In this document: positions 1-64,000 of the stretch, in pieces
Layout: each line of letters starts with the position of its first letter
Position numbering within the stretch: the stretch's first letter is position 1
Origin: Membranipora membranacea
Lineage: Eukaryota; Bryozoa; Gymnolaemata; Cheilostomatida; Membraniporidae
Length of the DNA stretch: 64,000 nt
Direction of reading: 5' to 3'
Assembly (NCBI GenBank): GCA_914767715.1
Contig: OU612072.1
Coordinates: forward strand, 18,540,001 to 18,604,000
Notes under the pieces: generated by a model
What the model saw: the letters and a program-made list of their open reading frames with translations, nothing else
The model's database searches: none
What the model was told of the DNA's origin: nothing
Program-made: the position numbers and the translations under genes

Positions 1-1012
1 GATGAATTACAATAGATTAAAATATTTCTCCAACCATTTGAATTAGAACTTATATACTTATTGAATTTCCTTTAATGCAATCCATCATTTCCTATTTATG
101 AGTGGTCATTATGTTTGTCTATATTATCGAGCTTTAGTTGTGTATGAGAATAATGAACATTGCATGCACTGCATTTTATGCCAATGGATTGTTGATTGAT
201 TCTGAATAATTCTAGAATTGTCCACTCTTGACCCATATATCAGTACCCAAACAGCATCCCATTGTTGTATAATTGCTGTGTAGTGTAGCATCAACTACTG
301 TGTAGCTATAGTCCCAGGGCAAATAATTTATTTTCGTTTCATCATGAAGGAACTCGAAAGCATCCCACTTGAATTAGTATTGATTAGTGCCAAAGTGTTG
401 CTTGGAAGATTATGCCCTGAACCTTTTGACACCATTTAATATGTGGTAATAGTGATAGATATAATGATTGATGGTTCAATGATGGCTGCAACAAGGATAT
501 GGATTTTGGTCTGTCCAAAATTAAATCTGCCAGCGGTTAAACTGTTCAGGAGCAAGAAAAGTACCGGAAAGGGCCAACCCGCACATATTCCTCTGCTACT
601 TGGCTACCACAATGCCCTTCACACAAGAAAATTTCCGTGATTAGATTTTCATCAATTAAAATTTAAAATAATTCATGTAATCATGTATTTAAATATACTA
701 ACTTAAAGCTAGAAGCATCTGGTGATCATTGTCCCAAGTTTATAAATATATGACTTTCATTACAATTGATAAACATCTAATTGTAGACGTGGTATTGGAT
801 GGAGGGCATTGTGGTAGCCAAGTTACAGAGGAAATTGTGTGGGTTGAGCCTTTCTGACACTATTTTCTTCTGGATGAACAATTTAACAGCTTGTAAATTC
901 ATTATCGTGCAGACCCAAAGCCATATCCTGGATTCAGTGAATCATTTAAGCATAAATCACTATCACTATCACCATAACAGACAATTGAAGTGGTGTCAAA
1001 ACCTTCAAGGCT
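1..1012 (+). repeat. Left arm of the large foldback, itself a nested hairpin
   Basis: The arm pairs with 7508-8515. Within it, about 430-660 and 790-1011 are diverged inverted copies of each other. Both halves carry the series 'gacaccat', 'agtgata', 'ggatatgg', 'aggcaacc/gggccaacc'-like blocks and 'cttggctaccacaatgccc', in opposite orientation. Each arm can therefore fold on itself as well as with the opposite arm. Confidence 0.7.
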
Positions 1013-1887
1013 TCATCAAATTTAACCACATTTTGCAGCCTTAAAAGAACAGAATTCTTATTAATATTTTGATTTTAATCTGACACTGACTAGTTGACGT
1101 CACAAGGATATTATTGATTACATTATATCAACAAGCAAATAATGATGAAGCAGATGAACATGACCCAATGATAAATTTGTTTGCTAATTGTTCAAATTCT
1201 GCTTTGATCACCAGTATTCCAAAGTGCTATGCACATGCATCTAAGGGACAATGACTATTTTCTGGTGAAAACTCTGCATTATTATTTCATGAAGTAGTTG
1301 GTATCAGTGAAAACATGAAGGTGGACAGATTTTCCAGACCTCAGGGTTGTGAAAGCTAGTAAATATTGATTTTTTTGACATAGATTCCTCAAACTGAACA
1401 TCTAAAAACAATTTTTATATTAGGTGTTTAGTCAGTCACTTTGTCATTTTCAATAGAGATATCTCAATGAGATGTTTTCATGCCCAACTGACATTAAAAT
1501 AGTTGGATCTCAATTATTATACCGATGTTTGAGATGTTGCATAAATCTTTCTGGCAATTCGATATTGCTGAGACATATACATCTCAAGTTTGTTACACAC
1601 TTGACCGCCGATGATAGCTGATTTTCGGAATTGCCCTCTTGCTGATATGTGAACACCACTCCCAATCCATCGCAACTGGTTGCCGAGGCTACTGCAATTA
1701 ATCGTAAATGTATTGGCCAGCATATTTGCTGGTAATCCTGTTAACAAGAATTGACAAGGAATTAACAATCAGTTGAGAAAAACATTTCATTTTAGGAAAT
1801 TATCACAAACTTCAATTCTAATCATGTAATGTGAAAATATGACAAATTTGACTATGCAACGATTTTGATAGTAAATGATGATTATTA

Positions 1888-2760
1888 TGATGAGACTACA
1901 TCCAACTTTGTATGTGATACTTCTGGTGAGCCGTCCGTACTGTTAAACCGTACACCGTCTGAGAGAGAGTTAGTTGTGGGTTTGAAGAGGAGACTACACC
2001 CAACTTTGTATGTGATACCTCTGGTGAGCCGTCCGTGCTGTCAAACAGTACACCGTCTGAGCTGGCAAATAATAGAATTGTTCAATTAATTGTTTGCTTT
2101 CAGGATAAGAGTGGCGTGTAATATGACGATCAGACTGTAATTTGATTTCTGCCGATGAACTTACAGAGAGTTAGTTGTGGGTTTGAAGGGGAGACTACAT
2201 CCAGCTTTGTATGTGATACTTCTGGTGAGCCGTCCGTGCGGTTAAGCCGTACACCGTCTGAGAGAGAGTTAGTTGTGGGTTTGAAGAGGAGACTACACCC
2301 AACTTTGTATGTGATACTTCTGGTGAGCCGTTCATACTGTCAAACCGTACACCGTCTGAGAGAGAGTTAGTTGTGGGTTTGAAGAGGAGACTACACCCAA
2401 CTTTGTATGTGATACCTCTGGTGAGCCGTCCGTGCTGTCAAACAGTACACCGTCTGAGCTGGCAAATAATAGAATTGTGTTCAATTAACTGTTTGCTTTC
2501 AGGATAAGAGTGGCGTGTAATATGACGATCAGACTGTAATTTGATTTCTGCCGATGAACTTACAGAGAGTTAGTTGTGGGTTTGAAGGGGAGACTACACC
2601 CAACTTTGTGTGTGATACTTCTGGTGAGCCGTCTGTACTGTTAAACCGTACACCGTCTGAGAGAGAGTTAGTTGTGGGTTTGAAGAGGAGACTACACCCA
2701 AATTTGTATGTGATACTTCTGGTGAGCCGTCCGTGCTGTCAAACAGTACACTGTAGAGAG
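1888..2760 (+). repeat. 98-bp tandem repeat in a higher-order array
   Basis: A unit of about 98 bp, running from 'gagttagttgtgggtttg' to 'tacaccgtctga', occurs in three blocks (about 1888-2060, 2165-2458 and 2564-2760) of roughly two, three and two copies. The blocks are separated by near-identical ~105-bp spacers that start 'gctggcaaataatag' and end 'gatgaacttacag'. Block plus spacer therefore forms a higher-order repeat. Period and 'caccgtctga' register were read directly (1953 to 2051). The units stay open in one frame, but 98 is not a multiple of three, so this is not a protein repeat. Confidence 0.8.
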
Positions 2761-2794
2761 TTATCCATCACTGTACACACGTACAACGTCTGAT

Positions 2795-3005
2795 CTGCCA
2801 AGACGGAAATGTGAACAATTATTATTTGGCTCTCGGGACACATGAGTGGATTGTAAGCGGACGATCAAATTGTAATTGTAGCAACCGAATTCTGTCGATG
2901 AACTCACAGAAGGTTGGCTGTATTTGTGTACAATTAATTTTTCGGCTCTCTGGGTAGCATGAGTGGATTGTAAGTGCACGATCAATGTAATTGTAGCAAC
3001 CGACA
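2795..3005 (+). repeat. Two diverged copies of a spacer-like repeat
   Basis: Two tandem copies share 'catgagtggattgtaag', 'acgatcaa' and 'tgtaattgtagcaaccga' at about 2840-2887 and 2960-3004. They resemble the spacers of the 98-bp array ('gagtggcgtgtaatatgacg', 'gatgaacttacag'). They look like an older, decayed edge of the same array. Confidence 0.5.
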
Positions 3006-3982
3006 GTTAACGTAATGTAGAGTTTAAGCCTTGAGGAGAGTCTCCATTGTCAGAAAACATCAACTAGATTGAATGATCTCTATTCCTCTGATTGTTTGTT
3101 GTCCGTAGATGACAGCAGCAGATTGTATGGTGTATTAGAATATTTGTGATGAGCTGGCAGTCCCGAGTGCTCAGTATTTTCTTACATCCTTCTTGTAACA
3201 AAGGTTATGATGAACTGCGCTGATTTATTCCTTGCACCCTTAAATTTGTGCTTGTTGTAGCTTTGTGTAGCTTTACTGCTTTTATTTCAAAATTTCGTTG
3301 TTAGAGTATAAAGAGTGTTTTGGCAGATGAATCATGCTGAGCTTTTCGGCTTAAGTGTAGACAGGATAATTAAGTGCGATTAGATGTCCCCGAGATTTAC
3401 AGTAAAAATTTGCAGAAATTTTTCGGATGATCAACGTTTCCATGGCGACATAGTGACTGATGTGTACGGTGTCGCAACATTCGGCTAATAACGCCAACAA
3501 CTTACCTATTAACTTGTTTCCCACAGTTTTTTCTAGTGTTTCTCCTTCAAACATCTAATACAACCATTCTTCTTTATTGATAGTCAGATATCAAAGTGTT
3601 GTTATTTAAAAATGATATATTATTATTTTATTGAGTGAAACTTACTGAGTTTGCGACAATTAATTAGGCAGTAGTAGATTACTGATCGCCTGATCGCTTG
3701 GAAAATATTCATAGTTTGTTGTCGTTATACAAAATAAAATTGTGGTTGTCCCTCCTTGTTGTTGTTGTTGTTGTCATATTTGGGTGTGAACGCAGCTTCC
3801 GGAAGTTGGTGTACAGAATCCAGTTTGTTTGTAGAGTATGTAGTTTATTTTATGAATCTTCTGAATTGCATAATTGCTTCTGCTACCTAGCGTTATATGT
3901 TCTAACGCTGTGCCGCATGACTGCAGCTATCAAGACTATAACGCTTTATCGATGTTAAAGTGCCTCGACCGGTATATAAGGG

Positions 3983-4169
3983 CCAGTCAATGTAAAGCGA
4001 TCACCCAGCCATATCAAATTCAAATGGGGTTAGCAGCATTCAAATTCCTCCTGCTTTTTCGGAATTAAGAGGAGAAGCAGTGAATTATTTTTAATGGGAA
4101 TCAGACAAGCTGATGCGGAATTGTGTGATACACATACCCAATAAATTTTCATTCCAATAATGGCATTAG
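3983..4169 (+). repeat. Dispersed direct repeat, copy 1
   Basis: This segment, from 'ccagtcaatgtaaagcgatc' to 'aataatggcatt', is repeated in direct orientation at 5731-5904 with moderate divergence. The shared order includes 'cacccag', 'gcattcaaattc', 'tttttcgga', 'gagaagcagt', 'tgtgtgatacacat' and 'cccaataaatt'. A 'ggtatataag' TATA-like string at 3971 lies just before it. No coding capacity was seen. Confidence 0.6.
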
Positions 4170-4680
4170 AAAGTGGTGAAAATATGACTGATGTCATACG
4201 AAATTGCCCAGTTCCGATGATTTCAAATCATCCGCTTCAAAATATACGAGCTCTTATTGGTCAATTTTGACGTTATGATTTATGGTTTTAGAGGTTGCCT
4301 AGATACCGTTGTCAAGATTGAAATTGACCGTTGTAATAAAACCCTATAATCCCAAGTGTGATGAGCCTGCACAACAATAGCTATATCATAGCTTCTATTC
4401 AACTTTATTTATGGGTGTCTGCGAATCACAATTTCTTATATAACACACTTGACCACTTGAGAATGCAACGTGGACTGGCTGTTAGAGGCGGAGACCAAGG
4501 CCATTCTCCGCCTCTAATTACATTGATCAGCCAATGGTCTTGCCTGTCACTTCACATGATTAATCCCCGTGCACCCCCTTCGATTCCTACCTCTTTAAAC
4601 TACTGCTGCCACTCATGCAAATTTGTGCTCATTGAATTTTGCATAGCTCCACGATAATTAATTGAGACTTAAATCTTATA

Positions 4681-4876
4681 ATTGTCACCTAATGGGCAAA
4701 TAATTTGCACAAACTGATCTTCAAAATCAGGGCATGAAATCTATGCACCAGCTAATGACGTGTACAGTATGCATAAGTAAGACGGTAACTACGGCACCTG
4801 TGCCGGTAGATAATTAATTTCATACCCTAAGTTTGACGATCAGTTTGTGCAAATTACTTGCTCATTAGGTCACAAT
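4681..4876. mobile_element. MITE-like foldback of about 196 bp
   Basis: The ends are inverted copies over about 55 bases. 'attgtcacctaatgggcaaa' at the left mirrors the right end at 4857-4876, and both continue through 'aatttgcacaaactgatc'. It is short, non-coding, terminal-inverted and nested inside the large foldback. No clear target-site duplication was found by eye. Confidence 0.6.
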
Positions 4877-5730
4877 GCTGAGATTTCAGCCTCACTTTAT
4901 TAGTTTTGAGCTATACAGAATTCTATAAGCACACATTTGGCTGTGTGGCAGCAGTGGTTTAAGAGCAATTTTACATCAGTTTCAAACTTTTGGAGCTTGT
5001 TGTTCGTTGGGGAAACATTTTGCTGAGCATGAGAATTATTCTTGCTGGGGATTGATTATCAATCTATGAAGCAATTTAGATTCAAGCAGGTGGCTAGATT
5101 GCTTCACAGAGTAATGTGATACAGAGTAAATGTTTCACAAAACTCAAGGCAAAAAGTTGTCAATCCTCGGTCAAGGTTCCTGAAAGCTTATTTGTTAAGG
5201 GGAAAATTAGGCAGAGCTTGATGCCAAGGACACACTTTATCTATCGGTTACAAATACAGGGCAATGGAGCATGAGGCAAAAGTTCTGCAATTGCCTTTCC
5301 CTTTGCCTTACTAATTGAGATCAAATAAATATAAAGATTTGTCTTGGGTGACATACCTAATTTTTTTATTCAAAAATAGAATATTCAGACTCTCCTGTGA
5401 AAATTTTACTTCTGTACAACCTTACTCCACAATTATATTTGACGTTTTATGCTTATGTTACACCTGTAACTGTCCTAGCTAAATTGGTAAAGTGGTAGCT
5501 AGGTAAGGTCTCTGTTATAATCTTGGAATAATGCTGCCACAATGTTCGCTTGGATCAGGCAATCATTGGGCTGTAAATTTATCGAAAAGGCCTCATATCA
5601 AATGTATCTGATGAAATAATGCCTGGCACACACAAATTACATAAGAAGCAACAAGACTCATGAGAGACAAAGTTTATCCTCAGGTTTTTAAATTTTTATA
5701 AGCCAGTGTCTTTAATGTGGGAAAGCCGCC

Positions 5731-5904
5731 CCAGTCAACATCAAGCGATCACCCAGTCATATAAAATTGGGTTGACAGCATTCAAATTCATCCTGGTTTT
5801 TCGGAAATAAGAGAAGCAGTAGTGGATTTTTGGGAATGGAATGGCAGATGCTAATTTGTGTGATACACATGCCCAATAAATTTGTTTTAGACTAATGGCA
5901 TTGT
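5731..5904 (+). repeat. Dispersed direct repeat, copy 2
   Basis: Second copy of the segment at 3983-4169, same orientation, with several small deletions and substitutions. The 'tgtgtgatacacatgcccaa' part is the best conserved and contains an imperfect palindrome. Confidence 0.6.
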
Positions 5905-6060
5905 TAAATTATCCAGCTAATAATGCCATGACATCATTTTTTTACAATTACATAAATGTAAATAAAACTCACACCGTTTGTGTGTAATCTCAAAATGCTA
6001 TTTTTGAACAGTCTCCACTGGAGCTTGCAACATTGTTGCAGCATCCGGCATCAGACTTAA

Positions 6061-6272
6061 GGCCTTGCTACATGAGCCCACGAAATGCGTGGAATTGTCT
6101 TCCCACGCGTGGTGGGCGTGGCCTCATAGGCTAAACTCACCCAATGAGCCATGACCAATGAGTAAGGAGTAATGACCAATTAAATACGCTCTATTGTACT
6201 GTATGAACACGCATGAACAACGCGTGGAATTGCCTCCCCACGCAATTTCGTGGGCCTGTCTAGCTACACCTT
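6061..6272. mobile_element. Small foldback element with nested palindromes
   Basis: Left 'cttgctacatgagcccacga' mirrors right 'tcgtgggcctgtctagctac'. Inside, 'cccacgcgt', 'gcgtggaattg' and 'cccacgcaatttcgtggg' form further palindromes. It is more GC-rich than its surroundings and non-coding. Confidence 0.5.
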
Positions 6273-6669
6273 TACATTTGCTTGAAATAAGACAAAGGGC
6301 AAGTGTATGCACCGTGCCAGAAGCATATAAAGTGAGGATGGTATGGCACAAATTGCTCTCCCAAAAGCTACATGGTTGTTTGATATCTCTCAGTTTTTAG
6401 AACATCAAGTTTCAAGGTGTTGTTGTAGACAGCAATCATGTACATTGAATATATTATTTCATTAGTTGGATAATGATAATTTGAAATTTGTGCTGCTAAA
6501 TTGGCTAATTGAAAAGGGAATTGGCCCACAGGTCAACACAATGCAATTATAATCAAATGTAAACAATCAAAGGACTACTCTATTCAAAGTATCATAGCAA
6601 AAGAACATGAAAGGGACCCATAACTCTGATCGCTAACCCTTATCCTATTGTCTTATTTAACTTATGCTG

Positions 6670-6900
6670 TGAATGTAATGTAGTCATGTCGACTACATAG
6701 TATCTAAATGCTCCTAACGGTTATACCTGATGATATTTCTGAAAAGCATGGGTTTGGATAGCAACGGCCTAAATACATTCTATGAAGCTAATATTTAGTC
6801 TGTCATCTCCAACGCCTGCCCTGCTTGGTTCAATATGTTATCAAGCACTGACAAAACTAGACAATATCAGGGAATTAAAGTATTTTGTGGAGCTCTGAAG
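6670..6900 (+). pseudogene. Degenerate non-LTR reverse transcriptase fragment
   Basis: In one frame, with stops, it reads about GLNTFYEANI then ACPAWFNMLSS, the pattern seen after the catalytic core in CR1/Jockey-like reverse transcriptases. A related fragment lies at 60880-61190. It is far too short and broken to be functional. Confidence 0.45.
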
Positions 6901-7507
6901 TTTGCATCCCAATCTATGATTTTTGGAGATCTCTGACTTTAAGAGTACATATAAATTATCATCTTACGAATTGATGATTCTGTCATTGGATCCTTTGGCA
7001 GTATCATTATATATTACATTATTATTATATATATTACACCTTTTATTGTTTGCGATGACCGTTTAATGAAACTTTAACTTTTGTATGGAGTTGCCCACTA
7101 CTTCAACATGATCAGAAAACTCCATACAACCTATACATGATCAAAACTAAGTGAAAGAAGGGTGCCTGTTCTTCTTGGGTGTCTGGCCTCTATTGGATCA
7201 AATATCTGTCATTCTAGTAGGCACGCTGAAGGCAACTGATAGATACCAAGTTTCGCATGATGAACGGGTGATGTATTTATACATGGTGAGCTGCTTCTGT
7301 TGATTTTCATAGCAATGAACATTTAAAAATGCAAGCCAAAAATTTTAAACAGATTGAACCATTATATGGCAAAACTTCTCATCAAGAATATGAAAAAGGG
7401 AATACTGATCAATTGTGATTGGATTGTATGACGTTTTAATTAAATGATACATCCTAGCTAAGCTCTTCATATCAATCTGCTGGTACTGATGGTTTTAGAC
7501 TGCACTG

Positions 7508-8515
7508 TCTTGAAGGTTTTGACACCATTTTATTTGTCTGTAATAGTGATAGTGATAGTGATTTATGCTTCAATGATTCACTGAATCCAGGATATGGCTT
7601 TTGGTCTGCACGATAATGAATTTACAAGCTGTTAAATTGTTCATCCAGAAGAAAATAGTGTCAGAAAGGCTCAACCCACACAATTTCCTCTGTAACTTGG
7701 CTACCACAATGCCCTCCTTCCAATACCATGTCTACAATTAGATGTTCATCAATTGTAATGAAAGTCATATATATAAACTTGGGACAATGATCACCAGATG
7801 CTTCTAGCTTTAAGTTTGTATATTTAAATACATGATTACATGAATTATTTTTAATTTTAATTGATGAAAATCTAATCACGGAAATTTTCTTGTGTGAAAG
7901 GCATTGTGGTAGCCAAGTAGCAGAGGAATATGTGCGGGTTGGCCCTTTCCGGTACTTTTCTTGCTCCTGAACAGTTTAACAGCTGGCAGATTTAATTTTG
8001 GACAGACCAAAATCCATATCCTTGTTGCAGCCATCATTGAACCATCAATCATTATATCTATCACTATTACCACATATTAAATGGTGTCAAAAGGTTCAGG
8101 GCACAATCTTCCAAACAACACTTTGGCACTAATCAATACTAATTCAAATGGGATGCTTTCGAGTTCCTTCATGATGAAACGAAAATAAATTATTTGCCCT
8201 GGGACTCTAGCTACACAGTAGTTGATGCTACACTACACAGCAATTATACAACAATGGGTTGCTGTTTGGGTACTGATATATGGGTCAAGAGTGGACAATT
8301 CTAGAATTATTCAGAATCAATCAACAATCCATTGGCATAAAATGCAGTGCATGCAATGTTCATTATTCTCATACACAACTAAAGCTCCATAATATAGACA
8401 AACATAATGACCACTAATAAATAGGAAATGATGGATTGCATTAAAGGAAATTCAATAAGTATAGAAGTTCTAATTCAAATGGTTGGAGAAATATTTTAAT
8501 CTATTGTAATTCATC
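7508..8515 (-). repeat. Right arm of the large foldback
   Basis: Reverse complement of 1-1012, with scattered substitutions and small indels. The outer part (about 7880-8515) is the better conserved. The inner boundary is near 'tcttgaaggtttt' at 7508, which mirrors 'accttcaagg' at 1001. It carries the same nested inverted copies as the left arm. Confidence 0.7.
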
Positions 8516-8841
8516 AATCGATCTCCTTTGTGAGGTTTATTTTCACCCACACAGGTCAATGACAAGATATGCAGCAAGTTGTAAGATCAGTGCATCAACA
8601 ACAATCTAGTGCTCAGCCTGTTTGTGGAGTGAAGATCCATTTGATCATGTTTTGGAAATGAATATAAAGCCATTCATTCAAAAATAGAAATCTTACTTGA
8701 TGTACAATAAAATATGACCTTTACATAATATGTTCATAAACAGTTTATCTACAATGAGCTAAATTTCAATGTTATCTGAATAGGGTGCACAAACACATCG
8801 GAATAAAATCTAGGAATGACTGCCGAGGTAAGAAAAAATAC

Positions 8842-8919
8842 CTGTAGTCAAATCCGTAACCAGTCCGTAAAAATAATACTACTGTTCCACCCACTCCAGG
8901 GCCTTCACAATCAACAACC
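8842..8919 (-). CDS. Candidate exon of an unrecognised minus-strand gene
   Basis: A 78-base minus-strand segment sits between an acceptor ('gacttttag') and a weak donor ('gtattttt'). Its open frame reads CEGPGVGGTVVLFLRTGYGF, then DYR, which looks more protein-like than the AT-rich surroundings. It would enter and leave in the same phase. The candidate upstream exon at 9486-9652 could join in phase if its weak donor before the stop is used. I do not recognise the family, and the support is only splice signals and composition. Confidence 0.25.
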
Positions 8920-9485
8920 CTAAAAGTCACAGAAATATACCATGAGTCAACATAATATATCAGTACAAATCAGAGCACTGAACAGATTGAACATTTGATA
9001 AAATGATAGCATTTGCCCATCCCTAACAACTGTCGTATATGCAGTTTACATAGCGCTAACATTGTGACATTTAAAAGTTCGCTAACAGAGGAGGTGCTAT
9101 CAGCACTTTGATGTTTCATGACTAACAGGCACTCTATACCATCAGTCTAAATCGTAGGCTGAAAAGAAGAATTATTCATTTCAATTACTGTATGATTTTC
9201 TAGGAGAGATGGTGGCTAAGGTATCATAATTTAGGTTCCTTCTCTAAGCACATTCAATATTCACCCCGACCAATCACCAAACAATGTCTTAAACCATAAA
9301 TGCTCTGACTATTTTTTCTTTGTGGTTTTTTTATGGATATGAAGTTTACAAGTGACTACAAGTGATACATATGCAAACTCAATTACATGGATTAATTTTG
9401 TCCCACCTTTTCATAATAATCGCAACGAAGCTAGTAATAAACCAATCACCAAGAAATACCGCAATAAGATAAAACAAACTACCAG

Positions 9486-9652
9486 TCAGAACTTCTTCGT
9501 CTGCCGCAGACGCTTGGTCACAAGGTACCAGAAATACACAAAGGCTGACGTGTATATCTCTTGCTGAGATTGATTACGGAATTTGTATTCTCTCCATCCA
9601 AATCCTATGAAGCCTCTTTGTTGTCGATGATCTTGTGGAGGAACACCATATC
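9486..9652 (-). CDS. Candidate exon of an unrecognised minus-strand gene
   Basis: After a good acceptor ('tttcgattacag'), a frame runs about 54 residues to TGA at 9486-9488. It begins YGVPPQDHRQQRGF, includes GFGWREYKFRN and ends with a hydrophobic then basic stretch (AFVYFWYLVTKRLRQ). It could be a final coding exon with a membrane-proximal tail, or it may be spliced earlier to the segment at 8842-8919. I do not recognise the protein. Other frames of the same stretch are also open for about 15-25 codons, so confidence stays low. Confidence 0.3.
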
Positions 9653-10472
9653 CTGTAATCGAAAATGCGGCCAGACTGAGAAGAAGTGGAATATTAACTT
9701 GATATAGGTGTGGGGCGATAAAGAGTTAGTCCTACTCAGCACACCTCTGATTTTTCTGCTGCTGAGTCTTGAAATATGGAATGATGATTTAGCTTTCACA
9801 CATAAGCTGACAATTGTGTGATAATGCACTTTTTACTACGCAAACCAAAAACTATGGAAACCGAATTGTCCCTATTAGGAAACAACACATTGTTTGTGTG
9901 CATTGATATCCATACGGGTTCAACAGTGTGGGTTACATAATAGGCTGCTTTGTTTTATTTATTAAGTAATAGCAGGCGTAATTGAAAATGATAACAGCAG
10001 ATAATGACATTTTAAAAGAATGACTACCAGCTTTTTGGGTGCACAGGTCATTTGGATGATGACCAAAAACACTACAGTACTATTTATTGCCTGTTTCTGT
10101 CTTCCACACATGTCACATATGATAATCATTATTATAGTCTAGTAAGAAAAGCTGAGTCGGATCACAGGCGGGTACATCCGCCTTGGATAACCAGCTCAAT
10201 TAAGTTAAATCACAATATTTTTATCTTTTCAAACTTTCAGAATCTAGAGGAAGACAGATGTCAACAACAGCTGTGTTATTTACTGGAATATATGACGTGG
10301 GCTGATATTAGCAGGATGTAGTATGTTTGAATATAATTATATCTGGTATTTTTATTAAGTTGGCAATGACTTTTTACGCAGCTGGCAATGATTGAATGAT
10401 TGCATGACCATTATAATTTCGTATGACGATCATAACCATTACCCACAGTTTGTTTTGCCATATAAGCAATGG

Positions 10473-10480
10473 TATATAAG
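10473..10480 (+). promoter_or_regulatory. TATA box of the small peptide gene
   Basis: 'tatataag' lies about 30 bases upstream of a likely start near 10503-10507. A non-coding exon follows, ending in the strong donor 'attg|gtaagt' at 10554/10555. Placement and spacing fit a normal core promoter for the 11221-11340 gene. Confidence 0.55.
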
Positions 10481-11105
10481 GTTAAGAATTAGTTGATTCG
10501 AACAATCAGCTTCTAGCCACTCTATTGATATCATATCATTACAAACAACCATTGGTAAGTGTAACATCAATATTCATGCAATGCATTTATGTGAATATTT
10601 CGATTAAGTATTTATGTTTTTCAATATTATAACTGTTGCTCATTCCCAATTCCAAAAAATATCAGGGAATTTCGTATCTAAAGTAAGCCTCAAAACGCAT
10701 GTCTAGAAACCATCTCTGTGCATTGCCTCACTGTTTTATAAGGATCATGCATTTTCCTCCAGCGATTATGATATGAGTTGAGGGGACTAAGACCTATCTG
10801 TTTACTTTTAGTAACTGTGCTTTACAAGAATTGGTTTACTACACTTTGAATCTTGCTGCGAAAGGATCCTCACACAAAAATAAAAATTACATGGCAGTCA
10901 ACTAAAACTAAAGATTTTGTCAACTTTTTTGACAGAAAAAGTACGTTTAATCAGGACATAATTAATTAATATGGAATATGAATATTGGTAGCAGACATAC
11001 TATCGATAACTTTGTGATTATCTCAAGGTGTCTAAGATCAAAAATTTACCTGTATATTTCACAAATATTGGTTTTAAAGATGTAGAGGGTAATTCACATG
11101 ATGCA

Positions 11106-11172
11106 TATATATATACTTTTATCGTCAATCTACGATCATCTTTAGGAATGTTTTTCATGCAATGACAGAACA
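11106..11172 (+). repeat. Dispersed ~65-bp repeat inside the peptide-gene intron
   Basis: 'atatatatacttttat' followed by 'catctttaggaatgttttt' and 'catgcaatgacagaaca' recurs in the same orientation at 62563-62625. It lies within the 5' UTR intron of the small peptide gene and is probably the remnant of a mobile element. Confidence 0.45.
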
Positions 11173-11220
11173 TGAATAATGCAGTGACAGTGCATGAATA
11201 ATTTTTACTTTTTACAGAAT

Positions 11221-11340
11221 ATGAAGGTACTCTACGGCATCACTGCCCTGCTGATGTTGGCTGGAATGAGCTCTGCATGGTTCTTCAATAGCTGTGGCAT
11301 TTGTCCCATTGGTGTACCATGTATCGAAGGGAAGTGTTAA
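11221..11340 (+). CDS. Short secreted cysteine-rich peptide precursor (39 aa)
   Basis: ATG at 11221 lies three bases after a strong acceptor ('ttttacag' ending 11217). The frame runs 39 codons to TAA at 11338-11340. Residues 1-19 form a classical signal peptide (MKV start, hydrophobic LLMLAGM core, SSA before the predicted cleavage). The predicted mature part is only about 20 residues, starting with three bulky residues (WFF) and holding four cysteines at 25, 28, 34 and 39 (C-x2-C-x5-C-x4-C), likely two disulfides; it ends on the last cysteine. A TATA box, a 5' UTR exon (about 10505-10554), an intron (10555-11217) and AATAAA at 11479 complete a compact gene. The layout resembles secreted defence, venom-like or signalling peptides, but no family is recognised and no activity is claimed. 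Confidence 0.7.
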   Translation: MKVLYGITALLMLAGMSSAWFFNSCGICPIGVPCIEGKC

Positions 11341-11478
11341 ACCTTCCGATCAACAACAACTGATTTACATCCCGACTACGCTTCTCCTTTATCATTCAAG
11401 CAACATAATATCATGTAATATTGTCTCTTGTTTTAATGGAATCAATTATACATGTCATGTAGCTATGAATCTTACAAA

Positions 11479-11484
11479 ATAAAG
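11479..11484 (+). terminator. Polyadenylation signal AATAAA for the small peptide gene
   Basis: The first canonical AATAAA after the stop at 11340, about 140 bases downstream, inside 'acaaaataaagta'. It fits the 3' end of a short transcript. Confidence 0.4.
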
Positions 11485-11778
11485 TATAACAATAAGCTAT
11501 TTTTCCTGGAATTAATCGAATTCTACCCAAGACACAAAATGATATACAGAAAGATAATATCTTTTATTCACTCTAAACAGTCAGGTTTCCCATTCTTTAA
11601 TTGTCGCCGTGACATAATTATTCACGCATCTCAACACAGCAAGTGTCGTCATATTAATCACAGGAAATCTCTGACTGTAGGAATCGTAATAATATACAAT
11701 CACATTCAAACTCCCGTCCATCTTTATCTCTCTCTTTATACCGTGTGAGAAACCTTGATGTTGCTCCGTTGTTTTTTA

Positions 11779-11891
11779 TTGGGGTATCAATACGGCTCTT
11801 CCTGATGCCACTGTGATCCGCAGGGAGTCGAACATGAGCTCTTGAATGAAAGACCCATGCTCTACCCATTGCACCACAATCCACAATTGCC
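11779..11891 (-). mobile_element. tRNA-derived SINE-like copy
   Basis: On the minus strand a tRNA-like head reads 'tggtgcaatgggtagagc' (A-box region) and then 'gttcgactcc' (B box), followed by a tail without a proper acceptor stem. The spacing of A and B boxes is that of a tRNA. No complete cloverleaf could be drawn, so it is called a SINE or tRNA relic rather than a tRNA gene. Confidence 0.4.
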
Positions 11892-11989
11892 CTTATTATA
11901 ACTTTCATATTGCTTTGCCAATTAACATTAGTCTGTATGGTGTCACATGGGCAAAACAAAATCCTAATGTTAATTGCCATGCTACAACC

Positions 11990-13560
11990 TCAACGAATTG
12001 AATCGTTATCAGAAACAATTAATTTGGGAAAAGTATATTTTTATTGAAAGACAGTAAATATGAACCAGCCAAAAGCTTCTAATCTCGCCAATATTTGGGC
12101 ATACAACTTTCCAAAAATACAATCACATTAATGCAGAATTCCAGCCCAAACAAGTGATCATAAATGACATAAAGACAGTTCCACCGCATGTATTGCTCAT
12201 CAAGATTTTTTTGCTGATTAGAAATTTCATAAAAAAGAAAAAAATGCATTTTCATGATTGGTGAATTACAAAACATTTCAAACTTAGGTACTCGAAAAGT
12301 CAGATTTTGACAACCCAACAGTATAAGCATTGATGTAAAAAACCAATGTTGCTTGTATGTACTTTTAATTCTCATATTTTCGAAGTTATGCTCACCCACA
12401 AGCAAGGAGTGTCAGTGTCAATCTAAAAGATAAACACTGGCTAGAACAATGGGATCTGAATACCTAATCACCCTCATACAGGGAAATCTAGTATGATGGA
12501 TAAGGTTTCCCATTCACTAGATGACTGGGCCTAAGTCACAAGCGACTATGGTATGACGTAGTGCATTATAAAAGTGAGCCTATCCAACTCAATCAGGGGA
12601 TAAGGAAGGTGGGAGGGACACCTGCCTTGGTTGGTTATTGAATCCAATTGATACTTTAATAACAATTCACATGATTAACATCATGCAGCAATTACAATAA
12701 TACTTGATTTTGTGGAGGTCAGATTAACATGTATTGCTATCATGGGGGTGGTCCTATCTGCTTCTCTACTGTAGGTACAATGTCACCATAGGAAGGTTAC
12801 TAACCATCAGACTGTCCTCCAGCATCTTAACAACATGACTCATGATTTGAATGCTGGCAACAATTTTAGTACTAACTGTAACTAACTATATTCACCACTA
12901 TTTATATGCCCTGCTAGTACTTGCTGTACCTGTACCTAACTTACTCATTATGGGTGGGGAGGCTCAATCAGAATATCCAACTTCAAAATCAGTGTCTAGA
13001 CTGGGAACATCTAGGCCTACTGCTTGTCAGTTTCAGCTCTAAAGAAAAAGAGTTTGCAGTCTTGCCGTTGTGTTGGCAAACACCCACTTCCTGTTTAACT
13101 TTTAGAGATTCCATATTTTTATGGGTTCATTTGAATTGAGAGTTGTCTTGTGTTTAAACAAGAGGACACAATATGTGAATTTTCGAAAGGTGGTGAGTAA
13201 ATTTTATATTGTATTACAATAAGTCTTACACCTTGGTGTGTATATCTACAAATAAATGATTAAATTGAATACAGTTATAATGACATGAAGTGAGAAAAGG
13301 TAATTTATCGGTGAGAGAAACAGAACTTGGTGAAATCATTGAAAAAAAACTGACCTCTGCATTGTAACCCATGTGCCTTTTCTGATGTCATCTTTTGCTA
13401 TGAATTGCACTTGGTGACACAAATATAATTTCAGGTGACAAAAAAAACAGGTCAGTTTAGACTTACAACAGGGCAGAGATTGAGCAGGAAGTGAGTAGGC
13501 AAATACTTAAGGAGGCTTATGGTTAGAGGAGAGGATTTTGTAGGAGCTACTAGCACACCT
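11990..13560. other. No recognisable gene
   Basis: AT-rich sequence. One 108-codon minus-strand frame (12079-12405) lacks any family motif or good splice context and I do not call it. No RNA gene or clear repeat was seen. Confidence 0.4.
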
Positions 13561-13569
13561 AAAGCTGTA

Positions 13570-13720
13570 TTGTACAACCTAGAGATGTAGGATTCAATGG
13601 TTAGGATGAACAACCAAGAGCACAAGGTGGACAGGACAACCTAGAGATGTGGAATTCAATGGATAGGATTCACAAGGTGGACAGGATGACCTGTGGAGCA
13701 GCTGGAAACCAGCAAGGAGG
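13570..13720 (+). repeat. Short local duplication around 'caaggtggacagga'
   Basis: 'caacctagagatgt' with 'ggattcaatgg' or 'ggaattcaatgg' and 'cacaaggtggacagga' occurs twice (about 13577-13635 and 13638-13690). The neighbouring frame at 13647-13853 is Gly/Ser/Gln-rich without a recognised domain. It may be a relic of a LINE end. Confidence 0.35.
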
Positions 13721-15219
13721 GAGCGGAGTCAGTGTAGCCTCAGATGCACCTGACCAATCCGGAGCGTCAGGGCAAGCAGAAAGGAAGGATAAAGAACACT
13801 GGGAGAGGTTGGCGACCTCCAGTACCCAGGCTAGCCATAATGTTATGGACTAGAGGAAGCGGACAACTTGTCAGATCATGTGACATGTCACATCAATAGC
13901 AGGGAGCGGAAAACATGTCATAGCAATCGAGGACGATTGCAACCAAGAGAGTGCAGATGTCGCATCTACAGCAGCTAACAGGAGAATTTTCTATACCAAC
14001 GTCAGACACAATAACAACATCAAATATCTTAGCCAGCATCATCATCAGTACACTCAAACTCGACTCGAGGACACGCTAGTAACAATACAGGTAATTTAAC
14101 CTTGATCAAAGTGAACTGAATCAAAGTTAACCTCGATCAAAGGCAACTGAATTAAATCAAAGCGCTAACTTTTAATATCTGTACCCACTCTTGCGGTCGA
14201 TCAACCCACTCTTGGGGCCAATCAACCATATTTTTTTTTGCTGATGTGCGTCAGCAGTTTTTTAATGTGTCTGGAACCATGCTATATAAGAGCATGGTTC
14301 ACCAATGGAAAAGCATGATCTGTTTGGCGACCCTCTGGTCAACATGCAGCTCCTCTTTGTTTGCAACTTCATTTGGAGACAGGTCAGTTTTTAAACATGG
14401 AAGTTTTTCAGTTTTCATCATAATATTTTCATTTATTGTACATAAGTGATATTTATAGGGAAATAGAACTTGCCCTATTCTTTGATAATGGCACAGTATA
14501 ACACTTGGTTAGATTATTTATATCATCAACTAATTTAGTTAAATTAATTAAATTGAGCATACATGGCATCATTAACTAGAAAGTATAACTTGTTGAAATG
14601 AGACATGCATTGTTAAGTTGAATTGCGTTTGATGTTAAACTTGATAAGAATTAAAAGGCATGCTCTTGAGTCAAGTGTTTGATCTCGAATCAAATGGGTC
14701 GCATGTAAATAAGTCAGTGTCACATAGTGAGAATCATCATACCGAGCTCGTGAGCACAGATCTCAGTAGCGGAGAGTTAATGTGGTGACTCCATAACCCG
14801 GAATCCTACAGCAACACCTAAACTTACAGTGCAAACTGCTTCAACAGAACACCTCAGTGCCACACCACCTGTATTTGTGTCTGATCAAAGAGTTAGAGTC
14901 TCTAACTCCTTGGTCTGATCAAGCTGCAATCAATCTGCAATGCATAACACCTATGCCAACCTCAGTAGGCAGTTTTCAGTCAATTTATTCCCAGGTTAGA
15001 CAAGCCCATAGGGAACCATACCTTGGCCTCAACATACCGGTACAGCCCTTGGGAGGTCATTATCAGTCGAGGGGAATATCTATTCAGACTAATCCCCAAC
15101 CATGATAAAATCATGGGTCACGGGGTACAATCATCCAATCATACCCCAAGCCAGGTCTCAACATCACACGAGGGGGACAACTGTAATATTCCCACCATTA
15201 CCTCAAAAGGCAATTCTCA

Positions 15220-16185
15220 CCCTCCTCAGTAATGCTCTTAGAATCATATCTCACCAGCAGATCCCAAATCATGAAAGTCGGAGAGTCAAAATCAAATTCA
15301 CTACCAATCACATGCGGAATCCCACAAGGCCTTATCCTCTTCAACCTTGCTATCAATGGATTGTTAATGTCTTTTGAAAACTCATTTGCTTACGCAGACA
15401 ACACCTAGTTATTCTGTGAGCCAACAAGTATACCAGAGGTTCTAGAAAAATCCAATACTTTATTGGAAGATGCATCTCAATGGTATAGCAGTCATCTCCT
15501 AAAACTCTCAATAAGAAAACGCAATTTTGTATCTTCTCAAACAGGAATCTAAAAGATTATTATACCACTTGAGTTTTCAAAACACAAAAATTGAATCACA
15601 GCTATCAATCAATGTTCTGGGAGTTGCTCCCGACACAGACCTCGCATTTCATATCCATGCTACTGATGTTGCAACTAGAGCAAACAAACTAGTCTATCTT
15701 ATTTCTAAACTTAAAAAATACATGAACGTTGAAGAATCCCTTAAAACTTACAAAAGCATTGTCCGACCAATATTAGAATATTGCTCAGCAATTTACCTAG
15801 ATACTACACAAAAGGTCACTGGAACAATTGAGAAAGTTCAAAATAGAGCAATCAGAATTATTGATCTGCTCCCAAGAAATTTTCTGTCACAACTGGTAGA
15901 TTGCTTTTAAATTTACCCACTACTGAGTAGGCGACAATACCTTTTTCATAATTTTACACATAAAAAAGTTGCAAAAAACAAAGCTTCTAAGCATATCCTT
16001 AATCTAGTTCAAAAGTCCCGAAAGCATCAACGTTGTCTGAGAAGCAACTGCACTATTATTAAACCCTCATTCCGAACAAATTTTGGAAAATCAGCCCGTT
16101 TAAACTTACTTCACCAATATACACTTAAAGATAAATCAGCTAAAACTCTTCTGTCTTATTTTAACAGGAACATGATACAGTAAAC
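15220..16185 (+). pseudogene. Broken non-LTR retrotransposon reverse transcriptase
   Basis: The reading shifts between frames. Upstream it gives ESYLTSRSQIMKVGESKSNS, then CGIPQG (RT motif B region), then SFAYADNT in place of the YADD catalytic box, directly followed by a stop. A second frame (15527-15910) gives the post-catalytic part: INVLGV, VYLISKLKKYMN, IVRPILEYCSAIY and KVQNRAIRII. A third frame carries the C-terminal tail (RRQYLFHNFTHKK to NRNMIQ) to a stop near 16182. With the second catalytic aspartate replaced by Asn, frameshifts and stops, it cannot be active. The 5' half and endonuclease were not found. A CR1/L2/Jockey-type clade is likely but unresolved. Confidence 0.75.
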
Positions 16186-16442
16186 TCATAGATTTATTGA
16201 AGAACTTGTTAGCCACATAGCAGGGTAGAAGGGGCTTGGCCTGATACCCTTGTTTCATTGGTTTACTTATTTGTATACAGACATTGTTAAAGCACATGGT
16301 TATATTAGATGTATTTTATAGATGTAGTGCCTTACTAATACTACAAATACTCTCTATATGCTTATATGATGTATGCCTCTGACACTTCACTAAAATAGCC
16401 AGCTAAGATCACCACACGCCCTGAACTCCCGCATTAAAATAA

Positions 16443-16670
16443 AATACAAACAGAAAATATGCTTGAAGAGCAAAGATAGAAAAACACCAGCCATCCAATG
16501 TAGAACCACTAAGAGAGAAAACACCTTTTTGAATGCTATTACGATTTTTCAACTAATGCAGCTCAGATTCCTTTTATTTTGTTTTACTTATGTGCCGTAC
16601 TTTCGATGCTATCAACCAATTACAGGATGGATATTAGTAATAAGGCAATAAACAAACTTCGAACTTCACT
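16443..16670 (+). pseudogene. LINE C-terminal fragment, copy 1
   Basis: About 200 bases align in order with 61240-61450. The shared blocks are 'gtagarccaccaagagagaaaacacc'-like text, 'gatgctatcaac', 'attacag.atggatattag' and 'ggcaa.aaaca.actt.gaacttc'. The translation has broken remnants of the tail that follows RT in CR1/Jockey-like elements. It is non-functional. Confidence 0.45.
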
Positions 16671-17020
16671 TAAACATTTACTAATTCCAACATTCAAGCT
16701 AGTGTTAGACTTTATATCACAAATAACAACTCGACGAAGCAAATGAAAACATCACTTAGTGAGCTGAATTTTGGTTAGTACCTTATTAATCATCCTAGTA
16801 GCCTCTTTAAAAACTGCACAAAAATGGTCTCAGAGGATGCTGAATATTCTTTGCATTTTGCAGCCTCGATATGTTTTTATTCAAGTTGCGGCAAGGTTGT
16901 CACAAATATTGAGGTTATCAATGAGACACCACTGCTGTTGAATGATGGGAGCAAATAGCTGCAGATATATTCAACTAAGAGTTCGCATTTACCATATTTG
17001 AATATAAGTATTGTAGAACA

Positions 17021-17077
17021 AGTTTGTTCCCTCTGTGGTCGCAGAGAGATATCCCTCCACCACAGAGGGAACAAACT
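17021..17077. repeat. Perfect 19-bp hairpin
   Basis: 'agtttgttccctctgtggt' at 17021-17039 is exactly mirrored by 'accacagagggaacaaact' at 17059-17077, with a 19-base loop. It is isolated and has no matching element ends nearby. Its role is unknown. Confidence 0.6.
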
Positions 17078-17339
17078 GATGTATATATTTTAGATCCTGG
17101 TGACTTTAGCAAACACCGACTGCCCTTTGATTTCGGTCTCTAAGAGGTATTGTCAGTTATTTTAAGCTTTGCAACAATACCTACATTGAAGCCATCAAAT
17201 CTGTGATGAAAGAACATCGAAACATCTGAAATTAATTTGTGTCAATATATATAAATAGAAAATAGGGAGTTGTCTTTACTCTCATAATCAAACAAGCCAC
17301 GCCCCTTCTACCCTGCTATGTGGCTAACAAGTTCTTCCT

Positions 17340-18640
17340 AGATTTATATCTTTAGCATTCTATCACATATTTCTTATTTTCCAAACTGTTAATTCTTCGG
17401 CTAACCAGCTCCCTAACTGCAACACTATTATCCGATCTTATTATTCTTCAATACTTTTTTACCTCATAACCAGTATGTAGCATGTTATTAATTATAATTA
17501 ACTGGACAAGTTACCTATAATAGAATTATTTTTGTTATCTGTACACTTCTAAGTCAGCTCCCAGAGTTGCCAATCATATAAGAAAGTTACTTAGCATAGC
17601 ATAGAGAGTGGGTTAATGAAAGCATGGTAGCATAAATTATGTGAATAAAGGGAAAAAAGAATCAGAGAGCGGCAAACAAAAATGCAAGTTAACAATATTA
17701 GGTAGGATTAAATGAAAATTATTCATGAGCCTGGGTCGATTTAGTTACAAATGCATGAAATATTTTGTCAGATAAGCAATACAATCTAATACAATCTTAT
17801 GCAATGCAATGTATTCTACCGACAATATAATTTTTATTATTGTAATGCATGTAAACATGAAAAATATTACATAAGCACGAACAACAATATTAATGATAAA
17901 AAATTAAGATGCCGAGAGGTGATGCTTATTATTAACAAGAGGCCAGAATGAGTTGAGCTGAAGGTCATCAATGTTCACCGTGTCTTAGCCAACGGCATGA
18001 TTCACTACGGAATACTTGGTGATTGTTGCTTCAATCATGACTTTTACTAGAGGTGGCTTAGTCCCATAGTTTAGTTTATTTTTGTATCCTATATCATGGT
18101 ATTAATAAAATTGAATGCCAACAATGTTGGGTTAAAAATGACTAAGAGCGGATATCATTAAAATAAGTCATTAAAAAGGATTTGATACGTTTTTGGTATC
18201 TACATAGTTGAGGTCTAAAAATAGTTTTGCAGCGAAAAGATGTTCTGCATTTAATTCTGAAAATTTGACTAAAAAGAGGGTGTGTTTGATTGACCGATTG
18301 GGTTTACAGTATATTTTCCTTCTTTTTTACATCTACTGATCAACTCCATTTTCTGATGATATACAATACATCGAAACGCCACAAACACACACAACTAGAT
18401 TACGAATTCCGCCAATATCAACATTAAAGAAAGCTTGTCACTCTTAGTACTAACTTAGCAAGGCTTAAACCTATACTAAGGCCATAGCTTTTGTACAAAA
18501 TGCACTTATTTCAATATATTGTATCACCTGGTTGCGATGTTCCAAAACACCATGTTTCCAAGTGGGTTTCGAGGTCGGCCTAGATTGTGCTAAGCTGTCA
18601 CCTTTTGCATGTCCTACGAAATATGCATCCATTCCCGTGA
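17340..18640. other. No recognisable gene
   Basis: AT-rich sequence with no long open frame, no tRNA and no clear repeat seen on either strand. Confidence 0.4.
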
Positions 18641-18659
18641 ACAGAGCAGAGTCTATACT

Positions 18660-18730
18660 TTAAAAAAATCTGCCATCATCGGGAGTTGAACCCTGTCTTC
18701 AAAATCTTGTCACGACAGCTAGATTATAGT
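18660..18730 (-). other. tRNA-like relic
   Basis: The minus strand contains 'gggttcaactcccgatgatg', a good B box, about 45 bases after a poor A-box-like segment. No acceptor stem can be formed. It may be the decayed head of a tRNA-derived SINE. Confidence 0.2.
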
Positions 18731-18749
18731 CATATTACCCTGTTTTTAC

Positions 18750-18961
18750 CTGTGTGTCCACAGAAGAACAGATTTGTTCCTCCGTTTAGAGTATCTTAGG
18801 TGGATCTGATGTGAGTCCACATTTTTTTGCAAAAGCCAGGCAGCTAAATCGACTGTTATTGAGAGAACAATACATGAGATGCTATGTGTATCTCCATCAT
18901 CTCCGTCATCATCAACATCAGCATCTTCATAGTCGTCGTGTTTATGTTCTTCCTCAGCCAC
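18750..18961 (-). CDS. Candidate first exon with acidic N-terminus
   Basis: ATG at 18961 opens a 70-codon frame ending at a strong donor ('cacacag|gtaaaa'). The N-terminus is highly acidic (MAEEEHKHDDYEDADVDDDG), followed by a hydrophobic stretch (SCIVLSITVDLAAWLL) and a basic tail. No domain is recognised and I could not find the next exon downstream on the minus strand. The start is supported only by the open frame. The Asp-rich run could be simple sequence. Confidence 0.25.
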
Positions 18962-19230
18962 TAAGACAAAAAAACAGCTTTGCTTGAATCAATCTCCAAC
19001 AAAGGATCGATAGATTATTGTGTGCCATATTGTTCCAAACCCTGTGTATACATGGCTGTAAGTGGGTTATGTGTAACATTTGCAATCTTAGAAGACTACA
19101 GGCAAAGAATGTATGCTAAAATCCTAAAAGTAAGACTTGGAAATCTACTACTGACGACGTTAATCCGCATCTTAGAGGCGGAGATTGAATGCACCTTGTA
19201 AACATAATCAATGTTACATATAATGCTGTT

Positions 19231-19654
19231 ATTTTTCTAGGCTCTTATTTATGCCTCAATTTGGAGTTGTCCTCTCTCCAGTTTGGTACTTTTAACCAAC
19301 GCCGCATAGGAAAAGCCTGCTGAAAGAGGGTTATATTGAAAACCGCTAATGTTAGGATAAAAATGATCTTAATTTTAGTGACGAAACTCATGAATGATTC
19401 TGCCAAATGGTCCGCAAAACAGGCGGAAAATGCTATAATTGACCACCGAAATACTAAAATTATTTCCCAAACTATGTCCATATGAGTTTTCAATGTTGCA
19501 GATTCTGAATCGAAAATAATTTTTATCCTCTTATAAGCGGTTTTCAAGATAACCCTCTTTTCAGCACGTTTTTCCTATGCGGCGTTGGTTAAAAGTACCA
19601 AACTGGAGAGAGGACAACTCCGAATTGAGGCCTAAATCAGAGCTCAGAAAACTG
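19231..19654. mobile_element. Foldback element abutting the NHL gene 3' end
   Basis: Two arms of about 150 bases mirror each other. 'ttggagttgtcctctctcca' at the left pairs with the block ending near 19620, and both arms contain 'ggtacttttaaccaacgccg' or its complement. A ~100-base spacer separates them. A 100-codon frame read through it is an artefact of the hairpin. It ends about 40 bases from the stop codon of the convergent-facing NHL gene, so it probably contributes to that gene's 3' UTR. Confidence 0.7.
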
Positions 19655-19696
19655 TCTATTGCCTATGTATTTAGTTTTTTTTTAAGTTGTTCATGA

Positions 19697-21086
19697 TCAG
19701 CCTTTCTCACCTAATTTGAATAAGAAGATTCTCTCCAAACCCCCAACATAAAGCTTTTCTCCATCAACGAGTAGTGAGTAAGGCACAACTAGGGAGCAGT
19801 TAGATAGTCCACCTCCAACGCTCTGCCACACAGGCCACGCCCCTGAGCATATCGTCCAACCGGTACCAGTATCTAACTCTAATATTCTGAGCTGGTGATA
19901 CCAAGTGTCCGCGACCACCAGTACCTGATCGGACAGAATAGCGACTCCACTCGGATGATCAAACTCTATCTTAGACAGCTCGACTTTCCTCAGGTATGAG
20001 TATTGATATATCACTGAAGCAGACTTTGTTGTTGGTGATTTTAAAAGCTTTTCATTGTATAAAGATTTAAGAAATGGAGTTGAGGACGATCCTGCTATGA
20101 GAGTGACTGCCTTACTTTGATAGTCATATTTGGCAACACCATGTTCAAATGTAATGTAAAGGTCACCGGTTGTCTGATGTTGCGTAATACCGCGGAAATA
20201 ATGCACATAGCTGAATTTTGATAACGTTTCTGTATATTTACTGCTGATCGCAACAGTCTTGAAAGCATTGTTTCCCCAGTCATAAATTATGAATTGGCTC
20301 AAGTTTTTAGCGTCCAAAATAATTGACAAAGGCCACTCAAACTTTGCGTCATAGCCATCTTGATCTCCATTTTTCATGCAGCTTCCTGCATAGGGATTAG
20401 TTCGCTGATTTAATCTATCGACAAGCCTCACACAGTGATTTCCATGGTCAATCACTATAAGCTGTGTTGGAGACAGGCTGGCAAACCCAGACACTTCTTC
20501 AAACCTCGCTGCTCTGCCGACCCCTTCAATGTATCCCATTTCTGTAGCAGAACCAGCGATCAGCTCCGTCGTCTTGCCGTTTGTGGTTTTGAGACAACTG
20601 TTATCAGCAAATATGATATTACTTGGGTTGAAAATATCTCGTTCTATGTGAGAGACGAATGTATCTGTATCAACAAAGGTAGTTCCCTCTCCCTGTGAGG
20701 ATGAAAACACGCTGTGATGACTGACCACTTTCCTGATTTTAAATAAAAAAATACATGTACTAATTAGTGACCCTCTACCCTCTCCACTTTCAAAGAGTCC
20801 CCGTGACTGGCACCCTGATTGCATGCAGGACTGTGAATCATGCAGACTGTGTGCGTTCTGCAGCAGTGCAACAAAGAATTCTAATATTACATGTAAAGTA
20901 TGCCTACACATTTAGGATGTAAGACCCTGGTTCAAGGGAAATATTTAGTTTGAGAGTACGTCTTTAGACTGTTTGCAGCAAGTTTAATCGTGAAACAATC
21001 ATTTGGTTGGATATTATGACACACAGACGATCTAATTACTGGACTCACCTCAATGCGAACACATTTATGACAACATTAGTTAACAT
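19697..21086 (-). CDS. Secreted NHL-repeat (beta-propeller) protein
   Basis: Two coding exons are predicted: 21086-21049 (ATG at 21086, donor 'attgag|gtgagt') and 20903-19697 (acceptor 'aaatgtgtag'). They join in phase to 414 residues plus TGA. The large exon alone is open for 404 codons. The N-terminus is hydrophobic (MLTNVVINVFAL, then HVILEFFVALL), a likely signal peptide or anchor. From about residue 100 NHL-type blades recur: ELIAGSATEMGYIEGVGRAA, LIVIDHGNHCVRLVDR, YAGSCMKNGDQDGYDAKF, DHPSGVAILSDQVLVVADTW and RILELDTGTGW. NHL propellers mediate protein or ligand contacts; no enzyme residues are seen, so the partner is unknown. An alternative is a start at 20911 without the first exon, which would weaken the signal peptide. 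A 5' exon acceptor ('tttttttcag' before 21098) implies a further non-coding exon. Confidence 0.7.
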
Positions 21087-21109
21087 CCACAGTATAGCCT
21101 GAAAAAAAA

Positions 21110-22040
21110 TACCTTTCACTATTCAATATATTGTTTTAACAAGACGGTAACAAGGATTTGTCTAATTTAACCGAGAGGTGTGAAGTATAAGCAGGAAGAA
21201 AAGTTCAGTGACTTTTTCGCACATGATTGAGTTAGGGTAGGGAGATTTATTGCTCCCGTAACATTTATTCACCCACATTCCTTTATATCAGTTGAACCTT
21301 ACCTAGCTAAAGAGCACAGGGTGTTGCCGGCCTTTTATAAACATGATGCAATGATACAGAAGCAGCAGTAACATATCTGTTTGTGATCTCTTTGGGCACA
21401 AAATAGCTATGAACTTTGTTCATATCCTATACTTACATGCATCCCCATAATAGTTTTGTAGTGATAATCCACTTGTGATCAACTAGTGATAATTTCAAAG
21501 CCCTAGGAGTCCTTGAATTAAGAGCCAGATATATTGTTCTTTTATTAGACCCACAACGTAGACTCAGTCTTTCAGAAAAGATAAACAGCAATGAGGTACT
21601 ATTAGGCTTTTTACTAGCAAGCAGCTTATGCTACTACTATTTCAATTCAAAAGGCTGTAACATAATACCATTTGCTTAGATATTATGTATAACACATTTT
21701 TGAATAGGTTTGTCAATAATAGAAAGATCAATAGTGAATACAGACTGACTGCATAGCAGTCATTGAATGAAAATATTCTTTGTTAAAAATACATGAACCA
21801 AGTAACACCATCATAGATACATGACAACTGATTGAAATGTGTTAGCAGCAATTAGGGATAATGATAAAGAGGGGTGTTTTAACTGCCATTTAGTTATATT
21901 ATATGATATTGGGCCTAATGGCTGGAAAGTTATCTTGCTAGGATAGCCAGCATGGAAACAAAATAGAGTGGTGTGCATACCACTTCACAACACACAGGTC
22001 TTTAGCTATAAACCATGAGCCAAGCGCTGTTTCGAGCCCT
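21110..22040. other. No recognisable gene; probable promoter region of the NHL gene
   Basis: AT-rich, with no long frame and no element ends. Because the NHL gene is on the minus strand, its upstream non-coding exon and promoter should lie here, but I cannot place a TATA box with confidence. Confidence 0.3.
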
Positions 22041-22046
22041 TCTCTA

Positions 22047-22340
22047 GTACAACCTCCTCATGGCTGGCCCCAGCGGCATGAAGCCACCCTTGTGTGTTGA
22101 TGAACATCTCAATCCATCTGATCCCGCCCTCATCCACGACTTTTTGTACTTGGCCTTCAGCTTATATCTGGCGGCGCTCTTCTTATTTCTTGGGCACCTC
22201 ATCAACTACCATCTCCGGTCTTACCTTTGGGCTTTCTTTCGAGAACCACGGGTTTGCTTCCCAGCCAATGCCATGCATGCAGTTGTCACAGCACCAACAA
22301 TCTCGCTTATCTCCAATCGTAATTGAGCATCTCTGACAGT
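22047..22340 (+). repeat. Dispersed repeat, family shared with 42600-42740 and 49630-49930
   Basis: 'tagtacaacctcctcatggc' followed by 'ggccccagc', 'tgtgtgttgatga' and 'catctc' also occurs, reverse-complemented, at about 49850-49910. The 88-codon frame here has a hydrophobic stretch, but the related copy lacks that frame, so I do not call a protein. Confidence 0.5.
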
Positions 22341-22349
22341 CTCTGAGAC

Positions 22350-23230
22350 AGATCGGCTACCAGCCTAAAATAGGAGCCATGAATGTGCTCCTGCAACTCA
22401 TAGATGACATAACATCAGACCTGGATGGCAAGGGAGTCGGCTATGTGCAGCTTGCATCACCCATAGTGCTAAGTAAAATAAGACATTCTGGTTTCAACCC
22501 TGAGATAATAAAATGATCTTCGTTTATCTGCAAGAACGACAACCATGTGTTGAACTGAATGCTGCCAGCTCTGACTACATCCCATTAGAAGTGGTCGCGC
22601 CTCAAGGGACAAAATTCGGTCCGCCCCTATGCTTGATCAACATGAATGATATACAGGTAGATGGGTATAAATCTGTGCCGAAATATGCGGATGATTCGTC
22701 ATTCCATATGACTGTTCCCAAAATAGCAGCAATAATATCTCGCCTGCTATACAACAAACTCAGGTATTGTCAGTTGAGAACAATATGCTCCTCAACACAT
22801 GCAAGACTGCTATCGTGAATTTCTCGCTAAACTATCGCAACCAACTATCAAAGAGCGAGCAAGTGATTTGTGACCAAAGCTAATTTTGTAGGAATTTTAG
22901 TTGATAAACCCTTTACCTTTCAAGATCATGTATAGAACATTCAGTCAAAAAATGCAACTCAAAGTTGTTTTCAATGCGCCAATTACAAAAGATCGGAATG
23001 GATGGTTTGAAGACATGCTATTTTGCAAATATACCTTCCGTTTATCTTATGCATCCCCTGTATTTTTCCAATTATTATCCAACATATCGAAGCTCAAGTT
23101 TGACCAAGTACAGGAATCAGCCACTAGAATAATTGAGGAAGACATGGATTATGCTGAAACACTTGAATTTTTAGAGCTGCCTACTCTCTGTGATTATGTT
23201 TCTGAGATGTCTAAAACTGTTTGCTAGGTG
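22350..23230 (+). pseudogene. Degenerate non-LTR reverse transcriptase
   Basis: The sequence moves through three frames. The pieces are IGYQPKIGAMN (a divergent start), APQGTKFGPPLCLINMNDIQ (PQG box region), KYADDSSFHM with an intact YADD catalytic box, and then at 22901-23227 LSYASPVFFQLLSN, FDQVQESATRII and ETLEFLELPTL, typical of the tail of CR1-like RTs. Stops and frameshifts separate the pieces. No endonuclease domain was found. It differs from the relics at 15220 and 40220, so it represents a separate subfamily. Confidence 0.7.
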
Positions 23231-23234
23231 CTAC

Positions 23235-24460
23235 CTTTGAGGGTTTTTATAGTGGTCATTCGCAAAAAAAATGAAATGCGGGTAGCCATGTTACCACCAA
23301 ATAGAGGTTTTTCAATGTGAAAATTCACTCCGTGGTAAAGATCCTATACTTGTGGTCAGATTTTCGAAATCTTTTTTTTTCTAGGGTCAGTTTTCACCAA
23401 CTTGTTGGGAAGTAAGTTTTGATGGATTATGTAAGACTGTAGCAATTATCACAGTGACAAAAATCATGCTAGACAATTACTTGTCCGCAGCATTTCAACA
23501 CCTGGCTTGGACGCTACGCGATCCTTCACAGCTTAATAGTCACAATACACAATTTGGATAATGACTTTTGTAAATGACATGAGGCAGTTATCCCCTTTTA
23601 GTGCAATGACACACAACTCCTTACCTAGCCAAATTACAGGGTAGGGGATATGCTATTAGCAGGAAGAAGGCTAGTTTACTGATCAAAGTCCAAAGCTTAG
23701 CGCCTCCAGACTAAGTGCTAGGACGGAGAGAGGTTCCCAGAATATTGGAGCCACCTTAGCGACATAGAGCAAGCGTAGCTTTGAGTGATTCTTTACTGCA
23801 GTGATTAAGTGATTCCTGAAATCAGTGATCCTTGCTATTTAATCGAGGTGATTAAAGGGGGTGTACCACCAATATTGTATGTTTTCTGAGTATTCCTCCC
23901 AAAAATTTTCCGTTGCATTTAGGGGCAGAAATATGTGTAGAATAATATCCTGAGGTTCATTTTGATCAAATCCATCTCATTCACTTGTTATACATCATAT
24001 TTTGGCTAGATGTAAGGTTGGCTTATGCTGAGATTCTTCTAAAATTGCTTGATTTGGCATATCTTCTGTGGACCCTCTGCCAGTAATCAGCATACTGTTT
24101 TGTAGCATTTTTTGTGCTGAGCAGGTTGACATTTGAGATTGAGATTGAAGTAGCTAATCGCAAGGCATAGACAATTTTAAACAACAGTGTGAGAGCCAAT
24201 CAAATTACATGATCACGTGATCACTCGTTGCACAGTGAGGTTTCCAAGCCTTGGCAGTTAATTATCTAATTATTCATCCAAAATTGGATTTTCAGGCAAG
24301 GTAAACATCTAGAGAGAAGACTAGTTGGCTGAATGCCTCAGTGTATTACAGAGACGGTATAACATGATAACATGGTGCCTTTTATACTGGCAGAAATAGG
24401 GTGGCAAAAGGCCCAAAATACTACAGTAAAAACTGTTACAATGGCTGCGCCCAGGTTAAC
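23235..24460. other. No recognisable gene
   Basis: Mixed AT-rich sequence directly downstream of the reverse transcriptase relic. Part may be its 3' UTR. No open frame or repeat pair was identified. Confidence 0.3.
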
Positions 24461-24469
24461 AGATTGAGT

Positions 24470-24790
24470 AAATATACAATTAGTCCAGAAGACACCTAGC
24501 TAAAAGTGCTCAAAAAAAGGTGTTTACTTTAACGAAATGGGGGCAATATGGAATTAAATTTTTCTAGATCAGAATTTTATGCTGATTTCAAATATATGGT
24601 TTCTACATCTCTCAGTCTGCCAGTTAGAAAGTAATCCAGGGTTATAGTCCTGAATTAACGAAAAGCTATCGTTCAGTTCATTATAACTGAAGTGGGTAAC
24701 AATTTGGCAGCATTTATGTGTGGAGATAGGTTGTGTCAATATTATGTCTTAGTTCTACACCTCTAAGCTTGTCAGTTAAAGAGAAATTAA
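24470..24790 (+). repeat. Dispersed repeat, inverted copy at 26930-27120
   Basis: Shared blocks are 'tagtccagaagacacc', 'gtttactttaacg', 'gggggcaa', 'gatagg', 'tatgtc.tag.ttctacacct', 'ctcagt.tgccagtt'. They occur in the same order on the opposite strand at about 27120-26930. The two copies flank 2.2 kb that includes a GC-rich MITE-like element. Confidence 0.5.
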
Positions 24791-24904
24791 ATTTTTAAAC
24801 TTAAAAAGAACGGAGGGGATAACTCTAATTATTGCTATATAATCCCATTGTTTTGCCTGTTGTGTAATTTCTGATTTGAAACCTCACCGTTCGAGCCTTG
24901 ATAT

Positions 24905-24975
24905 TATAATATACATACTGTATACATACTGTATATACACTGTATATATACTGTATATAAAATATATATATACCT
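24905..24975 (+). repeat. AT microsatellite with 'tactgtata' motif
   Basis: Repeated 'atactgtatacatactgtat' grading into 'atatatatata'. It is simple sequence with no coding content. Confidence 0.7.
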
Positions 24976-25571
24976 AGATACTACATATATTGCTTTGTTT
25001 AAGAACCACTACGACGTGCATCCAACCAATTTCTACCGGCTCGCACAATATAAATTAGATGGGGCTGATTGCCTCTGACAACCGTGTTGAACAACGCCCA
25101 GATAAGATTTTGTAGCTTAACTTAGAGTCAGTGGATATAATGTATTCAATGACATTGGCTAATGTCTGAACAGAAGAGAAGAATCAGAATGAGTCAAATG
25201 GGAGTACCATACCGTAACTTTGTCTTCCCTAAGGGAATTTCTAATATCACCAAGAAGGAAAATTAGAGAAAGATTTTATTCTGTATGGTAGGCCTGAATA
25301 GCACATGTCATAACGCTTCTTGTTTTGATTTGAAATTATTCTAATCACATTCAGTCTCTCTCTATTCATATTATAAAAATTGTTTCCCTTCTTGGTGACG
25401 TCTTTTGAATAATAAGCGCAGGGCTCTGATAGTTCTCGCGGTCTCAGACTTTTAGCCACTCTGACTTATTAACCTATTGACTGTAAATATTTACACCAGA
25501 GAAATAGGCTAATAAACCTGATAAACTGGACAACTAATGAATGATAGTGTGAAGGTCTCATTGACATGTTT

Positions 25572-25874
25572 ATGCGTAGATAGTGTTAGAATTTAGGGGA
25601 GATGTAAGGGGATGGTGTCCCTCTTCCTACTTTGTCTAGGGGGATGCATCCCCCCTTTATATCATAACCCAGGTAAACACCAGCTGGTAAATACATCAAT
25701 ATGAGTTTTCCAAAATATGGCTAAATTTGATGCATTTTCAATTGTAATCACCACAGGGCTCCGGCGGCCGGGACTCCGCCCACGACCCAGCCGGGGGCAT
25801 AGGCGGCCCCCTGGACCCCCAGCCTGGTTGGCATCCCCCTACCTCATATTTCCACTTCTAACACTGCGCGTAGA
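25572..25874. mobile_element. MITE-like element with GC-rich interior
   Basis: The ends are imperfect inverted repeats. Left 'tagtgttagaa' followed by 'aggggagatgtaaggggatg' mirrors right 'catccccctacctcatattt' followed by 'ccacttctaacactg'. The interior is unusually GC-rich ('ggctccggcggccgggactc' and following) against an AT-rich background. The frame 25717-25917 across it is proline/arginine-rich simple sequence, not a gene. Confidence 0.45.
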
Positions 25875-25999
25875 TATCCCATCCTCAACCGCTGAGGCAC
25901 TGAGTGGGAAAAAATAGATAACCAGGTGTATTATCTGAACTAGAATACATTGTTGGCCTTCGAATTTCAATCACATGAAACAGCTGCTGGAGCAGAGTT

Positions 26000-27190
26000 G
26001 CTACCTAAGAAATGATCAATACTAGAATCTCATCTATATATATTAAATTCATGTCTGTGAAATTTCCAGTTGCCTCCCCTACACCCCAGTTGCCATCACT
26101 ATCGGATGATCACCCCCACACAAAAATGTGTACCCATCACAATGGATTATTTCTTATTAAAAGGCACTGTGTCAAGTCCTCAAAATCAGGTGGGGGTAGG
26201 GTGGCTTGTCAAGACAGGCTAAAAAACACCAATCACAGCAGCTGTGCAAATATAATATCGTGCAGAGTCTGCATGCAGTCTTGAGGGACTGTGAGGGCTT
26301 TTGAGATGTTACGAGGTAGTATCGGGAGGGTAACTTTGAGTCTTGAGAAGCAGTCATGTGGCCTAGTACATAGCCTCAGATCATCAGACTGAACAAAATG
26401 ATTAGGTTAATACCAATACAAAAAACATTACCAAAAGATTTTGATAGCATCTGGGTTATTTTGCCAGCTATAAGGTGAATGAATTTTGTCTGCAAGTGGT
26501 GAATGTGGTGGTTTCATTATAACCAAGGAGTAATGCAAGTGGTTGAAAGTTCTACCCTTGAAGCTCCAGTAGCTGCTTCTTCCTTTGCCAGCTTCTCTCA
26601 ATTCAGCCCTCTCACAAACCAAAGTGCAAACTCTTGATTAAGAGGTCATAGCATATACACTATAATTCCCTCTATTGGATTGAATTTGGTGGCTGTAGCC
26701 TTTTAAACTCTTTCTAAGATGCACTCCCATCTCTCTGGATATACATTTGCTGACTTAAATTAACTTTGAGTCATAATTGTACCATGTCTCATAACATTTC
26801 ACCCTGCAGTAACATTTACAATCTTGCTCCAATTCCTTTTAAACTGAGCTGAAAATGGATTAAATGGGAATATTTTGGTATTCTAAGGCAAAATAACGGG
26901 ATTCCATGGGCAATTATTAGGATTTATCTCCTCCCACATTTTTGAGTTGAAAATCTGATTTTCTCCCAAACTGGCAAACTGAGAGGTGTAGAAACTATGA
27001 CATAGTATTTAGAAAACCTATCTACAAGTGTAAACACTGTCAAATTCTTGCCCCCAAGCCGTTAAAGTAAACTGAAAGCTAACTGTTGGTGTCTTCTGGA
27101 CTAAATAGAGAGATTGGCGAAATACAATACAAAAGGTGGAGCCCAATAATGGGGTAAGCTAGTAAGGTATACGATTGCTAGGAGTGGTGA
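26000..27190. other. No gene seen; includes the inverted copy of the 24470 repeat
   Basis: No convincing frame on either strand. The part at 26930-27120 is the reverse-complement copy of 24470-24790. The rest is unassigned. Confidence 0.35.
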
Positions 27191-27341
27191 TTTGGAGTTC
27201 TCTACATTACATTGACTATTTTGGATGGTTGTCTGTACAGTAGTAATGACTTCAAAAGAACAAACGTAGCCTCGCTGTATATTTGGCCTCTGAAATTAAG
27301 TCCTCAACAGTTTATAATAATGCACAAAACCAGAGCATTAT

Positions 27342-27453
27342 GGCAGGTTATGGCAGGTTATGGCAAGTTATGGCAGGTTATGGCAGGTTATGGCAGGTTA
27401 TGGCAGGTTATGGCAGGTTATGGCAGGTTATGGCAGGTTATGGCAGGTTATGG
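27342..27453 (+). repeat. 10-bp tandem repeat, 'aggttatggc', about 11 copies
   Basis: A near-perfect decamer array with one substitution ('aagttatggc') in the third copy. It lies about 200 bases beyond the stop codon of the ankyrin-caspase gene on the opposite strand. It is open in two frames only because ten-base units cycle through all frames without a stop. Confidence 0.9.
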
Positions 27454-27659
27454 AACACAATGCTTGACATTTACAGTCAAGCTGCCTGCTATATTTTATC
27501 ATAATAGTTGCTAAAGAAACTATCTCTTATATTTTACATTATCTGGCATCGCAAAAGAGTGAAAATATATTTAGAAAAGATACCACTTGTCGCTTCAAAA
27601 CATAAAAAAAATTCTATAATGATGGGATATTTCCATTCGGACAGTAATCCATGAGAATG

Positions 27660-30600
27660 TTATGAAGTACTCAGTTTGATAAAAACAGGTTTGCTATTTC
27701 TGTCTACAGTATAGCAGAAGTTGGTAATGATCCTAAACCCTGACTTGTCTCTAACTATCCCGGCTACATCAGTGAACAGGCTCACCAGTTCTACATAAAG
27801 TGATGGCTTAAAATCAGGGTGCAAATTCTGTTCCTGAATTAGCGAATCTAAGCCATTAGATGCTTGAGAGATTATTTGGGTCTTTGGTCGTACAACTTGT
27901 AGGTCCCTATCAGTCACTGACACAGAGTTTGCTGCTGTAGATAGAGAGGACACTGGATATGCGCTGCTGCTGGCTGCTTGAGCAGAATCCTGAGCGCTGC
28001 AGGATGAGGGTGTGGCAATCAGAAACAGCTTAATTTTCTCAGCTAGATGGTGTCTCATCTCTCGGAATGCTATGTTCTTCTGTGGGGATCTGAAGATGAG
28101 AGAAACGCAGTCATGAAAAACTATGTAAATACGACAAAGGTCGCAGGGCAGTGCAGCGGCTTATTTGTTGTATAAGCTGTGTTAAGAGCTCTTTAAATGA
28201 AAACCTTTTCAAGCAACGCAGCCAACTTCTAAAAATCCTCTTTGAAGTGATTGTGAAGGATTCAGGTTATTTGTATCACTTTGGAGTTCTCAGTCTTGTT
28301 TAGAAAACTGTTATAAGGTTCATCAACAACATATGGCCCAATTTCACCTCATTTTCACTCAATGTTGAGATGTGAAGGTACTAAGAAGGTACTATTTTTA
28401 TGATAGTACATGTATATACAAAATGGTACCTTTGTAGTACCTTCCAATCTCAACTTTGAGTGAAAATGAGTTGAAACTGAGGCATATGTCGTTGATGAAC
28501 CTTTAAACAGTTTTTAAATTAGACTGAGAACTCCAGAATGATACAAAAAACCTTATTCCTTCACAATCACTTTAATAAAATGACAACGAGTGCAGCTATT
28601 ATGGATTGCAGTTTCACGGTGCATCCATCCACGTCTACTATTAGATACTGTTCAGTTTCAAAGGAGTGTATAACTTTCTGAGAAATAGCCAGCTATGAAA
28701 TACTTACTGAAAGTACCTTTGTCTTGTGATAAAAAAATTTTTGTAGCTTCTGAAATGAAGTTATCTACATACATCATTAACTATAATTCGGTTGTTGATT
28801 CAATTTATCTGACCATATAATTTACAAAAACTCAACATTTATATGAATTAATGGGGTCACCTAATGCTAGGGTTGATCGACTCACTTGTTAATCTGAAGA
28901 ACAGTATACATCACATGACAGTCAGGAGGGATAACTACGTCTGGCATGGGGTGACCTAAGTATTCCTCTCGTATCTTCTTTGGATTCAGCTTTTTCTTAG
29001 CAGGCTCAAAATCGTCTCGTATTCTGACTATTTCACCGATCTCTTTTGTTTCTGGGCTATATGGGACCATGTTGTACACGGGAGGTATCCTTCCTCGGCA
29101 AAATGACAACATCATCAGCTGTGAATACAACACATGTAACCATATAGACACTTTCTATGATACTGGATAATTCACCTAAGGCTGCTTTGTAGGGAAAATG
29201 TTTCATTGATTATTATTGTAGCCTAGCTCTTGAAGTCATGGAGCAAGTCCAATCCAGCTGGTGGATATTTCCATCATTAAATTCTTGCACAGCTACCACT
29301 ATTAAATATTAGCTAGGCCGCAGTATCTGCGCCAATTTGCTCTCTGTTTGCAGGCAGGTCGGAACACACCTGGGGCCAACCAAGCCCCAGTAGCCCCACT
29401 GCAGTGGGATTCGAGCCAACGACCTTCAAACACTTGCATGTTGAAGTCCGGCGCTCTAACCAACTGAGCCACCTCCTACTCCTACTGACTATGATATGCT
29501 ATGGTCTTTGGGCAGTCTTTACAACTGGACTACTAGAGTAAGTAGACTCTCACATGGCGGGCTCTTTAAAGGTTCCCAAGCAGGGTTCCCAAGCAGGGTT
29601 CCCAAGCAGGGTTCACCATGCGAGACAAATCAGCAACACCATGTCGTGCGCGAGAGTCTTTAACTTACCTGTTCAAACTTTCATTGCATTTGAACTAGAG
29701 GGGCCCCTTGGCAGCTGCTCAAATACACCAATGTCTAGCCGCAGCCTCAAAAACATGCCTCAGCTGTTGATGTAGGCTTGTGATGATGCGTGTTGTTTCC
29801 TCATGATTATATATACCATTCATACTTAGTTCCTATTGGCTTTAAACTAAGCATAAGTCATGAGTGTGACATTATGGCTTATCAACGCATATTAAAAACT
29901 GAGTTTTCCACTAAACTATGGTATTTTCAATATGACAGTTGATTTAATCCTCAACATACATGTCTGTATTCTCATTTCAAACTCACCAACACATTCTGGA
30001 TAATGAAATAATCAAATGATATCTGATTTTGACCAGCCATTATACCTCAAAGGTCACATGACTTATGCTTAGTTATAAGCCAATAAGAGGAACTCAGTAT
30101 GAATGGTATATGTAATCACGAGGAAACAACACGCATCATCATTAGCCATCATCAACTGAGGCATGTTTTTGCAGCGGCTGATAGACATTGGTGTATTTGT
30201 GAAGCTGCCAAGGGCCCCTATCTGTTCAAATGCAATGAAAATTTAAACAGGTATGTAAAAGACTCTCAGGCACAACATGGTGTTGCTGATTTGTCTTGTA
30301 TGGAATCCGGAGACCTTTAAGATGTGGAGAAGGATATACCTGGGGCATGTTGGGTCAAGAGATAAAAATATGTTTGAACATGAGGTCACCCAGCTTAAAA
30401 GACCTTGACAAGCCTTTGAAAAGATCAAGTCACCTTGGGGATTCCTTGAAGTAACTCTGCACAAAAGCACTCCACAAGTTGTTGAACAGTTATTGGTTGA
30501 TCATCCACACCAGATATGTCACCATCACCCTCTGAATCTCCGTGAGCCATCACAACCAGAGCCACGATCTGTGAGTCTCCAGCACTAGACACAAACTTCT

Positions 30601-33600
30601 CTATACCTTCTATTATAGATGTAGATGAGAAGTTGAACTCAGAGGTCACCTACAATCAAAGAACAAGTTGAATTTTAAAAAAGGATCAAGAGAATTGTAT
30701 TGACATGGGGTGCTGTTGAACACTTACCGATGGTTGCGTAACTAAAAAAAACTCAATATTTTATTTGATTTTTCCGGTTCATGATTCATCTGTTTGGAAT
30801 CTGATACGCTTCTACGCACCACAACCCCTCGCCAACAAGTGGTTTCCCGAACTAGCAGAGTTGGTCAATGATTTAATGGGGTAAACTACAGACTATGATC
30901 TATGGAAATGAGATAGAAGCGGGGATATATTATGGATATACATGAAATATTGATCAGTTGATATAATTCTATGATGTAGCTGCAAATACTCACTGCAAGG
31001 CCAAGCTGGTTTTGTAATATATGCAATGCGTCCTCGTATTGAATTTTCCAATCGGGTCGACCTTTCATATTACATAATATCAGAGCTTTCCCTGCACTCC
31101 TCCTATTGATGATGTGACTGCCGGGGCTTGGTGAATCTTGGCGCTGAATATCATCCAGTGTAGTATTAGGTAGGTGTTTCCCAAGTGTAGAATTGATGGA
31201 GACACTGAGTACCCCTTCGCTTTTACATGTGTCAGTGATGTAGGTGCCAAGTTGATGTGTTGGAAGAAGTTCCTGCATCCACCTAAAACGCAAAACTATA
31301 GCTTAAATCAGTATCAATTGAAGCCAGCAGCAGTAGACCTACACATCAAATACTCTATGCATCTTTGTAAAGCTGCAATTAGCAAGCACTTTCAATCATG
31401 ACAAGCTTTTGGTGTGTTTGGACCATAACAAGTAGTGAATTATTCTTTCTGTACTCAAGTGACTGTTTTGTTTGCGGATCTTGCTGCAAATCAATGATTA
31501 TGAAGTCTGGTCCTGGTGGACTGATGTTCTTCCTTTTGCCAGCTCTTCTTCTGATTACAACCTGAAAACATAAACCATGTGTTTGAAGTTTGAATTAAAA
31601 AAGACGGCTCTCATTGGGCCAGGAGTGCATGATAATCTCAGTAGTGAGATTGAGGCGGCTCACTGTACAGATAAGCAAACAACGGTTTGAGGCATTCCAA
31701 GATTTATAGAGTGGTGGTTTCTCATCAGATAGAACAGCTGCCTGCACTCACTTTAAGACCTGTATGTTAGGAGCACAACTGGCAGTTAGATATGAGGATA
31801 ACGAAATCAATGATTCAACTGAAATGGCGTACCTTGGGTTGACCCTGGTTCTCGGGCATATCCATTTTCCAGAGTGCATACATGATGTGTCCATCGTCGA
31901 GTTGTCCATCTTCGATAAGTAAATAACCCAGCGTCTGATTCTGTGTGTTAGAAAAGATTTACAACATCGAAAAACTTAAGATTGAGACTGAGAAGACCCA
32001 ACATAATGTGATTGTATCTCTGAAACATTGTGATACGAATCAGTGGCAGTATTGACTTGGTGTCAGAAACCATTTTTGAAATAATTCCATCATGTAGCAA
32101 GAAAAGGTATCAAGCCGTAAAGAAAAGTGCAATCAAACCTCAGATTTATAAGAACTACCAACACAGGAACATCTCTAGTTGGAGCTTTATTTATTTGGTC
32201 AATTACTGATAATAATACACGCACATACCTTTTCATGTTTAATGTGCCCAAAGGAGGCAGATGCTTGGTTAAATGCGGTCGATGCTTGATCAAGCAGGGA
32301 ATATTTCAAGGTGCTATGCATGGCCACAGCCAGCATCTGAGGTTTTCGAATGAAATAAACTTCTCCATCACCAATACACCTGGCCAATAAGTAGTAGTGA
32401 TAGCTATAGACAGTCGGATCAATGTCTTTTAAGAGGCATAAGCCCAAAGTCATAGCTTCAGCTTGTCCTGAGCAATTGGCGAGCTTGTGTACGACGGACA
32501 CTGGATTGACTCCGTCCACGTTTCTTTGCGTGAGCATATACCTTCTTCTCTCGAGCGGAATCTCCATCAGCAAGGCGGCAAACATGGCTACCTCACCTAA
32601 GATAGCTGCATAATGCAGTGGGCTATTGCCAAACATATCTCTGACAAGTAACTTCTCCACTTGCACTTCGTTAAGACAATCCCTGATCAAAGTCATATAG
32701 TTTTCAGGATCTATCTCACCAGCAGCTAAATGGAAAGCGTTTTGTTGCATGTTGTTTCGGTGTTCAAGCTGTAGTTGCATGTCAGAACCAGCATGTTCAA
32801 AGTATTGAAACATAAATTTAACCACGCTAACTGACCCAGAGCTGATAGCGTACATCAAGGGTGTATTTCCGTTACGATCCGGCATGTTTATCATTACTTC
32901 GCTGACAGTTCTTGATGGTTGGTCTGTGGGAAGGATAGTTTTTGGGGTAAAAGCTGATGTTTTGAGATCGAAAGGCATATCTTGTCCGAGTGAAAGCAAA
33001 TATGTCGCTACACCATCATCAAATCGTGTTTTACAAGCCGTGTGCAACGCTGTTCCCCCATTTTCATCTAGGGCCAAGATGAATAATTCATGCTGTCCAA
33101 TATGGATTGATTCCAACAGAAATTTAGCATGGTCTATTGTACAAGCTATGTGCAGTGCTGTCCCTCGTCTATTACCAGGCAACTTTATTAAGCGTTCTCT
33201 ATCAGCAACATTGGCAAGCATAAACTTCATTAACAGTACTCCGTTCCCAGTATTATCACTAGCTTTGTGGAGCGCAGTCTCACCCCAGTCATTAAGAGTA
33301 AAAATAAACTCTTCTTGTCTTGTTTTTCCTACTGCATCAACAAGGATTTGAGCTGTTTCCATGTTAGAAGCACGGTGAAGGGCCGTACCGCTAGTGCATA
33401 GAGAAGTCATATGTTCCCGTTGATGGCATACTGTGAATAATAAGGCTTCAATGTCAATGTCTAATGAAAGGAGGTGACTAACTATCCTGCAATCCCCTGA
33501 ACTTGCAGCGCTGTGTAAAAGTGTTTCCCCTATGTTATTTGTGGCAAAAACCATATCGCTATGTGACCAAAGAAGTGCATCGTTTTCATTGCATGGGTTG

Positions 33601-36600
33601 TCGGAAATTATGACTTCACCCGTTTTACTGTCTGCTTTCAACGGCAGCAAATAACTTACTACTGAAAAGTTCCTCTCTCTGCATGCGATGTGTAAAGCGG
33701 TGTCGCCATCTTCATCGCCAATTAAAAGCAATGACTTTCTTAGCTTCGGCGGAGTAGCCAGAATGAGCAAAGCCATCACATCTCTGTCTTTGGCCTCATG
33801 TAAAGCTGTACCGTTTTCATTTGTGTAGAAAAGAAGCTGTGAATCAAATTGATCATCAGATACAATGCATTGAATGACATCTTTCTTCCCCTCTTTGCTG
33901 GCGCTGTGAAGTGCAGTCCCACCATGGGCATCAAGGGTACTCAGAAACCCACATTTGTTTGGTTCTGTAACAGTTGATAATAATAGTGTTGCCATTTCAG
34001 CATGCGCAGCCACATGAAGAGCGGTACCAACACCCATGCGACTCTCCTCGCGACTACATTTTAGGAGCATATTGTCACAAACAAGACCTAGCGAGACGAA
34101 ATACTTCATGATGTTCATCATTCCACCTTGAGAGGCAAGATGGAGGACAGTACTACCATACGAGTTAGCCATTTCAAAAAGTCTTTGCCCTAAAGGTGGC
34201 ATTCGCTTGGGATGAGCTCCACCATGTTCTTTAAGTTGTGGTAAAGTTGCATTCAGCAAAAACTCCACAATATCTAGCCTCTGTGCTCTAACTGCAGCGT
34301 GCAGGGCTGTATTACCAAATTTATCACATGCAAAGAGAAGTTCTTCCCGGTTCACACGGCTGACATTATCCAGAAGAAGTTGTGCTAGCTCTCGACCTCG
34401 CGCATCATGTAACGCAGTGCCATAATCTCCGCATGACAGGATGAGTCTGTCCGTATCGACGGATAAATCCAGCAAAAGTGCAGCGAGCTCAATGTTGTCT
34501 TTTTGGCAGGCATAATGAAGAACAGAGTGACAATAGCCGTTGACTGGAGTGTGAGTGAAGAGTCTATCCCATATTTGATGGGCAACAATCTTGGCTCCAT
34601 GAGTCTCCAGAAAGTTGAATAAAGTTTCTTGACTTTTCAGAAAGTAGTCTAGTATCACATCTTTCTATGGAATGAAAGAGGTACGTTAGGAAAATCATGA
34701 TTTTGACCTCGAAACAGCAGATAATGGCTGTGTTATGTTGGGTAAGTTTGCCCGTATATTATGTTGCTCTTATTCTACTTGTAATTTGCAAGCAAAATTG
34801 ATTAATAACTGAATCTACTTAGTCGGATTGCTCGCTACCCTGAGGCCTGAATACAAAAAAATTGTGAAATATTGAGATTTTCAGAACACTTGAAGGAAAG
34901 GAATAAGAGAAATAATACGGATTATTGTGTAACATGGTTGTGACGGGACATTATGACATTATAGGGGGGGGGGGGGCGCAGAGAAGAAAAGACCATGCAA
35001 TTTTTTATATGCGACCATTTGGTCTGGTAGGCAGGGAAACTAAGATTGAGACAACCAGCAAAGTTATTCACAGGCCTCTCATTATTGGATCGAAATTCAT
35101 TATACATTTAAAACAATCAATCACCCATCCATCCATCCATCATCTCATAGGAGAACTTATTTGAACAGGACATCAAATTCTTAATATTTCTTTCCAAAGT
35201 CTTATATCAGTGTCCTAGACAATGCCTGGGTAATCAATCTTGGTGATTCAAAAGGTTTGTTTTCCCATACAAAGAATTGACAGACAACCCAAGTAAAGAC
35301 AAAAGCAAAATTTGCACAAGAATTTGTGTTTAAAGGTATAACCATAGACCAGTGGCGTATATTAGCACTCACGCCCGCGGATTTTCGTGAGTGGCTGAAT
35401 AGCTCAGTGTGTAAAGCGTCCGCCTAGTAATCATTGTTAATAAATTTGTTGTGGGTTCGAATCCCATCAAGGTCAGTTTTTTTTTCAAATGGGTGCTTTA
35501 TAACTGGAGCAATTTTACCGTAATCTTCTACTGCTATTGAGTTGTTTTCTAAAAGTACCCAACAGCTCAAATACCTCTCTGTTTGCACTATTTTGCTACC
35601 GATATGCAAAAATTTCCGTGGTGGGAGGGCGATTAAGCGCCCCTCCCACACCCTCCCCGCCACGCCTACGGATCGGGCTGCGCCCGATTATTATGCTCAT
35701 CTCTGAAAAGTCAGTGAGTGAAATTTTTTAGAATATACGCCCCTGCCATAGACCTAATATACTCCCTAGACAGGACAATGCTTATGCTTCACTGATCAGA
35801 ATATGTCCCACTTAAAAAGCACGACATGACGTAATTAGTTTGTGCAGTGAGTCATAGTTTACTATATATCCATCAATGAAATAATGTGAAAAATCAAGGG
35901 ACGCTGGGCATGATATCAGCCCCTGTCCAGCCCCTTATTATTCAAACACAAAGAAAATTGGTGAGTGTATGAAAAAGACCTTTCCGCACGATATGGTGTT
36001 AATAATTTTTCCCCAGATCCAGAACTTTTTTTATGATAAGATACAATCATTAGCCAATAAACTTTGAAATAAATACAGCCATTTACCCTCAGCACTTCCA
36101 TCACTACTAAAAACATGTAAAGAATACCTATAACACAATATCACAAATATTTTGTTGGATGAGCCAGATCTAATCACCACCACCATCATCTTTTTTTCTT
36201 CAAAATTATTCCTAGCTGTGACTGAACACAACCAGTCTGCTCAAATCGGATTGCTAATTTTATTGTCGCGTCACCAGGAAGAAAATATATTTGCTGTTAA
36301 ATGAGTATGCAAACTACAGATAGCCGTTGTTCCTGAGTATGTATGATGAAGCTAGAGTATGTTACAATAACTTGAAATTATTATATGGTTGTCAGAATCT
36401 AATGGCCTTCACAGTGGCCAAACTTAATTTTGCCGATGCGATGCCGGTAAGGTTCTTGAGTTTATCAATGTGATGACGGCGTCAACAGTGAATGTCAATT
36501 GCTTCCTTGACCCACACACAGAAACAGCAGTGTGAAAAAAAGTAGTCAGTACAACAGAACGCGTCATTATCTGAGAAAATGGAACTACATGTAACGATGA

Positions 36601-38706
36601 AACTACAGAGGAAAAAGGACGGAAGCAGTGACCCTAATAAATTCCAAAACTGGAAGACAAATGCCGGCCAAATGATCACCAGCATTCTTGCTTGACTCGG
36701 CCGAGAGTTGCGTGCTCATATGCATCACAGCTTCTCACAAGCACAAACCTCCGCAGCCGGCAATAAATTTTTGTTGGTGTCAGCTGAGGTTTAGTCTTAA
36801 TAATGGCTATTAGTATACAACCCAGTCTAGGCCACAAAATAACGTATCTGAACCCTTTATTTAGACAGCCAGAGAAGTTTTTGAATTAATGAGCAGCAAC
36901 AATCCCAATGACTAAAAAATTCATCTGTAAGGAGACATTGTCAATTAAACAGAAATCACTGTTTAGTGTGCTGCAGTATCTTGAGAAGTATAGAGATGTC
37001 TGCATGGCTCCGCCTTGATAGAAGCTGAAATAGTTGTTATGAGAATTATTAACTATTGAATAAAAATAATGTAAATGTAACAATGAGAATAATAATAATG
37101 ATAATTACAGGAATTGTAATTTACAAATACTACTCGAATTGACATTCACTGTTGACGCCGATATCACCTTGATAAACTCAAAAACTCAAAAGGCCTTACC
37201 GTCATTGGCAAAATTAAGTTTTGCCACGGTATTTCATTTTCCAGTAGTTGGAGATTATTATTAGAGTCACTGCTTCCATCCTTTTTCCTCTGTAGGTTTT
37301 CATCATTACATGTAGTTCCATTTTCTCAGATGATGATGTGTTATGGTTTGCTTTATTATAACAATCATCGTATCAACAGGCGATAAGATTGGAGTGGTAC
37401 ATGAAAATGAACATTTTAAATTCTATTGTGAGCTGACATGTAGTATGAAAAAAGCTTTGTAAACGTTTTCTTGTCCTGCACTTTGGTGGGCGATAGATGG
37501 TATGCAGGTGAGAGGATATCTTTGCACAGTTAAAAACAACACGACTAAAAAGAGGATGGTCTTCATTATTAGCAGTTTTGTTAAAAAAACAGTTTTAGAC
37601 ATCTCAGTAATAACTTCGTTTTTTTACACTGCTGTTTCTGTGTATAGGTCGGGAAAGCAATTGACATTAACTGTTGACGCCAATATCACATCGATAAACT
37701 CAAAGAACCTTACCGGCATTGGCAAAATTAAGTTTGGCCACGGTAAAGGCCTTTAGATTCAGACTACAGTACCAAAGTATAATAATTTTAAGTTATTGTA
37801 ACATACCCTTGCTTCATCATACATACTCAGGAACAACAGCTATCTGTAGTTTGCATGCTCATTTAACAGCAAATATCTATTCTTCCTGGTGAGGCGACAA
37901 TAAAATTAGCAATCCGATTTGAGCAGACTGGTTGTGTTCAGTCACAACTAGGAATAATTTTAAAGAAAAAAATGATGATGGTCGTGGTGCTGGTGCTTAA
38001 ACCTGGCTCATCCAAAAAAAATATTTATGATCTTGTGTTACAGGTATTCTTTACATTTTTATAGAAGTGATGGAAGTGCTGAGGGTAAATGGCTGTATTT
38101 ATTTCAATATTTATTGGCTGATGACTGTCTCTTATTATAAAAAAGGTCAGGTTCTGGAGACAATTAATGAATACTATCTCGTGCGGAAAGGTCTTTTACA
38201 AACACTCACCAATTTTCTTTGTGTTTGAATAATAAGGGGCTGGACAGGGGCTGATATCATGCCCAGCGTCCTTTGATTGTTCACATTATTTCATTGATGG
38301 ATATATAGTAAACTTTGACTCACTGCACAAACAAATTACGTCATGTCCCGCTATTTAAGTGGGACAGTATTGAATGCTATTAGCCTGTCTAGGTTGTATA
38401 TTAAGTCTATGGGTATAACATAATTGTTTGTACTTTCCGTAGAGTTTAAAGGTATATTATTGATCTGGTGCTGCCCAGTCCAATAAGAAAAAGGATATTA
38501 CATAGGCCTACATTTAGTACAGATTCTTTCACATCTTGAATGCCCACCTTTGTCTTGTCAAGATCTTTCCATTTTGTGCTAGCCTGAGTTAAAGTCGAAG
38601 ACTTTTCCGTCGAGATGGCTCCGTATTCAGCAAGTATTTCAATCAACTCCTCACCCGGTGATGCAATTTTGGTGTAGTCCTTGTCGGAGCTCACTTTTGG
38701 ACCCAT
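27660..38706 (-). CDS. Ankyrin-repeat / caspase-domain fusion protein (1,337 aa, eight exons)
   Basis: Predicted minus-strand exons: 38706-38512, 34664-32229, 31940-31833, 31561-31455, 31282-30994, 30649-30434, 29118-28886, 28089-27660. All junctions are GT-AG and phases match, giving 1,338 codons with TAA at 27660-27662. Residues 1-65 are an unassigned N-terminus; about 70-860 hold some 16 ankyrin repeats; about 950-1337 are a caspase fold. The caspase part has the first strand (GKALILCNM), catalytic His1081 in VMAHGD, Cys1124 in SFCRGR (usual QACRG) and small-subunit-like segments in exons 7-8. The 43-residue His-Cys spacing matches caspases. Ankyrin repeats bind proteins; a likely role is a ligand-gated or scaffolded cysteine protease in cell death or immunity, which is inference. 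The link of exon 1 to exon 2 across a 3.8-kb repeat-filled intron is the weakest join. Confidence 0.75.
28240..28575. mobile_element. Foldback element in intron 7 of the ankyrin-caspase gene
   Basis: Two arms of about 160 bases are mirror copies: 'gaagtgattgtgaagga', 'ggagttctcagtct', 'aggttcatcaac', 'ctcattttcactcaa' and 'ggaaggtact' or their complements. A ~20-base loop near 28400 separates them. Non-coding and MITE-like. Confidence 0.75.
29340..29482 (-). mobile_element. tRNA-derived SINE-like copy in intron 6 of the ankyrin-caspase gene
   Basis: The minus strand reads 'ggaggtggctcagttggtta' (A box) and 'ttggctcgaatcccac' (B box) with tRNA-like spacing and a long anticodon arm. It continues into a non-tRNA tail. 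The acceptor stem is not complementary, so it is a SINE head or tRNA relic rather than a working tRNA gene. Confidence 0.45.
29566..30320. mobile_element. Foldback element in intron 6 of the ankyrin-caspase gene
   Basis: Arms 29566-29872 and 30053-30320 are inverted copies (for example 'agacaaatcagcaacaccat' at the left against its complement at the right, and 'gcataagtcatg' against 'catgacttatgc') around a ~180-base spacer. The left arm has a triplicated 'aagcagggttccc' (29579-29615) that the right arm lacks. The reading frames across it are mirror artefacts. Confidence 0.75.
32229..34664 (-). other. Exon 2 of the ankyrin-caspase gene: ~16 ankyrin repeats
   Basis: A single 2,436-base exon (812 codons) starts right after an acceptor ('cattccatag') and ends at donor 'gaaaag|gtatgt'. 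The in-frame stop just upstream is the acceptor itself, so a preceding exon is required. Repeats follow GxTALHxA...LL. Long repeats such as GNTALHAAVRAQRLDIVEFL alternate with compact ones such as GTALHDARGRELAQLLL, GTALHVAAHAEMATLLL, GTALHEAKDRDVMALLI and GTALHRASNMETAQILV, which lack part of the inter-helix segment. The last repeats (GNTPLMYAISSG, GNSPLHYAAILGE) are regular. Confidence 0.85.
34964..34976 (+). repeat. Poly-G tract (13 G)
   Basis: An uninterrupted G run in intron 1 of the ankyrin-caspase gene. C runs of similar length occur at 47645-47658, 54413-54424 and 63982-63995. They are homopolymers that can form G-quadruplexes and are prone to length error. Confidence 0.8.
35350..35745. 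mobile_element. Non-autonomous hAT-like element with 8-bp target-site duplication
   Basis: The element begins 'cagtggcgtatatt' and ends 'aatatacgcccctg', an imperfect terminal inverted repeat. It is flanked by the 8-bp direct repeat 'ccatagac' at 35342-35349 and 35746-35753. An 8-bp duplication and CAGTGGCG-type ends are typical of the hAT superfamily. The 396-base body has no transposase. It holds a tRNA-like stretch at 35389-35470 ('tagctcagtgtgtaaagcg', 'gtgggttcgaatcccatc') and a GC-rich palindromic part near 35620-35690. It lies in intron 1 of the ankyrin-caspase gene and splits the terminus of the foldback that follows. Confidence 0.8.
35746..38415. mobile_element. 2.7-kb foldback element in intron 1 of the ankyrin-caspase gene
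   Basis: Left arm 35746 to about 36650 is mirrored by 38415 to about 37655. Good blocks are the 'gtgcagtgagtca' region, 'aggggctggacaggggctga', 'tgcatgctcatttaacagca' and 'caattgacatt..ctgttgacgcc'. The innermost part of the left arm (about 36560-36645) is mirrored at 37255-37345. A ~100-base segment near the inner right arm is duplicated (37138-37250 and 37660-37750). The terminus reads 'ccatagac.taatata'. Non-coding and non-autonomous; its frames are short mirror artefacts. Confidence 0.7.
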
Positions 38707-39049
38707 TTGTATTCAAAGCCTTCGATGGCTGTCACTTCATGATCAAACGTTACCCTAGCTGAAAAATTAACACAAAGACATTAAGCCACTGTAAAACTTA
38801 TCCAAAAGTCAGAGCCCTTGTCCATGTAAATTTTCTGGGGGCTGAACGAACCCTGACATTTCAATGGGTAACAAAGCGTTTCGCTGTATGGTTTCTGTAC
38901 CAATTTTTATCAGGATCATAAGGATGAAAAAAGTAATTTATTTAAGTTTATGTCAGCTAGATTATTGTGTTCATGAGGGGTTCATGAATGTGTAGAGTGA
39001 AAGTGTGTACACCCTATGGTGCATTGCATGGTTGGGGCTGTGAAATCAA

Positions 39050-39130
39050 TCTAGAATGCTTCCTCAGTGTGACTCGAACTGAGGACTCCTTATGTAATGA
39101 TCGCTTGGCAGTGAATCGCAATTAAGTCAA
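39050..39130 (-). other. tRNA-like relic
   Basis: The minus strand contains 'agttcgagtcacactgagg', a B-box match, downstream of a weak A-box region. No closed cloverleaf was found. It is probably a SINE relic. Confidence 0.2.
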
Positions 39131-39480
39131 CTCATCATACCTTATAAAGAAAATTTTGATGGTGCAAGAAGCCCGCTTTTCACTACTCAAGAGTTGTGAA
39201 CTCACATCTCATAAGCTCTTTCCAACCAACCACTCCACTGCCACCCTAGCGTATGGGTTGAGGTTGGCCAGTGTCAATAGTCTTAGATGGTTGATGGTGG
39301 ACATTGACTCAGTCCATTGCACAAATTTATGCAGTTCTGAATGGGCAATAAAAACTGTCGGTGGCGAAGGGTGAAGTGCGAAGGGCGAAGTGTTGCAGGT
39401 GCTGTTTGGGCTACGTCTTACAGCGCTCAAAGCCTCAACGGCATTGTTCTAAAATACAATCCAGCATTGTTATACCCATT

Positions 39481-40200
39481 ACAAAATAAAGTACAGTTGT
39501 AAAATACCCTTAACCAGTGGTTCCTACATATTGTAGCAGCGATTGGATTGTGTATACCCACAAATGAGTGTAGCAAAGGTGGAGAACTGAGGCTACCATA
39601 CACGTTCCCCAACCATCGATCCAACCATCCAACCGACCATCCAACATATAATCAGACAGGCATGCAAATTTTACCTGCCATTGTACTCCTTTGTTCACCA
39701 AACAAAAGGCCTTTTGTTATACAAGTCTCATAGGTGTCTTGGGACATGCTTGAAGACAGACTCCCAATCATAGGCCCTCAGGGCCTAACCAACGGGGTCT
39801 TTTAGAACTATACTTTATTTTGTAATGCCTATCTACAAATAAATATTTTTCTTTTTCTTTTTAAGACATGTCCACTACAAAATAAAGTACAGTTGTAAAA
39901 TACCCTTTACAAGTGGTTCCTGCATATTGTAGCATAGGGTGGATTGTGTATACCCACAAATGAGTGTAGCAAAAGTGGAGAACTGAGGCTAGCATACACG
40001 TTCCCCAGCCATTGATCACACACACCCAATATGCATTCAGACAAGCAAACTTTGCCTGCCATTGTACTCCTTTGTTCACCAAACAAAAGGCCTTTTGTTA
40101 AACAACTCTCATAGGTGTCTTGGGACATGTCTCCCAGACATCGGCCCCCAGGGGCCAGGGCCTACATACTACAGCATAAGTAGACTTTATTTTGTAATGT
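39481..40200 (+). repeat. Two direct copies of a ~396-bp unit
   Basis: 'acaaaataaagtacagttgt' begins copies at 39481 and 39877. Both continue through 'cccacaaatgagtgtagcaa', 'tggagaactgaggct', 'acacgttcccca', 'ccattgtactcctttgttca' and 'ggtgtcttgggacatg', and end with 'actttattttgtaatg'. The unit sits directly 5' of a reverse transcriptase relic, so it may be a retrotransposon 5' or monomer-type repeat. It is non-coding. Confidence 0.75.
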
Positions 40201-40219
40201 CCCGTTCAGCACCTGCATC

Positions 40220-41171
40220 ACACGACGGTCTCAGAACATCCTAGCGTTTCATTGGGCTACAAACTTAAAATATGTCTTAGCATGGGACACGGAACTGGAC
40301 TTGTTCTGTATAAACTGGATTGAGGAATGGCTCCATCGACAAAGCTCTGTGGTCTCAGTGAATGGACTCCTCTCAAAGGAGTTCCATGTGAAGTCTGGGG
40401 TTCCACAGGGCTCCGTTTTTGGGCCTCTTCTCTTTATACTGTACGTAAATGATAACTCAGAGGATATTAAAAACAGTGACTGTCGATTATATGCAGACGA
40501 TACCATCCTAAGCTCTGCCTCTGATCCAAATCTAATTCAGGATGACATAAATAAATTATATATCTGGGCAGGGAAATGGGGAATGAAGTTCAACAACCTT
40601 TAATGCTGTCATCTCCAATTTGGATCAGAAATCCCCACCCATACTTTTTTCTGGGATATGAACCGATTCCAGCTTCCGTCTCTGTTAAATATCTAGGTGT
40701 GCATATTGATTACAACCTAAAATGGAACACACATATATCTAAGGTAGCTGCCAAAGCAAACAGGTCACTTGGAATGGTAAAAAGACACTTGAAACAGGCC
40801 CAAAGAAAACAAAGCTCATTGCTTTCAAGACCATGGTGAAACCCATTTTAGAATATGCATGCCTAGTGTGGTTGCCACACACAGCAGGTCTTACAAATAC
40901 CATTGAGAAGGTTCAAAACAATGCCCTCCGATGGATTTACAGGTTAAATAAAACTGATAGCATAACTGAATGCCGTAACTTAAATAACATTGAATCTCTA
41001 GCTGATAGGGGAGCGGAGTTAGACACCCTCTTCCTACGCAAAGTGGAGGCAGGGCTATTTGAAATAAAATTGAATAAATGCATAAGGTTCTCATCCAAAA
41101 CAAGCAACACTAGTAGGCAACACCATAAGCTGGGTCCATCGTACCAATGCATGGAAATTTTCGTACTTTAA
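40220..41171 (+). pseudogene. Broken non-LTR retrotransposon reverse transcriptase
   Basis: Three frames in order. 40301-40603 has WIEEWLHRQSSVVSVNG, GVPQGSVFGPLLFILYVND (motif B) and CRLYADDTIL (intact YADD). 40576-40839 has ASVSVKYLGVHIDYNLKWN and the following helix. 40833-41171 has MVKPILEYACLVWLPHTA and IEKVQNNALRWIYRL. At least two frameshifts separate them, and the 5' half of the element is missing. It resembles CR1/L2/RTE-like RT tails. It is recent enough that motifs are intact but it is not functional as it stands. Confidence 0.8.
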
Positions 41172-41179
41172 TCGAATTA

Positions 41180-42880
41180 AGGACCAAGTGAAGGTCTACT
41201 TCCCCCCTTAACCCTCTTAACAACATCAATGACTGGTGTCTGGCCTGTATCTGGCCTGCTGCTGATGTGTGTGATTATATTTTTTTTTCCCTAATCCTGG
41301 CATTAAACTGTGTAACCATGCTTACATGTGAGTATAAACACTATATGTTCAATAGGTACTAATGGTGACCATACCATTCTCCCTGTGGTGACTCACATTC
41401 TGACAACATCTCTCCCCTCAAGTTACCCCCAATGGTCATAAAACTGGTTTAATATCCTATATGCCTTGAACTGGCTCCTAGGATTAATTGGGAAGTAAGT
41501 AAGTATGTCCACCACTATCTATGATGAGTAATTGCCAATTGGCTGTTGGTGTTATGCAAGGCATTAAGTAGAGCCAGGGAGAATGACAGCTGGTATCTAC
41601 TTTCAAGTGATCAATGTATTAAATCGACAAACCAGATGAAGTTTAACCAAATTCTGCCTCTTGACCCAAACTATACAATATGCAATTGCATTAATTCAGA
41701 GACAAATGGCTACACAAAAAGATTTTTTTTATTCATTTCATTTGTAAAACCGGAAATTATTGCAAATTGATATAGTGTGCTCACTGTTACACCCTATGAT
41801 CCAATTGGAACTGCTCTCTCAACTATCATCCAATCATGGCAGTTAACACAAGCTGAGTATGTCAATCTCCATGCAAGGGCGGGTACTAAAACAAGAAGGG
41901 AGGTTGTACCAGACATGCATTGATTGATCACCTCAATTATGAGTCACGGAGATTTTTGTTTTTACAAGATGATTAGTTGTGCAAGCCCTATCTTTCTCAA
42001 GGTTTAATTCACAATCAGCCTGTGTCAGCAAGCTTGTCAGAAACAGGCTAGTTCACATGTCAAGTGTTTGTTCATGTCAACAAAATTTTGCCTGCTGTGG
42101 TGTGATCAGGATTCAGAGTGAGACTCCTGAGAGACCTTGAGCAGGGAGGGAGAATGGCTCTCCCTCCCTGCTTTGAGTCATGGCCCTTTGGACTTACTTA
42201 CAATACATGCCTTTACTTATCCAATTTTCAGTATCAACCGTTTTAGGGTGGTTGATTCTGGACATTGGCAAAGTAAAAGTCACAGGGGCGGCCCATGTCT
42301 AGAGTGATCATGATTAGAAGTGTGACTGAGGCGAGAGGAGGACTTGAAGAATCTCCTACACCACAGCTACGCTTGAGTCCAATTGAATCACTACATACTC
42401 CTGGCACCAACGTCGTGCCTGTATTGTGCCCGCATGTCCAGTATCAAGGGTATTACCCATTGCACCAACAGTGCATTACAACCCAGTAAAACAGTCACAA
42501 TCACATTGAGCTTCTGAAATTCACACAGTCATCCCACTGGCTGTAGCTATTTGACCAGTGAATAATGGGATCTATGATGCTCAATTTGGTGAAATGAGTA
42601 ATGAAGAAATACGTCTTGTTGATTGCCACTATTACTTGTGACATGAATAATGAGATGAATAATCATGAAAGGGTCCTCCAAGCACTGGTTTGGCTTAGAG
42701 TGTAAGTATGATAGTGATGGTGCCAAGTGTATCCCCTGAATAGCCAACACAACATCTTATTATGGACTATAATGTACCCAGACATGTGGAAGTTGTCGAT
42801 CCATATTGATCCATATTGAACGTGAACATTGCCGTTTTCCCTGAACCAAGAAGTGTCTTTTCAGGTTCCTGGTTAGATAA
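41180..42880. other. No gene seen; contains a copy of the 22047/49630 repeat family
   Basis: No convincing frame. About 42600-42740 carries 'gcactggtttggcttagagt' followed by a 'gtatgatagtgatgg'-like string, also found near 49690-49760. The 3' part up to 43084 should hold the PARP1 promoter and 5' UTR. Confidence 0.35.
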
Positions 42881-43084
42881 CGATGGCGGTAAAATATTTG
42901 TACAAAACTAAAGAGAGGATTTGGCTGAGAACAGTGAGATGGCATTAAGGGTAGATAGCCCAGTTTTCTGCTTACTAGCTCCAGCGAATATCTGTTGCTG
43001 CTGTATTTTTTTTATTTTGTCTGACAGTACCAAGTGCATTCCTCTGTTCTTGCCCAGGATAAACCCTGCACACTTGATGACACG

Positions 43085-45191
43085 ATGTCTGACAGAGAGT
43101 TACCATTCAAGGCGGAGTATGCCAAGAGCGGTAGGGCTGGATGTAAGGCGTGTAAGGACACAATCGCTAAAGACTCGATGAGACTAGCATTGATGGTCCA
43201 GGTATGTATAATTTTAATTCATTTTTACAATCGATATACTCTTTGTGTTGTATTTGGCGAAGGGCATCAGAATTTAACAACAATACGATAATAATGTGGA
43301 AACAGAAATAAGGCTTTTGTACATGCACTTCTGTTACATGAAGTATCAGAGATGTCAATTGAATCGTACTCTCGTTGTGACAGCTACCTTACTACTCACT
43401 GTACCAATTTTGATCTAGTTTACCAGTATTGTTGTGTTTCGATCTGTCTTCTGTCTAATGCAAAAACTCATTGACAGGAGTGAGGCTTGAGATTATAATG
43501 ATAGCAAGCAATGCAAGATTCACCAATTTTTTTATATTGTTTTAGTCACCGTTCTTTGATGGGAAGCAGCCTAACTGGTTTCACTTTGCATGTTTTTGGC
43601 GGAGAGCCAAACCCGCTGACACTACAGAGTTTGCTGGTTTTGACAGCTTGAGGTGGGATGATCAGCAGAAGATTGTGAGCAAACTGGGAGGTGAGTCTGA
43701 TTTAACTGTACATGGTATTTCTTTCAATTTGAAAATCATTTTTTACCAAAACTAGATATCATAGCCAAACCTAGTATTGGAAATGGTAGTAGGAGATAAT
43801 GCCATTGAATAGAAATAAGTTTGATATCAAATTGTTTCTTTTGTAAGCAGCTATCGCTTCTTTTCTTCTTTTGTACATACAGGATTAATAAATACCTACC
43901 TACCGATAGCCATCAGCTGGCTGGAACAATAAGATTAACAAATGGATTTCAGTTACTTGTCACCAATAGGCTACCCTGCTGAGTTTAATTTGCGCACGCA
44001 CTGGCTTCACACACATCTTACAGGTTTTTCGTATTTCCTGAAGATACACAATGAAGAAACCTAGCTTTGCCTAATTTGACACATTCAATCATATGGAAAG
44101 TTATATTTTGCTCAGATATTGTCAATTTGAAAATAACACTTAGTGAATAGCAGTTCAGCTCTAACACAGCAATCATTCTCAAGAGCAGCTGTAGAAAGTT
44201 TGCTCAATCGTTCAGAGCGCTGGCCTTCCAGTCATGTGGCTACAGGGTTATGTTTGGCACCCACTAATGCTCTGATCTACCTACAATTAGAGAGCAAACA
44301 ATATTTTGCTGTCACCGATGCTTTTGGATATGGTTAGTGATAAGTCTCCACTTTCTTATTAAACCAACAGGTGGAGGAGGAGGAGGCGGGACATCATCTA
44401 AACATAAGGGCGGAGCTTCCTCTGCTGCTGATGCTAACGATGATCATAAGAACTTCACAGCTGAGTACGCTAAATCTGGTCAGAGTAAATGTAGAGGATG
44501 CGATGAGAAAATTAGTAAGGTGAGACTTGTCACTAATAGGGGGGCATGTTCTACATTCCCACAATGCAACTTTAACCTGGAAATCCCAGGAAGCTCTGGT
44601 AAAGCTCATACATATTTACGCTGTTGGGGTGCAATTTTCGGTTGCGCTCAGCAGACATGCGTTTTATGGTTAATGTCGCCTTATAGCACTGACCAGACAT
44701 CTGAGCCCCTCTGATATGCATTGTTCTCTTAGCTTTATCGCTTTAGTTGTCCCAGAATTAGATTCAGTGTATGAATTACACAATTTTTAGTGAGCATATC
44801 ACCTCAGGTAACAGGGCAAGCCTGCTGGGGTTAATACCGATCTGAATTGTCCAATAAATATGATTAAATGGATCTATATCTGTGACATGTAAACAACCTT
44901 CCAATGATGCAACTTTAACCTTGCGTTTCACTTAATGTCATGTCCATGTCGCATGTACCATCATATATCTCACTGGGAATTCCAGAACACTGCATTGTGG
45001 GATATGTATATATATATGGAGTGTCAGTACTATATTTACTTGTATATACAGGGAGATGCTAGACTGGCAGTGAAGGATTATTCTAGTCAGAGAGCAGTGA
45101 TGTACGGACCACAGAATCTCTGGTACCATGTTATGTGCTTCTCTACTAAAAGGGATGAAGTCGGATTTACTAAACAGATGAATCCTGATAA
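43085..45191 (+). other. PARP1: PARP1 exons 1-4: zinc fingers 1 and 2
   Basis: Zinc finger 1: Cys20, Cys23, His52, Cys55 within [15 protein letters not shown] and WFHFACFWR. Zinc finger 2: Cys128, Cys131, His163, Cys166 within [16 protein letters not shown] and LWYHVMCF. Spacing equals human PARP1 within a residue or two. A glycine-rich link (seven Gly at 88-94) joins them at the exon 2/3 border. The start is set at 43085 because it leaves nine residues before EYAKSGR, as in vertebrates. Exon 1 is open in frame upstream to an acceptor at 43027, so a longer N-terminus is possible. Confidence 0.9.
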
Positions 45192-48100
45192 GTAAGTATA
45201 TATATATAATATATATAGATTACTTCTACCTATTTCTGGCCAGACCTGCCAACTGCATAGAGAGGCTGTTGTGTGAGAATGTGCTGAATTTATAGTATGT
45301 AACTATATGTATCTAACATTGAATATTTCGGAGCGAAAAACTCGCATAAGAGACAATCGACCTTGAAATCTGAATCAGCCCTGCCAAACACAGAGTGAGA
45401 CTGATGAGTTTAAATTATCGTCTGTGATTGTATAAATAATGTTGATAAAAACCGGCGAAACACTTCATGCACCCTTCCTGTTGATGCATCGAGCTAGGTT
45501 ACTGTATTCATCTCACCGATAGTAGGTCTCTCTACTATCACCCAATTTTGTGGAGGACACACTCTCCTAGTTGAGTTCTGTTAGTTGATGTGCGCTGTAG
45601 TTATAGTATGTAACCATTGAAATCCATATAAGAAGAGTTTAATTCTGTGTATGTAACGATATGTGTATAACATTGAAAACTCGCATGAGAGACAAATAAC
45701 CTTGAAATCAGAATCAGCCCTGCCAAACACAGAGCGAGACTGAAGATTGAAAATTATCGTCAGTGATTGTATAAATAACGGACGAAAAATTTAATGCACC
45801 CTTCCTGTTGCTATATCGAGCTAGGTTACTCTGTTCATCTCACCGATAGTAGGTCTCTCTACAATCACCCAATTTTGTGGAGGACACACTCTCCTAGTTG
45901 AGTTCTGTTAGTTTATGTGCAGCTGGAAATAAGGAAGGATTTCTCTTCTGAATACTGTTTTTGTAATTGTTGTTACTATTTCCTAGGATGGTCGGATGGA
46001 CCTCTTTGTCATCTGAGGATCGAGAAGAAATCATCACTCATCTTGGTAAAGGAGAAAAAACGTAAGTTAATTACCTTTAGGCTTACTGCGCCGATGATGA
46101 AATCCCAAGGCTCATCATTTTTAGCCGAAGAATTACTAAGTCAATTACTAGATATTTTTACCTTTGACGTACAGCAAGGTACTTAGTCACTGTTTCAAGA
46201 CGCACTTCGGTATTTAATTTCTCTTGTAACCTTGACAGGGGACCCTAGGGGGCTCCAAGTTACTCAGAATATTGTGTTTATGGCTATAGACACATATAGG
46301 TACTCCTGTTCATAGTATGAAATGACAGATTTTCTGGGTCTACAGTAGCGAACGCTAAATTTTCAGTTGCAAGTCAGTTTTCCTGGTGGTGTGATTGTTA
46401 ACCCTAGACATGTTAATATTAGGTAGAGTGTAATTCATCTAGTTTGGGGGTAAATTAATGTCGGCTAGCACTAAATTTGGGCTAGCCGACATGAGTGTGA
46501 GTGAGTCTTCTTAAAAGAATTAGGGTGGGTAAATGCTAGCTAGCTTTTCAAGCGTGTATGCAATGGCACACAGTTCTCCTGCAAACACCTAAATACTCTA
46601 GGGAATCATAATTACTGAGTAAAAATTGTAATTCCTTCTAGTTTCAGACGCAGTCAGCAATTCACTAGATCTCAATTTGATATGAGTGATGTAGTTTTTT
46701 AGCGGTTGATATTACTTAGGATGTTTAGAATTGATAATTTAGGTTCTTTCTAACATTTACAGAAGTAAGAGGAAGGCAGCGGCTGCAGATGTAGTGGATG
46801 CTAAGAAAAGTAAACCTTCAGCTGCTGAAGAGAAGGAGACTAAACTTCTTAAGGTCGGTTTTTTTAACTTTATTGGCATAATTTTCATTCGATGAGAATG
46901 TTTTACAAAATGAGCCTTCCAAGAAAACAAAAAAAGGGGGAAAAAAGCAAAAACTTTCAATCAAGATGACGAAAAGATAATCAGAAAAATTGCGTTTCAA
47001 TGATTTATAATTAATTATTGAACGTAAATTAAATGGAATATTGTTAAGAGGAAATGCTATAATAATATCTAAAAAGTTATTTGAAGTTGGGTGTAGCTTG
47101 AACATGTGTCTCTGATTGAAATTGCGCGAAAAATTAAAATGTTCTAACATATGGTTTGAGCCATATGAGGGATTTCTCACACATCTTTTGCCAATAAATA
47201 AGTTTGCAATACATTTACAGATTCATTAAGAGCTGACTCTTATTCATTGCCAAGAGTATTCAAGATTTGCAAATAATAGATTTTACAAGAGTGAGTAGTA
47301 CAGATCATGAGTAAAATAGAAATTTCCTGCCCCTGGCTAACTCTTGACCTATTATAGTACCACTGAGCATTTGACAGGTTTGGTACATAGTCACAATCTT
47401 GTATATTATCTTTACTTCATACACAGATCCCACACCTGTATATCAAAGTCATAATCCTGTTAGGATGACTGCATAGCAAGCTACCAAGCTCCACCAGGAT
47501 GTGCCATCTCATTCCAGTTTCTCTTGAATGAAGATCCAATTGTTCAGATACATATTTATCTTTTTTATTTAGCCTTTGATGGGTTTCTCTATATTACTCT
47601 TGAAAAGACAAATTCCACAGTATTCCTACAGTATTGAAATCCCTCCCCCCCCCCCCCCACAAAATTTGACACTTAAACTTCCTCCTCTCAAGATTCTGTT
47701 TCTCAGTTTTGCCTGAGCTTCACTTGCACTGAAATAATTATAATCTAAGATGTGTTGAACAAAGAAGCAATTTTATGATTCAATATTGTTATTCTTTTGT
47801 TATACAGGAGCAAAGTGCGATGATATGGAAGTTTAGAGACCAGTTAAGTGATGAAGTCTCCAGCACAGCTATGAAAGGTCTACTAGAGTATAACAATCAG
47901 GCTGTAGTCAACTCTGAGAGTAAACTACTAGAGAGACTCAGTGACTGTCTGGTGTTCGGGGCGCTAACACCCTGCCCCGAGTGTAAGGATGGCCAGCTGG
48001 TATTCAGGTTAGCTTTTGAGACAGCACAATTTGATATTCCATTTTGCCACTGGATGATTTAATTTTAATCGAATGCATTATTTCACTCATTTGATTCCAC

Positions 48101-51100
48101 CAGTTGAGTATTTTTGTTGCATGTGTTGGGGCAAATTAGTATTGAGTATGGAAAATTCTCATTCTCTGCATTATGATGTCACAGTCTCCCGGTAGTGCAA
48201 TACAAGAAACAAGCACTTCCGGGAAACCGTGACATCCTAATGCAGAGAATGGGAGTAAACTGCACTTTTTCAACCGTCAATAATTCATGCCAAGTAGAGC
48301 ATTTAATTTTTTTACCATGCAATTCTGACAAAACTTTATCATGAGTAACTGCCTGACTATAACTTGCATTGGTCTTTGGGTAGTCTTTAATGGCATGAAT
48401 TCTTTTTCTGAGGTCGATTATTTTGTTTAGGCACAGCCGTCCCACTTACAAGCTCATGATATTGATGATACATTCCTCCTACTGTCCATCTAACAAATCT
48501 CTCTTTTTTAACACTGAAGTTGAGTAGTATATACTGTAGAAGGCTGTATAACAGTGATGGGTTGTCGTCTTGTTGAACAATTTATTCATTCTTTTTCTTT
48601 CAGGTCCGATGGTTACCATTGCACAGGCGATCTATCGGAGTGGACTAAATGTTCATTCATGACTCGTACACCCAAACGTGTCGCCTTCAAAATCCCCAAA
48701 GAGTACCATGACGTCGCGTTCCTGAAGAATTACAAATATCAGAAGCGCGAGAGATTGTTTAACAAAGCCTCCCTGGCAGCGAGCAGCATCAATCATCAGG
48801 CTCTCTCCGGCATCAAGTTCTTTGTGCAAGGTGAATAAATTATGGCTCTTTGTACAAGTTAGTGGGGGTTACTCTAGGCCTAGGGCACACTGTTCAATTG
48901 ATATACTCTTGCATGTATATTTCTGATCCGATCGATACATAGTGAACTAATTCACTTAGCATGAGTACCCTCAGAAAAATTGTTGTGTGAAGACCCGAGT
49001 TTAGTGGTGCTTCTTCTCAGCCAAGGGAACGAACTTGATTTCTATGTGCAGGCCTAGAGCATCTAAATCATACTTTTTCTTCCTTTGTGCCCTGAGCTGT
49101 TTGAACAATTAAGGGAGAATAGTTTCAATAACCTTTTATCTGATAAAGCTGTCCTTGGCTTAAGACGAAATGCGCTGCTATCTTGTAAGAATTACATATC
49201 AAAAAATCATATGCAAATGCCTAGCTGTTACATAAGTGGGTCTGCATATCCAACTACCTTTGTCCATAGATATAAATATAAAAAGGGACTTTTTTTATTG
49301 ATGCCTTTTCCCCTAATAATGAGAAAAAGAATTTAGTTGGCAGTTGTCCATTCTTGTCAGCTTGGCAAGTAAAGAAGATAACTCAAATTTTAGTAGTTAT
49401 GTCTCATTTCATCACAATTTTAGAGTTGGAAAAATCATAACCAAAAAATTGTATTTGATCTCACTGCATGATGGAAATAATCTCCGTAATTACAGTCAGT
49501 AAATATTTTTATTCATAAAAGGCATAAAAGGCAGGCAGAGCGAGATAGGAGTCCACTGGCTGTAGCGCAAGCAAGTCAGCTCTCCGTATGAGATGCGCGA
49601 TGTTTGATGTGGTGAATTTGAGTAGTGGACTATGGCACAAAGGGCAGGTGTCTTGATGATTGCGACTATGCTCTGATGAGTTGATGGAAAGCAAACATCC
49701 CTGCGCTGGTTTGGCTTCGAGTCAAAGCATGAGATTGATGGGGCGAACATTGTTGCAATGGAACAATGAAGAGTTTGCAGCCTCACTGGTTTTGCAACAG
49801 TAAAAACACAATATTCGCTCAGGGATAGATGTGAAGGCATGATATGCTCATCAACACACAGTGTTGCATTATGCTGCTGGGGCCGGCCATGAGGAGGTTG
49901 TACTAGGCCTGTGTGTTGTGCAGCGATATACATACTACTGTACGTCGTCTGTATTTGAGCTTTTGTATAACATATATATTCAATAAAAATGTAACTTTCA
50001 AAGTTTTGAGGAATTGATGACGAAGAATTGACTCAATCTTGATAATGCAGTGGAATACCAGCCTGACACCTAAAACCTAGTCTGAGCCCCCAAGACTCTT
50101 GCCCACCAGCCTGACACCTAAAACCTTGGCATATATTATACCATCAAACACAAAAATGTACAATTTATTTTTACAGGTAACACAGACAAGGATAAGGCAA
50201 CTCTGAAGAACATAGTGACTAGCCTGAGTGGTACTCTCAGTACTAAACTAGACTCTAGTGTTAATGCAGTGATAAGTACTAAATCTGATGTAGATAAGAT
50301 GGGTAAAAAAATGAAAGAGATCAAAGAACTGAATATACCTGTTATCTCTGAAGGTAAGGGATTATTTGTCTACAGGTGCCCTAACTGATTGTATGACACA
50401 CTATAGCCGTTGTGAATTTATCATTGATAGAGCATCGTGATGAAATTTAATTTTGCCTTACTGTGAATGCGATGTCCTTTGCTCTGTAACTCAGCTGTTC
50501 ATGAAATAAATGAAAATCCCTGCCTTGAATCTTTATCACTATCCTAGAAATTGGTCATTTAAAACAAGCAAACTAAAAATTAGTTTAATTGTTTATATAA
50601 GAAAAATTTGCTTTCAGTGTATGAACAAACACATAACACTCATTCTATAGAACTATATATTTAAATGTTTGTGATGATCACAGGATTCCTGGAGGCGTGT
50701 AAGGAAGGTAAACCTTCAGACTTATTCCCAGCCTATAAGATTAGCGACTGGGGAGAGGACTTAGACGAGAAATCGTTCGCTGATGTCGTCGATTCTACAA
50801 AGTCAAAACCAACTAAAAGTGCTGCTGTACGCGCTGCCGAAACCAGGGCAGGTGAGTCGATGATACCTTGGAGGAGCTTATTATTTGTAGGAGGAAAATT
50901 TTGTCATTTCCCACATGTTTGAAATAGGGGAACTTTGGCTAGGTAACCTTTAATCCACCTCTTTACTTTATGATAGCTCCAACATCAGCTGGTAAAAATA
51001 GGCGCTAAACTAAACTCCATGACTAAACACCATCTGATATTTTTTTTATATTCTGAACTCGGGGTTTATTTCAGTACTCATGGTGAGAGGTCCAAACTTT

Positions 51101-54100
51101 CACACCCATTTGAACTTTCCAAGTTCAACTGTGATATTGAAGCTATTGTACATAATCAAATTTGAACAAGGGGGGATAATTTTTATCAGGATTCTGATTA
51201 GTTTAAAACCATCGTTATAAGATGGGGAGACATAGTGTTTTTTAGTGTCATAAGCAGAATGACCAGGTACTGCACTTGTACAAGTATTTGATTTAAAAAT
51301 CTCTCAGCCAAAAAGCTGTTTTATATCTTTGTTTCGAACGAAGATTATCCATATCCTCTACCTTTTGTATACAGTAAGAGTTTGATATTTATTACAGAGA
51401 AGGCGTTCCTGAGAGATGATATCGGTGTACAGAAACTGATGGTTAAGGGAGGAGCAGCTGTAGACCCGGACAGTGAGATGGACAGTGTGGCTTCTATAAT
51501 GCAGGTAATACCATCACACTTTCAATAGAAGACAAATTTGATCATATCTAGAGGGTTGCCTATTTGCAAAGGAAAATTTTGCCTACTTGTTCGTACAAAA
51601 AAGTTATATTTAACAGACGTTCATATATATAATAATATATATATATATCAATTTTATATTCTGTTCAAGTCACAGATGACACATAAGACCATGCATAAAA
51701 CAAATATCATAAAACCTCATATCATGATATGTTAATTGGGGCTCGCTATGATTATGTCAACAGAACAAACAGACTGAACTAACATGTACTAACATCTAGC
51801 TGTTTTTCACTGCTCTTAGGTATCCATGTGTATTTGAGATGATCCCACTCTACCAATGATGGGGATGCTACTCCAAACAATTACAGGTTTTAGGTGTGGT
51901 GTAAGTGCAATTGGCAAAGATTTGTGTTGAGAAAGCACGTATCGGTTATTTTTATCAATTGAAGTTACCCAATGGTAATGGTTTCATTGCCTGTGTTCTT
52001 GTAACAGGTCCTAATTGGAGCTGGCCACAGTCATCTAATTTGTTGTCAATAGAATTAAAGCTCATGGATAGATAGATTCATTTGGCTTCCAAAAAGGGGA
52101 ACGATATTCATCAGATATTATCGTTAATATTGTATTGTATATCTTCTCAGGAGAAGAATTCTCCATTGAACGCTGTTCTATCATTGGTTGATATCAGTAC
52201 TGGAGCTAACTCCTACTACAAACTACAAGCTCTGCAGCATGATAAATGCTCCAGGTATGTGGATATGTTCTCTGGCTAAGATTTTATCAACACGGGCATC
52301 AATGAAAAGACAAACTGGAACTATCACAATATGCCTTGTCTCTCAGATTTTTGATTGCAAATTGTCTAGGTATTAAGTGCCGCACATTTGAGACGTTTTT
52401 CTGTTGAGAGCATAGAGTATATAATAACTCTATGGTTGAGAGTTTTTGTCAATCGGCTATCAATTTACAAATCATCACAGGTCAGTATGAATTCTCTTAT
52501 TTGAGGTCATAAATCGTTTTCTAATTCTTAGTACCTACTAGTGACTGCTAATCAAATCATTATTGACTCTGTTTTCAGCTACTATCTGTTTCGCTCATGG
52601 GGAAGGATCGGGACAACAATAGGAGGTAACAAGCTTGAGAGCGGATCTAAGGCAAAAATCATCCACAGATTCAAGGTGAGCATTTTATCCATTAGGCTGC
52701 TGATATTAACGGTTTTCTGATTACAAATATTTGTATGGCAGTAGGGTTATATTCAATCATGTTTCATTGGTTCATCAGGTCAGGGATATTACAGCCACCC
52801 ACTTGTAAATATTTTATACAACTGACTTTAGAGCGTAGAAGGATTGTGTGTTGATCAACGTGGTACAATTTCTATTTTTCCATGGGCTTAAAAGTTTCTG
52901 AACTGACCTTAAAAGGCTCCCACAATAATGGGAAACTGTTGATAAAACTTGATTATGTTTGCCATCCGTATATGTTGAGAAAAAACCTGATAAAATTATC
53001 GAATTAAAAGCTCAATTTTTGACTGTGATCGTTTATTTCAGGAGTTATTTGCTGAGAAGACAGGAAACGAGTGGGGAACTGGAGAAATGGTAAAGAGACC
53101 CGGTAAATTCTTCCCTCTGGAGATAGACTACGGGCAGGTGAGACTGTGTGCTCAGACCTTGAGACAATTTTTCGATGATGCATATGCCTAAATTTCTTGC
53201 ACTTGTCCAATCATGGCCTCACAAATTAATGCTGTTACACCAAATTGTTTAAGCTGGGCAGAAATCTCCTTGCGATCTCACTAACAGGCATGCCCGACCA
53301 CAGCCGCATTCCGTTGGACCATCCAATATTTGAGTTGCGCCAAGTCTTCTTGAATGACAGAGTTGCCTCATAATTTGAAAAAAGGAGGACAATTTCCAAT
53401 CACATTACCAAATTACTTCAGGGCCATCGGAAGTACTGTTTTAACAAATTAACTAGATATAATATGAATCTAATGTTTATCTTTGTTAGGAAGATGAGGC
53501 TAAGATTTTAGATGTGAATAAGAAAGCGGGCACGTCATCTAAACTCCACAAATCTGTACAGAAGCTTATACAGATGATATTCGATATAGAGAGTATGAAA
53601 CAGGCTATGTTAGAGTTTGAGGTATGTGTCTTATAGTATAGAAGTGAATTTATGGAATTTCCTATACCTTGTTTACTCTCATACTGATAACTCGATTGCA
53701 CTATTACGTTGTGTAGCTATGATTGATAGAGTTGGTATTTGCCAAGCGTGCCCGATATTTATTGAAGGACTCATCTTCGGGCGGTGATACAGTTTTCTTT
53801 AAACTTTTTTTAGGCTAATAATTAATAAATTTATAGTCTATAAGTCAGAGAGAACCATGCAATACTGATCACTCACCACATCATTGCTTCCTGTCGATTC
53901 AAGTTTGCTAACCAGTATGACGGGAGTGTCTTAAAATGAGGATGTGCTGAATGTCCAACTTTATGTAAACCCTCTGTGAGTGTGTTTTGTATGTTTGTTT
54001 GTTGTAGATTGATATGAAGAAGATGCCTCTGGGTAAAATCTCTACTAAGAACATAACCAGAGCTTATAAAATCCTCACTGACTGTCAGAAGGTAAGGTAT

Positions 54101-57100
54101 CAATGAGAAAATCAGTCAGTCAGTCCTTCAATATCTACTGATTGGAAGCAATTTTGAGCAATTTTTAATGCCAAATAAAAAGGTTGTGTCTGCACGATAA
54201 TCTTGTGATTTAGACTATAGTTACTCCCAAAGCTGAAGGTTTTGCTGTAGCCCATGATTGTCCCCTAGCGTGAGTCTGGAATTCTCCCAATTGAAGAATT
54301 GAGACTAATTGAATCGATCCAAATCCCCTGCTGCAATAGATCAAGTTTGATCAAGCTAAGAGTTGTGGACAAACTACCTGCTTGATCCAGTTTGCCTGCT
54401 TTTGGAGTTGCTCCCCCCCCCCCCTCTACTGATGGGCTTCAATTGGAAATGCAGGTGAACCGGATCAAATTTGATGCGTTACAACAGAGGCAGTTAGAGC
54501 CTGCTCCGAGTGATTACATAGTATTTTAGGAAGCCCCAATCATAGACTTAATATACTAATATAGTATATTAAGTCTATGGCCCCAATCATCACATTCTAT
54601 GAGTTACTCACAGGGCTGTAATATTTATGTTTCAGTTAGTAGATGAGAAATCCACACCAGCCAGACTCGTTGATAAGTCTAATCAGTTCTTTACTATAAT
54701 TCCTCATGACTTCGGTATGAAGAAACCTCCAGTACTCAACGCTACTGATCTTATACAGGTAAGGTTTATATATACTGAGCCTGACATACACTGGTAAACT
54801 GATATTATGGTTAAGCGAGCTTGCTATTCAGCGTCTGCCAATTGGTGTTGCAGGAGTCATGGATTGAGGCCATCGAGATCCTTCCTGAGTGATAGTTCCA
54901 GCCCCCAGAGCCCTATGGCTGATATTTTTTGCTGGCTTTTATAGCTGCTTCTACCCACTAATAAGATGCCAGCTACTCAATAGTGGGGGCAAGTCTCAAG
55001 TCTGAAATGTTGAGAAGGTCTTGACCTAGGTATGCTATGATTTGGCGCACTCATGTTGCATGTTTAACTGATTTCCTGCTGTTTGTAGGCCAAAGTCCAG
55101 ATGTTGGATAATCTGAAGGAGATAGAGTGTGCCTACAGTCTTCTCAAGTCCAGCTCGGGTGGGTCTGAGGACGACCCGCTAGATGCTCACTATAAATCAC
55201 TAAATACTAAGATTGAGCCTTTGGACCGTAAGACTGAAGAGTTTGATCTTATAGAGCAGTATACTCAGAATACACACGGTATAACTCACTCCAGCTACTC
55301 ACTAGATGTCGATGAGGTATGTGCATAATGTGATCTTCCACACTGTAATTTGATTATACTAGTGCTTGCGAAATAATTATGAAGTGAGTTTGTGTTTTGG
55401 TCCCAAAGTTCTCATTCCTGGACGTTCGCTGTTGAGAAGAATGATGAGGTCCATAGGAAGTCAGTTTTACACGTTTTTTACCATGAACATATACTATTTG
55501 CGTTAGCATATATTATTATTTTTATTATATCCTATATGGTTTTACGATTCCTCTGAAATTGAAACTTTGTTGAATCTATAAATTGTCCCCTCTTGGAAAA
55601 AAACGTGCTGGCCATAGTGAAGTGCAGTGAAATATTAAGGGTGTAATAATTTCTTGTTCTGATCTAAATTGATCTTTATATTAACTGGCTACCAAAAGAG
55701 AGAGAAGTTCTGCACTGGTACAATTAGGTCATATGAGACAGGTTTTGATATGGGTTCATAAGTCATAATCCTTTTTGCTATGTTTAATCTTTGACCTTTG
55801 CTCCATGTATAACTTTTGACAGGTATTCACTATTAAGAGAACCGGTGAGAAATCTCGATACTCACCGTTCAGAGATTTACCTAACAGGATGTTACTGTGG
55901 CACGGATCGAGGATGACTAACTTTGCTGGTATACTCAGTCAGGGATTGAGAATCGGTCCTCCTGAGGCCCCTGTGGTATGATAACTTTAATTTATGTTGG
56001 TAGTTTGTTGAAAAGTCTAGACACAGAGGATAAGAAAAATTGGAAGGGCAAGATGAGTGAGAATTAAAAGGAACTTTTTTCTATTTTGTTTGTAAAGCTA
56101 TACATAGTAGTAAGAAAACAAACTCTGTCTTTGTTTGTAGATCCAAGTTTTGTTTCAGTCTTGCTTCCAAGCATGCGATTTTGCCACATTCTGGGTGAAA
56201 ACATACATTCAGTACTTAGAAAATTCAAAGGTGCTTGGTTAACAGGGTTAAGCAGAGTGCATGAGCCTCTTTTTCCACGGTATCAAGAATTGCTGGGAAC
56301 CTCAATAACAATAGTAGGTAGCGATCATGGAGTCATCATACTCTATTATTTATCTCAATACATAATAAATCTATGTTATCGACTAATCTCACTATCTCTT
56401 CTTGTTGTAGACCGGATACATGTTTGGTAAAGGTATATACTTTGCTGACATGGTGAGTAAATCAGCTAATTACTGCTACGCTAATAGAAGTAATCCCTAC
56501 GGACTGCTGCTTCTGTGTGAGGTCGCTCTTGGTAACATGTAAGTTATTCATCAGAAGTCGTGATCATTAAGCAAGCCTCATATCATGTTGGTTTAATCTG
56601 TTGTATATATGTTTATGCAGACCAAGACTTGCACATGAACACATTGGTTACATATACTGTTATTCTTAAGGCTCAACGTAGTTGTGCACCAAAACTATCC
56701 AGGGTTCAAATTGGATTCAAATATGATCCATTTTGGAGTTTGGTACACTATTTGGAGTTGCACCCCCTCTGAGCTGCTAGCGCCCCAACAGCAGAATGAG
56801 AGGAACTCAGTATGGTTGGTTGGTTGGTTTATTTTGTCACAAACATTAGGTATGCTGCGAGATTGAGTGTTTATACTGTTACATGAGTAGGGAATACCAA
56901 AAAGAAACATAAACAGAATGAGTAAAGTAAAGTCTGACTTCTAGTATGCCGGTAAACTGGATTGAACTCGGGTCTAGGTTCACACGCTGCTGCTATTAAA
57001 AATTTAGATATTGGGAGTTGTCTTTTTTGGAGCTACCTTGTCATTCATATGATAAAGGCCCCAGTGCAGGGGAAGCAACACTTTATGTGAATAATTGTAA

Positions 57101-57831
57101 CTTTCCTTACGTTACATGAAGTTTCTTTTTCTCTTCTTATTTGCTCAAGAATATCTCACAAGTTTAGGAACTGAGTTGTCAAGAATTTTAATATTAGCGC
57201 TATCGAATATATGAGTTAGTCCTAAGAGTGTTTGTATTTGGTTTCAGGCATGAGTTAGGCGGTGCCTCCTACATTACAAAGTTACCTTAAGGTAAACACA
57301 GTGTTAAGGGATGCGGGCGGACGGAGCCCACCCCCTCACAGGATCACAAAACTAAGGATGGGGTAACTATACCACTCGGTGTGGGACACGACTCCACTCC
57401 TAGTATGGGCAGCACATCACTTCTCTATAACGAGTATCCTTTTATCAACAAAAACATGACCTTTGAACCTTTTTGTTTCATGATTTTAACATACTACCGT
57501 ATGGGATGGGAAGTTGCACGGACCTGAAAATGGTGATAGCAAGCTATCACTATCACATTGCTGAGAATTATCACTCACTTGGTCTTTCAACTAATCAAAA
57601 TCGCTCCCATCGAGCGAGCAGTCAGATTGCAATGTTGGCTGTTTATAATTGAAAGACCCACCCCCCTGGTTGCTTTAGCTTTGGGACGTTTTTGGAGTTG
57701 TCGTCCATGAGACTCTCAAATCCCACAAAGTTACTTTGCCTTGACCTTCATCTCTCAGATACATTGTGTATGATGTGGCTCAGCTGAACATCAAATACAT
57801 GGTTAAGTGTAAATTTAACTACAAGTACTAG
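43085..57831 (+). CDS. PARP1: Poly(ADP-ribose) polymerase 1, 22 exons, with one internal in-frame stop
   Basis: PARP1 senses DNA breaks in the nucleus and makes poly(ADP-ribose) from NAD+. Exons: 43085-43201, 43546-43690, 44371-44519, 45052-45191, 45987-46061, 46763-46853, 47808-48007, 48604-48830, 50177-50353, 50684-50851, 51398-51504, 52151-52254, 52579-52675, 53042-53137, 53490-53621, 54008-54091, 54636-54758, 55089-55316, 55823-55975, 56411-56538, 57248-57433, 57759-57831. They total 3,000 bases in consistent phase (999 residues; human 1,014). Order: zinc fingers 1, 2 and 3, BRCT, WGR, helical regulatory domain, ART catalytic domain with His847 and Tyr881. TAA at 57288-57290 (codon 928) interrupts the ART domain before Glu976, although downstream coding is conserved to TAG at 57829. 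Sequence error, allele or true truncation are all possible. The family call is secure; whether full-length protein is made is not. Confidence 0.93.
44195..44275 (+). other. tRNA-like relic in PARP1 intron 2
   Basis: 'gctcaatcgttcagagcgct' resembles a D-arm/A-box and is followed by a 'ccttccagtcatgtgg'-type anticodon arm and a damaged B box ('gggttatgtttggcaccc'). It is a degenerate tRNA or SINE head. Confidence 0.25.
45289..45921 (+). repeat. Tandem duplication (327-bp period) in PARP1 intron 4
   Basis: Two direct copies share 'gaatcagccctgccaaacac', 'tgcacccttcctgttg', 'tcaccgatagtaggtctctc', 'cacccaattttgtggaggac' and 'ctcctagttgagttctgtta'. The matched string 'gttctg' lies at 45575 and 45902. 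Non-coding. Confidence 0.8.
45987..48830 (+). other. PARP1: PARP1 exons 5-8: basic linker with DVVD motif, zinc finger 3
   Basis: Exon 5 closes the zinc finger 2 region ([18 protein letters not shown]). Exon 6 (46763-46853) encodes a basic, bipartite nuclear-signal-like stretch, [19 protein letters not shown]. The human linker has its caspase site (DEVD then Gly) and nuclear signal at the same place. Exons 7-8 form zinc finger 3 with Cys295, Cys298, Cys312 and Cys322 (TPCPEC, YHCTGD, WTKC). Confidence 0.88.
46458..46490. repeat. Short hairpin in PARP1 intron 5
   Basis: 'tgtcggctagc' mirrors 'gctagccgaca' with an 11-base loop. Perfect arms; function unknown. Confidence 0.55.
49496..49930 (-). 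repeat. Dispersed repeat in PARP1 intron 8
   Basis: On the minus strand it carries 'tagtacaacctcctcatggc' and 'tgtgtgttgatgagcat', shared with 22047-22110, and a 'ctggtttggctt' block shared with 42660-42740. The 145-codon minus-strand frame (49496-49933) is open but has no domain and is not conserved in the other copies. It looks like a mobile repeat rather than a gene. Confidence 0.45.
50177..50851 (+). other. PARP1: PARP1 exons 9-10: BRCT domain
   Basis: The end of exon 8 (SGIKFFVQG) with exon 9 ([20 protein letters not shown]) and exon 10 ([14 protein letters not shown]) gives a BRCT fold with its usual phosphate-loop-like start and C-terminal helix. The automodification region follows. 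The tail [17 protein letters not shown] is a short, basic linker to the WGR domain. Confidence 0.85.
51398..53137 (+). other. PARP1: PARP1 exons 11-14: WGR domain
   Basis: [50 protein letters not shown] and [12 protein letters not shown] follow the family pattern. The Trp-Gly-Arg triplet lies at the start of exon 13 (52579-52675). The domain links DNA-break sensing to catalytic activation. Confidence 0.9.
54540..54578. repeat. Palindrome made of foldback termini in PARP1 intron 16
   Basis: 'catagacttaatatac' and its complement 'gtatattaagtctatg' are separated by 7 bases. The arm equals the terminus of the 2.7-kb foldback (35746-38415), which reads 'catagac.taatata'. It therefore appears to be a minimal or internally deleted copy of that family. 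Confidence 0.6.
57288..57290 (+). other. In-frame TAA inside PARP1 exon 21
   Basis: The stop follows 'aagttacct' and precedes 'ggtaaacacagtgttaag' (GKHSVK, conserved in the family). No alternative donor or acceptor removes it while keeping the flanking conserved codons. Downstream frame, exon junction and TAG terminator are intact. A single A-to-T change (AAA or AAG to TAA or TAG-like) would explain it. Confidence 0.85.
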
Positions 57832-57833
57832 GT

Positions 57834-60655
57834 GGAGACAATCACTTCATACGGCTAGTAGTAATTCAAAGGGAGTACCATCGATGGAGTTCTTGCTGTC
57901 GAATGAGAATGATAGGGAACATTTAGTATAGTTAACTGGTAACAAACGGAGGACAGCGCTGCATAGGGCTTGTACGGCAGCACATGCCAAAGTGCTAATT
58001 GATTCCGTCCATATCGATAAGCATGAAACACTTTTATTGGCCTTGGATGAAGATGGTAGGTCGACCTTGCACGTGGCTTGTATGAAAAGGTATGGCGATG
58101 TTGCTGAGGACTGGATATTGCATTTTTTTAACGTGGGGCTCGTAAAGGACGGTATACTGATGTAGCTGAATATCTGCTCTCACTTGGAAAAAATATGCCT
58201 TTTGATCCAAACACATCAGCTGCTACTCTGAAAACTATTCTGCCCCTTGGCCACCCGCCAACAACTGTCGGTGAAGCGATGATTATCACACCTGATGATA
58301 ATGGAAATACTCCCCTTATGCTAGCCATTGATTCTAAACTGATGGGCATTGTTAGTTGTATGTTTCAATTCCTTGAGGATAAAGGTTCCGATGTGCCACT
58401 GCTGCTAGAACACCGAAACATCCTTCAGCATAACGCTCGCCATTTAGCTGCCATTAATATGCTTCGTCTTGGCGATACTAGGTTTTTCATGGATTGCCTA
58501 AATGAAGTTCAAAATTCTGGTCAAAGATGTGTGTGGAAATAACCCACTGCATTATGCAGCCCCAATGGGCAATGTTGCCGTGTTCGCCACTTTGCTTATG
58601 AAAATTCCGCTTGAGCGCAGAAGGGCTTTGCTCATGCAAACAAATATCGATGGACTCAATCCACTAGCCATCATTCACGGACCGTCTGACTGCTCTACTC
58701 GAGCTAACAGCGTGACTTTTTACCGAGGTGCCACTAATGGCACCATCCCATATATCGCAATCAATCGATACCCGGTGAGGCATTTGCATGGTATGATATG
58801 CCATTATTCTTGCGATCGAGATCTGAAGATGCAGACTGTGACTATGCACAGTACCTTGATGTATTCTCTGTTTGACCAAGCATCGACCGCATTACACCAA
58901 GCATCTGCCTCTCGTGGGCACATCAAACATGAAAAGGTGTGTGAAAGTATTACTATTAATCTTGGATCACTTTGCTATAACATGCAATGTACACACAAGT
59001 CGCTAAAAAGTTACAATGTTACCAATACCTAAATGGTTCCAATGAAAGTTATATTGCTGGCTAAGATCCTTGGATATGAACAATTCTTTCAAATAAAAAG
59101 TTGTATTTTACTTATTTGGTGGATGAAAATTAAGAAAGATTATGTCAATGATGCTTTATAGTTTATTTGTTTTCCGATGAATGTGTAACCCCCTGTTTTA
59201 ATCACACAGTTGGAACTGTTTATTTTGTATTTTGTAAATTTAAATCTTAATCAACAGTATTTTAAATCTTTTCAATCACAGAAACAGACCCTGGGTTATT
59301 TGCTTATCGAAGATGGACAGCTCGATGACTATAGAAAATGGATAAGCCGGAGAACCACGGTCAACCCAAGGTACACCATTTTGGTAGAGTCATTCTCTTT
59401 GCTAACCTCATATCTTACTGCTAGTTCCACTCATAATATAAAGTCCCTTGAATCAATGCTGACAGATGTTCTATCTGAAGAGAAACCACCACTCTATGAT
59501 CTTTGAATGCCGCAGACCGTTGTTTGCTCATCTGTTCAGTGAGCCGCCACAATCTCACTACTGAGATTATCATGCACTCTTGGTCCGATGGGAACCATCT
59601 ATTTTAATTCAAACTTCAAACACATGGTTTTTGTTTGCAGGTGGTAATCAGAAGATGAACTGACAAAAAGAAGAATATAAGTCCACCAGGACCAGACTTC
59701 ATAATCATTGATGTGCAGCAAGATCCGGAAACCAAACAGTCACTCGAGTATGGAAAGAATAATTCACTACTTGTTATGGTCAAAGCACACTCAAACTAGA
59801 TTTGAGAACTGCTCAGCACTCTGGGGTTAAAGCTGCTGATCAAACCGCTGAGGTTGAGCTGAGTCTGTTGTCAGCATAATGATAACAATGGTGGGCTTGT
59901 GCAAACCATAGATAAGATTTGATGGATCAGTGGTAAATTACAGTATGGCAAGGTCCATCAGTATGATACATTGCATGAGTAATTGAATTTAACTAAAGAT
60001 CCGGTAGCTTTCACATTCCGCTTTGATGTCCCATTGACAACCTTCTAAAACTCAGACAAGCTGCTTTATCTGATTTTGGTCAGTGGTAAGCTGCAGGGCT
60101 GTCTGACTTTTTGGTCAATCAAATAGAAGAAATTTATTTCTAAAACCATGCACAGAGACACGGTGTGATAGCTTTGTGTCCATGATTCAAAGCGCTTGCT
60201 AACCGCAGCATTGCAATGGCCACTTTTCATTAAATGATACAATTTTTGTCAGTGGCAGGTAGTCATTACATACATCCATAGAGTATTTGATGTGTAGGTC
60301 TGCTGCGAATAAGCGAATACTGATTAAAGCTATGGTTTTGCGTTGTAGATGGATGCGAGACATTCTTCCAACACATCAGCTTGACACCTGTAAAAGCGAA
60401 GAGATACTCAGTGTCTCCATCAACTCTACACTTGGGAAACACCTACCCAATACTACACTGGATGATCTTCAGCGCCGAAATTCACCAAGCCCAGGCAGTC
60501 ACATCATCAATAGGAGGAGTACAGGGAAAGCTCTGATATTATGTAATATTAAAGGTCAACCTGGTTGGAAATCTCAATACGAGGACGCGTTGCACATATT
60601 ACAAAACCAGCTTGGCTTTGCGTTGAGGATTCACAGCTACATAATGTAATAATGA
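57834..60655 (+). pseudogene. Decayed segmental copy of the ankyrin-caspase gene
   Basis: Homology to exon 2 of the minus-strand gene begins within a few bases of the PARP1 stop codon. It runs through the last ankyrin repeats (HETLLLALDEDGRSTLHVAC, GNTPLMLAIDSK, GNNPLHYAAPMGN), exon 3 (near 59283, QTLGYLLIEDGQLDD), exon 4 (near 59641, PPGPDFIII) and exon 5 (near 60349, PTHQLDTCKSEE and STGKALILCNIKG). Stops (near 57930 and 58163) and a frameshift near 58510 break the frame. Introns and splice sites are also homologous, so it arose by DNA duplication, not by retrotransposition. The copy ends before the exons for the catalytic His and Cys. It shows decay typical of a pseudogene, though exon 5 alone is still open. 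Confidence 0.8.
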
Positions 60656-60879
60656 TCAATGTTTTATGATGTAAATCTGTATATCTTCGCCACTTGGCGA
60701 TGGGTAGTGGTGCATTGATGCATATCAGATTCCAATCAGATGATCAATGGACTGGGTGAAATTTATGATACTATCAACAGCAACTGACAAGGCTAGTTAG
60801 CTCATAGCATCTTAGTGAAATTCACAAACACCGTATCAAGCCACCAGCATTGACCAAATCTCTTAGCTCTTAACTCCGA

Positions 60880-61450
60880 GCAAAGGCTTCTACTTCTGAG
60901 CACACCAAGTTTTTAGGCGTTGTTGTATACAACACCCTAACATTCAGTGATCATGTCGACAACATGATAATAAATATAGATGCCACAAATGATTATACCT
61001 GAAACCAATAAACATTGAAAGCCATGGCCTAAAAAATTTCTATGTGGCTAATATTAAGTCTGTAATCGCTACGCCTGCCATGCATAGTACCATCTGTTAT
61101 CAGACACTGAGAAGCCAAGACCACTGCGAATCCAGTGATCTGCCACTTAGAGGCTTGGCAATGTAGCGCTTGCAGTGAACCCAAATAGCTGACAACGATC
61201 GCCATCCCCTGAACTTTCGTATTTTAGTTAATACAATCAAAGCAAAGATAGATCACTGCCGCCCACCCAAGTGTAGAGCCACCAAGTGACAAAACACCAA
61301 TTTGATAGGCAATATTTCAATTATTAGAGCTCAGGCTCCTAATTATGTTATTTTTCGACCTATGTGGAATTCTGTTGATGCTATCAACGTATTACAGTAT
61401 GGATATTAGAATTAGGCAAACAAAGAAACTTAGAACTTCAACTTTGCTAT
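60880..61450 (+). pseudogene. LINE reverse transcriptase tail fragments
   Basis: FLGVVVYNTLTFSDHVDNM is followed, with frameshifts, by FYVANIKSV and a damaged C-terminal tail. 60960-61180 matches 6690-6890, and 61240-61450 matches 16443-16670. It is non-functional. Confidence 0.5.
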
Positions 61451-61888
61451 AATGTGCGTACCTGTCGTATTTATTTTTATCGTACTCTCAAGTATATTAA
61501 AAACAGGCTGAAGTCTTGAACTGCTTTCAAGACATCATAACATATATCTCGATGCAAAAACCGGAATCATCAGCTTTGCTGTGAATTAATGCCACTATCC
61601 CATTCCAGTCAAGGATTAATTATTGCTATCATAGCAATCATCATTTCCATTAATACAGCCAAAATAGTTTGACATTACTTTCTTAACTTTGCAGGTAATT
61701 ACACACATCCTAACTTAATGAATCAAGCTAAGTGATTTGAGTATAAATATATTGTCATAAAAAATTATTAGTCTTAAATAGTAACAATTATACTTTTAAT
61801 CTAATGAATTTCTGTCCAATAGAAATTGGTCCATTTAATTAAATCACTAGCTCTTCATTGTGCTGAAATTTATTGTATTTCATCCTCC

Positions 61889-62515
61889 AACAGTCAACTT
61901 GCTGCTGGGTTTTGTTGGGTACTTGTGCACGCTGCAGCCTGCCTGCATTCTCAAGGCAAATCGACACAGATATTGTCATCAATTCTGTAATGTCTACTAA
62001 ATGGTAGCTAAATGCTTCCAACACTTAAAATTGAAGATATTACTGAAACGCATTGGTATGGGTAACAATGGCCTAAAAATGTAGCTAAAATTAAGTCTGT
62101 AATCGCCTAGGCCTGCCCTGCAACTGTTATCGGACACTGGCAAAACAAAACTAGAGAGAATCCAGAGCTCTGTGGTTTAGATCATGCTGCCATCTTCTGA
62201 CCACAGTCAACTGACTGCTGTGTTTCGTTGGGCGATCTGTTTGCAACCTCAGGGCAATTTAGGACAGATATTGTCATCCATTCAGTAATGTCTACTAAAT
62301 GATAGCTAAATGCTCCCAACGCACATACCTTGTGAGATTACTGAAACACTGACAAAACAAGACTAGAGAAAATCCAGCGCTCTGCTGTTTGGATTATTCT
62401 TCCATCTTCTGACGACAGTCAACTGACAGCTGGGTTTCGTTGGGCAACCTGCCTGCAATCTTGGCAAATCTTGCAAATTGGCACAGATATTGTCATCCAT
62501 TCAGTAATCATGGTT
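61889..62515 (+). repeat. Three diverged copies of a LINE-derived segment
   Basis: 'cagtcaact' followed by 'gctgggttt.gttggg', 'ctgcctgca' and 'cacagatattgtcatc.attc' (then 'agtaatgtctactaaatg.tagctaaatgct' in the first two copies) recurs near 61890, 62205 and 62417. 'aatggcctaaaaa' plus 'aagtctgtaatcgc' links the group to the fragment at 61030. It is a degenerate tandem of one LINE 3' region. Confidence 0.55.
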
Positions 62516-62562
62516 CCAAATCATGGCCATTGTGGCAACATAGATACCCTGTCTAGTTGGAT

Positions 62563-62625
62563 ATATATACTTTTATTGTCATTCTACATCATCTTTAGGA
62601 ATGTTTTTCATGCAGTGACAGAACA
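62563..62625 (+). repeat. Dispersed ~65-bp repeat, second copy
   Basis: It matches 11106-11172 in the same orientation ('atatatatacttttat', 'catctttaggaatgttttt', 'cagtgacagaaca'). Confidence 0.45.
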
Positions 62626-62629
62626 AAAA

Positions 62630-63780
62630 AGAAAAAACTTATGCAGAGAGAAAGAGAAAAAATACTCAAGTAACAAGAATTAATAGGATATAAAGTGCTT
62701 TATAGGATATAAAGTGGATGAAAGGGCTATAAACTTTTACAATAGCACCCGTGAGTGTTTCTTGTTAGCAATTGCATCTATAATGCATAGCTATTGTTGG
62801 TACAGCTCTATAAATCTTAGCAATCAATAGAATGAATACTATAGCACCTTGGGAAGATAACTCTTACAAAACTAAACCTTGCTTGTGGCGAACAAAATCT
62901 GAAGTTCAGAAAAAAAACATAGGGGAGTCATCGTTCCTACTTGCTTCATGAGTCTGGCCTTCGACTGAAGCTGGGAAGCTTTTGGACACTGTTAGCTCAC
63001 TCTTTTAATGGCAGCTACGGCAGAAACTCCTCTGAAAGAGCGAAATCAACCAGAAGGCACTATACCGAATGCTAAAACAGGGTTGCACCCAGTAGAGAAA
63101 AAAATTCTCCTTTCTTGATAACTCATTCTTGTTCATTTATGGATTTCTTGATACAACCTTATGGCATGTTTTGTTTGCTGTCTGTGCTATAATTTGCTTC
63201 AAGTTTGAATTCAATGAAAGGAAATAGATTGTTTGTGATAGAACAATTCCCACACAATTTTTAAGACATTTTATATTAATATTAAGGATTATAAAGCAAT
63301 TTTGTGCGAATGAAACTTGCGAAATAATTGGCATTACAGTAGGGTAGAAATTCTGATTTATAGCTGCTTATAATATTTACATTGATAAGGGTCTATCTTA
63401 TTTAGATGATTCTGTACTGAGCAGTGAAAGTTTCACCTATTTTTCTTATCAGGTCTCTGAAGCACACAACAGTACCTGAAATTTATGCGTTCTTTGTGCA
63501 AACAGGAAAAACTGATTTGTCCAATTTAGCAACCTTATGATACAGATTTTGATAAGAGCATATTACGTCAACAGCCATCAGTACCAAGGACAGCGCCAGG
63601 CAGTGAAAGGCTCTCCTATCTAAAAGTTGACGCACATTAAAGATACCAGGTCATATATAGTTGGTACTAATCAAATATCTCTGCAGTCAGTTCATGTTAG
63701 CCGAAGCTTCAATCACTTGCCTTGCTGAGGTGAGACTAGAGGTGTAGAATAAATTTTACTATAGTCTCTTGAAGATACTC
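62630..63780. other. No gene seen
   Basis: AT-rich sequence without a convincing frame or repeat. Its 3' part may be the promoter of the possible gene starting at 63789. Confidence 0.3.
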
Positions 63781-63791
63781 AGTCAGTCATG

Positions 63792-63818
63792 GAGCAGAGA
63801 CAGGCACTCTTACTTGTA
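63792..63818 (+). CDS. Possible first coding exon of a gene running off the window
   Basis: 'cagtcatggagcagagacag' gives MEQRQALLL, then a strong donor ('cttactt|gtaagt'). An 'aataaatttta' TATA-like string lies about 45 bases upstream. Only the start/donor arrangement supports it, and no family can be named from nine residues. Position is approximate to a few bases. Confidence 0.2.
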
Positions 63819-64000
63819 AGTACAATGATAATTTCACAATAGCACCTAAATTGATATTTCATAACATTTAGAAACAAACGCAGTAGTAGATCCTGAAAAT
63901 CTGAACTGAAAATGACTTGCTGTGACCCTCAATTCACCTCTAATCCTCAATGGTGTATAAGCTTTCCATTATAAGAGAATTCCCCCCCCCCCCCCTCCAG

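Follow-up and report, generated by a model that had tools for sequence, protein, structure and literature searches.

The stretch of DNA analyzed here, referred to as the window (64,000 nucleotides), raises the question of whether a long array of ankyrin repeats and a caspase-like domain, both encoded on the minus strand between positions 27660 and 38706, belong to one protein or to two adjacent genes. Eight exons can be joined in phase across this region to yield 1,325 codons plus a stop codon. Re-splicing of the region reproduced the coordinates, the strand, and the exon order given in a preliminary description of the locus. The length reported there was 1,338 codons, and the gap most likely reflects the choice of a different donor in exon 4. 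The exons are as follows.

Exon 1, 38548..38706, minus strand: 53 codons; placed by splice site and phase and by an upstream stop; no known domain.
Exon 2, 32229..34664, minus strand: 812 codons; ankyrin solenoid (~16-17 repeats) followed by a helical tail at the C-terminal end, as judged by Pfam, repeat starts, and a structural model.
Exon 3, 31833..31940, minus strand: 36 codons; links the ankyrin tail and the caspase part.
Exon 4, 31455..31561, minus strand: 107 nt; weak donor (GA|GTACAG, 3/9 of the consensus).
Exon 5, 30994..31282, minus strand: linker and beginning of the caspase large subunit; the PF00656 match starts at residue 1001.
Exon 6, 30434..30649, minus strand: His loop, VMAHGD, with His 1069 at 30542-30544.
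Exon 7, 28886..29118, minus strand: Cys loop, SFCRGR, with Cys 1112 at 29098-29100, and a putative inter-subunit linker.
Exon 8, 27660..28089, minus strand: putative small subunit containing an inserted low-complexity segment, a conserved stretch of the last ~50 residues, and the stop codon.

All seven introns of the model are bounded by GT and AG, and the entry phases from exon 1 to exon 8 are 0, 0, 0, 0, 2, 0, 0, and 2. Against a nine-base consensus the donors of exons 1 to 7 score 7, 8, 7, 3, 6, 8, and 8, respectively, the lowest being that of exon 4. The start ATG is positioned at 38706 and is preceded, two codons upstream, by an in-frame stop. Exon 1 is the least-supported end of the model, and no relative of it was found. 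A codon-usage score trained on exon 2 was compared with that of intron windows, using 2,000 draws per exon. The predicted frame scored highest in six of the seven non-training exons (seven of eight when exon 2 is counted), the exception being exon 4. The margin over the next frame was small in exon 3 and only 0.001 in exon 7. The exon score was reached by 1% of the intron windows for exon 1, 0.55% for exon 3, 28% for exon 4, 6% for exon 5, 1.75% for exon 6, 5.5% for exon 7, and 6.3% for exon 8. Exon 4 thus fails this test.

The region is also populated by repeats. Intron 1 consists largely of a foldback element (35804-38366) with inverted arms of 228, 195, and 133 nt that are 89-95% complementary and lie 1.4-2.1 kb apart. 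Inverted repeats with arms of 65-157 nt are found in intron 7 (28242-28575) and in intron 6 (29616-30303). A minus-strand segment at approximately 29475-29300 appears by eye to be tRNA-derived and SINE-like, but it was matched neither by ARAGORN nor by Rfam, and scans of the entire window with these two tools returned nothing. Roughly a dozen copies of the 10-bp tandem unit TTATGGCAGG occupy 27318-27483, ~180 bp downstream of the gene's stop codon. Farther away, a reverse-transcriptase fragment (RVT_1, E 2.1e-14) at 40184-40600 has the look of a non-LTR-type retroelement remnant. A 404-codon open reading frame at 19700-20911 on the minus strand carries an NHL repeat (PF01436, E 2.9e-7) and is perhaps part of a gene for a beta-propeller protein.

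Ankyrin repeats form a very common protein-binding solenoid, and exon 2 encodes an ankyrin-repeat protein, namely an array of ~33-residue helix-turn-helix repeats. In the joined protein the Ank_2 profile of Pfam matched 11 stretches with an E value of 5.9e-53, a match that passes the Pfam cut-off. A loose motif scan revealed 17 distinct repeat starts, or 16 if the weakest and doubtful last one at residue 771 is set aside, in keeping with the earlier count of about 16. A structure prediction, one of the checks suggested in the preliminary description, was obtained for exon 2 with AlphaFold2 from a four-sequence alignment. The model is a helical solenoid, mostly good, with a mean pLDDT of 71.9; values below 50 occur at the poorly predicted ends (residues 1-45 of exon 2 and most of 714-812) and in several short inner stretches. 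When the model was compared with known structures using Foldseek, ankyrins matched best, the top entries being ankyrin-B (4rlv, E 5.5e-17) and ankyrin-1 (8cs9, E 6.7e-17). By query, the TM-scores reach only 0.20 and 0.38, low values that are expected for a solenoid that is long and flexible.

The C-terminal part of the joined protein matched the Peptidase_C14 profile (PF00656) from residue 1001 to 1242 with an E value of 2.3e-10 and 41.0 bits against a cut-off of 21.4. Both of the profiles that the preliminary description proposed for the joined translation, Peptidase_C14 and Ank_2, therefore lie above their Pfam cut-offs, and a lack of Peptidase_C14 similarity, named there as contrary to its reading, is excluded. 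The signal comes from the large subunit, which by itself gives 41.8 bits. The large-subunit pattern noted previously, with VMAHGD and SFCRGR loops 43 residues apart, was recovered, His 1069 and Cys 1112 lying at this spacing. A search of the PDB sequences with the 470-residue C-terminal half returned a reconstructed ancestral caspase-6 (E 0.0037) and CED-3 (E 0.023), and the His of AHGD and Cys 1112 align with both. As regards a possible metacaspase or paracaspase affinity, the protease matches among PDB sequences were all to animal or reconstructed ancestral caspases and were all weak; two phosphoglycerate kinases (E 0.03 and 0.055) look like chance matches.

The region following the Cys loop is less clear. 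Taken alone, it matched no Pfam family up to an E value of 10, and a phmmer search with the last 170 residues likewise found no PDB entry up to that value. NCBIfam gave no match for the caspase part. The order of elements in exon 8 resembles a p10 subunit by eye only. The "small-subunit-like elements" mentioned in the preliminary description are thus not recognized by any profile searched, but the very end of the protein is conserved. Two open reading frames from other loci, P0001 and P0002, were the only matches to the 470-residue C-terminal half among 6,450 candidates, and in both the match is limited to the end of exon 8. Their final 50-58 residues are 72-78% identical to it and are preceded by a poorly conserved linker of ~200 residues that is much longer than that in exon 8. 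No death-fold domain was detected by Pfam up to an E value of 1 in the joined protein or up to 10 in pieces of the linker. By this measure the joined protein is not a caspase with a CARD, DED, or DD prodomain.

The pentapeptide QACxG is absent, the sequence being LSFCRG where most caspases read QACRG. For this reason the domain is assigned here as caspase-like rather than as a canonical caspase (C14A). With SFCRGR as the Cys motif in place of QACxG, proteolytic activity and specificity for aspartate are putative. Accepting a single gene, it is a serious possibility, although not the favored view, that the caspase part is a pseudo-protease akin to the regulator cFLIP, with the ankyrin array recruiting partners and the domain only modulating true caspases. 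Such a role would be in accord with the altered Cys motif, with an S1-pocket arginine of the small subunit that is not recognizable by eye, and with a small subunit that lacks a profile match and is interrupted by a low-complexity insertion. Arguing for an active enzyme is the retention of both His and Cys at the caspase spacing, together with a dN/dS ratio below 1 in the comparison given below. Dronc is an active initiator caspase of Drosophila. In a weak match (E 0.66) its sequence (PDB 3j9k) places FPFCRG, rather than QACRG, opposite LSFCRG, and this too speaks against a pseudo-protease.

The ankyrin and caspase-coding parts meet at intron 2, across which exon 2 is in phase with exon 3, 288 bp away. 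Downstream, the alignment of the large subunit to the PF00656 profile spans the junctions of exons 5 and 6 and of exons 6 and 7, and thus homology supports these two joins. Evidence bearing on intron 2 itself is provided by a second copy of the locus, referred to as copy B, the gene at 27660-38706 being copy A.

Copy B, 57806..60755, plus strand: partial, decayed inverted duplicate comprising the 3' part of exon 2 and exons 3, 4, and 5.

Copy B retains the exon order 2-3-4-5, and six of the seven splice dinucleotides examined between the exon 2 and exon 5 donors are preserved, including the GT of the exon 4 donor (GA|GTATGG). Its decay is evident in a 19-nt deletion in exon 3, a change of the exon 5 donor from GT to TT, and frame breaks in exon 2. 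Exons 6 to 8 were not found in copy B up to the end of the window at 64000, and the copy thus bears only on exons 2 to 5 and is silent on exons 1 and 6 to 8.

In the joining frame the two copies of exon 3 differ at 0, 2, and 8 first, second, and third codon positions, respectively (10 differences over 89 sites); the probability of at least eight of ten differences falling at one position in three is 0.003. The first in-frame ATG of exon 3 is codon 20, and all five of the differences that precede it are third-position changes, four of them synonymous by reading of the codons. An in-frame stop in intron 2, seven codons upstream of exon 3, closes its frame. The third-position bias before the ATG and the upstream stop together indicate that exon 3 is translated from its first codon and is spliced from an upstream coding exon.

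These observations weigh on the alternative that two genes lie side by side, an ankyrin gene ending after exon 2 and a caspase gene formed by exons 3 to 8 with an upstream exon and a promoter of its own, both placed either within exon 2 or within intron 2 (288 bp). In its favor, reading through the exon 2 donor encounters an in-frame stop after nine open codons (32201-32199, minus strand) and an AATAAA at 32195. The segment 32190-32201 is consequently a candidate intronic polyadenylation site, from which an isoform or a separate gene with ankyrin repeats only could result. Copies A and B have also diverged unequally upstream and downstream of intron 2, and the nine related open reading frames found elsewhere each cover one part only, although most of them look like single-exon frames. 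Set against this arrangement are the coding constraint on exon 3 before its first ATG and the closure of its frame upstream, which demand an upstream coding exon; the good exon 2 donor (8/9), retained in copy B and implied in the relative P0003, with the donor-like KHEK|VC as the end of exon 2 in copy A, copy B, and P0003; and the duplicate itself, which holds both sides together. Two separate genes are therefore unlikely, and from the sequence we consider it probable that the ankyrin and caspase parts form one gene. The model is supported by the profile matches, the splice sites, the codon positions of exon 3, and the preserved exon order of the partial copy B.

The two halves of the gene have diverged to different extents. 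For the portion of exon 2 present in copy B, the copies are 66% identical with a dS of 0.95 and a dN/dS of 0.38 (346 codons, taken from three blocks whose overlap could reach ~15 codons). By comparison, identity is 89-91% in exons 3, 4, and 5 and 83-84% in introns 3 and 4; exons 4 and 5 combined (125 codons, with exon 3 excluded from the sum) have a dS of 0.21 and a dN/dS of 0.34. Along intron 2, identity is 43-45% in the first two windows and rises to at least 76% across its end and exon 3. The step is not a clean one, however, in that the last exon 2 window (32320-32201) is 81% identical. The halves differ in dS but hardly in dN/dS (0.38 versus 0.34), and both look constrained, the ratios being averages over unlike branches with copy B decayed. 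Positive selection as the source of the larger divergence of the ankyrin exon is unsupported by a dN/dS of 0.38 at a dS of 0.95. The contrast between dS values of 0.95 and 0.21 indicates that exon 2 and exons 4 and 5 have not always traveled together, and it points either to an ankyrin exon that has been exchanged or to a caspase half that has undergone gene conversion.

The decayed state of copy B and the abundance of foldback repeats in the introns might also be taken to mean that the locus is a pseudogene or an artifact of the gene model, in which a duplicated ankyrin exon came by chance to lie beside what is left of a caspase gene. This is very improbable given the 1,325 open codons in eight exons with canonical, in-phase introns, the third-position bias in exon 3, and dN/dS values of 0.34-0.38.

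Relatives at other loci were sought by a search that requires shared five-residue words in a database that includes some eukaryotic transcripts, for example P0008. None of the 6,970 candidates (729-2,319 amino acids) was a full-length relative of residues 840-1325 at an E value of 0.01. With exon 2 as the query, at least seven relatives were found at 1e-20 among 7,987 candidates scored. Among the matches listed, the closest is P0003, an 850-residue open reading frame from another source that shares 54% identity with residues 63-865 and continues past the KHEK sequence into what appears to be the same donor, as in a read-through; the other six are 25-28% identical. P0003 and the more distant P0004 and P0006 contain ankyrin families and no Peptidase_C14 match at an E value of 0.01. 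It is a tentative and rather doubtful suggestion that the gene belongs to a receptor-protease family of a marine animal in which the caspase-like module stays uniform from copy to copy and the ankyrin exon ahead of it diversifies or is swapped. The missing relative with both parts weighs a little against a widespread family.

If the single-gene model is correct, the protein would be a hybrid sensor-protease in which an N-terminal solenoid of ~16-17 ankyrin repeats, encoded by one 2.4-kb exon, is joined by a linker of ~135 residues to a C-terminal caspase-like domain (clan CD, C14). Most likely, the ankyrin array would bind a partner or an invader molecule in the cytosol, the bound molecules would cluster, and the clustered caspase domains would dimerize and cut their own inter-subunit linkers. 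The protease could then act without a separate CARD or DED adaptor. This scheme is proposed because initiator caspases work in such a manner. It is proposed as well because the LRRs-caspase and TNFR-caspase hybrid genes of amphioxus have been suggested to link recognition to apoptosis directly, as a "shortcut" (PMC2575513). We infer that the gene may be transcribed, that its product may have proteolytic activity and a ligand, and that it may serve in innate immunity or cell death.

These amphioxus hybrids are the nearest parallel, having a recognition domain fused to a caspase without a death-fold adaptor; they differ in carrying LRR or TNFR domains and QACXG, rather than ankyrin repeats and SFCRGR, and the TNFR-caspase is backed by cDNA whereas the ankyrin-caspase is a gene model (PMC2575513). 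For amphioxus, PMC3196919 records at least 45 caspase genes, some of novel domain make-up, and a caspase with both DED and DD. Two DSRM-caspases are described for oyster (PMC7836458). These Cg3C-like caspases similarly couple a caspase to a putative sensor prodomain outside the death-fold class, but they have two dsRNA-binding DSRM domains and no repeat solenoid. The statement in the preliminary description that animal caspases carry CARD, DED, or no prodomain was thus too narrow (PMC2575513, PMC3196919, PMC7836458). Ankyrin repeats or caspases are also paired with signaling domains in the TRADD-N and death-fold expansions of marine invertebrates; there, according to PMC8195603, the two are alternative C-termini following death-fold and TRADD-N domains, neither of which was detected here. 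The likeness to Dronc (3j9k) lies in an active site other than QACxG, but Dronc has a CARD as its prodomain (PMC5313150) and the ankyrin-caspase has none that was detected. No described ankyrin-caspase protein was found in the open-access literature on ankyrin-caspases and caspase repertoires using queries that were in part narrow. Within their accessible main texts, PMC2575513, PMC3196919, and PMC10967218 contain neither "ankyrin" nor "ANK", and PMC7836458, PMC2246300, and PMC7586219 do not contain "ankyrin". The pairing of ankyrin repeats with a caspase did not appear in that literature, but it belongs with the recognition-caspase hybrids already published for amphioxus and oyster.

Because the ankyrin and caspase parts have diverged unequally between the two copies, exchange of the sensor exon can be tested directly. 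Should the family reading hold, the organism would possess many one-protein sensors in which ligand binding leads to proteolysis directly, without adaptor proteins. If the gene is transcribed as modeled, ankyrin repeats would join the short list of sensors fused to a caspase, and the locus would be a further case of invertebrates coupling recognition to cell death with no CARD or DED adaptor between them.
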